Source: Microcoleus sp. CAWBG506
GTDB taxonomy: Bacteria > Cyanobacteriota > Cyanobacteriia > Cyanobacteriales > Microcoleaceae
Assembly: GCA_020883125.1 (NCBI GenBank)
Contig: JAHREW010000010.1
Coordinates: 100,992-154,669 of the forward strand
Reading direction: 5' to 3'
Length of the DNA stretch: 53,678 bases
Shown here piece after piece: positions 1 to 53,678 of the stretch. A model generated the notes under the pieces. The model did not search any database and was not told the DNA's origin. It was given only the letters and a program-made list of their open reading frames with translations. The stretch's first letter is position 1, and every line of letters starts with the position of its first letter. The position numbers and the translations under genes are program-made.

Positions 1-243
1 GGGTTTTAACCCTCGTCGGACTCCGCAACGCCCGCAATCTGACATTTTGAACATGGTTAATTACCATTAAAATTATTCTCATCAGTCCTCTTGAGAGGAC
101 TTCAGCTATGAGACGGGGGTTTTAACCCTCGTCGGACTCCGCAACGCCCGCAATCTGACATTTTGAACATGGTTAATTACCATTAAAATTATTCTCATCA
201 GTCCTCTTGAGAGGACTTCAGCTATGAGACGGGGGTTTTAACC
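1..243. repeat. 116-bp direct tandem repeat, two full copies plus the start of a third
   Basis: Copies begin at 1, 117 and 233, and the two full copies look identical. Each unit holds two foldable parts. One is a perfect hairpin, GTCCTC-TTGA-GAGGAC. The other is a longer fold across the unit junction, GACGGGGGTT paired with AACCCTCGTC with one G-T pair. The third copy is interrupted after 243 by a different palindromic element. No coding capacity is seen. Confidence 0.85.
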
Positions 244-373
244 ATCGGGATCATCCCGATTTTGCATAGGCGAAGCATGACCGCTGTAAATCTCTGGCGA
301 TCACTAATAAATTGTCTGCGGTCATGCTTCGCCCCTAGGAATATATTTGCCAAACACAGATGCACCTGAACCA
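244..373. repeat. Palindromic element inserted in the third 116-bp repeat
   Basis: Perfect 16-bp inverted arms (269-284 and 318-333, GGCGAAGCATGACCGC and its complement) enclose about 33 bp. A short palindrome around 245-261 lies on the left. The same element occurs in opposite orientation at 7354-7442, including the internal spacer with a few substitutions. The 116-bp repeat sequence stops at 243 and resumes, diverged, near 374, so this looks like an insertion. Confidence 0.7.
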
Positions 374-425
374 CCGTCGGACTTGGCAATATCGCAATCT
401 AACATTTTGAACAAAATACCATTGT
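374..425. repeat. Diverged remainder of the third 116-bp repeat
   Basis: The stretch from CCGTCGGACT through AACATTTTGAACA to TACCATT follows the repeat unit (compare 14-68), with substitutions and a short deletion. It lies directly before the 3' end of recQ. Confidence 0.55.
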
Positions 426-443
426 AGACAACCAGATATCGCA

Positions 444-2639
444 TCAAAAACCCACGTAATTTTGCCGCCACCAAGCACGCACTAATTTAATCTCCTCAAA
501 GCTATAAGCTTCTTGCAAAAAATCATATATTGCTTTCAATCTTTCATCCCCAATTATCTCAATTGCTTGCACAATTGGTTGCTGTCGTTCCGGTTCCACC
601 AACAAATGAATATCGACTTTTTGATCCATATCGATTAATTCTACTAAGTGCCCAACAATCGTAGTAGGACTCATGCCTCTGATTTCTGCTATGCCTTCAA
701 CTGTGAAACCTTTTCTGTGCAATTCCCAGGTTTGCATCTGTGTATAAGAAGGTATATTCCCAGCATTAGAACTTTGAGCTACAGCAGAAGGTGCTGCACC
801 TGTTGGTAAGCCTTTTTCTTTACAAAAAGTCCGAATCGCTTCCAAGAAAACTTTACCGTACTTATCTCGCTTGTTGCTACCAACTCCGTAAACTTCTACG
901 AATTCTGTGAGGTTTTGGGGGCGTTTTTCTGCCATGTCTCGCAAGCTTTTATCGGCAAAGATGACGTAGGGTGGTACGAATTGTTCGTCGGCTATTTGTT
1001 TGCGTAGTGTCCGCAATATGGCAAATAAACTTTCTACTTCTACGGCTAAGGAGCGATTTGTTGCTTGTACTTCGCGTTTGGGTTGAATGGCGATTTCTAC
1101 TGTGCGCTGACGTTTCATGACTTCCCAACTTTTCTCGTTGAGTTTCAAGATGGGGAAGCCGTCGGTTGTTTCATCTAGTAAGCCTTGATTTAATAGCGAT
1201 CGCACTAATATTTTCCAATCTTCTGCACTTCTATCTTTGCCGATGCCGTAGGTAGAAAGTTGGTTGTGTTGGTATTGCAATACTTTTTGATTTTTAGAGC
1301 CACGCAACACGTCTATGATATGATTCATGCCAAATTTTTCTTTGCATCTAGCCACGCAGGAAAGAAATTTCATGGCTTCTATTGTGCAGTCTTCTACGGG
1401 TTTTTGGTGGCAACAGTTATCGCAATTTCCACAATTCCCAGGGAATGAGTCGCCAAAATAACTTAGCTGAATTGTGCGACGACAATCTGTTGATTGAGCG
1501 TAGTTGATGACTCTTCGCAATTGTTGGCGGGCTATGCGCTGTTCTTGTTCATCGGGTTTTTGATCGATGATATATTCGATGGTTTTGACATCACCGAATC
1601 CAAAAAATAGGGTACAATAGGATGGTTCGTTATCTCTGCCTGCTCGACCTGATTCTTGATAGTATCCTTCGAGATTTTTGGGTAAGTCGTAGTGAATGAC
1701 AAATCGGACATCGGGTTTGTTGATTCCCATCCCGAAAGCAACTGTGGCTACCATTACTTGTACGTCGTCGCGAATGAAGCGGGTTTGATTGGTTGTGCGA
1801 TCGCTATCGTTCATGCCAGCGTGATAGGGTAAAGCTGGGATGCCACTTTGTTGCAATTTATAGGCAACTTCTTCTACTTTTTTGCGACTGAGACAGTAGA
1901 TAATTCCCGAACCGCCTTTTTTTTGGATTATTTGCAAAACTTCGGCAAAACTATGCTTGTTTTTTTGTCGGACTTCGTAGTATAAATTGGGCCGATTGAA
2001 ACTGGCGACGTGGATGTAAGGATTGCGCAGGGTTAACTGCTGGATAATGTCTTGGCGGACGCGCTCGGTGGCGGTGGCGGTTAGTGCCATAATGGGGATG
2101 TCTGGGTAGCGATCGCGCACTCGTTCCATTTGTCGGTATTCGGGACGAAAATCGTGTCCCCATTCGGAAACGCAGTGGGCTTCGTCGATCGCAAAAGCTG
2201 AAATTCCCAACTTAGCTGCTACTATATCTAAGAATGGCAAAAATCTCTCGCCCAGCAAGCGTTCTGGAGCAACGTAGAGCAGTTTAATTTTACCTTCGAG
2301 AATTGCTGTTTCGCGCGATCGCACTTCCTGAGAGTTCAAAGTGCTATTGAGAAAAGTCGCCCCAATTCCATTATCTACCAAAGCTTCCACCTGGTCTTGC
2401 ATCAAGGCAATTAAGGGGGAAACAACTACACTTAAACCCGGTTTCAATAGTGCGGGCAATTGAAAACACAAAGACTTGCCACCCCCTGTCGGCATCACAA
2501 TCATCTGATCTCGTTTTTGGAGAGCAGCTTCGACAATTTCCCGTTGTCCCGCACGGAAGGAGTCATAGCCAAAGAAATGTTTCAGAGCTTGTTCGAGGGA
2601 GGGCGGGACAGGAGATGTGGGCAGATTCGACCCTGACAT
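444..2639 (-). CDS. recQ: ATP-dependent DNA helicase RecQ
   Basis: Superfamily 2 3'-5' DNA helicase acting in recombination and repair of stalled forks. The 731 residues read, in order: an N-terminal RecQ motif, Walker A TGGGKS (about 51-56), the DEAH box (152-155) followed by the RecQ-typical HCVSEWGHDFRPEY, the second helicase domain with the GRAGRD motif, and a four-cysteine zinc site within NCGNCDNCC. After these come the winged-helix region and an HRDC domain (about 530-600, FVPPYVIFADKSL). The C-terminal 90 residues resemble the helix-turn-helix tail of some RecQ proteins (EGIAEIRGMSPTTIVGHL). Length is at the long end for RecQ. It diverges from the DUF427 gene across 97 bp that must hold both promoters. 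The protein looks intact. Confidence 0.96.
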   Translation of the reverse strand: MSGSNLPTSPVPPSLEQALKHFFGYDSFRAGQREIVEAALQKRDQMIVMPTGGGKSLCFQLPALLKPGLSVVVSPLIALMQDQVEALVDNGIGATFLNSTLNSQEVRSRETAILEGKIKLLYVAPERLLGERFLPFLDIVAAKLGISAFAIDEAHCVSEWGHDFRPEYRQMERVRDRYPDIPIMALTATATERVRQDIIQQLTLRNPYIHVASFNRPNLYYEVRQKNKHSFAEVLQIIQKKGGSGIIYCLSRKKVEEVAYKLQQSGIPALPYHAGMNDSDRTTNQTRFIRDDVQVMVATVAFGMGINKPDVRFVIHYDLPKNLEGYYQESGRAGRDNEPSYCTLFFGFGDVKTIEYIIDQKPDEQEQRIARQQLRRVINYAQSTDCRRTIQLSYFGDSFPGNCGNCDNCCHQKPVEDCTIEAMKFLSCVARCKEKFGMNHIIDVLRGSKNQKVLQYQHNQLSTYGIGKDRSAEDWKILVRSLLNQGLLDETTDGFPILKLNEKSWEVMKRQRTVEIAIQPKREVQATNRSLAVEVESLFAILRTLRKQIADEQFVPPYVIFADKSLRDMAEKRPQNLTEFVEVYGVGSNKRDKYGKVFLEAIRTFCKEKGLPTGAAPSAVAQSSNAGNIPSYTQMQTWELHRKGFTVEGIAEIRGMSPTTIVGHLVELIDMDQKVDIHLLVEPERQQPIVQAIEIIGDERLKAIYDFLQEAYSFEEIKLVRAWWRQNYVGF

Positions 2640-2736
2640 TTGCAGTAGTTGGTTTGTGAGTTCTACATTATTCTATGCTTTTTGAGTACAAATACAGTTA
2701 CAATAATTAAAATTATTAATTTAACCAGAGAAACCG

Positions 2737-3021
2737 ATGCCGAAAGCTATTTGGAATGGTGCCGTTTTGGCCGAGAGCGACAAGTGCGAAGTCGTAGAAA
2801 ACAATCTTTATTTCCCGCCAGATGCCATCAAGCCTGAATATTTTAAGGACAGCAGCACCCACACTACTTGCGGTTGGAAAGGTGTCGCTAGTTACTACAG
2901 CATTGAAGTTGGTGGACAAGTTAATAAAGATGCCGCTTGGTATTATCCTACTCCGAAAGATGCTGCTAAAAATATTAAAGGCTACATTGCTTTTTGGAAA
3001 GGAGTTAAGGTAGAAGCTTAA
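2737..3021 (+). CDS. DUF427 domain protein
   Basis: A 94-residue single-domain protein. It shows the family signatures near the N-terminus (AIWNGAVLAES), YFPPDAI, and the central HTTCGWKGVASYYS, then AAWYYPTPKDAA and IAFWKGVKV at the end. DUF427 proteins are small beta-rich folds common in cyanobacteria and actinobacteria, and no reaction is established. The length is typical of stand-alone members. It is monocistronic and divergent from recQ. A repeat hairpin follows the stop codon and separates it from the convergent YciO-type gene. Confidence 0.9.
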   Translation: MPKAIWNGAVLAESDKCEVVENNLYFPPDAIKPEYFKDSSTHTTCGWKGVASYYSIEVGGQVNKDAAWYYPTPKDAAKNIKGYIAFWKGVKVEA

Positions 3022-3047
3022 GGAAGTTTTGAGTTAATTTATTGAGA

Positions 3048-3069
3048 GAACAGGCCATCCAGCCTGTTC
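3048..3069. repeat. GAACAGGC hairpin between convergent genes
   Basis: Stem GAACAGGC/GCCTGTTC with a 6-nt loop. The same stem occurs twice at 23749-23890, so this is a dispersed repeat. Here it sits between two convergent stop codons and could help end both transcripts, but there is no clear U-tract. Confidence 0.55.
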
Positions 3070-3128
3070 CACCAAGAGTTAGTTTTCTTGTATTTTCAAA
3101 GCTAAAACAGGCGGGAGTTGCTGCTATA

Positions 3129-3797
3129 CTATGGCTCAGCCCAAGCAGTGGCAGCTTCCCATCCCAAACCGCGACGAACAATCACCGGTTCTTTGTCTGT
3201 TAAATCTATGATGGTAGATACTTGATATCCTGGATCGGAACCGTCATCAACAATAATATCTACCAATTTTTCCAAACAGTCAAATAGTTCAGCTTTGCCA
3301 AAATTTTGTGTTTTGCTGGCGGCTGAGGGTGATTCGCCTTCATCATCATCGGTAGTCCTGTGAGCGGATGTGGAAATAATTGGATTTCCCAAGGCTTCCA
3401 ACAGTGTAAAACAAATTGGGCGATCGGGTACGCGAATTCCAGTAGTTTTGCGTTTCGGGTTCATTACCAACCGTGGCACTAACTTGGTAGCTGGTAACAA
3501 AAACGTGTAAGGGCCGGGGATTAATCGCTTGATAATTCGGTAAGCCTCATTGCTGACAGCAGCATACTCGGCAATATTTGACAAAGAAGAACACAGGAAC
3601 GTTAATGGCTTATCATTAGACAGTTGCTTGATCTGCCTGACTCGTTCTACCGCAGATTTGGCGTTGAGATCGCAGCCGATCGCGTAAACTGTATCTGTGG
3701 GATAAAGCATTACGGCCCCAGCTTTTAGGGAAGCTTTAATCTTCTCGATTCGGTCTTTTTGGGGTGTAAGTGGATGCACTTCGTAAATAATTGCCAT
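3129..3797 (-). CDS. Sua5/YciO/YrdC family protein, YciO type
   Basis: A 222-residue YrdC-fold protein. The family motif YPTDTVYAIGCD lies near residue 32, followed by RIKQLSNDKPL-like and RLIPGPYTFLLPAT segments and KRKTTGIRVPD. Sua5/TsaC members make threonylcarbamoyl-AMP for the universal t6A37 modification of tRNA. YciO-type paralogues share the fold, and their role is less clear. The short length, without the extra C-terminal Sua5 domain, and the SNDKPLTFLC segment point to the YciO branch. The TsaC-like reaction is therefore family knowledge, not shown here. It is convergent with the DUF427 gene and divergent from larC, with 75 bp between starts. Confidence 0.9.
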   Translation of the reverse strand: MAIIYEVHPLTPQKDRIEKIKASLKAGAVMLYPTDTVYAIGCDLNAKSAVERVRQIKQLSNDKPLTFLCSSLSNIAEYAAVSNEAYRIIKRLIPGPYTFLLPATKLVPRLVMNPKRKTTGIRVPDRPICFTLLEALGNPIISTSAHRTTDDDEGESPSAASKTQNFGKAELFDCLEKLVDIIVDDGSDPGYQVSTIIDLTDKEPVIVRRGLGWEAATAWAEP

Positions 3798-3872
3798 GTT
3801 ATGATATTGCAGGCTAATTGGGCGATGGAAATATCCGCTGAAACAATCAATGATGAAAATTAATTGTTAATA

Positions 3873-5234
3873 ATGAATAAAATAGCTTATTTTGAATGCC
3901 CAACTGGTATTGCTGGCGATATGTGTCTGGGAGCCCTCGTCCATGCCGGCGTACCTTTGGAGTACCTAATCGAAAAATTAAATTTATTGGGAATTTCGAC
4001 TGAGTATCAACTGCGTACCGAATTAGTCCATCGCAATACTCAACAAGCAACTAAATTTCATGTGGATTTGATTGCGGATTTGCCGAAAAAAGCTCAAAAT
4101 CTGGCTGCTGACTTCACCCTCGATCCCTCGGAAACCGAATCCCCCACATTCGATCGCACTCACCACCATCATCACGGTGACGAACATTCTCACCATCACG
4201 ACGCTGGGGATGCCGAAACTAGCCACACTCCCCATCGCCACTTGCCAGAAATTGAGCGCATCATCCTCTCAGCCCAGTTACCTCCGCGAGTGGAAGCCTG
4301 GAGTTTGGCCGTATTTCGGAAATTGGCAGAGGCTGAAGGTGCCGTACATGGTATCTCCCCAGAGGAGGTGTACTTTCACGAAGTGGGCGCTACGGATGCA
4401 CTGGTGGATATTATCGGTACTTGTTTGGGTTTGGATTGGTTGGATATTGATGAGTGTTACTTTTCGGCAATGCCGACTGGGGGCGGTACGGTGAAAGCAG
4501 CCCACGGCAGATTGGTGGTGCCGACACCGGCGGTGATGCGTTTGTGGGAAATGCACCAAGTGCCGGTTTATAGCAATGGGATCGATCGCGAATTGTGTAC
4601 GCCAACGGGGACTGCGATCGCCTGTACTCTGGCTTCTGGGTTTGGCCCGCCACCATCTATGCAAATTCAGGCGATCGGATTGGGTGCCGGTTCTAGAATG
4701 CTGGTAATTCCTAATATTTTGCGCATCTGGATTGGGGAGATGTCAACCCCCCAAGGGGGGAAAGTCGCAGATTCCCCATTCCCCATTCCGAATTCCCTAG
4801 AAACTATTGCGGTATTGGAAACCCAAATTGATGATTTGAGTCCCCAGGCGATCGCCTATGTTTTTGATGCTTTGTTTGTCTGCGGTGCTCTGGATGTTTT
4901 TACTCAACCAATTGTGATGAAAAAGTCGCGGCTGGGGGTGTTGTTAACTGTGATTTGTCATCCCGAACATCAGGCTGCTTGCGAAACAGTCATCTTTCGC
5001 GAAACTACTACTTTGGGAATTAGGCGATCGACTCAACAAAGAACTATTTTGCACCGAGAAATCCAGAAAGTTCAAACCAAGTACGGCCCAGTACATATCA
5101 AAGTTGCCAAGAGTGGAGAAATGATTACTAATGTGCAGCCGGAATACGAAGATTGTGCAGAAATTGCCCGACTCAAAAATATTAGCTGGCGGGAAGTTCA
5201 TCGTTTGGCGCTGGAAAGTTGGTACGCTCAATGA
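3873..5234 (+). CDS. larC: Nickel-pincer cofactor nickel insertion protein LarC
   Basis: LarC (DUF111 family) inserts nickel into the pyridinium bis-thiocarboxylate mononucleotide to complete the nickel-pincer cofactor used by lactate racemase-like enzymes. The protein opens with the family signature ECPTGIAGDMCLGAL. It has a histidine-rich loop at about residues 90-120 (HHHHHGDEHSHHH and HTPHRH) suited to nickel binding, then EVGATDALVDIIGT and the C-terminal ferredoxin-like part. A TTG lies three codons upstream at 3864, but ATG 3873 gives the usual N-terminus. Residues around 300-308 (SPFPIPNS) are encoded by heptamer repeat DNA, which appears to be an in-frame insertion. No larA, larB or larE is present in the window. 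Confidence 0.93.
   Translation: MNKIAYFECPTGIAGDMCLGALVHAGVPLEYLIEKLNLLGISTEYQLRTELVHRNTQQATKFHVDLIADLPKKAQNLAADFTLDPSETESPTFDRTHHHHHGDEHSHHHDAGDAETSHTPHRHLPEIERIILSAQLPPRVEAWSLAVFRKLAEAEGAVHGISPEEVYFHEVGATDALVDIIGTCLGLDWLDIDECYFSAMPTGGGTVKAAHGRLVVPTPAVMRLWEMHQVPVYSNGIDRELCTPTGTAIACTLASGFGPPPSMQIQAIGLGAGSRMLVIPNILRIWIGEMSTPQGGKVADSPFPIPNSLETIAVLETQIDDLSPQAIAYVFDALFVCGALDVFTQPIVMKKSRLGVLLTVICHPEHQAACETVIFRETTTLGIRRSTQQRTILHREIQKVQTKYGPVHIKVAKSGEMITNVQPEYEDCAEIARLKNISWREVHRLALESWYAQ
4771..4797. repeat. Heptamer (ATTCCCC-type) repeat inside larC
   Basis: Four consecutive 7-bp units (ATTCCCC, ATTCCCC, ATTCCGA, ATTCCC) lie in the larC reading frame. They are the complement of the GGGAATG/GGGAATT units of the intergenic array at 7189-7342. 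The encoded SPFPIPNS replaces what is normally a short linker before the ETIAVLETQIDDLSPQ segment. Confidence 0.7.
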
Positions 5235-5259
5235 TACAGCCTATTCTAGCTTCATGACT

Positions 5260-5985
5260 TTAATCTGCGACATTTGTGACTAAATGCCCGTCTTCCATGT
5301 AAATAATGCGATCGGCAATATCCAAAATACGATTGTCGTGGGTGACAAGCAAAATCGTGCAACCTTGTTCTTTGGCTAGTTTCTGCATAATTTCTACCAC
5401 ATCTCGCCCGGATTTTTTGTCTAAAGCAGCAGTGGGTTCGTCGGCTAATACTATTTTAGGATGGCTGACTAACGCACGGGCGATCGCCACTCTTTGTTTC
5501 TGTCCTCCTGACAAATTTTCGGGGTAATAATTAGCCCTCTCTCCCAAACCAACTGCTTCTAACATTGCTATGGACAAAGCATCCATATTCTGATTTAGCA
5601 TTTCTTTATGCAATTCCAAAGACATTCGCACGTTTTGCTTAGCTGTCAAAAATGTCATCAGATTGTGTGCTTGAAAAATATACCCAATTTGCTTTCTCAG
5701 TTTGGTTAATTGATGTTTGCTAGCCGAGACTATTTCTTGTCCGAGAATTTTGAGACTCCCTTCCTGGGCAGAACGCAAGCCTCCTAACATGGTTAATAAC
5801 GTTGTTTTCCCGGAACCGGAGGGCCCCGTCATAATTACTATTTCTCCTGGGTTGATATCCAAATTTATGTCAAATAAGGCTTGTTTTTTGAGGGACCCTT
5901 GACCGAAGTAGTGATTCAGGTTTTTGACGGAAATTACTGGTTCGGTTGTCGTGGTTGTTTCAGCAGGGAGATTTAGGGTTTCCAT
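5260..5985 (-). CDS. devA: DevA-type ABC exporter ATP-binding protein
   Basis: ATPase subunit of a MacB/DevBCA-type exporter. Over 241 residues it has Walker A GPSGSGKTT, a Q-loop in IGYIFQAHNLM, the signature LSGGQKQR, Walker B IVLADEP and the H-loop histidine in LLVTHDNR. The sequence is close to the DevA subfamily, which in heterocystous species drives glycolipid export. In a cyanobacterium without evident heterocyst genes the cargo is unknown. It is the last gene of the minus-strand set tetR-devB-vat-devC-devA and lies 40 bp after devC. Confidence 0.93.
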   Translation of the reverse strand: METLNLPAETTTTTEPVISVKNLNHYFGQGSLKKQALFDINLDINPGEIVIMTGPSGSGKTTLLTMLGGLRSAQEGSLKILGQEIVSASKHQLTKLRKQIGYIFQAHNLMTFLTAKQNVRMSLELHKEMLNQNMDALSIAMLEAVGLGERANYYPENLSGGQKQRVAIARALVSHPKIVLADEPTAALDKKSGRDVVEIMQKLAKEQGCTILLVTHDNRILDIADRIIYMEDGHLVTNVAD

Positions 5986-6025
5986 GGGGATTTTTGGGTC
6001 AAAATTTACCGAAAATTAGCGCTGA

Positions 6026-7180
6026 TTAAAAGATGTCTGCGGGATCTGCTGATTGAAGTTTCCGAAGGGCGATCGCACCGGAACCTGTACACATCACAAT
6101 CGTCAAACCTAACACTACTAATGCTCGATTTGTGGTCATTATAATTGGTAGTAAAGTGGCAGATTGTGCTAGGTAATACATTCCGTTGGCGATAACAATT
6201 CCTGGCATAAAACCTAAAACTGCTAAGAGGAGAGCTTCTTGAATTAAGACTCCTACTAAATAGCGATCGCTATATCCCATTGCTTTTAAAGTAGCATATT
6301 CTGCTAAGTGGTCGGAAACATCGGAGTAAAGAATTTGGTAAACAATAATTAGACCCACAATAAATCCGATGATTGTACCAAATCCAAAAATAAAGCCAAT
6401 GGGGGTAGCATTTGCCCAGTAAGCTTTCTCGATTTCGGCAAATTCTGCTAAGGTTAAAACTTTAACATCATTGGGTAAAGTAGTTTGGAGTAGAGACTGG
6501 ACTTTTTTGATATCTGCACCGGGTTTAAGGGTGATTAAACCCACATCCATTTCATCTGGTTTCCTTTCGGGAAATAAGTTCATGAAGGTGGAGTCACTGA
6601 CTATGACATTCCCATCAGCCGTGAAAGAAGTGCCGAGGGTAAATAAACCCGATACTTGAATGTTGCGTTTATTTAGTTCTGTTTCAAGGCTGGATTCTTT
6701 CTGGATAATTTGGGCAATATCGCCATATTCAGGTCTCGAAGATTGGTCGAATAAGGCATGATTAAACATTTGAATTTGATGCAATTGTTTGTTGACATCG
6801 GGCAAATTAAATGTTATGTTTCCGGGATCTACTCCAAAAATTAAAATCGCTCTCGTAGTGCGATTGGTGGGATTTCGCCACCGCCCAATATCAATATGCA
6901 AAGAAGTTACAGATTTGACTCCTTCAAATCCTTGGGCTTGGTATAATCTATCTCTTTTGAAACTTTTTACCGCAGCAAATGTTTCAAATTGAGGATTGAT
7001 TAACACTAAGTCTGTTTGTAAACTTTGGTGCGGTTTGATGGCAGAATCGAAAAGTGCATCTCGGAATCCTAGTTGCACGAAGATTAGGATATCTGCAAAG
7101 GCAATGCCGGCAATGGCAACTGCAAGGCGGGTTTTTTCTCTGGTTACTTGCAACCATGCAAGGGGTGTTTTGCGAAACAT
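6026..7180 (-). CDS. devC: DevC-type ABC exporter permease
   Basis: A 384-residue inner-membrane permease of the FtsX/MacB fold. It has one N-terminal membrane helix (about residues 20-40, [16 protein letters not shown]) and a large periplasmic domain (about 45-255). Three C-terminal helices follow ([40 protein letters not shown] and the final hydrophobic stretch). The opening [18 protein letters not shown] is typical of DevC. It should pair with the downstream DevA ATPase and the upstream membrane-fusion protein. The 264 bp between it and the acetyltransferase gene is filled by a heptamer array and a palindromic element, which may weaken co-transcription. Confidence 0.93.
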
Positions 7181-7188
7181 ATAATTTA

Positions 7189-7342
7189 GGAATGGGGAAT
7201 TGGGAATGGGGAATGGGGAATTGGGAATTGGGAATTGGGAATTGGGAATTGGGAATGGGGAATTGGGAATGGGGAATGGGGAATTGGGAATTGGGAATTG
7301 GGAATTGGGAATTGGGAAATTGGGAATGGGGAATGGGGAATT
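7189..7342. repeat. Heptamer array (GGGAATT/GGGAATG)
   Basis: About 21 units of 7 bp alternate between GGGAATT and GGGAATG, directly upstream of devC. It belongs to the STRR class of 7-bp cyanobacterial arrays. The long reading frames it creates (FPIPNSQ-like repeats) are artefacts. Confidence 0.9.
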
Positions 7343-7353
7343 TGTAATTCGTA

Positions 7354-7442
7354 GGGGCGAAGCATGACCGCAGACAATTTATTAGCGATCGCCTGAGATT
7401 TACAGCGGTCATGCTTCGCCCTTACCAAATCGGGATGCTCCC
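7354..7442. repeat. Palindromic GCGAAGCATGACCGC element, second copy
   Basis: Perfect 16-bp inverted arms at 7356-7371 and 7405-7420 enclose a 33-bp spacer. The copy at 244-333 is in the opposite orientation, with the same spacer apart from a few bases and the same ATCCCGATTT flank. A GCGATCGC site sits in the spacer here but reads GCGATCAC in the other copy. Confidence 0.8.
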
Positions 7443-7444
7443 TT

Positions 7445-8077
7445 TTATTCCGCATCTATCAGTGCTTGAATATCACTGTTCATAATCAAGTTAATATGCC
7501 GCGTAATCTTGTCAATTTGCCAATCCCACCACCTAATTTCTAATAATTGTGCAACTTCAGCATCGCTGAAACGCTGTTTGATTAAACCTGCGGGATTTCC
7601 ACCGACAATGGTGTAAGCCGGAACATCTTTTACCACCACAGATTTCGCTGCAATCACCACACCGTCGCCGATTTTGACTCCTGGCATAATCACTGCTTCG
7701 TAACCAATCCACACATCATTACCAATCACGATATCTCCTTTACTTGGTAGTTCTATTAATAAATTCATGGCTGTTTCCCAACCATTACCAAAAACAGGAA
7801 AAGGATAGGTTGAAATGCCGTCTAGTTTGTGGTTTGCACCGTTCATGATGAATGTGACATTGGTGGCGATCGCACAAAATTTACCAATAATTAATCTGTC
7901 ATTTCCGTAGTTGTAAAGTACATTTTTCTCGAAGTTTTCCGGACCAGTCGGATCGTCATAGTATGAGTAATCCCCGACAATAATATTAGGCGATTTCACA
8001 AAAGTTTTGATAAAACCTACGCGCGACTGGTCTATCATGGGATAAGGTAGGTTTGGATCTGGACCAAATTCTGCCAT
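7445..8077 (-). CDS. Vat/CatB-type xenobiotic O-acetyltransferase
   Basis: A left-handed beta-helix acetyl-CoA transferase of 210 residues. Hexapeptide repeats are plain in [17 protein letters not shown] and [13 protein letters not shown], and the family histidine appears in [10 protein letters not shown]. The C-terminal WWDW and helical tail match the streptogramin A/chloramphenicol (Vat/CatB) acetyltransferase family. Such enzymes acetylate a hydroxyl group on antibiotics, but many chromosomal members have other acceptors, so no resistance is claimed. It follows the devB-like gene by 34 bp, inside an export operon led by a TetR regulator. That context suggests modification and export of one compound class. 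Confidence 0.9.
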
Positions 8078-8111
8078 AACTTTCCATCCTTAAAGGTTCG
8101 GATTCGGGACT

Positions 8112-9620
8112 TTAGTCTTTCTGAATTGCTACCATTACCTGCAAGTTTGTCAACCCTTCAACTTGTTTGCTACCTTCAGAATTCAAGTTAATTTTTACTT
8201 CCACTACTCGGCTGTCCAAGTTTTCTCCCGGTTGGTTGCTAAACACATTTTGTTTGGTGACTTTCAATCCTATCTCTTGAACAACTCCTGGCAATTCTCC
8301 TGGAAATGCTTGGCTGGTGACAGTTGCTTTTTGACCAACCTTGATTTTGCTAATATCAGTCTGATAAACTTCGGCTACGACTACCATTTGCTCAGTTTTT
8401 CCTACATCGGCAATGCCTTCATCGCTAATTTTTTCGCCTGGGCGAGTATGAATCTTGAGGATTTTTCCTGGAGTTGGGGTGCGGATATAAGCTTGATTTA
8501 ATTCCGCTTGGGCGCGCTTGACTTGGGCGATCGCACTATTGATTTCTGTTTCGGCTGCTTCTATGTCTACCGGGCGTACTTCCGCGATTTTTTCCAAAGT
8601 TGCTTTCGCTTCTTCTAGTTGTTGGCTACCACTTCCTTTGATGCGTTTGAGATTGGCTTCGGCTTCATTTAGCTGCTGTTTGGCTGTATTATTAATTCTG
8701 GCAAGATTGGCTTCGGCTTCCTTCAGTTGCTGTTTGGCTGTATTGTTGATTCGATCGAGATTTGCTTGGGCTTCTTCAAGTTGCTCTGTTGCTGTACTAT
8801 TAATCCTAGTGAGATTTGCTTGAGCTTCTTTAACTTGCTGGCTGCTGGTTTCTACTGCTAGCTTTTTGGTATCCATTACCGATTTAGAAATTGCACCTTC
8901 GAGAACAAGTTGTTGATTTCGCACGTATTCAGATTGTGCATTATTTAACTCTGCTTGCAACTTGTTAATCGCTGCTATTTGTGCTTGTTTTTCTCCTTTC
9001 CACTGGGCATTTATTCGGCTAATTGTTGCTGTTTGAGCTTTCTTTTCTCCTTCCCACTGGGCGGTGATTCTGTTAATTGTTGCTTGCTGGGCGCTTCTGT
9101 CTCCTTCCCATTGGGCAAGGAGGCGATCGACTGTTGCTTGTTGTGCTGTTTGATTTCCTTGCAATTCTGCTGCTAGCTTGCCAATTGTCGCTGATTGTGC
9201 TGCAATTTCTCCTGATTTTGCACCGGCTTTGACTTTTGCTAAATTTGCTTCGGCAACTTTTACTTTTTCTTTGGCTTCGTCTAAGGCAGATTTTAGCCGA
9301 TCGCCTGCATCCAAAATTGCGATTAACTGCCCAGCTTTCACCCGATCGCCTTCTTTGACTAAAATCTGCGAAATGCGATCGCCATTGAGATTTTGCGATA
9401 CTCCCAACCGAATCACTTCTCCTTGGGGTTCCAATCTTCCTAAAGCGGTTATTTTCCTAGCTGGAGGAGTTGTTTCCACAGGCAAAGGTTCAGCAGTTTC
9501 ACTGATAATTCCAGACTGAGAAATTCCATAAAAAGCAGTACCCATGCTAATTAAAGCGCCAGCAATTACTAATCCTGTTACCAATCGATTGTGAGGTTTG
9601 ATGTAATCTTGAAAGTTCAT
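8112..9620 (-). CDS. devB: DevB-type (HlyD family) exporter membrane-fusion protein
   Basis: Periplasmic adaptor of the DevBCA exporter, 502 residues. It has one N-terminal membrane anchor (about 14-33), a first lipoyl half (ITALGRLEPQGEV to GQLIAILDAGDRL), a very long coiled-coil hairpin, and the second lipoyl/beta-barrel half (AYIRTPTPGKILKIHTRPGE). Two blocks of the coiled coil are built from near-identical 18-residue repeats. One is around 155-222 (units like SAQQATINRITAQWEGEK). The other is around 265-345 (units like EAQANLDRINNTAKQQLK). The protein is longer than many DevB relatives because of this. It overlaps the end of tetR by 4 bp (ATGA), so the two are translationally coupled. Confidence 0.92.
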   Translation of the reverse strand: MNFQDYIKPHNRLVTGLVIAGALISMGTAFYGISQSGIISETAEPLPVETTPPARKITALGRLEPQGEVIRLGVSQNLNGDRISQILVKEGDRVKAGQLIAILDAGDRLKSALDEAKEKVKVAEANLAKVKAGAKSGEIAAQSATIGKLAAELQGNQTAQQATVDRLLAQWEGDRSAQQATINRITAQWEGEKKAQTATISRINAQWKGEKQAQIAAINKLQAELNNAQSEYVRNQQLVLEGAISKSVMDTKKLAVETSSQQVKEAQANLTRINSTATEQLEEAQANLDRINNTAKQQLKEAEANLARINNTAKQQLNEAEANLKRIKGSGSQQLEEAKATLEKIAEVRPVDIEAAETEINSAIAQVKRAQAELNQAYIRTPTPGKILKIHTRPGEKISDEGIADVGKTEQMVVVAEVYQTDISKIKVGQKATVTSQAFPGELPGVVQEIGLKVTKQNVFSNQPGENLDSRVVEVKINLNSEGSKQVEGLTNLQVMVAIQKD

Positions 9621-10210
9621 ATATCTCCTCTATTTCCATTGTTTTTGTCTAGATAAGCCACCAACATCTCTTTTAATAAATTCGCTTGTTCTGTGAAAGA
9701 AATCCTTTCACCTTGATAAAATCTTCTTCCCAACAAACCATCAACATAGTTGATGATAAATATCGGAATTTCTGGACTGGAGATGCCTAAGTAGCAGCCT
9801 ACGGCCTCTTCGTAACGCTTCCCTGCTTCCTGAAGTGCCTGATTACTCTCAACCTCTTGCCGAGTTTTGTGATGACAAAAATCAAAAGTAATTGATAAAC
9901 TTTTGACAATATAATCCTCACTTCTACAGATATATTCCATCAGTTTTTCAATCTTTTCACCTAGGGTTGGTGGATTTCCTAATTCCGCCAGCGCTTCTTC
10001 TTTTGTATCTTCATAGCTCAAGTATTCAATTAATTGATCGAACAGGCTTTCTTTGCTGGGGAAATAGTGGTAAAGCGTGCCTGTAGAAACTCCAATTTCT
10101 GAGGCTATTTCACGCATTGTTACTGAAGAATAGCCTTTTTCGGCAAAGATCTCAAAGCATTGGTTCAACAGTTGTTTGCGGTAGAGTTCGTGGTCAACTA
10201 TCTTTGGCAT
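9617..10210 (-). CDS. TetR/AcrR family transcriptional regulator
   Basis: A 197-residue one-component regulator. The N-terminal helix-turn-helix is textbook (FAEKGYSSVTMREIASEIG, then VSTGTLYHYFPSKESLF). The C-terminal ligand-binding domain is not recognised further. It is the first gene of the minus-strand export set and overlaps the devB-like start by 4 bp. It most likely represses its own operon and is released by the exported compound, as is usual for tetR-exporter pairs. The region upstream carries two related palindromic sites (10285-10306 and 10354-10373). Confidence 0.93.
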   Translation of the reverse strand: MPKIVDHELYRKQLLNQCFEIFAEKGYSSVTMREIASEIGVSTGTLYHYFPSKESLFDQLIEYLSYEDTKEEALAELGNPPTLGEKIEKLMEYICRSEDYIVKSLSITFDFCHHKTRQEVESNQALQEAGKRYEEAVGCYLGISSPEIPIFIINYVDGLLGRRFYQGERISFTEQANLLKEMLVAYLDKNNGNRGDI

Positions 10211-10284
10211 AAGGTCGATCGATCTGACATGGTGGATTCTAGATCCTAGGTTATCTAAAATTTAAAATCGATCGAAACATATTA

Positions 10285-10306
10285 CTATATCGAACATCCG
10301 ATATAG
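10285..10306. promoter_or_regulatory. Candidate TetR operator 1 (perfect palindrome)
   Basis: CTATATCG and CGATATAG are exact 8-bp inverted arms around AACATC, 75 bp upstream of tetR. A second, partly decayed site lies 69 bp further away. Assignment to the TetR protein is by position only. Confidence 0.5.
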
Positions 10307-10353
10307 CATAACCTAGATTTTAGCTAGGACTTAGCTGTTGAGTTAGGTTTTGG

Positions 10354-10373
10354 TATATCGAACATTTGTTATA
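10354..10373. promoter_or_regulatory. Candidate TetR operator 2 (imperfect copy)
   Basis: TATATCGAACATTTGTTATA matches operator 1 in its left half and centre (TATATCGAACAT) and keeps the outer TATA on the right. It lies between tetR and the divergent GNAT gene, so it could affect either promoter. Confidence 0.42.
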
Positions 10374-10496
10374 ATTAATCTTGCACAAAGTGGTAGATTT
10401 TGTCAATAGGTACAGTAAAATTATTTGAGTCCATGGAAGTGGCAGAAATTAATCCAACTGTATCGATCGCCTTTTTGCACCCTCTGGAAACCAGCT

Positions 10497-10958
10497 ATGA
10501 AAGTCAGAAACTACGAAATAGGGGATACCGAACAAATTATCAAACTGTTTTATGAAACCGTACACAAAGTAAATATCCAGGATTATACAAAAGCACAAGT
10601 AGATGCTTGGGCTCCTGTTGACATCGACCGGGAAAATTGGGTCAAAAGTTTAAGCAATAAATTTACCTTTGTAGCGACAGAAGGTGACATAATTGCAGGT
10701 TTTGGAGAATTAGAAACCAACGGCCATATCGATCGCTTTTACTGTCACAAGGACTTTCAAAGGAAAGGAGTAGGCACAAAAATATTAGAACACATTGAAG
10801 CCAAAGCCAAGGAATTAGGACTAAAAAGCATATTTACAGAAGCCAGTATTACAGCAAAACCATTCTTTGAAAACAAATATTTTAGGGTAATTAAACAACA
10901 AGAGGTAGCACGGAGAGGGCAAAAATTTATCAACTTTACCATGACCAAAAATCTCTAA
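10497..10958 (+). CDS. GNAT family N-acetyltransferase
   Basis: Acetyl-CoA-dependent acyltransferase of 153 residues from ATG 10497. It shows an N-terminal MKVRNYEIGDTEQII, the central HIDRFYCHKDFQRKGVGTKIL with the Q/RxxGxG/A acetyl-CoA loop, and a C-terminal PFFENKYFRVI strand-helix typical of PhnO/YafP-like members. The substrate is unknown. A TTG at 10425 would add 24 residues with no family resemblance, so the ATG is preferred. It is divergent from tetR and could share the operator region. Confidence 0.88.
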   Translation: MKVRNYEIGDTEQIIKLFYETVHKVNIQDYTKAQVDAWAPVDIDRENWVKSLSNKFTFVATEGDIIAGFGELETNGHIDRFYCHKDFQRKGVGTKILEHIEAKAKELGLKSIFTEASITAKPFFENKYFRVIKQQEVARRGQKFINFTMTKNL

Positions 10959-11023
10959 CATTTTTATTGATCAAACTCAGAGGTATAATTTAGAGATAAT
11001 ATTTTTATCAAGGATTGGAAATT

Positions 11024-11392
11024 GTGACAGAAGCTACAAATGTGTTGGGTGGAAAATTAGAAACTTGCTGCACGTCGCCCATGACGGGATATTATCGAGA
11101 TGGCAAATGTAATACTGGTGGTGGCGACTATGGGGCTCACACAGTTTGTGCTCAATTGACAGCAGATTTTTTGCAATTTAGCAAGTCGAGGGGAAATGAT
11201 TTGATAACTCCGGTCCCCGTATTTAATTTTCCCGGTTTGAAACCAGGGGATTGCTGGTGTTTGTGTGCATCACGCTGGAAGGAAGCGATGGATGCTGGAG
11301 TTGCACCCAAGGTGATTTTGTCAGCGACTCACGCCTTAACTTTGGAATACGTTTCTTTGGATGAATTGAAGCAGCACGCTGCTGATTTGTAG
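11024..11392 (+). CDS. DUF2237 family protein
   Basis: About 122 residues, matching the DUF2237 family through GYYRDGKCNTG, YGAHTVCAQLTADFLQFSKSRGNDL, KPGDCWCLCASRWKEA and the closing ATH-A-LEYVSLDELK. These small cysteine-rich proteins are widespread and have no known reaction. GTG 11024 is chosen because an AAGGA lies 9 bp upstream. A TTG at 11015 directly abuts that AAGGA and would be too close. It stands alone, 65 bp after the GNAT gene. Confidence 0.88.
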   Translation: MTEATNVLGGKLETCCTSPMTGYYRDGKCNTGGGDYGAHTVCAQLTADFLQFSKSRGNDLITPVPVFNFPGLKPGDCWCLCASRWKEAMDAGVAPKVILSATHALTLEYVSLDELKQHAADL

Positions 11393-11455
11393 GGAAAAAT
11401 TGTTGATAGTTGACAGTCGAAGGGCAGGGCGACGCTACGCGAGTGGCACCGCCCA

Positions 11456-11524
11456 TAACCAATAACTAATAACCAATAACTAATAACCAATAACTAATAA
11501 CCAATAACCAAGAACTAATAACTA
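11456..11524. repeat. Heptamer array (AATAACC/AATAACT)
   Basis: About nine 7-bp units alternate ACCAATA and ACTAATA. Just upstream, a fragment AGTCGAAGGGCAGGGCGACG resembles part of the repeat at 44041-44180. The rest of the 11393-11841 gap shows no gene. A TTGACA at about 11773 is the only promoter-like word, without a good -10. Confidence 0.85.
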
Positions 11525-11841
11525 TATTCAGTATATTTACGCACATTCATCGTAAGTTTACAATTCTGGGATAGACAAAAGGTGAAGATTACCGAATTGA
11601 TTTTGGCAAGTCTACCCATAATAGACGTAAAAATACTGATTAGCAGTAATGATTTAGCCTGTTGTCGATCGATTGGGATCGCAACAGCGCAACGACAGAC
11701 AACTCCTCATTTGTTTAAACAAGCTTCAAAATCTCCCTGATTTGCAAAATGAGTATCCCAGTTAACCGTAATAGTTGACAGGAAAAGTTTATGCTTAAAA
11801 AATAGGCTGGTCTAGAAATCAGAGTGCATCTGGGAGAAACT

Positions 11842-14199
11842 ATGTCACCGTCTAACCAATCAAGCTATTGCTCCTGTGCGAGGGCGCAAACGCCAGACAC
11901 TACTACTAACTTGCAGCTCATAGTAGAGCAGCTAACAGCAGAATTAAATAACACCCGCGAGCAACTTCAAGGGGAAATCGATCGCCTCAAAACAGCCAAC
12001 GAGACTTGGCAAACAGCGATGGGTTATGCTCCGATTCTGCTATGGGCGACAGACAAAAACGGCAAATTAACGCTTGCAGAAGGCAAAGGACGAGAAAATT
12101 TGGGGTTTTCGCCGGAAGAAGTCACCAGAACCTCGATTTTTGACATCTACAATCACCATTCAGATATCTATGAAAATATGACTTGGGTATTGGCGGGAAA
12201 CTCAGGCTATTGGAATGCCCAACAGGGGGATTTAATATACGAAATTCGATCGACACCTGTATACAATTCCCAGGGCGAAGTTGTCGGTGCCGTCGGTGTT
12301 TCTACGGAAATAGGGGATGGATCGCGATCGCCAGCGGCATTGCAAAAAGCAAATCAAGAATTACAACGCCAGCTTCAGCAGCAAACAAAAAACTTTCATG
12401 CAGCACTTTACGAAAGCGAAAAAAAGTACCGCAATCTCGTCCAAACCTCCCAAGAATTAATTTGGTCCGTCGATATTCAAGGCTTGTTAACCTTTGTCAA
12501 TGCCGCCGCGGAACGCATCTACGGTTATGAACCACCAGAAATGATCGGGCGCAGCTTCACCGAATTTTCGCTTCCCGAACACAAACCCTTACAAATACAA
12601 ATATTTGAACAACTTTTAGATAACACCAGCCTTCAGCCCGCAGCACCTAACTATGCTTACGAAACAGTACATCTTCGCAAAGACGGCTCTCCCGTTCACC
12701 TGCGGGTAAACAGCATCGTTAACCAAGCCGAAAACGGCACTATTTTAGGACTAACTGGTACGGCGACAGATATTAGCGATCGCAAGCGATCGGAAGAAGC
12801 TCTAGAAAAAACCACAGACCAACTTTGGGCAGTTTTAAATGCCGTACCGGGATTAATTTCTTGGATCGATTCAGATTTGCGGTATATAGGAGTCAACCAG
12901 CACTTAGCAACCTCATTCAAGCGTTCTCCTGAAAGCTTTGTTGGTGAAGAAATAGGGTTTCTCAAACGAGGCTCTAACTTTGGACAACTACTGCGGAAAT
13001 TTTTTGAAAGTTCAGATCGGGAAACATCCCAAGAAATAGAACTCGAAATTAACGGCTCCCTCCGCAACTATTTAATAGTCGCCCAAAAATATCATCAAGG
13101 AACCGCAGCAGTGTCTGTAGGAATCGACATTACCGATCGCAAACGCGCCGCAGCTCAAAAAACCAAATTAATTGCTTCCTTGCAAGAATCAGAACACAAA
13201 TTTAGGAGCCTTTATGAAGCCACCAGCGACGCAGTAATGTTGCTAAATGAAGAGATGTTTTTTGATTGCAACTTCGCTACCTTAAAAATGTTTGGTTGTA
13301 GCAAAAAAGAAGATTTCTATGGTAAACATCCCATGGATTTATCTCCACCATTTCAGCCTAACGGAGAAGAGTCAAAGACTCTATCTGAACAAAAAATAGC
13401 CACAGCCATGGAAACAGGAATCAGTCGATTTGACTGGGTTCACAAACGACTCGACGGTTCAGAATTTCCCGCAGAAGTGCTGTTAAACAGCATGGAAATT
13501 AATGGAGAAAAATTCTTACAAGCAGTAGTGCGCGACATTACAGACCGCAAGCGAGATGAAGATAAAATCAAAGCTTCCCTCGCGGAAAAAGAAGTGCTAC
13601 TCCAAGAAATTCATCACCGCGTCAAAAACAACCTGCAAGTTATTTCCAGTTTGCTCAAACTTCAGTCTCGCTATATTCAAGATAGCCACGTTACTGAACT
13701 GCTAAAAGAAAGCCAAAACCGAGTCAGGTCAATGGCTCTGGTTCACGAACAATTGTATCAATCCAAAGACTTATCAAAGATTGACTTTGCTGATTATATC
13801 CACAACCTAGCCCAAAATTTATTCCAAGCCTATGAAATCAATGCCAAAGGAATTAAATTACAAACAAAGATTGCACCATGTTTTCTGAATATTGACACCG
13901 CAGTTCCTTGCGGATTAATTATCAACGAATTTGTGACAAATTCCCTAAAGTATGCTTTTCCAGAGGAAAATCAAGGTACAATCAAAATAGATTTCAGTTT
14001 CGATGATGACAGGGTTTGCGTGCTAGTCGTTAGCGATAGCGGCATTGGTTTACCCAAAGAATTAGACTATAAAAATTCTCGCACATTGGGCTTGCGTTTA
14101 GTAGTATCGTTGGTTAAGCAAATTCGCGGGAATATAGAACTTTTAAAAACTGCCGGAACAGTTTTTAAAATAACATTTTTACAACCACAAATCCACTAG
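11842..14199 (+). CDS. Multi-PAS sensor histidine kinase (HisKA_2 type)
   Basis: Cytoplasmic sensor kinase of 785 residues with no membrane segment. A coiled-coil opening is followed by four PAS-like domains. They begin near APILLWATDKNGKL, YRNLVQTSQELIWSVD, AVPGLISWIDSDLRY and FRSLYEATSDAVMLLNE, and three end in the DITDRKR-type PAC motif. The phosphoacceptor is in EIHHRVKNNLQ (His591/592), the HisKA_2 form, and the HATPase part has NEFVTNSLKYAF and DSGIGLP. ATG 11842 has GGGAG about 7 bp upstream. A GTG six codons earlier is possible but less likely. The partner response regulator starts 13 bp after the stop, so the two probably form one two-component pathway. Confidence 0.92.
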   Translation: MSPSNQSSYCSCARAQTPDTTTNLQLIVEQLTAELNNTREQLQGEIDRLKTANETWQTAMGYAPILLWATDKNGKLTLAEGKGRENLGFSPEEVTRTSIFDIYNHHSDIYENMTWVLAGNSGYWNAQQGDLIYEIRSTPVYNSQGEVVGAVGVSTEIGDGSRSPAALQKANQELQRQLQQQTKNFHAALYESEKKYRNLVQTSQELIWSVDIQGLLTFVNAAAERIYGYEPPEMIGRSFTEFSLPEHKPLQIQIFEQLLDNTSLQPAAPNYAYETVHLRKDGSPVHLRVNSIVNQAENGTILGLTGTATDISDRKRSEEALEKTTDQLWAVLNAVPGLISWIDSDLRYIGVNQHLATSFKRSPESFVGEEIGFLKRGSNFGQLLRKFFESSDRETSQEIELEINGSLRNYLIVAQKYHQGTAAVSVGIDITDRKRAAAQKTKLIASLQESEHKFRSLYEATSDAVMLLNEEMFFDCNFATLKMFGCSKKEDFYGKHPMDLSPPFQPNGEESKTLSEQKIATAMETGISRFDWVHKRLDGSEFPAEVLLNSMEINGEKFLQAVVRDITDRKRDEDKIKASLAEKEVLLQEIHHRVKNNLQVISSLLKLQSRYIQDSHVTELLKESQNRVRSMALVHEQLYQSKDLSKIDFADYIHNLAQNLFQAYEINAKGIKLQTKIAPCFLNIDTAVPCGLIINEFVTNSLKYAFPEENQGTIKIDFSFDDDRVCVLVVSDSGIGLPKELDYKNSRTLGLRLVVSLVKQIRGNIELLKTAGTVFKITFLQPQIH

Positions 14200-14212
14200 G
14201 AGAGCCAACCTG

Positions 14213-15880
14213 ATGTCAAATAATAAGATACTGATAGTCGAAGATGAAAGCATCATTGCTGAAGATCTTTTCGACAGTTTAACAAGTCTGGGATATCAAG
14301 TAACTGCGATTGTCTATTCTGGGGAAGAAGCGATTATAGCCGCATCAGAAGTGCGACCAGATTTAGTGCTGATGGATGTGAATTTACAAGGAGAAATAGA
14401 CGGGATAACAGCGGCAGATAAAATTAGATCCCGCTTCCAAATCCCAGTGATTTACCTCACAGCTTATGCCGATGAGAATACTTTGCGACGAGTCAATTAT
14501 ACCAAACCTTTTGGTTACATCATCAAGCCATTTGAAGAAAAAAACTTGCACACAACTATTCAAATAGCCCTCCACCGACATCAGTATGATTGCTTGACAA
14601 ATCTACCAAATCGTTCCTTGCTTAGAGAAAAGCTAAGTCAGCTATTAAATGAGCAAACAGAATTGTCAGAAGTGATTCCGGTTGTCACTCTCAGCTTAGA
14701 TAAAATTAACCGGATTAATAGTACCTTGGGACACGATATTGGTGATTTAGTAATTTGCAGTATTGCTCAGCGGCTGAATAATTGTACCAATAATAAAATT
14801 CATCTGGTGGCTCGTTTGGAAGCAGCCGAATTTGCGTTGGTTCTCGAACCTGTCAAAGACAAACAGGATGCGGTCAAGATTGTTCACAGCATTTTAGAAA
14901 TTGTCGCCCAAGCCATCATTGTAGAAAGCAGCGAAGTTTACGTCACGGCTAGTATCGGTATTTCTTTGTATCCGGGCGACGGTAGGGATGCAGAGGATTT
15001 GCTAAAAAATGCTTATACAGCAATGTATTATGCTCAGGAAAAAGGTGGAAATAATTATCAATTATATGCCCAAAATATTGCAAATAATTCTATCAATAAA
15101 CTAGCTCAAGAAATTAGTCTGCGGAATGCTTTAAAAAGGTCGGAATTTGAAGTGTACTATGAGCCTAAAGTAGAAATAAAGACGGGAAAAATAGTGGGTG
15201 CAGAAGCTTTAGTGCGTTGGAACCATCCAGAAATGGGACGGGTTTCCCCTGGAGAATTCATTCCAATGGCGGAAGAAATGGGCTTGATTGCGCCTTTGGG
15301 GGAATGGGTATTAGAGACGGCTTGTAGGCAAACTAAAGCTTTGCAAGCGCAGGGTTTGGGTCTGCTACGAGTAGCAGTCAACGTGTCAGCCCGCCAGTTC
15401 GATCAAAAAAATCTGACGCAAAGAGTCAGTGAAATATTAACAGAAACTGGTCTGGATCCTAAATATCTGGAATTAGAATTGACGGAAAGTCTGGTGTTGC
15501 AAGATGAAACCGCAGTAGCCCAAGCTTTTAGTGTGTGGAAAAAAATGGGAATTAGGGTGGCAATTGACGATTTTGGCACGGGATATGCTTCCTTAAGTTA
15601 TTCCAAGCGGTTTCCCTTTGATGTTCTGAAAATAGATAAGAGTTTTATTCGCAATATTACAGAGGATCGTCAGAATGCAGCGATTACGATCGCGATTATT
15701 CAAATGGCACACTCGATGAATATGACGGTGGTGGCTGAGGGGGTAGAAGATGAACAGGAACTTGCTTTTTTGTGTACTCACGATTGTGACGAAATTCAAG
15801 GCTATTTTTTCAGCAAGGCTTTGCCCCAGGCTGAGTTTGAAGCGCTGTTGAAAAGTGGTAAACACTGGCAGTTAAAATAA
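14213..15880 (+). CDS. Response regulator: REC, degenerate GGDEF, EAL phosphodiesterase
   Basis: A 555-residue output protein. The receiver domain (1-120) has its phosphoacceptor Asp55 in VLMDVNLQG and the conserved Lys in YIIKPF. The GGDEF domain (about 130-290) keeps the fold words DCLTNLPNRSL and ASIGISLYPGD. Its active-site loop reads RLEAAEF instead of GGDEF, so it should not make cyclic di-GMP. The EAL domain (about 310-555) keeps EALVRW, ELTES, IDDFGTGYASL, LKIDKSFI and VAEGVED, so c-di-GMP hydrolysis is expected. The upstream PAS kinase presumably controls it by phosphorylation. It converges with the DnaJ-like gene, with 41 bp between. Confidence 0.93.
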   Translation: MSNNKILIVEDESIIAEDLFDSLTSLGYQVTAIVYSGEEAIIAASEVRPDLVLMDVNLQGEIDGITAADKIRSRFQIPVIYLTAYADENTLRRVNYTKPFGYIIKPFEEKNLHTTIQIALHRHQYDCLTNLPNRSLLREKLSQLLNEQTELSEVIPVVTLSLDKINRINSTLGHDIGDLVICSIAQRLNNCTNNKIHLVARLEAAEFALVLEPVKDKQDAVKIVHSILEIVAQAIIVESSEVYVTASIGISLYPGDGRDAEDLLKNAYTAMYYAQEKGGNNYQLYAQNIANNSINKLAQEISLRNALKRSEFEVYYEPKVEIKTGKIVGAEALVRWNHPEMGRVSPGEFIPMAEEMGLIAPLGEWVLETACRQTKALQAQGLGLLRVAVNVSARQFDQKNLTQRVSEILTETGLDPKYLELELTESLVLQDETAVAQAFSVWKKMGIRVAIDDFGTGYASLSYSKRFPFDVLKIDKSFIRNITEDRQNAAITIAIIQMAHSMNMTVVAEGVEDEQELAFLCTHDCDEIQGYFFSKALPQAEFEALLKSGKHWQLK

Positions 15881-15921
15881 ATTTAATTTTTATGGCTTCA
15901 GTCCAGACTAGGAACTGGATT

Positions 15922-17199
15922 TCAAAAAAATCGATCGGCTAACCAGTTTCCTAACCACAGTCCAAAACCGGAAGTAGCCACTAACAGAATAGAGGTGTAA
16001 AACCCATTCCCAGAGACGATCGACCTTTCGGCGGCCACCATCCTCGCCACAACTCCAGCAATAATCCCGATCGCCACCCAAGCCCCATAGACAGCCTTAG
16101 AACCCGCCATCACCAAAGCTAAACCCAGATTCTCGGCACCAGTCAGCGCCACCGCACCCGCGATCGCCCCAACTCCCAAGCCAATTAAACCTACAAGCCC
16201 CCTAGGGTTCTCAGAAGTAACAGATACTTCCCCCATCAGCCCACACAGCAAGCCCACAACCCCCCAACAGATACCCCCCGCCAAGGTCCTCATCCAATCC
16301 CCAGAAGCACTTCCAGCCATCAATCCCGCCACTGTCGCCACACCCGCCACACCCAACACACCCGCCACAAGCCTAGACTCAGCCTCAGAAGTGGCGATCG
16401 CCCCCAAGCCAGCCCCAACCAGAGCCCAAACCATCCCTGTGATCGCGCCTCCCGCCTGAAAACCTGCGATCGACCCCCCCACCGCCCCAGCTAAAACAAA
16501 AGCCGCCAACCAAACTCTCGCTGTCACCGAGCCCTCCGCCACCAAAATCGCCACCCACAGCCCGTCGGCACCACAGATTAAAGTCCACATCCACAGCGGG
16601 GCGACAGATTTCGTTAAAATCCAGCTAGTGAAAGCATAACTGGCAAAGACGATCGCCAGCGGCCACCAAGGAAAGCCAGAATATTTGAGAGATTGTCGCC
16701 TGGGAGTAACAAAGTTTCGCGGTTTTGAATATGGAATCGAAAATTGTTGTTTCCGGTTCGAGGTAGCCTGGGCATGGCTGGGAGTGTGGAGATTGCCACG
16801 CTGCCCTGGAAACCGTTGACGTTTTTCAGCTTTAAATCCTTTCTGGCCTTTCGAGATAGCTTTTGGATAATTTTGACTTTTTTTGAAATTTCCCCTAGTT
16901 TTTGGCTTGATAAAGCCCCTTCTGTTGAGTTTTTCACGTACAGGTGCAGGGGTTGTTGCTGTCTGAAACGCAGGTTCGATCGCCTTTAATTCCGGCTGAC
17001 TCAGAAACGACACCAATTGCTCGTAAGCTTGATTAATATCTGCTAATCTTTGTTGAGCTTTTTGTTGCAGCCGATGGTTGTGGGCAAAGCGATCGGGATG
17101 CCACACAAAGGCCAAATCTCTGTAAGCTTGCTTAACTTCTTCTAAGGAAGCTCCAGGCTCAATTTCTAGGATTGCATAGTATTGGTCAATGTCAGCCAT
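15922..17199 (-). CDS. J-domain protein with multi-pass membrane C-terminus
   Basis: 425 residues from ATG 17199. An N-terminal J domain (QYYAILEIEPGASLEEVKQAY, with the Hsp70-activating HPD in VWHPDRF) is followed by a basic, Gln/Lys/Arg-rich linker (about 85-175). The second half is Gly/Ala-rich with roughly eight membrane-spanning stretches, beginning WWPLAIVFASYAF. The J domain should recruit DnaK to the membrane. The Gly/Ala-rich part has no family I can name. An upstream ATG at 17244 would add 15 residues not typical of J-protein starts. No Shine-Dalgarno is evident for either. It diverges from polA. Confidence 0.85.
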   Translation of the reverse strand: MADIDQYYAILEIEPGASLEEVKQAYRDLAFVWHPDRFAHNHRLQQKAQQRLADINQAYEQLVSFLSQPELKAIEPAFQTATTPAPVREKLNRRGFIKPKTRGNFKKSQNYPKAISKGQKGFKAEKRQRFPGQRGNLHTPSHAQATSNRKQQFSIPYSKPRNFVTPRRQSLKYSGFPWWPLAIVFASYAFTSWILTKSVAPLWMWTLICGADGLWVAILVAEGSVTARVWLAAFVLAGAVGGSIAGFQAGGAITGMVWALVGAGLGAIATSEAESRLVAGVLGVAGVATVAGLMAGSASGDWMRTLAGGICWGVVGLLCGLMGEVSVTSENPRGLVGLIGLGVGAIAGAVALTGAENLGLALVMAGSKAVYGAWVAIGIIAGVVARMVAAERSIVSGNGFYTSILLVATSGFGLWLGNWLADRFF

Positions 17200-17379
17200 A
17201 AACTTCGATCTGGAAAAAGTGCGATCGTACTTCACATCTTCCACTATTCTCAGGCAAGCTGCACAGCCAATTGATTTTAGATTGGGGATGTGGAACTTGA
17301 GAATTACTGACTCGGAATAAATCGATTTGTCCTTGAGGAACGATGGGGCTACAAGTAGCTACAATGAGGAAATAGTTTC

Positions 17380-20300
17380 GTGCGATCGCCCTCAGTGCCA
17401 GTGTCCGCCAATCAAACACCCACCTTCATCCTAGTTGACGGCCACTCTTTGGCCTTTCGTTCCTACTTCGCCTTTACCAAAAGTCGAGATGGAGGTTTGC
17501 GAACTAGCACCGGCATTCCCACCAGCGTCTGTTTCGGCTTTCTCAAGTCCCTGTTGGAAGTCATGGCGGCGATCGCACCAGAATACATGGCGATCGCCTT
17601 TGACACCGCCACACCCACCTTTCGCCACGAAGCCGACGAAACCTACAAAGCCGGCCGCGCCGAAACCCCAGAAGATTTTATCCCCGATTTGCAAAACCTC
17701 CAAGAACTCCTGGGCTATTTAAACTTACCAGCGATCACCGCTCCCGGCTACGAAGCCGACGATGTTTTGGGAACTTTGGCCAACAAAGCCAGCACCTCCG
17801 GTTATGATGTCAAAATCCTCACGGGCGATCGAGATTTATTTCAATTAGTAGACACCGCCAAAAAAATCAGCGTTTTATACTTAAGCACAGATGAATTAAG
17901 GCGATCGGGAAAAGGCAAATCCCAAGAATACGGTCCCGAACAAGTCCAAGAAAAACTCGGCATATTGCCCCAACAAGTAATAGATTACAAAGCCCTCTGC
18001 GGCGACAAATCCGACAACATTCCCGGAGTCAAAGGCATTGGCGACAAAACCGCCATCCAACTCCTAACCACTTACAACACCCTCGACGGAATTTATGCAG
18101 CGATCGACGAAATTAAAGGAGCAACCAAGAAAAAGTTAGAAGAAGGAAAAGCAGCAGCCTATCATTCTCAGCATATGGCAACCATCGTCCAAGAAGTTCC
18201 CTTAGAAGTAGAACTCGAAAATTGCCAGCTCAAAGGTTTTGATGAAGCAGCATTGATACCGATGCTAGAAAAATTAGAATTTAAGACATTTTTAAGCAAA
18301 GTCAAACAAATTCAAAAACGTTTCGGCGGTGTAGAAGAAAAAGAAGAAGCAATCAGCAATAACCAAGAAGGATTCTCCTCCAACAGTGGAACAGAAAACT
18401 TGCCTGTTACTGTAAATACCAATGACAGTGCGACCGAAATCTTACCTGTTACTATAAATACCAATGACAGTGCAACCGACATCTTACCTGTGGCTCTTGA
18501 AAATTCAGAAACAGAAGACCTCTGGTTTTGGAGTTATGCTGATACAACAACAGCCCAACAAGCAAACAAATTACCAATCAAACCCCGGATAATTCAAAAC
18601 ATAGAACAGTTAAATGAATTAGTCAAACTGCTGGAAACCCGCACAGACAAAACAACACCAGTGGCCTGGGATACCGAAACCACCGCCTTAGAACCACGAG
18701 ACGCCGAATTAGTTGGAATTGGCTGTTGTTGGGGAACCGGCGAACAAGATTTAGCCTATATCCCAACCGGACATAAAACAGGCCAAAACTTAGATAAAAC
18801 CAAAGTTTTAAATACTTTGCGTCCGATTTTAGAAAGCGAAAATTATCCCAAAGCGCTGCAAAATGCTAAATTCGATCGCCTCATCTTCCGCTGTCAGGGA
18901 ATTAAACTAACAGGAGTCATCTTCGACACCATGCTAGCCAGTTATGTACTCAATCCCGAAACCAGCCACAGCCTCAGCGAATTATCCAGGAAATACTTAG
19001 GAATTGTCGCCAAAAGCTACAAAGAATTAGTACCCAAACACAAAACAATTGCTGACATCAGCATTCCCGAAGTAGCAGACTACTGCGGCATGGATGTGTA
19101 CACCACATTTCAATTAGTAGATAAACTGAGATCGGAATTAGATGAAGCCGATCGCCATGCGCCATCTAAAAAATCTTTACATCGATTACTGCTCGATGTC
19201 GAACAGCCCTTAGAACCAATTTTAGCAGAAATGGAACATCGCGGCATTCGCATTAATTCAGCCTATCTGCAAGAACTCTCACAACAACTAGAACAGAGAT
19301 TAGCCAAACTCGAAGAAAACACCTATCAAGCAGCGGGGAGAAAGTTTAATTTAGCTTCCCCAAAACAACTAAGCGAAATCTTATTAGAAAAAATCCCCGA
19401 AGAGTTTCAGAAAAAATCTCGCAAAACCAAAACAGGATACTCCACCGATGCCGCTGTTTTGGATAAACTCCAAGGAGACCACCCGATTGTAGATGATTTA
19501 TTAGAACACCGAACATTGTCCAAATTGAAATCTACCTATGTCGATGCTTTGCCGCAGTTAGTGCGTGCAGATAGCGGGCGAGTGCATACAGATTTTAACC
19601 AGACTGCTACCGGGACGGGAAGACTTTCTTCTTCCAATCCAAATTTACAGAATATTCCTATCCGCACCGAGTTTTCGCGACAAATTCGCAAAGCTTTTTT
19701 ACCAGAATCAGGTTGGCTGATGGTGTCGGCTGACTATTCTCAAATTGAACTGCGGATTTTAGCTCATTTGAGTCAAGAACCTGTGTTAATCGAAGCTTAC
19801 CAAAATAACCGAGATGTACATACCGTGACAGCTCAACTATTGTTTGAAAAAGAGGAAATCACGGCAGATGAAAGACGGTTTGGCAAAACGATTAATTTTG
19901 GGGTAATTTATGGTATGGGGGCGATTAAGTTTGGCAAATCGATGGGTAAAAGCGCGGCAGATGGTAAAAAGTTTATTGAACGATTTAACCAGCGCTACAG
20001 TAAAGTGTTTGAATATTTGGAGCAGGTCAAAAAAGAGGCGATCGCCCTTGGCTATGTTTCCACCATACTCGGCCGCCGCCGTTACTTAAACTTCGATCGC
20101 CTCAGCGACTTAAAAGGCACTAACCCCCAAGACATCCACCCCGATAGACTTAAATCTCTCAGCAGAGATGACGCCCAATCTTTGCGGGCGGCAGCCAACG
20201 CTCCCATCCAAGGCTCCAGTGCTGATATCATTAAACTTGCCATGATAGAAGTCAACCAAGTTTTGCAAAACTATCAGGCGCGATTGCTGCTGCAAGTTCA

Positions 20301-20445
20301 CGACGAATTAATCTTTGAAGTACCTCCCCAAGAATGGGAAGAATTGCAGCCAAAAATCAAAGATGCCATGGAAAATGCCCTACCTCTGAGTGTACCATTG
20401 ATAGTTGACATCCACGCAGGTCAAAATTGGATGGAAACTAAATAA
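17380..20445 (+). CDS. polA: DNA polymerase I
   Basis: Repair and Okazaki-fragment polymerase of 1021 residues. The 5'-3' flap nuclease domain (about 10-310) has ILVDGHSLAFRSYF, GYEADDVLGTLA and GVKGIGDKTA. A 3'-5' proofreading domain is present with its first acidic motif AWDTETTALEP, then LQNAKFDRLIF and DYCGMDVYTTFQL, so it looks active. Polymerase motifs A (SADYSQIELR), B (RRFGKTINFGVIYGM) and C (LLQVHDELIFEV) are intact. GTG 17380 has GAGGA 9 bp upstream. GTGs at 17395 and 17401 are alternatives. The linker before the exonuclease (about 340-385) holds 14-residue repeats, LPVTVNTNDSATEI. The nuclease gene follows after 12 bp. Confidence 0.97.
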   Translation: MRSPSVPVSANQTPTFILVDGHSLAFRSYFAFTKSRDGGLRTSTGIPTSVCFGFLKSLLEVMAAIAPEYMAIAFDTATPTFRHEADETYKAGRAETPEDFIPDLQNLQELLGYLNLPAITAPGYEADDVLGTLANKASTSGYDVKILTGDRDLFQLVDTAKKISVLYLSTDELRRSGKGKSQEYGPEQVQEKLGILPQQVIDYKALCGDKSDNIPGVKGIGDKTAIQLLTTYNTLDGIYAAIDEIKGATKKKLEEGKAAAYHSQHMATIVQEVPLEVELENCQLKGFDEAALIPMLEKLEFKTFLSKVKQIQKRFGGVEEKEEAISNNQEGFSSNSGTENLPVTVNTNDSATEILPVTINTNDSATDILPVALENSETEDLWFWSYADTTTAQQANKLPIKPRIIQNIEQLNELVKLLETRTDKTTPVAWDTETTALEPRDAELVGIGCCWGTGEQDLAYIPTGHKTGQNLDKTKVLNTLRPILESENYPKALQNAKFDRLIFRCQGIKLTGVIFDTMLASYVLNPETSHSLSELSRKYLGIVAKSYKELVPKHKTIADISIPEVADYCGMDVYTTFQLVDKLRSELDEADRHAPSKKSLHRLLLDVEQPLEPILAEMEHRGIRINSAYLQELSQQLEQRLAKLEENTYQAAGRKFNLASPKQLSEILLEKIPEEFQKKSRKTKTGYSTDAAVLDKLQGDHPIVDDLLEHRTLSKLKSTYVDALPQLVRADSGRVHTDFNQTATGTGRLSSSNPNLQNIPIRTEFSRQIRKAFLPESGWLMVSADYSQIELRILAHLSQEPVLIEAYQNNRDVHTVTAQLLFEKEEITADERRFGKTINFGVIYGMGAIKFGKSMGKSAADGKKFIERFNQRYSKVFEYLEQVKKEAIALGYVSTILGRRRYLNFDRLSDLKGTNPQDIHPDRLKSLSRDDAQSLRAAANAPIQGSSADIIKLAMIEVNQVLQNYQARLLLQVHDELIFEVPPQEWEELQPKIKDAMENALPLSVPLIVDIHAGQNWMETK

Positions 20446-20457
20446 AAACCGAGCAAG

Positions 20458-21024
20458 ATGAGTCAAACAAAAATCACTTTTTTCCGAGTAATGACAAGAT
20501 TGATGACATTAAGTATGGTATTGTTACTATTCGGGTGTCCCCAAAAATTAGCAGCAAATAACTATGCTGTCAAACGAGTGAGCGATGGCGATACCCTTGT
20601 CGCCCTCGATAGCGCTGGGAAAGATATCAAAGTGCGTTTTGCCTGTGTAGATGCACCGGAAGTTGCTCACACAAATGCTGAAAAGAATAGCAAAGCAGCA
20701 GCCCAAAAAAATCAATTTAAATGGGGAAATTTAGCGCAACAAAGAACACAGCAGCTAGTGAAACAAGGAGGCGATAGAGTGGTTTTGACTGTCACCGATA
20801 CCGATCGCTACGGGCGCAAAATCAGCGAAGTTCGCTTACCAAACGGCACATTTGTGCAAGAAGTTTTGACTAGCGAAGGACTAGCAATGGTTTACCGTCC
20901 TTACTTAAAAAACTGTCCCAGCGCAAGTATTCTGGAACAAGCCGAAGCCGAAGCTAAGAAAAATCGACGCGGTGTTTGGGGAGATTCCAAGTTTGTGCCA
21001 GCTTGGGATTTTCGTAAGAAATGA
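20458..21024 (+). CDS. Secreted thermonuclease (SNase-like) lipoprotein
   Basis: Staphylococcal-nuclease-type phosphodiesterase of 188 residues. It has a hydrophobic signal (about 10-27) ending at a possible lipobox cysteine (LLLFGC). The nuclease core follows with RVSDGDTLVAL, VRFACVDAPEVAH, the catalytic DRYGRK and the closing NRRGVWGD. It should cut DNA or RNA outside the cytoplasm with Ca2+. It sits 12 bp after polA on the same strand, so it may be co-transcribed, although a functional link is not obvious. Confidence 0.92.
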   Translation: MSQTKITFFRVMTRLMTLSMVLLLFGCPQKLAANNYAVKRVSDGDTLVALDSAGKDIKVRFACVDAPEVAHTNAEKNSKAAAQKNQFKWGNLAQQRTQQLVKQGGDRVVLTVTDTDRYGRKISEVRLPNGTFVQEVLTSEGLAMVYRPYLKNCPSASILEQAEAEAKKNRRGVWGDSKFVPAWDFRKK

Positions 21025-21035
21025 TTTAGTTATTT

Positions 21036-21070
21036 GTTGTTGACTGTTGACTGTTGACTGTTAACTGTTA
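21036..21070. repeat. Heptamer array (TGACTGT/TAACTGT)
   Basis: Five units of 7 bp between the nuclease gene and the next gene. A CCATGCCCCATGCCCCATCC stretch follows, itself a short 8-bp repeat. Confidence 0.75.
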
Positions 21071-21229
21071 CCAGTTCTCCATGCCCCATGCCCCATCCCA
21101 GAGCTTCGCTTCGCCCAATTCCCTGTTTGGCCAATTCCCAACAAATGTGATAGGCTCCAGATAACTCAATAGACTGCTGGCAAAAGCAGTCTATTGCAAT
21201 CACCCACAAATTAGCTTTAGGGGACATCA

Positions 21230-21751
21230 ATGAATACCAAACATCTGGTTATTTCTGGTATCGCACTGCTGCTAGGTACGGCAATGGTAGGAAAGGCGAT
21301 CGCCCAAGAACTCACTAACGAGCAAAAAACTGTTACTTGTCGCTTAAAAACAGAAATTGAACAGCGAAAATCCCAAGGTAAAAAATTAGTATTTGTGCCT
21401 TTATTTGGCACTGTTCGTAAACAAGTTTCATCTCCTTTTAGAGCTACGCTACATCCGGATGTAGAGTATATTTTTGCAGCTACTTGTGACGGCAATTGCC
21501 AGGATTTAAACCTAACTCTCACCGATGCCAACGGCATGGAAATCGCCACCAGTCAAAAGGCAGGCGAACTCGCGACAATCTCTTTTACTCCTCCATCCCA
21601 AGGTGAATATCAAATCACCGCTAAGCCTGGGGAATGCACAAAACCAGAGGGTTGCAGTTTCGGTATGGGAATATTCGCTCCCGCCAATGCTAGCATACCT
21701 AATGCTTCCAAAATTCCTCCTGAGTTAGCACAATTTCGACTTTGCCAGTAG
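21230..21751 (+). CDS. Secreted protein of unknown function
   Basis: 173 residues with a clear signal peptide (about 1-25, ISGIALLLGTAMVGKAIAQ, cleavage near AIA-QE). The mature part has four to six cysteines and a beta-rich stretch (DLNLTLTDANGMEIATSQ, then ISFTPPSQGEYQITAKPGEC). This recalls the pre-peptidase C-terminal type of beta sandwich, but I do not assign it. The codon pattern and the AGGGGACATCA before the ATG support a real gene. It is probably periplasmic or secreted. Confidence 0.75.
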   Translation: MNTKHLVISGIALLLGTAMVGKAIAQELTNEQKTVTCRLKTEIEQRKSQGKKLVFVPLFGTVRKQVSSPFRATLHPDVEYIFAATCDGNCQDLNLTLTDANGMEIATSQKAGELATISFTPPSQGEYQITAKPGECTKPEGCSFGMGIFAPANASIPNASKIPPELAQFRLCQ

Positions 21752-21778
21752 AGGAAAGTTGCAAATTTTCAGATATTC

Positions 21779-21805
21779 CCCCCGTCGTCAGGTGCGGGGG
21801 ATTTT
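21779..21805 (+). terminator. Candidate rho-independent terminator
   Basis: CCCCCG and CGGGGG arms with a 10-nt loop are followed by ATTTTAC, 28 bp after the stop of the secreted-protein gene. The U-tract is short. The rest of the gap to 22023 shows no gene. Confidence 0.5.
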
Positions 21806-22022
21806 ACATTGACTCCGGGGAATTTTTACCTGGCTGATTTTGGTTAACAGTCCACGGTTAACACTCATGAATTTTGCCAAATGTCAAGTAGAGCAGGTGG
21901 CGGAATTATGGAAGGACCCCATAAATAACGAAATTTGTTGATCGACTAATAACTTATTTACGGTCAGGCTGGTATCAATTACAATTTAGATAGTGCCTTT
22001 CTGGGTAACGAGTACATTGCCC

Positions 22023-23741
22023 ATGTCTTTAACTTTAATCTTGAAAAATAAACTCCAGAACCCTCCTCAAATAGGGTTGAAGCATCTATTCAATCGCTTG
22101 GGTATCAGGCAGAAAATCGGCTGCGGATACGCCTTGGTCATTAGTATTGCTATGTTGGGCGCGGTGACGGGACGGGTAGTGGAATCCTATTGCAAACACC
22201 AGGTTAGGGAACAACTGGCGATCGAGCGAGACAAAGCTGAAATCCTGACCAACCTTAATAATATCGCCCAGGAAGTCAGAATTCACCAGTTGTTGCTGGT
22301 GAGTCTGACGAAAAAACCGCAAATTTTCGATCGCGAACGCTCGGACTTTCTCAGTCGCGTGGCTCAGATGAGCGCACAACTAGAACAACTGCAAAGCCTC
22401 CCCCAGACTGCAAATCACGGCGTAGTCCAAGATTATCAAAAAATTCAAGAGTTCGCTACAGCCAACAATAAGGTAGTAGAAACTTACTTCCAACAAGTCC
22501 AGAAACTATTGGGGAATGGGAAATTATCTGCTTTGAATCCCAAACAGCAGCAGGTGTTCGAGCGCAACTGGTATAATTTTGCGACGGGGGACAGCGCTTT
22601 TAAACTGGAAAAATTTTCCCAGGATTCCGCCCTACTGGCGGGTACTTTTCGCGACAAAGCAGATGAAGTATTTAGAACCTACGACCAAGCCGAAAAACTG
22701 GGAACTCTAATTCTTATCTGTTCTCTAGCAATATCAGCAGCGATCGCAGCCATGTTAGCAGCATACACCAGCCGTGCGATCGCCGGCCCCCTAGAAGCCA
22801 CCACCCTCATCGCTCAGCGAGTTACCGAAGAATCGAACTTTGACCTACAAGCGCCAGTCACCAATGCTGACGAAGTAGGACTGCTAGCAATTTCCCTCAA
22901 CGAACTCATTCAACGAGTAGCTGAATATACAGAAGACTTGCAGGAAGCAAAAATAGCAGCCGAAGCAGCCAACCGCTCCAAAAGTGCATTTCTGGCCAAC
23001 ATGAGCCACGAACTGCGTACCCCCCTCAACGCCATCATCAACTACAGCGAAATGCTGCAAGAAGATGCTCAAGATTCCGGTTCAGAAGACTTTCTGCCCG
23101 ACTTACAAAAAATTCAAACAGCAGGCAAACACCTGCTGGATATGATTAGCGATATCCTGGATATTTCCAAAATAGAAGCCGGTCATGTCACGCTTTATTT
23201 AGAAAACTTCGATGTAGCAACAATGATTGAAGAAGTGATGACCACGGCTCAACCATTAGTAGAAAAAAAAGGCAATGCTTTAGCACTGAAAGCCCAAGGC
23301 GAACTCGGTATGATGTACGCCGACCAGCCAAAAGTGCGACAAATTCTCCTCAATTTGCTCAGCAATGCTGCCAAATTCACCGAAGGAGGTGTGATTACAA
23401 TTGGGATAGAAAGAATGAAAATTGAAAAATCCAGACCGACAAAAAGGAATAAAAATAAGGAAGATTCTGTCTCTAATTCCTACTATACTGCTCAAGTTTT
23501 AGTCTTTCGAGTCAGCGACACTGGGATTGGGATGACGGAGGAGCAATTGCAGCACATATTTAAGCCTTTTATTCAAGCCGATGCTTCAACTACTCGCAAG
23601 TATGGAGGTACTGGTTTGGGCTTGACAATTAGCCAACGTTTGTGTCAAATTCTGGGCGGCGAAATTAGTGTGGAAAGTGAGGATGGTAAGGGTTCTACTT
23701 TTACTGTTAGTCTCCCGGAACGGGTGATTATGCAAGTTTGA
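22023..23741 (+). CDS. Membrane HAMP sensor histidine kinase
   Basis: 572 residues from ATG 22023. It has an N-terminal membrane helix (about 37-55), an extracytoplasmic helical sensor (about 60-220), a second helix (LILICSLAISAAIAAMLAAY) and a HAMP linker. The HisKA domain carries His329 in MSHELRTPLN. The HATPase domain has LLNLLSNAAKFTEGG, VSDTGIGM, and GGTGLGLTISQRLC. A GTG at 21993 would add 10 residues. Neither start has a strong ribosome site. No response regulator gene is adjacent, so it is an orphan kinase in this window. Confidence 0.92.
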   Translation: MSLTLILKNKLQNPPQIGLKHLFNRLGIRQKIGCGYALVISIAMLGAVTGRVVESYCKHQVREQLAIERDKAEILTNLNNIAQEVRIHQLLLVSLTKKPQIFDRERSDFLSRVAQMSAQLEQLQSLPQTANHGVVQDYQKIQEFATANNKVVETYFQQVQKLLGNGKLSALNPKQQQVFERNWYNFATGDSAFKLEKFSQDSALLAGTFRDKADEVFRTYDQAEKLGTLILICSLAISAAIAAMLAAYTSRAIAGPLEATTLIAQRVTEESNFDLQAPVTNADEVGLLAISLNELIQRVAEYTEDLQEAKIAAEAANRSKSAFLANMSHELRTPLNAIINYSEMLQEDAQDSGSEDFLPDLQKIQTAGKHLLDMISDILDISKIEAGHVTLYLENFDVATMIEEVMTTAQPLVEKKGNALALKAQGELGMMYADQPKVRQILLNLLSNAAKFTEGGVITIGIERMKIEKSRPTKRNKNKEDSVSNSYYTAQVLVFRVSDTGIGMTEEQLQHIFKPFIQADASTTRKYGGTGLGLTISQRLCQILGGEISVESEDGKGSTFTVSLPERVIMQV

Positions 23742-23748
23742 AGAATAG

Positions 23749-23890
23749 ACATCGACCATATTTATTGTGGAACAGGCATCCTGCCTGTTCAAAACCTGCT
23801 TTTTAGGATATGTCTAATACACATCGACCATATTTATTGTGGAACAGGCATCCTGCCTGTTCAATACTGGCTTTTTAGGATATGTCTAAT
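23749..23890. repeat. 72-bp direct tandem repeat with GAACAGGC hairpin, two copies
   Basis: Copies start at 23749 and 23821 and differ at a few bases. Each holds the stem GAACAGGC-ATCCT-GCCTGTTC, which also occurs at 3048-3069. Confidence 0.8.
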
Positions 23891-23930
23891 GAATCGCGGA
23901 TTTTGACACGGATACATAGATTAATGATTG

Positions 23931-24074
23931 ATATCAATTCCGGCTGGATTGGAATGATACTGAGTCCAAGGCAATGCCGTTTCCCTACCCAGAATAATAT
24001 TGTAGGGAAACGGCATTGCCGTCTCCCTACCCAGAATAATATTGTAGGGAAACGGCATTGCCGTCTCCTAATTT
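23931..24074. repeat. Composite ATATCAATTCCGG ... ACGGCATTGCCGT repeat
   Basis: Palindromic ACGGCATTGCCGT words are joined by CCCTACCCAGAATAATATTG, with an internal 42-bp duplication. The same composite (start ATATCAATTCCGG, end CCGTCTCCTAATTT) occurs once at 46665-46769. A short array around 24090-24120 (CAGTTGACAGTTGACC) follows. Nothing else is recognised up to 24260. Confidence 0.75.
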
Positions 24075-24260
24075 CGGCTAATATAGCAGTTGACAGTTGA
24101 CCTGTGACAGTTGACCTGTGTATAACGGGAATCAAACCATTGATTCCGTAAGGGTATCGGCTCTATTCATGAAGTTATTTATGTCCTCACCGATGTGGCG
24201 GTTGCTATAATAATTCCGATGCTACCGGATGACTTGCATACTAATTCCCACGACAACCCT

Positions 24261-24458
24261 CTATAATCCTAACATTCTCTTCATCTCTGCTAAGGACACA
24301 GAAGGCTTATTTGCCTCTTCTTCTTTGGCCGCCCTCAAATCCATCAAATCTTCGATGTCAGCAATTAATTCTTGCAGTGCTTCAAATTCTTCATAAGGTA
24401 TAACTGCAAATTCTTTTTTGCCGTTTTTGGTAATAAACTCAGGATGTAATGGAATCAT
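24261..24458 (-). CDS. Type II antitoxin (Phd/YefM- or RelB-like)
   Basis: A 65-residue acidic protein, starting MIPLHPEFITKNGKKEFAVIP and continuing EEFEALQELIADIEDLMDLR. The N-terminal half fits the DNA-binding fold of Phd/YefM-type antitoxins. The C-terminal half would neutralise the toxin. An upstream ATG at 24491 exists inside the toxin gene, but GGAGG lies 8 bp before ATG 24458, which settles the start. It follows the toxin gene by 19 bp, so the order is toxin then antitoxin, the reverse of the usual one. Confidence 0.82.
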   Translation of the reverse strand: MIPLHPEFITKNGKKEFAVIPYEEFEALQELIADIEDLMDLRAAKEEEANKPSVSLAEMKRMLGL

Positions 24459-24477
24459 CGATATTTCCTCCAGGTGT

Positions 24478-24726
24478 TTAAGAGTAAGCATCTTTTCGAT
24501 GTTTGACGCGGTAAATTACCAAAATATCTTCCTCAATTTCAAATAAAACTCGGTAATCTCCTACCCGCAGCCGATATTCTGGCGTATAGTTTGTTAAGCG
24601 TTTCACATCCCCCGTCAGGTTATTTTGCATCAACTCTATTTTAGTCAAAACTCGGCTTTGTACCTCCGCTGGCAAAGATTCTAAATCTTTGATCGCTTTC
24701 GGCTTAAACTCAACTTGGTAATTCAT
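24478..24726 (-). CDS. RelE/ParE-family toxin
   Basis: 82 residues of the RelE/ParE fold: [18 protein letters not shown] at the start, [23 protein letters not shown] in the middle and [12 protein letters not shown] at the end. The closing HRKDAY is typical of RelE-type ribosome-dependent mRNA interferases, where the final basic and Tyr residues act on mRNA. ParE gyrase poisons share the fold but usually differ here, so RelE is favoured. The start is ATG 24726, and a TTG one codon earlier is unlikely. It precedes its antitoxin and diverges from clpB about 195 bp away. Confidence 0.87.
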
Positions 24727-24921
24727 CAAAGTGCAACTTTTAGGCGCGACAGTTTACCTTTTGTCGGCGATCGACTGCGAGAAAGGACGGAAATCCTATC
24801 TTCAGATAGCGGAATACCGATCGCCCGATCGCCATTAACTACCTACAATGACAATTATACGGGCGATCGAGCATTAGCCTGGCTAAGGATCGCTCTTTGT
24901 GAATTCAGGGAATTAAAATTT

Positions 24922-27537
24922 ATGCAACCCAATAATCCAAACCAATTTACCGAAAAAGCCTGGGAAGCCCTGTCTCGGACTCCCGAATTTGTCAAAGCAG
25001 CCCAGCAGCAGCAGCTAGAAAGCGAACACTTGATGAAAGCTTTGCTGGAACAAGAATCGGGACTAGCTAGCAGCTTATTTAATAAAGCAGGCGTATCAGT
25101 ACCCAAATTGCGCGATCGCACTGACGAGTTTATCAGCCGCCAGCCGAAAATCACTGGTAGCACCAACAATGTTTATCTCGGCCGTTCTCTCGACACTTTA
25201 CTCGATCGCGCCGAAACTTATCGAAAAGACTACGGTGATGAATTTATTTCCGTCGAACACCTGATACTAGGATACGTCAAAGACGATCGCTTTGGCAAAA
25301 ATCTGTTACAAGAATTTAAACTAAATGAAGCCAAACTCAAAGAAATAATTACCCAAGTCCGGGGGAACAACAAAGTGACAGACCAAAATCCAGAAGGCAA
25401 ATACGAAGCGCTGGAAAAATACGGCCGAGATTTGACAGAAGCAGCGCGTCAAGGCAAACTCGATCCAGTCATCGGACGAGATGACGAAATCCGTCGCACG
25501 ATTCAAATATTGAGCCGCCGCACCAAAAATAACCCCGTATTAATTGGAGAACCAGGAGTAGGAAAAACTGCAATCGCCGAAGGACTCGCCCAACGAATTA
25601 TCACCGGAGATGTGCCGCAATCTCTCAAAGACAGACAATTAATTAGCTTAGATATGGGCGCATTAATTGCCGGTGCAAAATTCCGGGGAGAATTTGAAGA
25701 ACGCTTGAAAGCAGTGCTCAAAGAAGTGATGGATAGCAACGGCAAAGTCATCTTATTTATTGATGAAATTCACACCGTTGTCGGTGCGGGTGCAACTCAA
25801 GGATCGATGGATGCAGGTAACTTGCTCAAACCGATGTTAGCGAGGGGAGAATTGCGCTGTATCGGCGCAACAACTCTCGACGAATACCGCAAATATCTGG
25901 AAAAAGATGCAGCCCTAGAACGCCGTTTTCAGCAAGTTTATGTTGACCAGCCAACAGTTGAAGATACTATCTCAATTCTGCGCGGTTTGAAGGAACGCTA
26001 CGAAGTGCATCACGGCGTTAAGATTTCCGACAATGCGTTAGTGGCGGCGGCTACTTTGTCTACTCGATATATTAGCGATCGCTTCCTCCCTGACAAAGCC
26101 ATTGATTTAATGGACGAAGCGGCGGCTAAACTCAAAATGGAGATTACTTCTAAGCCGGAAGAACTAGACGAAATCGATCGCAAGGTTTTGCAGCTAGAAA
26201 TGGAAAGACTGTCGCTGCAAAAAGAAAGCAATGCTGCATCGATCGACCGTTTGGAAAGACTGGAAAAAGACTTAGCAAATCTCAAGGAACAGCAAAGCGC
26301 TTTGAACGCACAATGGCAATCGGAAAAAGGTGTCATCGACAGCATTCAAAAGATTAAAGAACAGATTGATAAGGTTAACATTGAAATTCAACAAGCTGAG
26401 TTAAAATACGACCTTAACCGCGCTGCTGAGTTGAAATATAGCAAATTAACCGAGTTGCAAAAACAACTGGAAGAAGCTGAAGCTAAACTGACAGCAAGTC
26501 AAATTACAGGTAAAACTCTGCTGCGGGAAGAAGTCACGGAATCTGATATTGCCGAGATTATTTCTAAGTGGACGGGAATTCCGATTAGCAAGTTAGTTGA
26601 ATCGGAAATGCAGAAACTTCTGCACTTGGAAGATGAACTGCACAAGCGGGTAATTGGACAGGATGAAGCGGTGACTGCGGTTGCAGATGCCATTCAGCGA
26701 TCGCGCGCGGGATTGGCCGATCCCAACCGTCCGGTTGCGAGTTTTATCTTCCTCGGCCCCACGGGTGTTGGCAAAACCGAATTAGCTAAAGCCTTAGCGT
26801 CTTATCTGTTTGATACAGAAGAGGCGATCGTGCGAATTGATATGTCGGAATACATGGAAAAACACGCGGTTTCGCGGTTGATTGGTGCGCCTCCGGGATA
26901 CGTTGGCTACGATGAAGGCGGACAATTAACTGAGGCTGTGCGCCGCCGTCCTTACTCGGTGATTCTATTCGATGAAATCGAGAAAGCGCACCCGGATGTA
27001 TTCAATATCATGCTGCAAATTCTCGACGATGGCCGCGTTACTGATGCTCAAGGTCACACAGTAGATTTCAAGAATTCTGTGATTATTATGACATCGAATG
27101 TCGGCTCTCAATACATTTTAGATGTGGCGGGAGATGAGGAACAAATGCGGAGTCGGGTGATGGAGGCGATGCGGGCAACTTTCCGCCCGGAATTCTTGAA
27201 CCGGATTGATGAGATGATTATTTTCCACAGTTTGAGTAAGGGCCAATTGCGGCAGATTGTGCTGTTGCAAGTTAAGCGGTTGGAAAAACGTTTGGCGGAA
27301 CGCAAAATGTCTCTGAAATTGTCGGAATCTGCGATCGACTTCTTAGCAGAAATAGGATACGATCCGGTTTACGGTGCGCGGCCTTTGAAGCGGGGAATTC
27401 AACGGGAGTTGGAAACGCAAATGGCGAAGGGTATTTTGCGGGGAGATTTTGTGGATGGAGATACGATTTTTGTGGATATTGAGAATGAAAGGTTGGCGTT
27501 TAAAAGGTTGCCGGCTGGGTTAGTGACTGTTAAATAA
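24922..27537 (+). CDS. clpB: ATP-dependent disaggregase ClpB
   Basis: Hsp100 chaperone that, with DnaK, pulls proteins out of aggregates. The 871 residues contain the Clp N-domain ([10 protein letters not shown] onward), AAA1 with Walker A GEPGVGKT (209-216) and ILFIDEIHT, and the long coiled-coil middle domain (about 410-535) that marks ClpB rather than ClpC. AAA2 follows with Walker A GPTGVGKT (612-619), [15 protein letters not shown] and the D2 C-terminus. No ClpP-binding loop is seen. Upstream in-frame codons from 24715 have no family resemblance, and ATG 24922 gives the usual cyanobacterial MQPNNPNQF start. Cyanobacteria often have two clpB genes, and which one this is cannot be decided here. 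Confidence 0.96.
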
Positions 27538-27546
27538 TTTCGTTGG

Positions 27547-27574
27547 GGTGGGCTGCGGCCCACCTTGTTTTTTT
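27547..27574 (+). terminator. Rho-independent terminator of clpB
   Basis: GGTGGGC/GCCCACC stem with a 4-nt loop, followed by TTGTTTTTTT, 9 bp after the clpB stop. It is a classic intrinsic terminator. Confidence 0.85.
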
Positions 27575-27644
27575 GATGGGGGATGGTTCTTTTTTTTACC
27601 ACAGATGTAGGCGGATGAACGCGGATGGGATTGCGGGCGATGGC

Positions 27645-27821
27645 TTAAGGGCGATCGCTTTCTGATTTATCTTTTTTCAACTGTTGGCGTTCTCGAACAG
27701 ATTTCGTCAGCAGGTACGTTGCCAAACTGCTAACGGATCTGCTGTCTTCTTCTGCCCATTCTTCGAGAGCTTTTTGAATCTCTTCTGGTAGGTATGCGGT
27801 AACTCGTCCCCGTGAAGCCAT
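27645..27821 (-). CDS. Small ribbon-helix-helix (CopG-like) protein
   Basis: 58 residues from ATG 27821: GRVTAYLPEEIQKALEEWAEE, then SRSVSSLATYLLTKSVRER. This is the beta strand plus two helices of a short RHH DNA-binding protein, a type common and often orphan in cyanobacteria. An ATG at 27905 would add 28 residues, but a TATAAT on the minus strand at 27904-27909 overlaps it. A transcript from that box would begin after it, so 27821 is preferred. No Shine-Dalgarno is visible. It may be an antitoxin or autoregulator, but no toxin partner is recognised next to it. Confidence 0.7.
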   Translation of the reverse strand: MASRGRVTAYLPEEIQKALEEWAEEDSRSVSSLATYLLTKSVRERQQLKKDKSESDRP

Positions 27822-27929
27822 TGGTTGCACTACAAAACTTCTCAACACAGTCCATCTTACGCTGTTTTGAGTTAAGACCGATAAAGCTACATCAATGTAC
27901 GTCATTATATATTAGTATGGAGCATTATA

Positions 27930-27938
27930 TGTTATAAT
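27930..27938 (+). promoter_or_regulatory. Extended -10 promoter (TGTTATAAT)
   Basis: TGTTATAAT is an exact extended -10 box. It overlaps the ATG at 27937, so transcription would start near 27945 and translation must begin later, at 28030. On the opposite strand TATAAT words at 27924-27929 and 27904-27909 could serve the RHH gene. Confidence 0.5.
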
Positions 27939-27958
27939 GAAACCTGTAAACAGTCAAA

Positions 27959-27995
27959 AGCCAGCCCCTAAACTGTCCAAGGTTCCGGGCTGGCT
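27959..27995 (+). promoter_or_regulatory. Leader hairpin AGCCAGCCC/GGGCTGGCT
   Basis: Perfect 9-bp GC-rich stem with a 19-nt loop in the presumed 5' leader of the small gene at 28030. No U-tract follows it. It could be a regulatory leader structure or a repeat, and no homologous copy was seen in the window. Confidence 0.45.
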
Positions 27996-28029
27996 CTGGC
28001 TCCAACATTCACTGGAGACGAATTCTATT

Positions 28030-28260
28030 ATGACTTACAAAGAACGCTTGTGCTGTTGGGCGATCGCCCGTTTGTTACCCTCTCATCAATGGATAATTGT
28101 CGCCCGCTTCCGCAGCCGTTCTGATGCAGACGGGCATTTTCAGTTTCTGCGACAAACTATACCCCACGTTAAGTTTGAGGTTGTGTTCGATTTAAGCGGG
28201 CAGAGTAACCGTTTATCGGCGTTAGGCCGCTCTGCCAATTCCCTCGCCAGCAGGTTATAA
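28030..28260 (+). CDS. Small protein of unknown function
   Basis: 76 residues from ATG 28030, which has GGAG 12 bp upstream. The sequence MTYKERLCCWAIARLLPSHQ continues into IVARFRSRSDADGHFQFLRQ and ends with VKFEVVFDLSGQ and a Ser/Arg-rich tail. The middle reads like a compact alpha/beta domain of the type seen in small cyanobacterial conserved proteins. I do not recognise a named family. An upstream ATG (27937) would give 107 residues but overlaps the promoter box. It is divergent from the RHH gene, with which it may form a pair. Confidence 0.55.
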   Translation: MTYKERLCCWAIARLLPSHQWIIVARFRSRSDADGHFQFLRQTIPHVKFEVVFDLSGQSNRLSALGRSANSLASRL

Positions 28261-28299
28261 ACTGTAGTTTTCCGGCGGTTTTGAGTTGATTCAATTTGG

Positions 28300-28331
28300 G
28301 CGATCGCACTTTTTTCGATAAGTGCGATCGC
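28300..28331. repeat. HIP1-containing hairpin GCGATCGCACTT
   Basis: Exact 12-bp inverted arms (28300-28311, 28320-28331) around TTTTCGAT. The arms each contain GCGATCGC. It may terminate the upstream small gene. Confidence 0.6.
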
Positions 28332-28391
28332 TGTTACGAAGTAAGTCCCAAATTTTTGACGTAACTACAGGTAATCCTTAATTTTAGGCTA

Positions 28392-28456
28392 AGAAACCGG
28401 GTTTCTCGGATGATTTAGGTTGGGTGGCGAGATATCTCCGAAGAAACCCGGTTTCT
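28392..28456. repeat. 65-bp AGAAACCGGGTTTCT element, copy 1
   Basis: Palindromic ends AGAAACCGGGTTTCT and AGAAACCCGGTTTCT flank a 35-bp centre. Related 65-67-bp copies lie at 33087, 46107 (inside a gene) and 51929. Confidence 0.75.
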
Positions 28457-28472
28457 GGGGATGATGCGAAGG

Positions 28473-29135
28473 CTAGTTCCGCACCATCACAGACTTAATT
28501 ACAGCAGTCGGATGATACTTATTAGTCTGAAAAAATCCCCCTTTTCCAGCGCCATAAACTCCCGCAAATTGCTTCCCTTCAGCCTGGGGAACAAACATAA
28601 TTTTGTTAGTGGGTTGCTTGGCAAAAACCACATTTTCTCTCATTTCATTATCCACGTTATAAGATAAAGTAGTCTTGCCGTAAATTGCCTCAGCTTGTTT
28701 GAGAGTCATTCCAGGCCCCACGCCCTGAGCTGTTTTATAATTGGGATTGTCAGTCATCAATAGTTCAATGACATCCGTATCTTTCAGCTTAGTACCCGCA
28801 GCATAAATAATCCGATATTGCACTTTTCCCGACTGGCTGACAGCTACAGCATCAAAGTCTACCATAAAAGGAGACTGAACCTTAAACTGCGCCGTCGCAC
28901 CCAAAGTCTTTTTCAGTTGTCCGAAAGTCATCCCTACCTGGGCCGCTCCCATTGTGCGATCGCTAATTGCTACACTTGCAGAAGCAGCTTTTTGAGCAGC
29001 ATTAGCCACTTTTGGCTGCGCGTTGGTACTGACACGCGCCACAGCGACACCGGGATTTGACATTGCTCCCAAATAAGAGCCGATCGCCAACAAAACAGCT
29101 ATCATCGATCCAGACAAAACTTTAATATTCAACAT
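28473..29135 (-). CDS. Secreted protein with two GMTxxQ modules, unknown function
   Basis: 220 residues. It has a signal peptide (about 1-33, ending near AVARV), then a low-complexity Ala-rich stretch and a globular part. Two similar segments, VGMTFGQLKKTLG and PGMTLKQAEAIYG, recall the GMT-xx-V/A-xxxLG helix of BamE/SmpA-like or bacterial lipoprotein folds, but this is only a resemblance. AGGAG lies 8 bp before the ATG, so the start is firm. The start codon overlaps the divergent reading frame at 29134. The location is probably periplasm or outside the cell. Confidence 0.8.
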   Translation of the reverse strand: MLNIKVLSGSMIAVLLAIGSYLGAMSNPGVAVARVSTNAQPKVANAAQKAASASVAISDRTMGAAQVGMTFGQLKKTLGATAQFKVQSPFMVDFDAVAVSQSGKVQYRIIYAAGTKLKDTDVIELLMTDNPNYKTAQGVGPGMTLKQAEAIYGKTTLSYNVDNEMRENVVFAKQPTNKIMFVPQAEGKQFAGVYGAGKGGFFQTNKYHPTAVIKSVMVRN

Positions 29136-29157
29136 GACTAATTCTCCTAGATTTCAA

Positions 29158-29322
29158 ATGCGACTATCTACCCGCATATTTTGGGCTATATTGGGCATCA
29201 CCTTGTTAGTTTGGATTCTCAGAGGCGTTAGCCTCTTGACATTCATTCCCGGTGTTGTGATTTGGATACTGATTTTGCTGTCTTTTGTCGCGGGTATCCT
29301 CACCACTATACTGCGTAGGTAA
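29158..29322 (+). CDS. Small two-helix membrane protein
   Basis: 55 residues: MRLSTRIFWAILGITLLVWI, then LRGVSLLTFIPGVVIWILILLS and a short basic end. It has two membrane helices and matches a small conserved cyanobacterial membrane protein I remember only as hypothetical. An ATG at 29134 would add 8 residues but lies on the start codon of the divergent gene. The family-like MRLSTR start at 29158 is preferred. Confidence 0.62.
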   Translation: MRLSTRIFWAILGITLLVWILRGVSLLTFIPGVVIWILILLSFVAGILTTILRR

Positions 29323-29345
29323 TTGGGCATCCGGTAATAATAGTT

Positions 29346-29417
29346 TGTTAACTGTTAACTGTTAACTGTTAACTGTTAACTGTTAACTGTTGTCATAACA
29401 AATAACAAATAACAAAT
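29346..29417. repeat. Two adjoining heptamer arrays (GTTAACT and AACAAAT)
   Basis: Six to seven GTTAACT units are followed by about three AACAAAT units, ending exactly at the 3' end of the BrkB-family gene. Confidence 0.85.
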
Positions 29418-30433
29418 TATTTGAGTTTCATAGCCTTTCCAACAGTCACATTCAATTGCGCTCCGATCAGCATTACCAAACAACAAAGATCTAGCCACAA
29501 CAGCAAAACAATAAAAGTGCCGATCGTCCCGTAAGTCCAACTGTAATTGCCCAAATGCAAAACGTAGAAGCGAAACAAAGCTGAAATCAGCGCCCACAAA
29601 ACAGCCGCAAAAACAGCACCAGAAAAAATCGGTATATTTCGTTGGTGGCGGCTCGGCCCGTAGCGGTAAATAAAAGCAAAGGCAACTGATATAATTCCCA
29701 AAGCAATCGGCCAGCGCCACAACCGCCAAACAGCCAATAGTTGCGACTCCAAAGGGCAATTTTTCACCAAGGATAAGCAATTTTTAACATCTTTTAAATT
29801 GCAATTAGCAACGGATTCCAGCAGACAACTCTCGCGGGCAATAGCTTGTACAATTAAATCGCTGATAAATACTGCTCCCGATGCCATAATTAATAGTATA
29901 ATTGTACCAATACTTAGGGTCAAAGAAATCAGTTTGGCATTCAAAAAATGGCGCGTGCGATCGGGCGGAATTTCATGAATGCGATCGAGTGCAGCCATGG
30001 CCGCGCTCATTACTCCAGAAAAAGCCCACAAGGATGCTACAAAACTCAGAGAAAATAGTTGTTGGTTGCGATATAAAAGGATTTCTTTGAGGGAACTCCG
30101 AATCAAATTGCGCACATCATCGGGTATAACTTCACCTAAAAGACCGGCGATTTGATAAAGTGTTGATTGCAAAGGTTCAAAAAGGGCGATCGCCGATAAC
30201 ACAGCCAACAGCCCCGGAAACAGCGCTAGCATAGAATTGTAGGCCATTTCCGCCGACAGCCCCGGCAACCGCTGCTCTCCTGCCTTCACGCAGACTTCCC
30301 TAAGCGTCCCCCAAGTCAAACACCGACAAAATAGCCAAAAGTGACCAAATTTCTGCTTGATAGCTCTCAGCAGCTTCAAAAGCACCCGAAACAAAGCTAA
30401 AATCAAGTAACGTAGCCAATAAAAAATGTTCAT
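29417..30433 (-). CDS. YihY/BrkB family membrane protein
   Basis: 338 residues, an inner-membrane protein with six helices. Family marks include GLSAEMAYNSMLALFPGLLAV after the first amphipathic part, LWAFSGVMSAAMAALDRIHE, YRYGPSRHQRNIPIFSGAV and the final WTYGTIGTFIVLLLWL. The BrkB/YihY (UPF0761) family is widespread, and the name from serum resistance in Bordetella does not define a general role. A cysteine-containing insertion (about 195-235) sits in the loop between helices 3 and 4. ATG 30433 is preferred over the TTG at 30442. A 0.6-kb heptamer array lies directly upstream and would be in or next to its promoter. Confidence 0.9.
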   Translation of the reverse strand: MNIFYWLRYLILALFRVLLKLLRAIKQKFGHFWLFCRCLTWGTLREVCVKAGEQRLPGLSAEMAYNSMLALFPGLLAVLSAIALFEPLQSTLYQIAGLLGEVIPDDVRNLIRSSLKEILLYRNQQLFSLSFVASLWAFSGVMSAAMAALDRIHEIPPDRTRHFLNAKLISLTLSIGTIILLIMASGAVFISDLIVQAIARESCLLESVANCNLKDVKNCLSLVKNCPLESQLLAVWRLWRWPIALGIISVAFAFIYRYGPSRHQRNIPIFSGAVFAAVLWALISALFRFYVLHLGNYSWTYGTIGTFIVLLLWLDLCCLVMLIGAQLNVTVGKAMKLK

Positions 30434-30450
30434 AATGCACAAATTCCGAA

Positions 30451-31083
30451 TAACTAATGACTAATGACTAATGACTAATGACTAATGACTAATGACTAAT
30501 GACTAATGACTAATGACTACTGACTAATGACCAATGACCAATAACTAATGACCAATGACCAATAACTAATGACTAATGACTAATGACCAATGACCAATAA
30601 CTAATGACTAATGACTAATGACCAATGACCAATAACTAATGACCAATGACCAATGACCAATAACTAATGACCAATGACCAATGACTAATGACTAATGACT
30701 AATGACCAATAACTAATGACCAATGACCAATAACTAATGACCAATGACCAATGACCAATAACTAATGACCAATGACTAATGACCAATGACCAATAACTAA
30801 TGACTAATGACTAATGACCAATGACCAATGACCAATGACTAATGACCAATGACCAATAACTAATGACCAATGACTAATGACCAATGACCAATAACTAATG
30901 ACCAATAACTAATGACCAATGACCAATGACCAATAACTAATGACCAATGACTAATGACTAATGACTAATGACTAATGACTAATGACCAATGACCAATGAC
31001 CAATGACTAATGACTAATGACTAATGACTAATGACTAATGACTAATGACTAATGACTAATCTAAAATCTAAAATCTAAAATCA
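30451..31083. repeat. 0.6-kb heptamer array (ACTAATG/ACCAATG/ACCAATA)
   Basis: About 90 consecutive 7-bp units, variants of GACTAAT, GACCAAT and AACTAAT, ending with four CTAAAAT units. Runs of GACCAAT-GACCAAT-AACTAAT recur at higher order. It fills the whole space between the divergent starts of the BrkB-family gene and the coiled-coil gene. Confidence 0.95.
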
Positions 31084-31088
31084 ATATT

Positions 31089-31724
31089 ATGGCTCAGGAT
31101 GTCAGACAGTGGTTAGATGAAATCAAGCGGCTGCAACAGCAGTTAACAGAAGTTTCGCGCGATCGCGATGAGGCGGGCGAAAGTGCGGCTCAGTGGCGCC
31201 AACTCTACAATACCGAAGCCGAACAGCGCCGGAATGATACTAAATTAACTCAGCAAACGATCGCCAATTTGGAAGCACAAATACAGCAACTCCAAACTTT
31301 CTCCCCCATTGTGTCGGAAGGCGAAGAAACTGGAATTGCTCGCCAGCAGGAAGTGGCAAAACTGCAAACAGTTGACGAACTTAAAGCTAAGTTAGCAGAA
31401 GTGTTCCAAGAGCGCGATCGGGCTTTTGAACAAATCAAACAACTGACTCAAGCCCTAAAACAAGAAGAAGCCCGTCACGCCGAAACTAGCAAAAATTTAA
31501 CTAGCGCCCTCGGAGATGCGGTTGACTTGCTAGCGAAGGCAAAAAATCCTCCCCCTGTAACAAAAGAGACAGCATATTCTTTAGAGATAGTACCTGTTGC
31601 CACTGGAAATTCGGGAGAAAGTGCGATCGAAATCCGCCAAACACCAGCTCAAACTGGCAGAAATCCCGCCCAACTTCCACCTGCTAAAAACCAGTTACTT
31701 CAGCTACCACCTTTTAGCAATTAG
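31089..31724 (+). CDS. Coiled-coil protein of unknown function
   Basis: 211 residues. The first 150 are almost wholly charged heptads (IKRLQQQLTEVSRDRDEAGE, then LEAQIQQLQ, ELKAKLAEVFQERDRAFEQI), predicting a long coiled coil. The last 60 are Pro/Gln/Asn-rich and probably disordered. No membrane or signal segment is seen. It resembles conserved cyanobacterial coiled-coil proteins without a known role. The ATG lies only 5 bp after the heptamer array, so its promoter and ribosome site would be within repeat DNA. No Shine-Dalgarno is visible. Confidence 0.72.
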   Translation: MAQDVRQWLDEIKRLQQQLTEVSRDRDEAGESAAQWRQLYNTEAEQRRNDTKLTQQTIANLEAQIQQLQTFSPIVSEGEETGIARQQEVAKLQTVDELKAKLAEVFQERDRAFEQIKQLTQALKQEEARHAETSKNLTSALGDAVDLLAKAKNPPPVTKETAYSLEIVPVATGNSGESAIEIRQTPAQTGRNPAQLPPAKNQLLQLPPFSN

Positions 31725-31745
31725 TAATTAGCAATTAGTAATTAG

Positions 31746-31860
31746 TCATACCAAATCCGCTTTGATCATCCGTCTTTTATTCAGTCCGCCCGGACTTCGT
31801 TTGTGTAGCGATTTCAATCGCCGAGCGATCAAAGGGGTAACAAACCAGGATTTGGTATGA
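31746..31860. mobile_element. MITE-like 115-bp element with 13-bp terminal inverted repeats
   Basis: Exact ends TCATACCAAATCC and GGATTTGGTATGA, then a nested pair CTTTGATC/GATCAAAG. The centre holds CAGTCCGCCCGGACTTCGTTTG, a dispersed hairpin related to 52631-52655. It has no coding capacity. It sits between a short heptamer run (31719-31745) and the purU remnant. A target duplication is not evident. Confidence 0.6.
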
Positions 31861-31870
31861 GACTTAATTG

Positions 31871-32235
31871 TCAAGCAAAAACAACAGTCCGATTGCCATA
31901 AACTAAAACACGATTTTGTAAATGATATCGCACCGCCCTGGCCAAAACAACTCTTTCTAAATCTTTACCTTTGCGAACTAAATCAGACACTTCATCGCGG
32001 TGACTCACACGCACAACATCTTGTTCGATAATAGGGCCAGCATCTAAATCAGGTGTAACATAGTGGGCTGTTGCACCAATAATTTTCACCCCTCTTTCAT
32101 AAGCTCTCTCGTAGGGATTAGCTCCCACAAACGCGGGTAAAAACGAATGGTGAATATTAATCACATTGGGAAAAAGGCGACAAGTCCTTTGCGATCGGGA
32201 CAGGAAATTAACAGGGTTGCAGTAGGCTTAGTCAT
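31871..32235 (-). pseudogene. purU: purU (formyltetrahydrofolate deformylase) remnant with internal deletion and frameshift
   Basis: Reading from ATG 32235, the first 20 codons give a PurU-type start ([20 protein letters not shown]). They run at once into the C-terminal quarter of the enzyme, [20 protein letters not shown], then [20 protein letters not shown] and the family end. The two parts are one base out of phase, and the first frame stops four codons after the junction near 32170. Full-length PurU is about 280 residues with an ACT domain and a formyltransferase domain, so roughly 160-170 codons are lost. The catalytic Asp-containing end remains, but the protein cannot be made whole. A GTG at 32164 would give only a 97-residue piece. 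A functional purU probably exists elsewhere or is dispensable. Confidence 0.85.
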
Positions 32236-32326
32236 TGTATAATCACAAAATTTTTAAGTTTTTAATTTTTACTTGATTATATCAGGATGTTGGTGAGAGC
32301 GCGATCGCGCCCCAAACCCACACGAC

Positions 32327-32387
32327 GGTAGGGGCGGGTTCACCCTGGTTTCAGTCACCCAACCCAGATTGAACAAAACCCGCCCCA
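32327..32387. repeat. Single GGGGCGGGTT ... AACCCGCCCC element
   Basis: One copy of the core of the 83-bp unit found six times at 34787-35284, with the same CAACCCAGATT centre. It lies between the purU remnant and the coiled-coil gene. Nothing else is recognised in 32236-32408. Confidence 0.75.
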
Positions 32388-32408
32388 AACCCATCGCGGC
32401 TATATTGT

Positions 32409-32975
32409 CTATACTCCCTCAGAGATGATCCGCTGGAATTGGTCAACTAAACAATTTTGCAGAGCCACAAAATCTGCCAATGACTTTTCTAATTGGGCTT
32501 GACGCACCTGTTTTAAGCTGGGGGTTTTCATTGCTTCAGCTTGAGCCATTTTCACTTCCATCTGCGTGATAAATTCCTCAAAAGTAGAATCTAAATTTTT
32601 TTCCAACTCCAATTTTTTAGACATTAAGAAGGCGGCGGTGGAACTGCGAATATCGGCTTTTTCTCGCACTAAATATTGATTGCAATGTTCCGTGAGAGAT
32701 TGGATTTGCGTTTCCCGCACTTTTTGTAAAGCGCGACGGCGAAACTCAAACTCATCCTTCACTAAGGCTAATTCGCCTTCAATTGCAGCGCGAGTGCCCG
32801 CGTCTGGAAAAAAGCGTTGTAAAAATCCTTGTCGCTTTTCCATGACATGATCGATCGCAGTTTGTGCATGATAGTTAATCCGCTCAATAGGAGCCGCTGC
32901 ACATTGCAGTTCGCCATTTTTTGCCATTAAACTCTTAATTTGGCTGGGGTGAGTATTGGACATATTCCTTTGCAT
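32409..32975 (-). CDS. Coiled-coil protein of unknown function, likely partner of the DUF4407 protein
   Basis: About 188 residues from ATG 32975, or 184 from ATG 32963. It is rich in Glu, Gln and Lys, with helical segments such as GTRAAIEGELALVKDEFEF, LQKVRETQIQSLTEHCNQ and LDSTFEEFITQMEVKMAQAE. No signal, membrane helix or named domain is seen. An open frame extends up to 33137 but crosses a dispersed 65-bp repeat, so that part is probably not coding. It follows the DUF4407 gene on the same strand after about 277 bp, which hints at a shared function. Confidence 0.65.
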   Translation of the reverse strand: MQRNMSNTHPSQIKSLMAKNGELQCAAAPIERINYHAQTAIDHVMEKRQGFLQRFFPDAGTRAAIEGELALVKDEFEFRRRALQKVRETQIQSLTEHCNQYLVREKADIRSSTAAFLMSKKLELEKNLDSTFEEFITQMEVKMAQAEAMKTPSLKQVRQAQLEKSLADFVALQNCLVDQFQRIISEGV

Positions 32976-33086
32976 CCTTGGGCAGTTGTTGGCTAATCTT
33001 TTCTTATTTACCAGTTTAATTAAACTGTTCACAACTGTCTGTCGAAAAATGTCGTTTTTAGTGCGATCGGACTTACGCATGGACCC

Positions 33087-33151
33087 AGAAACCGGGTTTT
33101 TTACGAAAATACTCGTTGCAACCCGCAGATTGGGCAAAAAACCCGGTTTCT
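33087..33151. repeat. 65-bp AGAAACCGGGTTTTT element, copy 2
   Basis: 15-bp inverted ends (AGAAACCGGGTTTTT and complement). The centre TACGAAAATACT...CCCGCAGATT is shared with the copy at 46107-46173 inside a coding gene. Confidence 0.8.
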
Positions 33152-33251
33152 TTGGTTGGAGTGCATAATTCCTGTCTGATTTGATTTGGCTTGTCTCTAT
33201 TACCTAGAAAAACAGGTGAGTTTTGCCCACCTTTGCTGTCAACCAAGATTT

Positions 33252-34538
33252 TTAAGAGAATCTAGTGACAAATCTTTTCAAAGTTTCCGTAGCGTAAGCC
33301 ATAAATTTATTTGCTTTTTGGTGCGTCTTTTGCCGCTCCTTTCGAGCGCGATATAAATTTTGGCGCGCCGACTTTTGTTGTTGTTTGACAGCCGTTTTCA
33401 TCGCCTGGGGAATCTGATGTTTTTTGACTAGCTTCAAGAGTTGTTCTTGAGTATGCTTCACAATTTCTTCTCCTACTTTTTCAAGCACTTCAGACATAGC
33501 ATCACTGGTGGATGCTTTCTCAAGTGCTTCTTGATGCTGATTTAACTCAAATTGTTTTTGGCGGCGGACTATTTCGTTGATGTTCGCGATTTCTAGATCG
33601 GCATTTTCGATTAATTCATGTTCGCGGCGCTCTAACATAGCATCATAAGGGCTACGCTTGCTGAGTAATTTAGCGAAAATGGGCGCTGTATCCAAGACAA
33701 TAAACAGCAAGGAAATAGCGTGACTCGCATGGGCGATGGCTGGATTATTTTTCCCTAAGCGTTCCAAAGTGTTTAACTGAGTTATGATATCATCAGCATT
33801 TTCTTGGGTAGTTTTGATTTGTTCAGATTTCCGATCTTTTTCGTTTTGGAGTTTTTCAAGTCGTTGTCTAGTTTCCGCTAAACGGGGTTCAGTTTTGCTG
33901 CGTAACCCTTGCAATTCCTGTTCTAGTTGTTGACACATGGCTTGTTTTTCTGCATAAACAGGTCCTTTTCCTTCTTTTCCTGTGCCACTGGTTCCCTCAG
34001 CTTCTTCAATCATTTTACTACAGGACAAATCTCGATATTTCTCTTTCTCCGAGATAGTCTTTTCTAAGCGTTGTTTTTCAGCTTGTAATTGCGGAATTGC
34101 TGGCATTCCCTGATTTAAGGTTTTTTCGATTTCAATGGCTACTCTGGCATTTTCCTTGGCAATTTCTGCTAGAATCGGTTTTTCAAAGATTTTCAACTCT
34201 AAGGGTTTAGCCACGACTGCGGCAATTAATACAGCCACAAAAATCCGAAGCAAGCCCATTAAAATTTGCTTGACAATGTTCTTTTTTTCCTTGCGAGTCG
34301 TCAACACAATTAACCGATCCATGTTGAAAATAAATAAACCCCAAAAAAGACCAAGCGCGAGGGAAATTAAAGGATTTTTAAAGGTGGTATAAAAGGCGTA
34401 GCCACCCGACAAGACACCTGCGAAGGAAGTTAACAGAATCGAAAAACCGATCGCGCTGTATTTCATGCGATCGCCGGCATGAGATTGTTCTAATATATCG
34501 CGATCGGCCCCGGCAATCCACTCAAGTAATTTTTGCAT
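33252..34538 (-). CDS. DUF4407 membrane protein
   Basis: 428 residues. It opens LLEWIAGADRDILEQ, the DUF4407 signature. Membrane helices lie at about 28-50 (YSAIGFSILLTSFAGVLSGG) and 60-78 (LGLFWGLFIFNMDR), then LRIFVAVLIAAVVAKPLEL, with a fourth near residue 265 (AISLLFIVLDTAPIFAKLL). Between helices 3 and 4 is a long coiled coil (about 130-255), and the C-terminus is again helical and Lys-rich. The function of DUF4407 is unknown. It is divergent from the DUF4384-like/TPR-CHAT pair across an 843-bp gap. The gene's start is firm, as GGAGC lies 6 bp upstream. Confidence 0.88.
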   Translation of the reverse strand: MQKLLEWIAGADRDILEQSHAGDRMKYSAIGFSILLTSFAGVLSGGYAFYTTFKNPLISLALGLFWGLFIFNMDRLIVLTTRKEKKNIVKQILMGLLRIFVAVLIAAVVAKPLELKIFEKPILAEIAKENARVAIEIEKTLNQGMPAIPQLQAEKQRLEKTISEKEKYRDLSCSKMIEEAEGTSGTGKEGKGPVYAEKQAMCQQLEQELQGLRSKTEPRLAETRQRLEKLQNEKDRKSEQIKTTQENADDIITQLNTLERLGKNNPAIAHASHAISLLFIVLDTAPIFAKLLSKRSPYDAMLERREHELIENADLEIANINEIVRRQKQFELNQHQEALEKASTSDAMSEVLEKVGEEIVKHTQEQLLKLVKKHQIPQAMKTAVKQQQKSARQNLYRARKERQKTHQKANKFMAYATETLKRFVTRFS

Positions 34539-34786
34539 TATTGCTCCTATTTATTTCTTTTTTTACCTAATCTTGCAAGCCCCTAATGGCTGTTTAAGCG
34601 CCCATCGGCGAAATGGATAAACCTTTGAGGAAACCAGCCCTTGTCTTTCACAGGATAATCGCAATTATTGGAATTCAGTGTCTGTAAATGTAGATTTTTG
34701 TCGATGTCGAATTTTGTCTGATTTCGTAAAACACCCTAGATTTTCAAAGCAGGTAGTGCTATAAAAAAAATAACAAGTTTATCGGC

Positions 34787-35345
34787 GGTAGGGGCGGGTT
34801 CACCGAGGTTTCTGTCAGCCAACCCAGATTTGACTAAACCCGCCCCATTCCCACCCAAATCCACCCGGCGGTAGGGGCGGGTTCACCGAGGTTTCTGTCA
34901 GCCAACCCAGATTTGACTAAACCCGCCCCATTCCCACCCAAATCCACCCGACGGTAGGGGCGGGTTCACCGAGGTTTCTGTCAGCCAACCCAGATTTGAC
35001 TAAACCCGCCCCATTCCCACCCAAATCCACCCGACGGTAGGGGCGGGTTCACCCAGATTGATGTCACCCAACCCAGATTTAACAAAACCCGCCCCATTCC
35101 CACCCAAATCCACCCGACGGTAGGGGCGGGTTCACCGAGGTTTCAGTCACCTAACCCAGATTTAACAAAACCCGCCCCATTCCCACCCAAATCCACCCGA
35201 CGGTAGGGGCGGGTTCACCGAGGTTTCAGTCACCTAACCCAGATTTAACAAAACCCGCCCCAATTTCTATGATTGTTGATGGGTGGGGGCGGGTTTAGAA
35301 AGGTTATCTGTGGGAATATTAGATTTTGGCGGAACCCGCCCCTAC
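34787..35345. repeat. Six 83-bp tandem repeats plus a variant copy
   Basis: Units start at 34787, 34870, 34953, 35036, 35119 and 35202, an exact 83-bp period, with few differences. Each can fold by GGGGCGGGTT pairing with AACCCGCCCC. A shorter divergent copy (about 35285-35345) ends just before the DUF4384-like gene. Single relatives occur at 32327-32387 and 40840-41025. The 34539-34786 part of this gap shows no gene and probably holds the DUF4407 promoter. Confidence 0.93.
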
Positions 35346-35381
35346 AGTTCATAGGTAGTAGATCAAAAGGAGTTCAAGACT

Positions 35382-36269
35382 ATGAAAACGTTAACGCAAT
35401 TGTATGATGAATATGAAGGAGATTTTATTGATGCGATGGTTAATCACTTTAAATTATCTGGAAAAAAAGACCTAGTTTTTCGCAGTCGTTTTATCAAAGA
35501 TAATGATGGCTGTCTTCATCAAAAACTAGCCCAGCAATCCGCAAAACATTTAATTGATGAGGAAAAAAGCCAAGATGCAGCCCAAATTTATCGCCAACAA
35601 TTAGCTTCAATTTGTGCCAAGCTGGAAGAAATGGGATGTCCACCCAGTGAAGGCGCGGATCGGTGGAAAAATTGCCGGGAATGGTTGCGCGAGGAAAGGT
35701 TTAAACAATGGGCAAAAGAACAGGGTTTAATTAAACCGCGCACTATCGAGGAATGTTGGAACGAATTAAAAACGAAAGTTAAAATTTCCCAACCTACGAA
35801 AGCAGGAGAAATGCAATCAGAATTAATTGTGGAGAAATGGGAACCGCGACTATCAGATATGGCCGCAAGACGGAATATCAAACGTCAAGAATTCCAGCCT
35901 AATAGCGATTTAACTTATCGGGTGATTTCTCCTAAAGTCGGACATTTAATCTTATTTGAACGGGAACCTAACGGCACGATTGTTTGTTTGTGTCCTTCGG
36001 AATATTCCCCCTCAGACTATCCAGGGAAAGAGACGGTGTTACCTCATCCTGACTCGGAGTATGAGTCTTTTGGCTCGGATGAGCTAGGATGGGAACAACT
36101 CATTGCGGTGATTACGACGGAGTTACCGCCCTTTCAGTGGTTGGAAGACAGCCGGAAGGAGGCTTTAGAGGTCAATCAAGACCATTTAGCGGGACTGTTG
36201 GACTATGTGAATGGCCAGCCTAACGCGGAGGTGTTATATACGGAATATCTGGTTGTTGCTAAGGCGTAA
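35382..36269 (+). CDS. DUF4384-like protein upstream of a CHAT protease
   Basis: 295 residues. The C-terminal part (about 175-275) fits the DUF4384 pattern: TYRVISPKVGHLILFEREPN, then GTIVCLCPSEYSPSDYPGKE and LGWEQLIAVITTELPPF. DUF4384 domains accompany caspase-like, CHAT and trypsin-like proteases in cyanobacteria and are thought to sense or bind ligands (family knowledge). The N-terminal 170 residues are helical (LTQLYDEYEGDFIDAMVNHF, WLREERFKQWAKEQ) and not recognised. They might be an adaptor domain. AAAGGAG lies 7 bp before the ATG. The TPR-CHAT gene follows 123 bp downstream on the same strand. Confidence 0.75.
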   Translation: MKTLTQLYDEYEGDFIDAMVNHFKLSGKKDLVFRSRFIKDNDGCLHQKLAQQSAKHLIDEEKSQDAAQIYRQQLASICAKLEEMGCPPSEGADRWKNCREWLREERFKQWAKEQGLIKPRTIEECWNELKTKVKISQPTKAGEMQSELIVEKWEPRLSDMAARRNIKRQEFQPNSDLTYRVISPKVGHLILFEREPNGTIVCLCPSEYSPSDYPGKETVLPHPDSEYESFGSDELGWEQLIAVITTELPPFQWLEDSRKEALEVNQDHLAGLLDYVNGQPNAEVLYTEYLVVAKA

Positions 36270-36273
36270 TACA

Positions 36274-36317
36274 TAAATCGACTTTTTGCTCAATAAACCA
36301 TGCAAAAAGTCGGTTTA
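36274..36317 (+). promoter_or_regulatory. 16-bp hairpin between the DUF4384-like and TPR-CHAT genes
   Basis: TAAATCGACTTTTTGC pairs with GCAAAAAGTCGGTTTA with one G-T pair, loop 12 nt. It starts 4 bp after the upstream stop. No long U-tract follows it, so it may be a weak terminator, a processing site or an attenuator that sets the ratio of the two proteins. Confidence 0.55.
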
Positions 36318-36392
36318 TAGGAGTTGATTAAAATACCAGTAACTCGGTTTTTTATCAAGAAACATTGTTTTTAATTTACCAGGAAATTTGCT

Positions 36393-39300
36393 ATGAACTT
36401 TTTTCTATCGTTGATCTCTTTAATATTTCGATTCAGTGTAAAAATATTTGAATGGCTACTGTCTTTAATTAAGCCCAAGAGAAAATACAAAAGGGAAAAA
36501 TCTTCCCAAGAATTTGCAGAAGGGAGGAAAATCACAGAAGCAGAACAACTTTGGCAATCTTTGAATCACAAAGTGTTTCAACTTGATAGCGAAGGCAAAT
36601 TTGATGAAGCGATACTCGTTGCTGAACAAGCATTAATCTTAGCTCAATCCCTTCACCCAGGCGACCATTTAGATGTAGCACAAAGTCTGAATAACTTGGC
36701 ATACCTCCACAATTCCCAAGGACGCGATGAGAAAGCTGAACCTCTATACCTACAGGCATTAGAGATGAAAAAACGCCTGTTTAATGGCGACCATCGCAGT
36801 GTGGCAACCAGTCTGAATAACTTGGCATACTTCTACAATTCCCAAGGACGCGATGAGAAAGCTGAACCTCTGTACCTACAAGCATTAGAGATGAGAAAAC
36901 GCCTGTTTAACGGCGACCATTCAGATGTTGCAGACAGTCTGAATAACTTGGCATTACTCTACAAGTCCCAAGCACACTACGAGAAAGCTGAACCTCTCTT
37001 ACTACAGGCATTAGAGATGACAAAACGCCTATTTAATGGCGACCACCCTGATGTGGCAGACAGTCTGAATAGCTTGGCAAACCTCTACGACTCCCAAGGA
37101 CTTTACGAAAAAGCTGAACCTCTCTACCTACAGGCGTTAGAGATGAAAAAACGTCTATTTACAGGCGACCATCCTGATGTGGCACTCAGTCTGAATAACT
37201 TGGCAGCACTCTACAATTCCCAAGGACACGACAAGAAAGCTGAACCTCTCTACCTACAGGCATTAGAGATGAAAAAACGTTTATTTGTAGGCGACCATCG
37301 AGATGTGGCGAACAGTCTGAATGGCTTGGCATTACTCTACTACAACCAAGGACGGTATGAGAAAGCCGAACCTCTGCTACAACAGGCATTAGAGATGAAA
37401 AAACGTCTATTTACAGGTGACCATCGAGATGTGGCACTCAGTCTGAATAACTTGGCAGCACTCTACAATTCCCAAGGACGCGATGAGAAAGCTGAATCTC
37501 TTTACCTACAGGCATTAGAGATGAGACAACGCCTATTTAACGGCGACCATCCTGATGTGGCAAACAGTCAGAATGGCTTGGCATTACTCTACAAGTCTCA
37601 AGGACGCTACGAGAAAGCTGAATCTCTTTACCTACAGTCATTAGAGATGACAAAACGCCTATTTAATGCCGACCACCCTGATGTGGCAGTTAGCCTGAGT
37701 AACTTGGCAGCACTCTACGATGATCAAGGACGCTACGGGGATGCTGAACGCCTCGACCAAGAAGCATTAGAGATGTGGCAACGCCTATTTAATGGCGACC
37801 ATCCCAATGTGGCAGTTAGCCTGAGTAACTTGGCATCACTCTACAATTCCCAAGGACGCTACGAGAAAGCGAAACCTTTATTACTACAGGCATTAGAGAT
37901 GAGAAAACGCCTGTTTAATGGCGACCACCCTGATATGGCAATAAGTCTGAAGAACTTGGCATTATTCTACGATGATCAAGGACGCTACTCTGAAGCTGAA
38001 CCTCTATACCAACAGTCATTGGAGATGAGACAACGCCTATTTAATGGCGACCACCCTGAAGTGGCAGAGAGTCTGAATAACTTGGCAGCACTCTACCACT
38101 CCCAAGAACGCTACGAGAAAGCTGAATCTCTTTACCAACAGGCATTAGAGATGAAAAAACGCCTTTTTAATAGCGACCATCCCAATCTTGCAGACAGTCT
38201 AAATAACTTGGCATTTCTCTACAAGTCCCAAGGACGCTACGCTGAAGCCGAACCCCTCTACCTACAGAGTCTAGAGATGATAAAACGCCTATTTAAAGGC
38301 GACCACCCTGATGTGGCGACCAGTCTGAATAACTTGGCATCACTCTACGAGTCCCAAGGACGCTACACAGAATCTGAATCTCTCAATCTACAGTCATTAG
38401 AGATGAGACAACGCTTATTTAATGACGACCATCCTGATGTGACACAAAGTCTGAATAACTTGGCATTTCTCTACAAGTCCCAAGGACGCTACGAGAAAGC
38501 TGAACCTCTTTACCTACAGGCATTAGAGATAAGACAACGTTTATTTAATGACGACCATCCTGATATGGTACAAAGTCTTAGTAACTTGGCAGCACTCTTA
38601 GCAACTACAAACCGACCCCAAGACGCATTTGAAAAAATGCACCAAGCGATCGCAATGGAAACTCGCTTGATTCAGCGTAATTTTGCCTTTAGTTCAGAAC
38701 AAGAACGACTGCAATCTATTAAAAATAATAGCAGCAATTTTGATGCTTTCCTCTCTTTAGTTTCTCAATATTTCTCCAACTCTCCCGAACAAGTCCAAAA
38801 AGCCTTAGATGTCGTTCTCAAACGAAAATCTCTGACCGCAGCCGCGTTAGCCGCGTTTAATTTTGCCATCCACAGTCAACGCTATTCCCACCTCAAACCC
38901 CAGTTTAATCGCCTCCGTTCTGTGCAACAACAACTGTATCACCGCAGATATAGCCCTCCCCTTCCCAAGCCAGAACAACCCATAGAACTTTATCGCATTC
39001 GTTTGCAAAACTATCAAAAAGACATTGCCGAATTAGAAAACCAATGTCAACAGTTAGAAAAGCAACTCGCCGCCGAAGTTCCTGAAATTCAACTCGACCA
39101 TCAAACCCTCGATCGCCGCGCCGTTGCCTTAGAATTACCCTCCAATAGCGTCTTAGTGGAATATGTACGGTTCGATCGCTATAATTTTACAGCCCCCCAA
39201 GGTCAAAACTGGCAATCTGCCGAATATTGGGCGTTTATTTTACCCTCCCAAAATCCCGATGCGGTGCAGATGATTTCATTAGGAGAAGCGCAACCCATTG

Positions 39301-40697
39301 ATGATTTAATTGAAAAAGTGCGAAAAGTTTTAGTAGATCCAGAAAACAATGGCTCCTCAACGATGACAAGGGCAGGGTCAACAAAACCGGATGAAGCACT
39401 AGAAAAGCGATTAAAGAAGCATCAATATAACCCCCAATATCCCAACGCCTTACGCGAAAAAATCTTTGACCCTCTCCTTGCGATTCTGCAACCCGATCAA
39501 AACATTTTTATTGCGCCCGATTTTGGTTTAAGCCTGATTCCCTTTGGGGTTTTGCCTGTCGATCAAACCTGTCAAGAATTATTAAGGGATAAGTATCAAA
39601 TCAGTTATCTCAGTAGTGGCAAAGATGTTTTAAGATGGAAACTGGAGACAGACCGTAAAGCCTCCGAATCCTTAATTATTGCCAATCCTAATTTTGACTA
39701 TCCCAACCTTCCTAGTTTAACGAAATCTCAAACCGATGAATTTGTCCCGCTTCCCGAAACAGAACCCCTAGCCCAAACCATCGCCAAAAAATTAAATATC
39801 CCCAATTTATATTTAGGCGATAGATCGGTAGAAACTCTGTTGTCTAAAACAGCCTGTCCCCGCATTTTATTAATCGCGACACATGGAGATTATGAAGCCG
39901 AAGACCCCTATTTTCAATTAACCTATCAATTGCTCAACTGTGCATCAGAAGAAGAAGCCGACAATCTATTAGCACAAAATCGGGATTTAGTCAATCCCCA
40001 ATTGCTGCTAGTCATGGAAAATCAAGCCGAAACTTTTGTCAAACAAGGCAAAGAAAATCTCGCCCAATGGTTAAGAAACTTTGCCGAAAAAGTCTCAGAA
40101 CAATATAAAATCTCCCGCACACCCAACCCCACAGAAAACCATCGCTTTGCCCTTGCACCCGGTAATAATGCGATGATTCGGGGTTATTTAGCCTTTGCCG
40201 GGGCAAATACTTGGCGAAAAGGAGAGGCATTACCCCCCGAAGCCGGGAAAGGAAGATTATTAGCTGAGGATATCGCGGGCATTGACTTATGGGAAAATGA
40301 AGTAACGATTTTAATTGCTTGTCAAACTGGCTTAGGAGATGTCCAATCAGGAGAGGGAGTTTTTGGCTTGCGGCGTGCCTTTGCGGTGGCGGGATGTAAG
40401 GCTTTAATTATGAGTTTGTGGTCTGTTCCTACCCGTGCATCGCTGTTATTAATGGATGAGTTTTTAACTCACGTTCAGCAGGGTTTAGGCAAGGGAGAAG
40501 CCTTAGTTAAAGCGCAAAATTATGTCCGGTCAATCACGATTAAAGAGTTACACACTTTGCCTCTGGGTCGTGATATCTTGGATGAGTTTAAGGTGCAAAG
40601 AGTTATCTCGGAGAAGTTTATTGATACTAACCCCGATTATCAATTGTTATCTCATCCTTATTTTTGGGGTGCATGGATATCTCAGGGGGAAATGTAG
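36393..40697 (+). CDS. TPR-repeat CHAT-domain protease
   Basis: A 1434-residue protein. Residues 1-28 are hydrophobic and could anchor it in the membrane. Residues 90-761 are sixteen kinesin-light-chain-type TPR units of exactly 42 residues (GDHPDVADSLNNLALLY then YEKAEPLYLQALEM). A helical region (762-1000) leads to a C-terminal CHAT domain. It has LIPFGVLPV, the catalytic His1164 in LIATHGDYEAEDP and Cys1310 in ILIACQTGLGDVQSGEGV. CHAT proteases are caspase-like cysteine peptidases, often in programmed cell death or defence. The His-to-Cys spacing is about 146 residues, longer than in minimal CHAT domains, with an inserted helical segment. The DUF4384-like gene upstream is the likely partner. 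Confidence 0.93.
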   Translation: MNFFLSLISLIFRFSVKIFEWLLSLIKPKRKYKREKSSQEFAEGRKITEAEQLWQSLNHKVFQLDSEGKFDEAILVAEQALILAQSLHPGDHLDVAQSLNNLAYLHNSQGRDEKAEPLYLQALEMKKRLFNGDHRSVATSLNNLAYFYNSQGRDEKAEPLYLQALEMRKRLFNGDHSDVADSLNNLALLYKSQAHYEKAEPLLLQALEMTKRLFNGDHPDVADSLNSLANLYDSQGLYEKAEPLYLQALEMKKRLFTGDHPDVALSLNNLAALYNSQGHDKKAEPLYLQALEMKKRLFVGDHRDVANSLNGLALLYYNQGRYEKAEPLLQQALEMKKRLFTGDHRDVALSLNNLAALYNSQGRDEKAESLYLQALEMRQRLFNGDHPDVANSQNGLALLYKSQGRYEKAESLYLQSLEMTKRLFNADHPDVAVSLSNLAALYDDQGRYGDAERLDQEALEMWQRLFNGDHPNVAVSLSNLASLYNSQGRYEKAKPLLLQALEMRKRLFNGDHPDMAISLKNLALFYDDQGRYSEAEPLYQQSLEMRQRLFNGDHPEVAESLNNLAALYHSQERYEKAESLYQQALEMKKRLFNSDHPNLADSLNNLAFLYKSQGRYAEAEPLYLQSLEMIKRLFKGDHPDVATSLNNLASLYESQGRYTESESLNLQSLEMRQRLFNDDHPDVTQSLNNLAFLYKSQGRYEKAEPLYLQALEIRQRLFNDDHPDMVQSLSNLAALLATTNRPQDAFEKMHQAIAMETRLIQRNFAFSSEQERLQSIKNNSSNFDAFLSLVSQYFSNSPEQVQKALDVVLKRKSLTAAALAAFNFAIHSQRYSHLKPQFNRLRSVQQQLYHRRYSPPLPKPEQPIELYRIRLQNYQKDIAELENQCQQLEKQLAAEVPEIQLDHQTLDRRAVALELPSNSVLVEYVRFDRYNFTAPQGQNWQSAEYWAFILPSQNPDAVQMISLGEAQPIDDLIEKVRKVLVDPENNGSSTMTRAGSTKPDEALEKRLKKHQYNPQYPNALREKIFDPLLAILQPDQNIFIAPDFGLSLIPFGVLPVDQTCQELLRDKYQISYLSSGKDVLRWKLETDRKASESLIIANPNFDYPNLPSLTKSQTDEFVPLPETEPLAQTIAKKLNIPNLYLGDRSVETLLSKTACPRILLIATHGDYEAEDPYFQLTYQLLNCASEEEADNLLAQNRDLVNPQLLLVMENQAETFVKQGKENLAQWLRNFAEKVSEQYKISRTPNPTENHRFALAPGNNAMIRGYLAFAGANTWRKGEALPPEAGKGRLLAEDIAGIDLWENEVTILIACQTGLGDVQSGEGVFGLRRAFAVAGCKALIMSLWSVPTRASLLLMDEFLTHVQQGLGKGEALVKAQNYVRSITIKELHTLPLGRDILDEFKVQRVISEKFIDTNPDYQLLSHPYFWGAWISQGEM
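36660..38675 (+). repeat. Sixteen 126-bp coding repeats (TPR units)
   Basis: DNA encoding residues 90-761 of the TPR-CHAT protein. Many units share long identical blocks such as CTGAATAACTTGGCA and CAGGCATTAGAGATGA, so repeat gain or loss by recombination is expected. Confidence 0.92.
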
Positions 40698-40709
40698 AAT
40701 GTCGTGTTT

Positions 40710-41030
40710 AGGGGCGGGCTCTCCGGCCCACCCCACAAGAGATTTTAACTAAGAGTGCAACAGGCCAGAAAGCCTATTTCTGGGAATGTTGCAAGATGTG
40801 AATTTTAAAAGAGGTAGATTGCGATTTACTGTTGGGTGGGGGCGGGTTTATTCAGATTGTTGGTACTTGTTAGATATTGGCAGGTTTACCCGCCCCTACA
40901 GGTTTTCGATCGCAGGTGCAATATCTTTAAACTGAGATATTGCACCATTCTCAATTAGCTGTAGGGGCGGGTTCACCCACAGCCTCTCTGGTTGTAGATA
41001 GGTTAAATAAACCCGCCCTCCCCCACCAAA
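40710..41030. repeat. GGGGCGGG-family repeats downstream of the CHAT gene
   Basis: Three divergent relatives of the 83-bp unit: around 40710-40735 (GGGGCGGGCTCTCCGGCCC), 40838-40900 (GGGGGCGGGTTTATTC to ACCCGCCCCTAC) and 40964-41022 (GTAGGGGCGGGTTCACCC to AACCCGCCC). A heptamer run ACAACTG follows at 41094-41115. No gene is seen in 40698-41119. Confidence 0.7.
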
Positions 41031-41119
41031 AATCCCCTTATTGACATTGGTGCAAGATATGAGTTTAAACGAACTACAGAGGACACAAAGAACACAACTG
41101 ACAACTGACAACTAACTTC

Positions 41120-42244
41120 TTAAAATCCCATCGCCCCAGCTACCGCATCCAAAGTCGGAGCAATGCCACTTTTAAATTGATTGTTGCTGTGATTAATGGC
41201 CGTATCCGGGTCTTTCAAACCGTTACCAGTCAGCACACAAACCACCGTTGATCCCGTCGGAACTTGGTCTTTTACTTTCAGCAAACCGGCAACAGAAGCT
41301 GCACTCGCAGGTTCGCAGAAAATCCCTTCATGAGATGCTAACAAACGGTAAGCATCCAGAATTTCCTCATCGGTGACAGCGCTAAAACTGCCGCGACTGG
41401 CTTCCGAAGCTGCGATCGCCTGTTTCCAACTAGCCGGGTTCCCAATGCGAATCGCTGTCGCCAGAGTTTCTGGGTGCGACACGGGCGATCCCGTCACCAA
41501 AGGTGCAGCCCCCGCCGCTTGAAATCCCATCATCCGCGGCAGTCGCGAACATTTTTTAGCTTGATGGTATTGACAAAAACCCATCCAGTATGCTGTGATG
41601 TTTCCGGCATTTCCCACGGGAATGCACAGCCAGTCGGGGGCATCGCCCAAAGCGTCCACCACTTCAAAAGCTCCGGTTTTCTGACCTTCCAAGCGGTAAG
41701 GATTCACGGAGTTGACCAACGTCACCGGGTAGTTAATGGCCATTTCGCGGACAATTTCTAAAGCCCGATCGAAATTTCCTTGAATCGAAATCACTTCCGC
41801 ACCGTAGAGCAAAGCTTGGGCCAACTTGCCCAAAGCCACGTAACCTTCGGGAATCAATACGAAAGCTCGCATCCCCCCACGTCGGGCGTAGGCTGCTGCT
41901 GCTGCGGAAGTATTGCCCGTACTGGCGCAGATTACCGCCTTGGCACCTGCTTCCTTGGCCTTGGAAATCGCCATTGTCATCCCCCGGTCTTTGAAACTAC
42001 CAGTGGGGTTGAGGCCGTCGTATTTGACTAGGACTCGCACGTCTCTACCGATGAGAGCGGCGATCGCAGGTGCTGGAATCAGGGGAGTATTGCCTTCTTG
42101 GAGTGTCACTACCGGCGTGGCTTCAGTCACCGGCAGGTAGGGGCGATAAGCTTCGATCAAGCCCGGCCAGCCGTAGTGTTTCGGCTTCGCTGCGCGGGCA
42201 GTAGAGTTATGAGCAGAGTCAGTTACAGGTAGAATCAGGGTCAC
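41120..42244 (-). CDS. thrC: Threonine synthase
   Basis: PLP-dependent enzyme converting O-phosphohomoserine to threonine, 374 residues. The cofactor lysine is Lys85 in [12 protein letters not shown]. The phosphate-binding and substrate loops are [13 protein letters not shown], and the fold continues [15 protein letters not shown] and [12 protein letters not shown]. The length and sequence match the short, SAM-independent cyanobacterial form. It is monocistronic here, and it diverges from a small unknown gene 121 bp away. Confidence 0.96.
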
Positions 42245-42365
42245 GATGTCAATGGTTTTGAGGCAATGGCCGAGGAATTTACACCAATTTTAGCTCGATC
42301 GGTTAATTTGATGTTTAATACGATCGGTTCAGGTTAAAGTAACTTAATGGTGTGAATGTGTAGAT

Positions 42366-42653
42366 ATGTCTACCCAATTACTAATGTCAAATAATTCATC
42401 CACTCTTTCTCGGCCTCAAATCACGGCTAGCAATCCCGAAATGGCTAGTTCTTCTACCCTACCGACCGGTTTGACCCGGAAAGTAGAGTCTGCGAAGTCT
42501 CCGTATCAAGCCGACCACCAAGTTAAATTTCTGCACCTGCAAGCAGAAATCGAATCCTTGCTGCTACAAGTGCAAACCGTCAAACAACGACGCTCTATAG
42601 CCTACTCTCAAGTTGCGATCGGTCAAAATTCTGCCCGTAGCAACAACAATTAG
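42366..42653 (+). CDS. Small conserved cyanobacterial protein, unknown function
   Basis: 95 residues. The first 50 are Ser/Thr/Asn-rich and look disordered. The C-terminal half is helical, with QADHQVKFLHLQAEIESLLLQ and VQTVKQRRSIA. A short C-terminal helix of this kind occurs in small proteins next to desaturase or thrC genes in some cyanobacteria, but I cannot name it. No signal peptide or membrane helix is seen. It lies between divergent thrC and desA. Confidence 0.62.
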   Translation: MSTQLLMSNNSSTLSRPQITASNPEMASSSTLPTGLTRKVESAKSPYQADHQVKFLHLQAEIESLLLQVQTVKQRRSIAYSQVAIGQNSARSNNN

Positions 42654-42819
42654 TAGTAGCAACTCGTGCTAATTGTGCCGCCCCTGTGGTATAAAAAGTA
42701 AAGTTTTGTTGACCGCAGTGTTTTTTTAACCAAAAGCGCTAGCCATTTAATCTGCGGCTAGCGATAGCTAGCATTTGTTAAAACGCGCTTGTTAAAACGC
42801 GATCGCCTACCTAAACTAG

Positions 42820-42841
42820 CCTGCTGCTGACTTGCAGCAGG
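42820..42841 (+). promoter_or_regulatory. Hairpin CCTGCTGC/GCAGCAGG upstream of desA
   Basis: Exact 8-bp stem, 6-nt loop, about 106 bp before desA. It may end transcription from the small gene upstream or be part of the desA leader. Confidence 0.45.
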
Positions 42842-42901
42842 CGGCATGGTACTGCGTTAATTTTGTGACCGGTTCTACTGGTACAGGGAAAATCTAGATC
42901 G

Positions 42902-42924
42902 ATCCCCAACTTCTAGTTGGGGAT
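42902..42924 (+). promoter_or_regulatory. Leader hairpin ATCCCCAACT/AGTTGGGGAT upstream of desA
   Basis: Perfect 10-bp stem with a 3-nt loop, ending 23 bp before the desA ATG and just ahead of its AAGAGAG ribosome-binding sequence. Cold induction of desA is known in other cyanobacteria. Linking this hairpin to it is a guess. Confidence 0.5.
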
Positions 42925-42947
42925 TTCCAAACATTCCAAGAGAGTTT

Positions 42948-44000
42948 ATGACAGCATCGATCGAAAAACCACTAAATTTGACATCCGCAAGTGACACTTC
43001 CAACTTGCGCCTCAAAGATATTCTCAAAACCCTGCCACGGGAAGTATTCGTCAAAAACCCCCGCAAAGCTTGGACAAAAGTCATCATCAACGTTTTGCTA
43101 GTTGCTGTCGGTTACTGGGGCCTAGCAGTATCCCCTTGGTTTCTACTACCCCTGATGTGGATTTTCACAGGTACTGCATTAACCGGTTTTTTTGTGATCG
43201 GGCACGACTGCGGACACCGGTCATTTTCTAACCGCCGCTGGGTAAACGATTTAGTCGGACATCTAGCATTTTTGCCATTAATTTACCCGTTTCACGCATG
43301 GCGTCACGGACACAATTATCACCACAAGCATACCAATAAAATTGGGGAAGACAATGCTTGGCAGCCCATGAGAGCAGAAGACTACGCTGCTGCTCCCAAG
43401 GCTTTACAAATAGCTTATAGTTTAATTTTTGGTCCGCTATGGTGGGTAGGCTCGATCGCCCATTGGGCAAAAGTGCACTTCATGTGGTGGCGCTTCAAAG
43501 GCCAACAGAAACAAGAACAAGTCCGCTTTTCTGTGTTAGTAGTTTTAATCGGTGCTGCGATCGTATTTCCGATTTTAATTGCTACAACCGGAATCTGGGG
43601 ATTCGTCAAATTTTGGTTACTGCCCTGGATGGTTTACCATTTCTGGATGAGCACATTCACCATTGTTCACCACACCGCACCAGACATTTCATTCAAAGAA
43701 CCTTCAGAATGGAACGAAGCCCAAGCCCAACTATCGGGAACAGTTCACTGCGATTATCCCCGCTGGGTAGAGTTCCTGTGCCACGACATTAACGTCCATG
43801 TTCCCCACCACTTGTCAACAGCTATTCCCTGGTATAATTTGCGGCTAGCCCACAGTAGCTTGAAAGAAAATTGGCAAAATCATCTCTATGAAACCAAATT
43901 TTCTTGGTCTTTGATGAAGCGAATTTCCGACAACTGTCACCTGTACGATCCCGCCGGTGGCTATCTAACATTGGAAGATTTTAAAGCTCAAGCTAAGTAG
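42948..44000 (+). CDS. desA: Acyl-lipid delta-12 desaturase DesA
   Basis: Membrane di-iron desaturase of 350 residues introducing the delta-12 double bond in glycerolipid-bound fatty acids. The three histidine boxes are HDCGH (86-90), HNYHH (122-126) and HVPHH (284-288). Membrane helices are seen at about 47-85 (two passes) and 190-235. The sequence fits cyanobacterial DesA better than DesB, which is omega-3 and has different flanks. The ATG has AAGAGAG 5-6 bp upstream, and a stable hairpin precedes it. It is probably regulated by temperature, as in relatives, although no regulator site is visible. Confidence 0.94.
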
Positions 44001-44254
44001 TCAGCAGTCATTAGTCAGCAGTCATTAGTTATTGGTTATTGGCGTCGCCCTGAGCGAAGCGTCGCCCTTCCTCGTAGTCGAAGGGTCGAAGGGTTATTGG
44101 TTATTGGTTATTTACTGTACCCAGCCCTTCGACTCCGCTATGGAACCGCCTAGCGTCGCCCTTCCTCGTAGTCGAAGGGTTATTGGTTAATAATTCCCAA
44201 TTCCCAATTCCCAATTCCCAATTCCCAATTCCCCAATCTAAAATCTAAAATCGA
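44001..44254. repeat. Mixed repeats: AGTCAGC/TTATTGG/AATTCCC/CTAAAAT heptamers and CGTCGCCCTTCC units
   Basis: Several 7-bp arrays (44001-44040, 44086-44112, 44186-44232, and the terminal CTAAAATCTAAAAT) alternate with two copies of GCGTCGCCCTTCCTCGTAGT followed by CGAAGGGT. The last array touches the start of the nuclease-ParA gene, which begins without any intervening promoter-like sequence. Confidence 0.8.
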
Positions 44255-45769
44255 TTGACTTTTAATCCCAATAACTGCCGCAACGAAAGCGAAGTAGAAA
44301 CCAAACTAATTGTCAGCTATCTACTGCCAAAACTGGGCTATACCCCCGACACTTGGCATCAAGAAATAGCCTTTGGGAATATCCGTCTAGACTTCCTATC
44401 CTTCGCCACCAAAGTTATCCCAATAGTCATCGATACAGACTCGCCGATGAGTGTAGTAATTGAGGCGAAACATCCCAAGGAAAAATTAGACCGCCACATC
44501 AGAAGACTGAAACGTTACTTAACAAGCTTAAACATTCGCTACGGACTGATCACCAATGCGAAAGAAATTAGAATTTATGAAAGAATAGCCTCCGAGATTC
44601 AGCTAGTATTTAATTGCTCTGGCCAAGAACTTGAAACCAGAATCGATGAAATTATTGCTTTAATTGGCAGAGATAGTTTAAAAATAATCAAAAGTCCACA
44701 AAATCTAGAACTAAAATATAGTCAACTAAATTTAGTTACTCCTGATTTGACTAACGAAATAGCGATCGCTCTAAATCATCCAGCCAACGTCGAACCGCCA
44801 CCAAATCCAATCTCCCAACCGGAAAATGTGCCAGAAATAGTGCCATTCGCTCCCGAAATTGTACCAGAAATAAAATTAGATCTAGTTGAACCCACAACCA
44901 GTCAAAATACTATGAAAATAATTGCTGTTTACCACAATAAAGGCGGAGTCGGTAAAACTACAACCGTAGTCAATTTAGCCGCCGCCCTCAGCAAGCAATG
45001 TAAAAGAGTCTTGGTGATAGACTTAGACAGTCAAGCTAATACAACCTTTGCCACAGGTTTAGTCAAATTTGATGACGAAGAAGATGATGATTTGAAACAA
45101 AAAAATATTCTGCACATCTTACAATCAGAGGATTTTTACTCAATATCAGAAGTAGCTAGAAAGTCTAATTTTTGCACTCCAGCAATAGATGTGATTCCTT
45201 CTCATATTGATTTAATGCAATATGAAACAGAACTAAACTCACTGGATTACAGTAGAATGATTCTGATACAGAAACTAGCAGAAGTACAAGATAAATACGA
45301 TATTGTATTGATTGATACGCCACCATCTTTGAATTTTTATGCCAGAGTTGCCTTGATTGCAGCCGATTATTTAATTATTCCTTCTGACTTAAAGCCTTTT
45401 GCGAATCAAGGATTAATTAATGTCAAAGATTTTATCAAAAAAGTTAATGGATTTAAGAAACAAATCGGCAAAAATCCTCTACAGGTTTTAGGTGTACTTC
45501 CTTGTAAAATCTCAACTAACGCTAAATTTATACAGCACAGTTTGCCTAGGCGGAGGGATGCAATTCCCAAACGTTACGGTATGGAAATTATGGAAAGCGT
45601 AATTTATGAAAGAGATGATTTGGCTAAGTGTGCAGAACAAACTCAAATATTCGGAGATATGGAAATTGCCGACCCCATTTCGGTGTTAGACTTTAAGCCA
45701 GATTCAGTCGCTTCCCAAGAGTTTGAAGTATTAGCAATGGAAGTTTTGGAAAAGATAGGTGAGAAATAA
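44255..45769 (+). CDS. PD-(D/E)XK (HsdR-N-like) nuclease fused to a ParA/MinD-type ATPase
   Basis: 504 residues. Residues 1-140 fit the N-terminal nuclease domain of type I restriction HsdR. Glu15 lies in NESEVETKL, Asp46 in IRLDFLSF, and Glu70/Lys72 in SVVIEAKHP, followed by RYLTSLNIRYGLITNAKEIRIYE-like strands. A Pro/Glu-rich linker (about 175-218) leads to a complete ParA-type ATPase from Met220. It has the deviant Walker A KGGVGKTT with signature Lys229 and Lys234, ALSKQCKRVLVIDLDSQAN, and Walker B DIVLIDTPPS. TTG 44255 is the first possible start, since an in-frame stop lies 9 bp upstream. ATG 44912 could give a free ATPase. It overlaps the ParB-like gene by one base (TAATG). Confidence 0.88.
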   Translation: MTFNPNNCRNESEVETKLIVSYLLPKLGYTPDTWHQEIAFGNIRLDFLSFATKVIPIVIDTDSPMSVVIEAKHPKEKLDRHIRRLKRYLTSLNIRYGLITNAKEIRIYERIASEIQLVFNCSGQELETRIDEIIALIGRDSLKIIKSPQNLELKYSQLNLVTPDLTNEIAIALNHPANVEPPPNPISQPENVPEIVPFAPEIVPEIKLDLVEPTTSQNTMKIIAVYHNKGGVGKTTTVVNLAAALSKQCKRVLVIDLDSQANTTFATGLVKFDDEEDDDLKQKNILHILQSEDFYSISEVARKSNFCTPAIDVIPSHIDLMQYETELNSLDYSRMILIQKLAEVQDKYDIVLIDTPPSLNFYARVALIAADYLIIPSDLKPFANQGLINVKDFIKKVNGFKKQIGKNPLQVLGVLPCKISTNAKFIQHSLPRRRDAIPKRYGMEIMESVIYERDDLAKCAEQTQIFGDMEIADPISVLDFKPDSVASQEFEVLAMEVLEKIGEK

Positions 45770-46665
45770 TGCAAAAATTATCCCCGTCGTTGGTAGCAGT
45801 AAAAAAAATTACATCCACAGTTCCCCGTGACAATTTTGCCGATCGCGATTTGGAGAAAGTGGCACAACTAATTTTAGAATTAGGAGGATTGATCAACCCA
45901 ATAATTCTCCGTCGCAACGGTATGGACGCCTACGAGATAGTAGACGGAGACTTTGAATACTACGCTGCGGCGAAAGCCAGGGAAATCAACCCTATGAAAG
46001 GTGAGACAATCGGAGCATTTATTCTGGAACCGGAAAATGAAGAACTTCTGCTAGAGCAAGTTCAAGCGCTAAGAAGATGTGCAATAACTGAGGATGCTGA
46101 GAGTCCAGAAACCGGGTTTTTATACGAAAATACTTCATCACAGCCCGCAGATTCAATCAAAAACCCGGTTTCTTTAGTCGAAGTCCCTAAATCCTGTGAA
46201 AATGAAACTCTTCAATCATCATCCAGTTTAGAACAACGGCTAACAAATATTGAAGCCCAGTTTGCAAGTCAAATTAATGAGTTGAAAGCTGAGTATGCTC
46301 GTGAAAAACAGGTTTTAGTCCAGAGTATACAAGAAGTTGAAAACAGAATTTTACAACAAGTATCTCTGTTAGTTGAAGGTGGGTTAGCAAACAGAATTAA
46401 TGGTTTGAAACCACAGCCGTCACCAGAAGTTAAAAAAGTAACTTCGCAATCAATGTCACTGTTGGAAGCACTCAATAGTCTAGATAAATCTGCACTGTTG
46501 GCGAATTTTAAAGATGCTGGATTGAAGCCTTCAGTAGTCCAAACAATCATCAAAGAGCGAGGTGTGCGAGAGTTTACATCATTCGCAAATGTGGTGGAAC
46601 GTGTTGATAAGTTAGGTGACAAAACAATGATTAAAATAATTGATAAGTGGCAAAAATATTCATAA
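45769..46665 (+). CDS. ParB/Srx-like protein with an in-frame repeat insertion
   Basis: 298 residues. Residues 1-105 follow the ParB N-terminal fold: ITSTVPRDNFADRD, then VAQLILELGGLINPIILRR and YEIVDGDFEYYAAAKA. The GERR-xR arginine patch of true ParB CTPases reads DGDFEYYAA, so CTP switching may be lost. Residues 113-137 are encoded by a dispersed 67-bp repeat. A coiled coil (about 160-215) and a C-terminal helical domain (SLLEALNSLDKSALLANFKD, then ERGVREFTSFANVVER) complete it. ParB proteins load onto DNA and stimulate ParA. Partnership with the overlapping nuclease-ParA is strongly suggested by the one-base stop/start overlap. The stop codon merges with another repeat at 46665. Confidence 0.78.
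   Translation: MQKLSPSLVAVKKITSTVPRDNFADRDLEKVAQLILELGGLINPIILRRNGMDAYEIVDGDFEYYAAAKAREINPMKGETIGAFILEPENEELLLEQVQALRRCAITEDAESPETGFLYENTSSQPADSIKNPVSLVEVPKSCENETLQSSSSLEQRLTNIEAQFASQINELKAEYAREKQVLVQSIQEVENRILQQVSLLVEGGLANRINGLKPQPSPEVKKVTSQSMSLLEALNSLDKSALLANFKDAGLKPSVVQTIIKERGVREFTSFANVVERVDKLGDKTMIKIIDKWQKYS
46107..46173 (+). repeat. 67-bp AGAAACCGGGTTTTT element inside the ParB-like gene, copy 3
   Basis: Exact 15-bp inverted ends (46107-46121 and 46159-46173) and the TACGAAAATACT...CCCGCAGATT centre match the intergenic copy at 33087-33151. The reading frame stays open through it (SPETGFLYENTSSQPAD, then NPVSLVE). Confidence 0.88.
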
Positions 46666-46769
46666 TATCAATTCCGGTTGCACAAGCGAGATGATAGTCG
46701 GACACGGCAGTGCCGTGTCCCTACCCCAAAATAACATTGTAGGGACACGGCACTGCCGTCTCCTAATTT
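46665..46769. repeat. Composite ATATCAATTCCGG ... ACGGCACTGCCGT repeat
   Basis: Same composite as 23931-24074, without the 42-bp internal duplication. It begins at the last base of the ParB-like stop codon. The remaining 46770-46958 shows no gene. Confidence 0.75.
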
Positions 46770-46958
46770 AGAAAAAAAGTAAAGATGAGTTAAGCAATGT
46801 ATAATTGATGTCCCCAGGCAGTTACACTCATCACAGTCGCTTTTTTTAGGAATTGTAGTAACTTTTGTCGATCGCCTGGGATGTCACCCCACAGCAAGCT
46901 GCACAGATGGTACATTGTTGCCGGATGAATTGCTGAAACCATTTCGGGGGATTATATT

Positions 46959-47008
46959 TTCCTTCTTCCTTCTTCCTTCTTCCTTCTTGCTTCTTCCTTC
47001 TTCCTTCG
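46959..47008. repeat. Heptamer array (TTCCTTC)
   Basis: About seven units of TTCCTTC 55 bp before the second ParB-like gene. Confidence 0.85.
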
Positions 47009-47062
47009 GCTATAAATACCTAAAACACCTGATTTTCATGACAAAAGAGGACTTGTAACAAG

Positions 47063-48121
47063 ATGGATCGATCGCAAGATCAAAACCGAATAGTTGAATA
47101 TTTGCGGATTAAGCCAATTAGTCACAGTCAAATTTACACTTCCCAAATTGCCATACCAGAGACTCAGCGGGGCGAAATAATACGCGATCGCCGCGAAGCT
47201 CTCAGAAGAAGTCTAATTGAGCAAGGGAGCAACTTGATCCCTTTAATTGTACGCCCCACAGAAGCTTACAGCAACGAAGAAGAATACGAAGTTATCTGCG
47301 GCGCTGATTGGTGCATGGTTGCTAAAGAACTGGGCCTAGAACAAATGTGGGCTTGGGTTTTTGAAATGACCGATGAGGAAGTAGCTGCTGCTCAAACAGA
47401 AATGGAACTTTTAGCTCCACAGCCAATTCAAAAAACAGCCCAACTTGAGAGTCTACTGCAACAATTTGAGCTATCCTTTCAAAAAAAGGTAGAGAGTCTA
47501 ACAACACAAATAGAACAATCAATTAAAAAAAATGAAGACCTGCTAAAAAAACAAGTAAAAGCTCTAACTGAGCAGAATTTAGAGGGTGACAAAATAGAAC
47601 AGATTAGGATTATAATCGAACAAATTGAACAAACATTTAACAAAAAGGTAGATAAATTGGCTAAAAAATTTGAGCGATCGGGCAGCAATATTTCTCCCAC
47701 ATCTGCTGCTATGGATGAAATTAATCTGGAAGGTGCGTTAACACTCTTGGATGAATTTGAGAAATTGCTGTCAATTAAATTAGAATTCACAGTCGAAACA
47801 ATTAATCAGTTTGTGTCGGAGGCAATTACAGACCTAGAATCCGACTTGAAAAATCAAATTGCAAGGCTCCGTCGCCAACTTGGAGCCACCGCCCAAAACT
47901 CTGGAATACCACCAGAGACCAAGCCGAAAACTAAGTCTAAAACACAGCCCAAAAAACCGTTTTTGCCACAATTACCGCCGTTGCAGTCCCCACCAGAAGA
48001 CTATGACAGTCTCTCCCTCAGACGCTTGAAGGCGATCGGCAAAGAGCGGAAATTGCGGGGTTATGCACGGATGAAACGACCAGAAATTCTGGCTGCTCTC
48101 AAACAGATTGACGGTAAATAA
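47063..48121 (+). CDS. ParB-like protein with coiled coil and Rho-N/SAP-like C-terminus
   Basis: 352 residues. The N-terminal 110 resemble a ParB/Srx domain: IPETQRGEIIRDRREALRRS, then LIVRPTEAYSNEEEYEVICG and ADWCMVAKELGLEQMWAWVF. Here too the GERR motif is replaced (CGADWCMVA). Residues 115-290 are long amphipathic helices (QLESLLQQFELSFQKKVESL, KIEQIRIIIEQIEQTFNKK). The Pro-rich part (290-310) precedes a C-terminal SLRRLKAIGKERKLRGYARM then KRPEILAALKQ. That is a helix-extended-helix of the Rho N-terminal or SAP type that binds nucleic acid. It lies on the same strand as the nuclease-ParA/ParB-like pair, separated by repeats. It probably works with them, but may have its own promoter. Confidence 0.76.
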   Translation: MDRSQDQNRIVEYLRIKPISHSQIYTSQIAIPETQRGEIIRDRREALRRSLIEQGSNLIPLIVRPTEAYSNEEEYEVICGADWCMVAKELGLEQMWAWVFEMTDEEVAAAQTEMELLAPQPIQKTAQLESLLQQFELSFQKKVESLTTQIEQSIKKNEDLLKKQVKALTEQNLEGDKIEQIRIIIEQIEQTFNKKVDKLAKKFERSGSNISPTSAAMDEINLEGALTLLDEFEKLLSIKLEFTVETINQFVSEAITDLESDLKNQIARLRRQLGATAQNSGIPPETKPKTKSKTQPKKPFLPQLPPLQSPPEDYDSLSLRRLKAIGKERKLRGYARMKRPEILAALKQIDGK

Positions 48122-48140
48122 AATCGAGGGAATACCAACC

Positions 48141-48168
48141 TACCCGAATTGCTTAAATAATTCGGGTA
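48141..48168 (+). terminator. Candidate terminator hairpin
   Basis: TACCCGAATT/AATTCGGGTA stem with an 8-nt loop, 20 bp after the second ParB-like gene. It lacks a U-tract, so it is only a candidate. Confidence 0.45.
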
Positions 48169-48233
48169 TCTAACACAGATCTTAAAACATTGCTAAAATA
48201 GAGTCACAACCTCTGACACCAAATTAAGCAGCC

Positions 48234-48437
48234 ATGTCCGTCATCCCAGAATTAGGGAATGCCCAAGACATCCCAGAACGTGTTATCTTTCCCAAAGGCG
48301 ATTTATACAGTGATGAACCTCCCTTGGAAACTGAACTGCATCTGCGACAAATAATTTTACTTCTCCAATGCCTAGATTGGCTGTGGCGAGATAGAAACGG
48401 CTTTATCGCACTTTTGATGCAAGTTTCCTGTATTTAA
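48234..48437 (+). pseudogene. Uma2-family nuclease gene, 5' fragment only
   Basis: The first 57 codons match the N-terminus of cyanobacterial Uma2 (DUF820) proteins: IPELGNAQDIPERVIFPKGD, then LYSDEPPLETELHLRQI and WLWRDRN. Full-length relatives are about 200-250 residues with a PD-(D/E)XK core that is entirely absent here. After WRDRN the sequence turns into FIALLMQVSCI and stops, 6 bp before the 3' end of xisI. It is a decayed remnant or the product of a deletion. Confidence 0.85.
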
Positions 48438-48443
48438 GGTAGT

Positions 48444-48779
48444 TTAGGCGATCGCATATCCCGTATGTTGCCGAACGTGATACGGATGAAACCCTAAAAC
48501 TATCATATCTTTAGGCACTCCTAATTCTACAAGTTCTGCGGTAATTCCCGTTTCTATACCATCTTGTTGAATCCAGATTTTCCCATCAATAATTTCTACA
48601 TGGACGATACAATCGTGAATTCTTTTAGGCCCTTGCCAGCCATCGTGCATCAGTAAAAAATTGTTTTGTTCGCGATCGACGATTACGCTGTTTTTAATTT
48701 GCCCGTAACTGTTAGGAATCCTGGCATAACTATCTAAAACATTGTGAATAAATTGGCGATATTCATCTAGTCTATCCAT
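48444..48779 (-). CDS. xisI: XisI family protein
   Basis: 111 residues matching the XisI family: DEYRQFIHNVLDSYA, then LLMHDGWQGPKRIHDCIVHV, EIIDGKIWIQQDGIETGI and the end LGFHPYHVRQHTGYA. In Anabaena XisH and XisI control excision of the fdxN element together with XisF. Many cyanobacteria, including non-heterocystous ones, carry orphan xisHI pairs whose role is not known. It overlaps the end of xisH by 13 bp, so translation is likely coupled. Confidence 0.93.
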   Translation of the reverse strand: MDRLDEYRQFIHNVLDSYARIPNSYGQIKNSVIVDREQNNFLLMHDGWQGPKRIHDCIVHVEIIDGKIWIQQDGIETGITAELVELGVPKDMIVLGFHPYHVRQHTGYAIA

Positions 48780-49183
48780 CTGACAATTATCTCCTTTGAT
48801 GAATCAAAAACAATTAGTTTGAGTCTTTTTTTGCGTAACAAAAGTTGCCCGATTGGCTCAGAGAAAATATCTAGATAAACTTCTTCCCGAACAGCCAGAT
48901 ATATATTCCGTTCTGGTTCCGATTGCTCTAGAATATCTTCATAGACAATATACTGTCCCAGAGCTTCTTCTAAGTCATGCACCGGAGAAGCTGCCAGAAA
49001 ACTTTTCACTTCTACAGCAATTTTGCGACCTTGCTTTTGGGCAGCGAATAGTTTTTCTGCACCCAAATCGACGAATAGGGAACGACCGCCAATTTCTAAG
49101 GTTAACGGATCGTTGGTTATTGTCCACCCGTCCTTTTCCAAGGCTGTTATGACATTATTGTGGTAGATGTCTTTTGCTGGCAT
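48767..49183 (-). CDS. xisH: XisH family protein
   Basis: 138 residues of XisH type: AKDIYHNNVITALEKDGW, LFVDLGAEKLFAAQKQGRKI, then AVEVKSFLAASPVHDLEEALG and QYIVYEDIL. The Asp39...Glu58-x-Lys60 arrangement (VDLG, EVK) is that of a PD-(D/E)XK nuclease fold, so XisH may cut DNA. This is inference from motif, and XisH was named for its effect on fdxN excision. No xisF recombinase lies in the window. The pair is flanked on both sides by truncated genes. Confidence 0.93.
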   Translation of the reverse strand: MPAKDIYHNNVITALEKDGWTITNDPLTLEIGGRSLFVDLGAEKLFAAQKQGRKIAVEVKSFLAASPVHDLEEALGQYIVYEDILEQSEPERNIYLAVREEVYLDIFSEPIGQLLLRKKRLKLIVFDSSKEIIVRWID

Positions 49184-49236
49184 ATTTTAAGCTGAACCAT
49201 CAACTGTTACCCTAATTGTATAATAACACAATAATA

Positions 49237-49692
49237 TCAGAGATTCATTAATATTGGGACGCGCAAACTGACAATCGGGCCGATCATTCCGCCCATAACT
49301 ATAAATTTGAACACATTTTGAGGGCGATCGAACAGATGATGAGATCCAACAAATTTGTGTAGCAGGAAATTACTAATAATTGCAGATGAAGTCGTCCCTC
49401 CAGCAATCATCGAGGCAGTTAGAATTGAAATGGTAACAGAATTAGCATTTGTGTTGTCCAAAACAGCCCAAATATCGGCAAAAAATGAACCAATCAAAAC
49501 TCCTGGCCAGACACGATATCCTAGTATGAGAAGAGCCGCTAAAGCAAAACCGTCAGGTGGCCACACAGGAGTTACATTATTTGGCGTAGATGCCAAAAAT
49601 CTCCCCAATTCGCCAGTGGTGTAGTACACAACAGCGATAACTGCAACTGCTATCGGGTGCAGCAACCCTTTTGGTAGCGATCGAAAAGTCAT
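49237..49692 (-). pseudogene. MASE1-domain sensor gene, 5' fragment only
   Basis: 151 residues of the N-terminal MASE1 membrane sensor domain: VYYTTGELGRFLASTPNN, VTPVWPPDGFALAALLILGY, RVWPGVLIGSFFADIW and FVMGG-like segments, with four membrane helices. A MASE1 domain has about eight helices and is normally followed by GGDEF, EAL or a kinase. Here homology ends near GPIVS and the frame closes with LRVPILMNL. It looks truncated, and what follows is xisH. If translated, it would give a partial membrane protein without an output domain. Confidence 0.78.
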
Positions 49693-50001
49693 TTAAAAGT
49701 CTTGAAGTTGCTTTTAGTATTTAACCAGATTTCGAGGGAATTGCCAACTTTTTGACAAACTTGCCTCGGAGTATCATTCCCAGGTGGAAACAAGCAAAAA
49801 ATAGGGGAAATTATGACTTGAAAAATAGCCATTGTTTCTGCGGATGTCTATAATTCACGATAGCTGACTTCCGATCGCAAAATTTGGTCACAAGCAGATA
49901 AACGTCGTCAACTATGTCAAGATTAATGTCAAGCTTAAATCAGCGATCGCCAAACATCCTCAGTCTCAGCCAAGTGTCAAAATCCGACGCAACAAGTTCC
50001 A
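49693..50001. other. Intergenic region between the MASE1 remnant and the kinase gene
   Basis: 309 bp with no recognisable gene, repeat array or strong terminator. GCGATCGC sites occur at its right end. It should hold the divergent promoters of the two genes, but no clear -35/-10 pair is seen. Confidence 0.6.
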
Positions 50002-51909
50002 ATGACCAATCCTATCTACCCCGGCATTACACTCAGCAACCACTACCGCATTGTCCGCGAATTGGGACATGGTGGCTTCGGGCGCACCTACCTCGCTGAA
50101 GATGCTCACCGATTTAACGAGCCCTGTGTTTTAAAAGAATTTGCGCCCCAAGTACAGGGGAGTTACGCTTTACAGAAATCCGAGGAACTCTTCGAGCGGG
50201 AAGCCGGAGTGCTCTACAAGCTCAAACACAACCAAATTCCCAACTTCCGCGAACTGTTTCGGGTGAATATTAGCGATCGAGGCTACCTATTTCTCGTCCA
50301 AGACTACGTACCAGGTCAAACCTACCGCTTTCTGCTAGATGCCCGCAAACGTCAGGGTTTGCGCTTCATAGAAGCCGAAGTCAACCAACTCCTGATCCAG
50401 CTTTTGCCAGTGCTGGAATATACTCACGCTCTGGGAGTCATTCACCGCGACATCTCCCCAGATAACCTGATTCTGCGACTGTCTGACGGGATGCCGGTAC
50501 TCATCGACTTCGGCGGAGTCAAACAAGTCGCCGCCACCGCAGAATCTCTGTTTGCAGAAACTAACAGCACTCCGGCCCCCGCCACTCGCATCGGTAAACT
50601 CGGCTACGCCCCCGCCGAACAGATGCAGATGGGCATTGTGTATCCCCACAGCGATTTGTACGCTTTGGCAGCAACGGTTTTGGTATTGCTGACAGGGAAA
50701 GAACCCCATCAGTTGCTCGACAGCCACACCCTAAATTGGCATTGGCGATCGGAATGTTCTGTGTCTCCCAATTTGGCTCTAGTCTTAGATAAAATGCTCG
50801 CTCACGGGCCTAGCGATCGCTATTCCTCGGCTCGCGAGGTAATGCAGGCTCTCTCTGGCAATCCGGCTTCCTGGCCTCACTCACAACCGACACCAACATC
50901 AACATTTCCGGCAACCCAAGCGCCGCCGGAGTTACAGCCCATACCTATCGTGCCCCCGAAACTGCCGGGAGTTCCGGTTTCCATGACTAATATTCGCAGT
51001 CAGGAAAAGTTGCCTGCTTGGAAAATGGCGTTGCTGGTGGTGGCAGTTTTGTCAAGTATGGGAGGATTGGGCTGGTTTGCGGGTAATTATTTGCTAAATC
51101 TGCAATCTAAAGTGCAGAAAATTCCCGTGGCCACGGGCCCAAAGCAGCAGCAGGAAGATGCTTTGCGCGATCGCTTTCAAAAGTTAGGAATTGACGATAG
51201 ATTTTATAATGGTTACGTGAGCCTTGTGGACGAGACTTTCTACGCCAAATACCCGGAATTGGGAGGACGGCTGTTAAAAGAAGGTTCGGGCGATCGCACT
51301 TGGCGAGAAAGGTGGCAAAAAATCGGTGACGAATTACTTGACAAATTGGAAAACATCAGCAGTAACGCTAGAAAGAAGTTGGGCAGTTACGACACCACCG
51401 ATATCAATACCTGGAAACTGGAAGTCAACAAGATCAATTTGAGTAGTCGGGCGCTTTATGATTTGGCTGATGCTAAGTTTTTCTATCTGTTTCCAGAACA
51501 ACCGCGCGATCGTAATATAATTGGTTTGGCGATCGGACAAATTTGGCAAGCAATTACAGCAGATGCCCTCGCCGGCTTACAAGCAGGAGCAACCATCGAA
51601 AGCATTGAATTTGAAAACCGAGCTTCCCAAAAAACCCTCAAAGGCAATCTCAAACCAGGAGAAGGAAAAGCTTACATAGCTAGACTAGCTCAAAATCAAA
51701 CTCTGCGAGTAAATTTGCAAGCTCCCCCTAAATCTACTCTGCTGTCAATTTATACTCCGGGGCGGACAAACAAGTCGCGAGCTTTGCTGGAAGATGCAGA
51801 GGGACTTAGTTGGTCAGGATTGTTGGATGATGCTGGTTATTATGAATTCGTGGTAGTTTCTAAATCCTCAGAGCCTATTTCCTATGATTTGAATATGGCG
51901 GCAGAATAA
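50002..51909 (+). CDS. Membrane Ser/Thr protein kinase (Hanks type)
   Basis: 635 residues. The kinase domain (about 12-290) has the Gly loop LGHGGFGRTYLAED, the ATP-binding Lys in CVLKEFAP, the catalytic HRDISPDN (148-155) with Asp150, and DFGGVK. The APE-like motif is GYAPAEQ. In the catalytic loop a Ser stands where active kinases usually have Lys (HRDxK), which may lower activity. A Pro/Thr-rich linker leads to one membrane helix (about 337-358, MALLVVAVLSSMGGLGWFAG). The extracytoplasmic part ends in a beta-rich domain (about 525-635, LKPGEGKAYIARLAQNQTLR, then LLDDAGYYEFVVVS). This is like the PPC-type sensor domains found in secreted cyanobacterial proteins. Confidence 0.9.
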   Translation: MTNPIYPGITLSNHYRIVRELGHGGFGRTYLAEDAHRFNEPCVLKEFAPQVQGSYALQKSEELFEREAGVLYKLKHNQIPNFRELFRVNISDRGYLFLVQDYVPGQTYRFLLDARKRQGLRFIEAEVNQLLIQLLPVLEYTHALGVIHRDISPDNLILRLSDGMPVLIDFGGVKQVAATAESLFAETNSTPAPATRIGKLGYAPAEQMQMGIVYPHSDLYALAATVLVLLTGKEPHQLLDSHTLNWHWRSECSVSPNLALVLDKMLAHGPSDRYSSAREVMQALSGNPASWPHSQPTPTSTFPATQAPPELQPIPIVPPKLPGVPVSMTNIRSQEKLPAWKMALLVVAVLSSMGGLGWFAGNYLLNLQSKVQKIPVATGPKQQQEDALRDRFQKLGIDDRFYNGYVSLVDETFYAKYPELGGRLLKEGSGDRTWRERWQKIGDELLDKLENISSNARKKLGSYDTTDINTWKLEVNKINLSSRALYDLADAKFFYLFPEQPRDRNIIGLAIGQIWQAITADALAGLQAGATIESIEFENRASQKTLKGNLKPGEGKAYIARLAQNQTLRVNLQAPPKSTLLSIYTPGRTNKSRALLEDAEGLSWSGLLDDAGYYEFVVVSKSSEPISYDLNMAAE

Positions 51910-51928
51910 CTGCTATAGGGCTGACTTC

Positions 51929-51993
51929 AAAAACCTGGTTTCTTCCAAAAATCATCCTTTTGCGATAAATATTGACGCAGAAACCTGGTTTTT
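51929..51993. repeat. 65-bp AGAAACC-family element, copy 4 (diverged)
   Basis: Ends AAAAACCTGGTTTCT and AGAAACCTGGTTTTT, same total length as the copies at 28392 and 33087, different centre. It lies just after the kinase gene. Confidence 0.65.
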
Positions 51994-52091
51994 AGCCCCC
52001 ATGGGTCTAGGAATGTGCTATTGACACTGAATAAAACCCAGGCAATAATAGGTAATAGTAATCAAGTCCGTTTTCAGGTTCAAAAAAGAAT

Positions 52092-52370
52092 ATGCTGAGA
52101 TTTGCGATCGTAGCTTTAGTGACCTTAGAGTTAGTATTGCTGACAGCACTAGGTATGAATCCAGCCACTGCGACAGTCAGCAACCCCGAATTTTACGCTT
52201 GGAACTTTGCCTCTGTAGGCAGCAGCGAGCTTGTGTGTAAAAAAATGGTAGTCGCCCCCCAAGACTTAGTTCTTCCATCATCGCCCATGCAGGCGGTTAA
52301 TATCAGTTCAGCTATGGTGGACGAAAAATTTTGTGCGAATTCCACTAAGCCTTTGAAATCAGAGGGTTAA
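52092..52370 (+). CDS. Small secreted protein of unknown function
   Basis: 92 residues with a signal peptide (about 1-28, IVALVTLELVLLTALG, cleavage near ATATV). The mature part is short, with two cysteines (ELVCKKMVV and DEKFCANST) that could form a disulfide. No family is recognised. Codon use and the hydrophobic leader support a real gene. Confidence 0.6.
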   Translation: MLRFAIVALVTLELVLLTALGMNPATATVSNPEFYAWNFASVGSSELVCKKMVVAPQDLVLPSSPMQAVNISSAMVDEKFCANSTKPLKSEG

Positions 52371-52684
52371 TCGGTTTTTTGTCGCTAGCAACCGAGTGAT
52401 GTTGTTGGCTGCAATTTTTATTGTCAATCTTACAAGCTGTTTATCATTGTGAATTAACATGATATGGATAACTGCTGAATATAGTTTATAACTTCATCTT
52501 TACTAATTATTTCTGAAGTTAGCACACAATAAGAAGGGTAAATATAATGAGTTTCACCTGTCGCTGCTGTTTTGCGTTTGTCTAGACCGATCGCACTTCC
52601 CTACATCCTCCAAGACTCAAAAACAGAAAGTCCGCGCAGGCGGACTTCGTTTGTCTAGAACCACACCTCAGTCTAGCCGAGTAA
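52371..52684. other. Intergenic region with GTCCGC hairpin
   Basis: No gene is seen. It holds GTCCGC-GCAG-GCGGAC (52631-52646) followed by TTCGTTTGTCTAGA, related to the centre of the MITE-like element at 31746. A second TTTGTCTAGA lies near 52575. Confidence 0.65.
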
Positions 52685-53401
52685 TCACTCCAAATTCAAA
52701 ACACAATCAGGAAAACGAGTATTCACACAAACCACCGGGCCCACATTCGTCCCCCGTAAATTGGCACGTTCCAAATCAGCCTGACGAAAATCCCTCACCG
52801 CATCTATATTTGTACCACTCAATTGAACTTTAGTCAGCCTAGTATTAGACAAAATAGCATTCTGCAAATTCGTATCGCGCACATCCGCAAAAGACAAATC
52901 AGCCCCACTTAAATTCGCTCGACTGAAATTAACTCTAAACAAAAGCGATCGTCTCAAATCAGTATTAGACAAATTAGCTTGCAACAAATAAGATTCCGCC
53001 AAATTAGCCCCAAAAAGTTTAGCACCACGCAAATCAGCCATCGTCATATTTGCCCTACCCAAAAAAGCATTAGACAAATTCGCACTGCGCAGATTAGCAC
53101 TATCCAAATCCGCACCATACAAATCAGCATTAACTAAATTAGCACCAGCCAAATTAGCATCAGTTAAATCAGCTTGTACCAAATTAGCTTCATAAAGATT
53201 TGCTCCGCTTAAATCAGCCCCTTTCAACTTAGCCCTGTACAAGCTAGCCTTAAACAAATCAGCATTTCTCAAATCACAACCCTCACACTCCTTAGTTTCC
53301 AACAACTGCCGGACATGATCCGCATTTTGGGCTTTCACCGGAACTGCTAGCCAAAGCGAGGCTAAAATTGTCGTTACAGTTGCTAAAATTTTAACTTTCA
53401 T
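52685..53401 (-). CDS. Secreted pentapeptide-repeat protein
   Basis: 238 residues from ATG 53401. A TTG two codons earlier is less likely. It has a signal peptide (about 1-24, ending VKAQN), a short linker with CEGCDLRN, then about 30 pentapeptide units of A(D/N)LXX type (GADLSGANLYEANLVQADLT). These form a right-handed quadrilateral beta-helix, and the last part has two cysteines (VCVNTRFPDC). Such proteins are common in cyanobacteria, often in lumen or periplasm, with unknown roles. The CEGCDL motif before the repeats recurs in related secreted members. Confidence 0.9.
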   Translation of the reverse strand: MKVKILATVTTILASLWLAVPVKAQNADHVRQLLETKECEGCDLRNADLFKASLYRAKLKGADLSGANLYEANLVQADLTDANLAGANLVNADLYGADLDSANLRSANLSNAFLGRANMTMADLRGAKLFGANLAESYLLQANLSNTDLRRSLLFRVNFSRANLSGADLSFADVRDTNLQNAILSNTRLTKVQLSGTNIDAVRDFRQADLERANLRGTNVGPVVCVNTRFPDCVLNLE

Positions 53402-53457
53402 AAACAAACCTCACAGATTCTATTTTTGTCAAGTATATGCCAGATCGATATATCCGC

Positions 53458-53678
53458 GTAGGGACACGGCAATGCCGTGTCCTAATTAATTAAGGACACG
53501 GCATTGCCGTGTCCTAATTAAGGAGACGGCAATGCCGTGTCCCTACTCATTTTAAGGAGACGGCAATGCCGTGTCCCTACTCATTTTAAGGAGACGGCAA
53601 TGCCGTGTCCCTACTCATTTTAAGGAGACGGCAATGCCGTGTCCCTACTCATTTTAAGGAGACGGCAATGCCGTGTCC
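53458..53678. repeat. 34-bp palindromic repeat array reaching the window edge
   Basis: Units of GGAGACGGCAATGCCGTGTC plus CCTACTCATTTTAA start at 53522, 53556, 53590, 53624 and 53658, an exact 34-bp period. They are preceded by two related palindromes at 53458-53517. Each unit can fold on GACGGCA/TGCCGTGTC. Relatives lie at 23931-24074 and 46665-46769. The array is cut by the window end. Confidence 0.93.

What the first reader, a model, noticed from the sequence alone, without database searches (positions are those of the whole stretch)
44255..48121. PD-(D/E)XK nuclease fused to a ParA ATPase, coupled to two ParB-like proteins: candidate undescribed system
Seen: one frame carries an HsdR-N-like nuclease (Glu15, Asp46, Glu70-x-Lys72) joined to a full ParA ATPase (KGGVGKTT). 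It overlaps a ParB-like gene by one base, and a second ParB-like gene with a nucleic-acid-binding tail follows. Known: ParA/ParB segregate DNA, and HsdR-N domains cut DNA in restriction enzymes. Inference: the set could position or load a nuclease on DNA by ATP, as a defence, plasmid-exclusion or element-maintenance module. Its place among truncated genes, xisHI and repeats fits an accessory island.
Basis: partly seen in the sequence, partly recalled or inferred. Interest (0 to 1): 0.82.

Follow-up and report, generated by a model that had tools for sequence, protein, structure and literature searches.

The report
Nuclease-fused ParA with ParB-like partner
In cyanobacteria, a DNA-cutting enzyme domain is joined to a protein of the kind that normally moves DNA around the cell and is paired with a DNA-binding helper; this pair is widespread, comes in several swappable versions, and its job, perhaps defence against foreign DNA, is unknown.

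Summary
Window 44255-45769 encodes an HsdR/type IIG-like nuclease domain fused to a complete ParA ATPase; its last base overlaps a ParB-like gene (45769-46665), and an extra ParB-like gene follows (47063-48121). It is not unique: 27 of 29 genomes of the genus carry the full fusion, and 85 of 386 sampled cyanobacterial genomes match version A, B or C (a few lack the nuclease). The active site is near-invariant and the nuclease domain is under purifying selection.

I found four divergent versions: A and B in genomes but not plasmid records, C and D in both. Most have a ParB-like gene directly downstream. A and B replace each other in the same chromosomal slot within a genus, and the partners carry different C-terminal tails. 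Three plasmids of one strain carry the pair beside ordinary partition genes. The island reading is wrong for this genus, although the site is a variable slot in Nostocaceae. The second ParB-like gene is a version-B partner without its fusion.

Most likely (0.45) this is an ATP-controlled DNA-targeting nuclease module for defence or replicon exclusion; the main rival is DNA positioning or segregation. Ten paper searches found no description.

The parts
44255..45769 (+). version A nuclease-ParA fusion, 504 aa, TTG start
44255..44689 (+). HsdR/type IIG-like PD-(D/E)XK domain, residues 1-145; E15, D46, E70-x-K72
   Evidence: dN/dS 0.09-0.24 in six comparisons
44690..44908 (+). poorly conserved linker, residues 146-218
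   Evidence: dN/dS 0.37-1.21
44909..45766 (+). ParA ATPase domain, residues 219-504, Walker A KGGVGKTT
   Evidence: dN/dS 0.07-0.11
45769..46665 (+). ParB-like partner (parB1), 298 aa: ParB_N fold, coiled coil, helix-hairpin-helix-like tail
46700..46770 (.). dispersed palindromic repeat between the two ParB-like genes; not part of the module
47063..48121 (+). second ParB-like gene (parB2), 352 aa, Rho_N/SAP-like tail; a version B partner without its own fusion

Best explanation
It is a two-gene DNA-targeting nuclease module. Shown by sequence: a nuclease domain of the HsdR/type IIG kind with an intact active site is fused to an intact ParA ATPase; a ParB-like gene with a variable tail of nucleic-acid-binding kind follows; versions swap at one site and related versions occur on plasmids. 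Inferred: ParA in its ATP form dimerises on DNA and brings two nuclease domains together; the ParB-like protein, holding a DNA feature by its tail, recruits the ParA-nuclease and drives its ATP cycle, so that cutting happens only at that DNA. Inferred purpose: destruction or exclusion of incoming or competing DNA (phage, plasmid), by chromosomes and by plasmids alike.
For: Active site near-invariant in versions A/B and intact in 18 of 19 version C proteins; nuclease dN/dS 0.09-0.24 over six comparisons. Partner gene adjacent in 59 of 62 A/B loci (58 by direct match), a same-strand gene within 200 bases in 16 of 18 version C loci, 14 of the 16 matching the partner profiles, and 11 of 11 further C/D fusions. 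Of ten genera found with both A and B, eight show them between the same genes on both sides (my reading), at 29-35% fusion identity while 64 of 76 shared-neighbour comparisons are at 82-99%, the rest down to 52%. Tails vary in class, and in parB1 the tail part evolves faster (dN/dS 0.32-0.64) than the ParB-fold part (0.05-0.18). In 14 Nostocaceae genomes without A or B, the place next to the 294-aa ParA gene holds another nuclease/ATPase gene set in 11, part of it in 2, nothing in 1. Three plasmids of one Nostoc strain carry the pair beside ParM, ParG or ordinary ParA/ParB genes.
Against: No activity data. No PADLOC family fits; the best match is 45 residues around the P-loop. No methylase is linked: 3 of 352 neighbouring ORFs show a methylase-like motif, so self/non-self discrimination is unexplained. 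In Microcoleus the pair is kept at one site in 27 of 29 genomes, more like a core function. Six loci have a version A ParA and no nuclease-profile match in any ORF of the locus, and one more has an unfused second copy (L123), so ParA can do without it. One version C copy has lost D and K (G030). The replacement pattern may instead come from tandem copies with differential loss: L106 holds both versions in tandem. The other gene set of the slot also lies beside A or B in several genera, so it is not a strict alternative.
Confidence: 0.45

Rival explanations
1. A DNA-positioning or segregation system of chromosomes and plasmids, in which the nuclease processes entangled or damaged DNA. ParA and the ParB-like partner would act much as in ParABS.
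For: Intact ParA; partner has the ParB/Noc fold. In the single-contig genomes G018, G020 and G219 the best ParB_N hit is E 1.6e-8, and parB1/parB2-type genes are the only such hits over 100 aa. On the 12.6-kb plasmid ABRG53g no other partition gene is annotated among 18 CDS. Nuclease-less relatives exist. Long retention in Microcoleus.
Against: Partner lacks the GERR-type Box II and any HTH domain. Three plasmids, all of one strain, have other partition genes too. No A or B match at E 1e-30 in 62 of 145 Nostocaceae; no A, B or C match at the thresholds used in 301 of 386 cyanobacteria. Distance to dnaA ranges from about 0.24 to 2 Mb in six genomes. Swapping of versions is unlike a core segregation gene.
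Confidence: 0.27
2. A plasmid-derived maintenance or incompatibility module (selfish element), in which each version cuts or excludes replicons that carry another version; chromosomal copies are domesticated.
For: Versions C and D sit on seven cyanobacterial plasmid records, two of them the same plasmid in two strains; one strain holds three plasmids with different copies. Several genomes hold A plus C or D.
Against: Versions A and B were not found on plasmids: no record with 80% coverage (one search kept only the 5000 best records). Fixed chromosomal site of A in Microcoleus.
Confidence: 0.15
3. A repair, recombination or regulatory factor in which the nuclease domain binds or nicks special DNA structures.
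For: Tails of helix-hairpin-helix and Rho_N/SAP kind; in L106 the version A ParA is fused to a superfamily 1 helicase part instead.
Against: Patchy presence and replacement at one site.
Confidence: 0.08

Closest known systems
ParABS partition systems
   Same: ParA ATPase with deviant Walker A followed by a ParB-fold gene
   Different: ParA carries a nuclease domain; partner lacks HTH, GERR-type motif and ParA-binding motif, and has HhH, SAP/Rho_N or other tails; parS not tested
HsdR of type I restriction and type IIG enzymes (DrdV, BpuSI)
   Same: nuclease domain fold and active site
   Different: no helicase motor, no linked methylase by motif screen; the ATPase is ParA
ParB-CTPase-fold proteins beyond segregation (PMC12704722; abstract passages, 12 of 42 found places and section 7 read)
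   Same: ParB-fold proteins with unusual fused domains
   Different: main text has no mention of helix-hairpin-helix or words beginning with Rho; section 7 says only the DUF3850 fusion was consistently co-encoded with a parA neighbour; I saw no HsdR-type ParA fusion there
McdAB and other ParA-based positioning systems (recalled)
   Same: ParA plus partner without ParB HTH
   Different: no nuclease known to me; not compared here

Membership tests
ParABS partition | ParA with deviant Walker A (KGGxGKT[ST]) | tested here: met
   invariant in the 46 sequences of A1, versions A and B; version D reads KGGVAKTT or KGGVSKTT
ParABS partition | ParB N-terminal CTPase fold | tested here: met
ParABS partition | Box II GERR-type nucleotide-binding motif (motif letters recalled) | tested here: not met
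   mostly GxxEYYAA in version A and GADWxxxA in version B partners
ParABS partition | central HTH domain of ParB | tested here: not met
   no HTH family in Pfam scans of nine partners
ParABS partition | LG-R/K-GL ParA-binding motif at the ParB N terminus (motif) | tested here: not met
   not seen by eye in the N-terminal parts shown of alignments A3 (one row in two shown) and A4
ParABS partition | parS sites bound by ParB | not tested
   no site search was made
Type I restriction-modification | HsdR-type PD-(D/E)XK nuclease domain | tested here: met
Type I restriction-modification | SF2 helicase motor in the same protein | tested here: not met
Type I restriction-modification | linked methylase | tested here: inconclusive
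   short-motif screen only: 3 of 352 ORFs within 4 kb at 62 loci
Known anti-phage systems in PADLOC-DB 2.0.0 | full-length match to a model | tested here: not met
   only partial matches for the three window proteins
Known anti-phage systems | protection against phage or plasmid | not testable with these tools
   needs an experiment

The most novel reading that the evidence does not exclude
A previously undescribed, widespread cyanobacterial class of ATP-controlled nuclease systems for immunity or replicon competition: a partition ATPase delivers a restriction-type nuclease, a ParB-fold adaptor with interchangeable tails chooses the DNA, no methylase is needed, and at least four subtypes exist on chromosomes and plasmids and can replace one another.
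Probability: 0.4. Interest if true: 0.9.

Novelty: new variant of a known kind. Interest (0 to 1): 0.72.

Why it matters
If right, about a fifth of sampled cyanobacterial genomes carry a nuclease system that, in the plasmid records seen here, is annotated only as 'ParA family protein' or 'AAA family ATPase'. It would join DNA positioning and DNA cutting in one enzyme, and could help to explain barriers to phage, plasmid transfer and genetic engineering in cyanobacteria. If the segregation rival is right, it would instead bear on how cyanobacteria without a strong ParB hit on the chromosome sort their DNA.

Tried and rejected
Large protein database: switched off. Plasmid and phage searches with version A or B found no record with 80% coverage, and the nuclease part alone found no ParA among 7 plasmid records; with version C or D they found plasmid copies and none at 80% in phage records. 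Of the 80 IMG/VR loci kept from one scan, one (L206) held a fusion. Accessory-island idea: rejected for this genus by synteny. A lost version B fusion between parB1 and parB2: searched with 12 version B proteins in 24 sequences; matches fell on the known version A fusion and on the separate divergent ParA of two loci, so no remnant. Origin-proximal position as a sign of segregation: not consistent; dnaA need not mark the origin (recalled). Single origin of the fusion: unresolved; in a quick tree A and B are each one group, and six other ParAs (one of them the fusion L206) fall with them; the careful tree lacked such outside ParAs. Promoter-like sites are no more than shuffles give (10 vs mean 10.7); terminator-like sites 7 vs mean 4.2, sd 2.2. 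Papers: ten searches, listings with abstract starts only, except PMC12704722 (passages and section 7). 'ParA family' with 'HsdR N-terminal' gave 0 papers, as did the five-term search. Most subscription journals and preprints are not held, so absence from print is not shown.

Full report

The nuclease looks functional. In 73 fusions E15 is kept in 70, D46 in 71, E70 in 73 and K72 in 72. In six pairwise comparisons within the Microcoleus clade, dN/dS is 0.09-0.24 for the nuclease domain, 0.07-0.11 for ParA and 0.02-0.16 for the neighbouring desaturase, while the linker is loose (0.37-1.21); parB2 gave 0.19-0.62 in five comparisons.

Distribution. 27 of 29 genomes of the genus, the own genome included, hold the full version A fusion; one has a fragment and one, 74% complete, has none (my count). 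In an even sample of 386 cyanobacterial genomes, 66 match the version A query at E 1e-30, which takes in several version B, 27 match a version B query at 1e-40, which takes in several version A, and 42 match a version C query at 1e-30. The union is 85. At least three of these (G159, G171, G398) show only a ParA without the nuclease. In Nostocaceae 83 of 145 genomes match A or B; several of these matches lie in short frames without the nuclease part.

Partner gene. Of 82 loci with A or B, 62 lie outside the Microcoleus clade. By clustering, 59 of the 62 hold a ParB-like gene of one homology group, downstream on the same strand; by direct match, 58 of 62, the others being L097, L121, L137 and L144, where the contig ends. 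Of 20 version C loci, 18 gave a fusion ORF; 16 of these have a same-strand gene within 200 bases, and 14 of the 16 match my ParB-like profiles at E 0.01. Of 12 other loci with long ParAs, 11 gave a fusion ORF with nuclease motifs of version C or D by eye (9 of 11 match the nuclease profile); all 11 have a gene next to them that matches a partner profile (one, G048, is also). Profile E-values here are for very small sets.

The partner is not a canonical ParB. Box II mostly reads GxxEYYAA (version A) or GADWxxxA (version B) instead of the GERR type, and no HTH family is found in nine partners scanned. The tails fall into three classes: among 57 distinct version A partners outside the Microcoleus clade, 43 HhH, 4 SAP/Rho_N, 9 of a third class, 1 unassigned; among 22 version B, 14 SAP/Rho_N, 6 third class, 2 unassigned (the profiles were seeded from 5, 5 and 6 of these sequences). 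Two tail classes thus occur on both partner types.

Replacement at one site. I found ten genera that hold both A and B, in g172 within one species. In eight (g3, g39, g60, g61, g62, g162, g167, g177) A and B lie between the same genes on both sides; in g33 one side is shared; g172 could not be judged (my reading; the g60 version A copy is split in two frames). Fusion identity between A and B is 29-35%. Of 76 comparisons of shared neighbours between A and B loci, 64 are at 82-99%; the lowest is 52%. A against A within a genus is 59-86%. In 14 Nostocaceae genomes without A or B (15 of the 62 were tried, 14 had the marker gene), the place beside the 294-aa ParA gene holds an exonuclease/ATPase/unknown gene set in 11, part of it in 2, and nothing in 1. 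The same gene set also lies beside A or B in several genera. So it is a variable slot between conserved genes. A tandem copy with later loss is another possible route: L106 holds both versions in tandem.

Plasmids. A version C pair on an IMG/VR contig (L206) led to plasmid copies: version C on two Nostoc sp. UHCC 0870 plasmids, and version D on a third plasmid of that strain, on two Leptolyngbya boryana records of one plasmid and on two Pseudanabaena plasmids. The D and E-x-K residues are kept in these (by eye). The three Nostoc plasmids also carry annotated ParM, ParG or ParA/ParB genes. On the whole 12.6-kb plasmid ABRG53g no other partition gene is annotated, and none in the 38 of 78 kb of pLBA that I viewed; on these the pair could be the partition system. 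Versions C or D also lie in chromosome-size contigs, C in the single-contig genome G020 and D in G018.

Function. The most likely reading is a nuclease module whose cutting is gated by the ParA cycle and aimed by the partner, used against foreign or competing DNA (0.45). Swapping at one site, faster-changing tails, plasmid carriage beside ordinary partition genes, and strong constraint on the active site fit this. Against it stand long retention in Microcoleus, nuclease-less relatives (six loci), no linked methylase seen, and no match to known defence families. The main rival is DNA positioning or segregation: in G018, G020 and G219 parB1/parB2-type genes are the only ParB_N hits over 100 aa on the single contig, and none is better than E 1.6e-8. 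In the own genome a strong ParB hit lies on contig C4, whose replicon is not known.

Limits. Function is inferred from sequence alone. Other phyla could not be searched except through plasmid, phage and IMG/VR records and one scan of named genome contigs for close relatives. The locus tables rest on a simple ORF caller.

Noticed in passing
L163:14023-14907 (and 19 more of the 35 loci): A 294-aa ParA gene stands beside the slot in 20 of 35 loci and was found in 14 of 15 Nostocaceae genomes that lack the fusion.
   Followed up: partly
L162:11275-12741, L152:1168-3231, L156:1060-1911: A gene set of 3'-5' exonuclease (weak Cas4-like match in its C-terminal part), AAA ATPase and an unknown 283-aa protein shares or replaces the slot; PADLOC has no match for the last two.
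   Followed up: partly
L106:4974-8174: In genome G169 the version A ParA is fused to the C-terminal part of a superfamily 1 helicase instead of the nuclease; the gene before it encodes the helicase N-terminal part with a weak DUF559/MTES_1575 nuclease match.
   Followed up: partly
46700-46770: Palindromic repeat; the 3867-base query had 142 matches in the own genome, most of them to this repeat.
   Followed up: no
48444-49183: xisI and xisH lie at this place in 5 of the 20 Microcoleus-clade loci besides the window (some loci end before it).
   Followed up: no
48234-48437: A 67-aa ORF whose relative occurs three times in a row in L015.
   Followed up: no
49237-49692: Short MASE1 frame, 151 aa, covering less than half of the 299-position profile: probably truncated.
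   Followed up: no
L296 (G030): Version C fusion that has lost the catalytic D and K, in a genome whose version B fusion keeps them (L134).
   Followed up: no
L123:5030-7643: A fused and an unfused version A ParA stand side by side.
   Followed up: no
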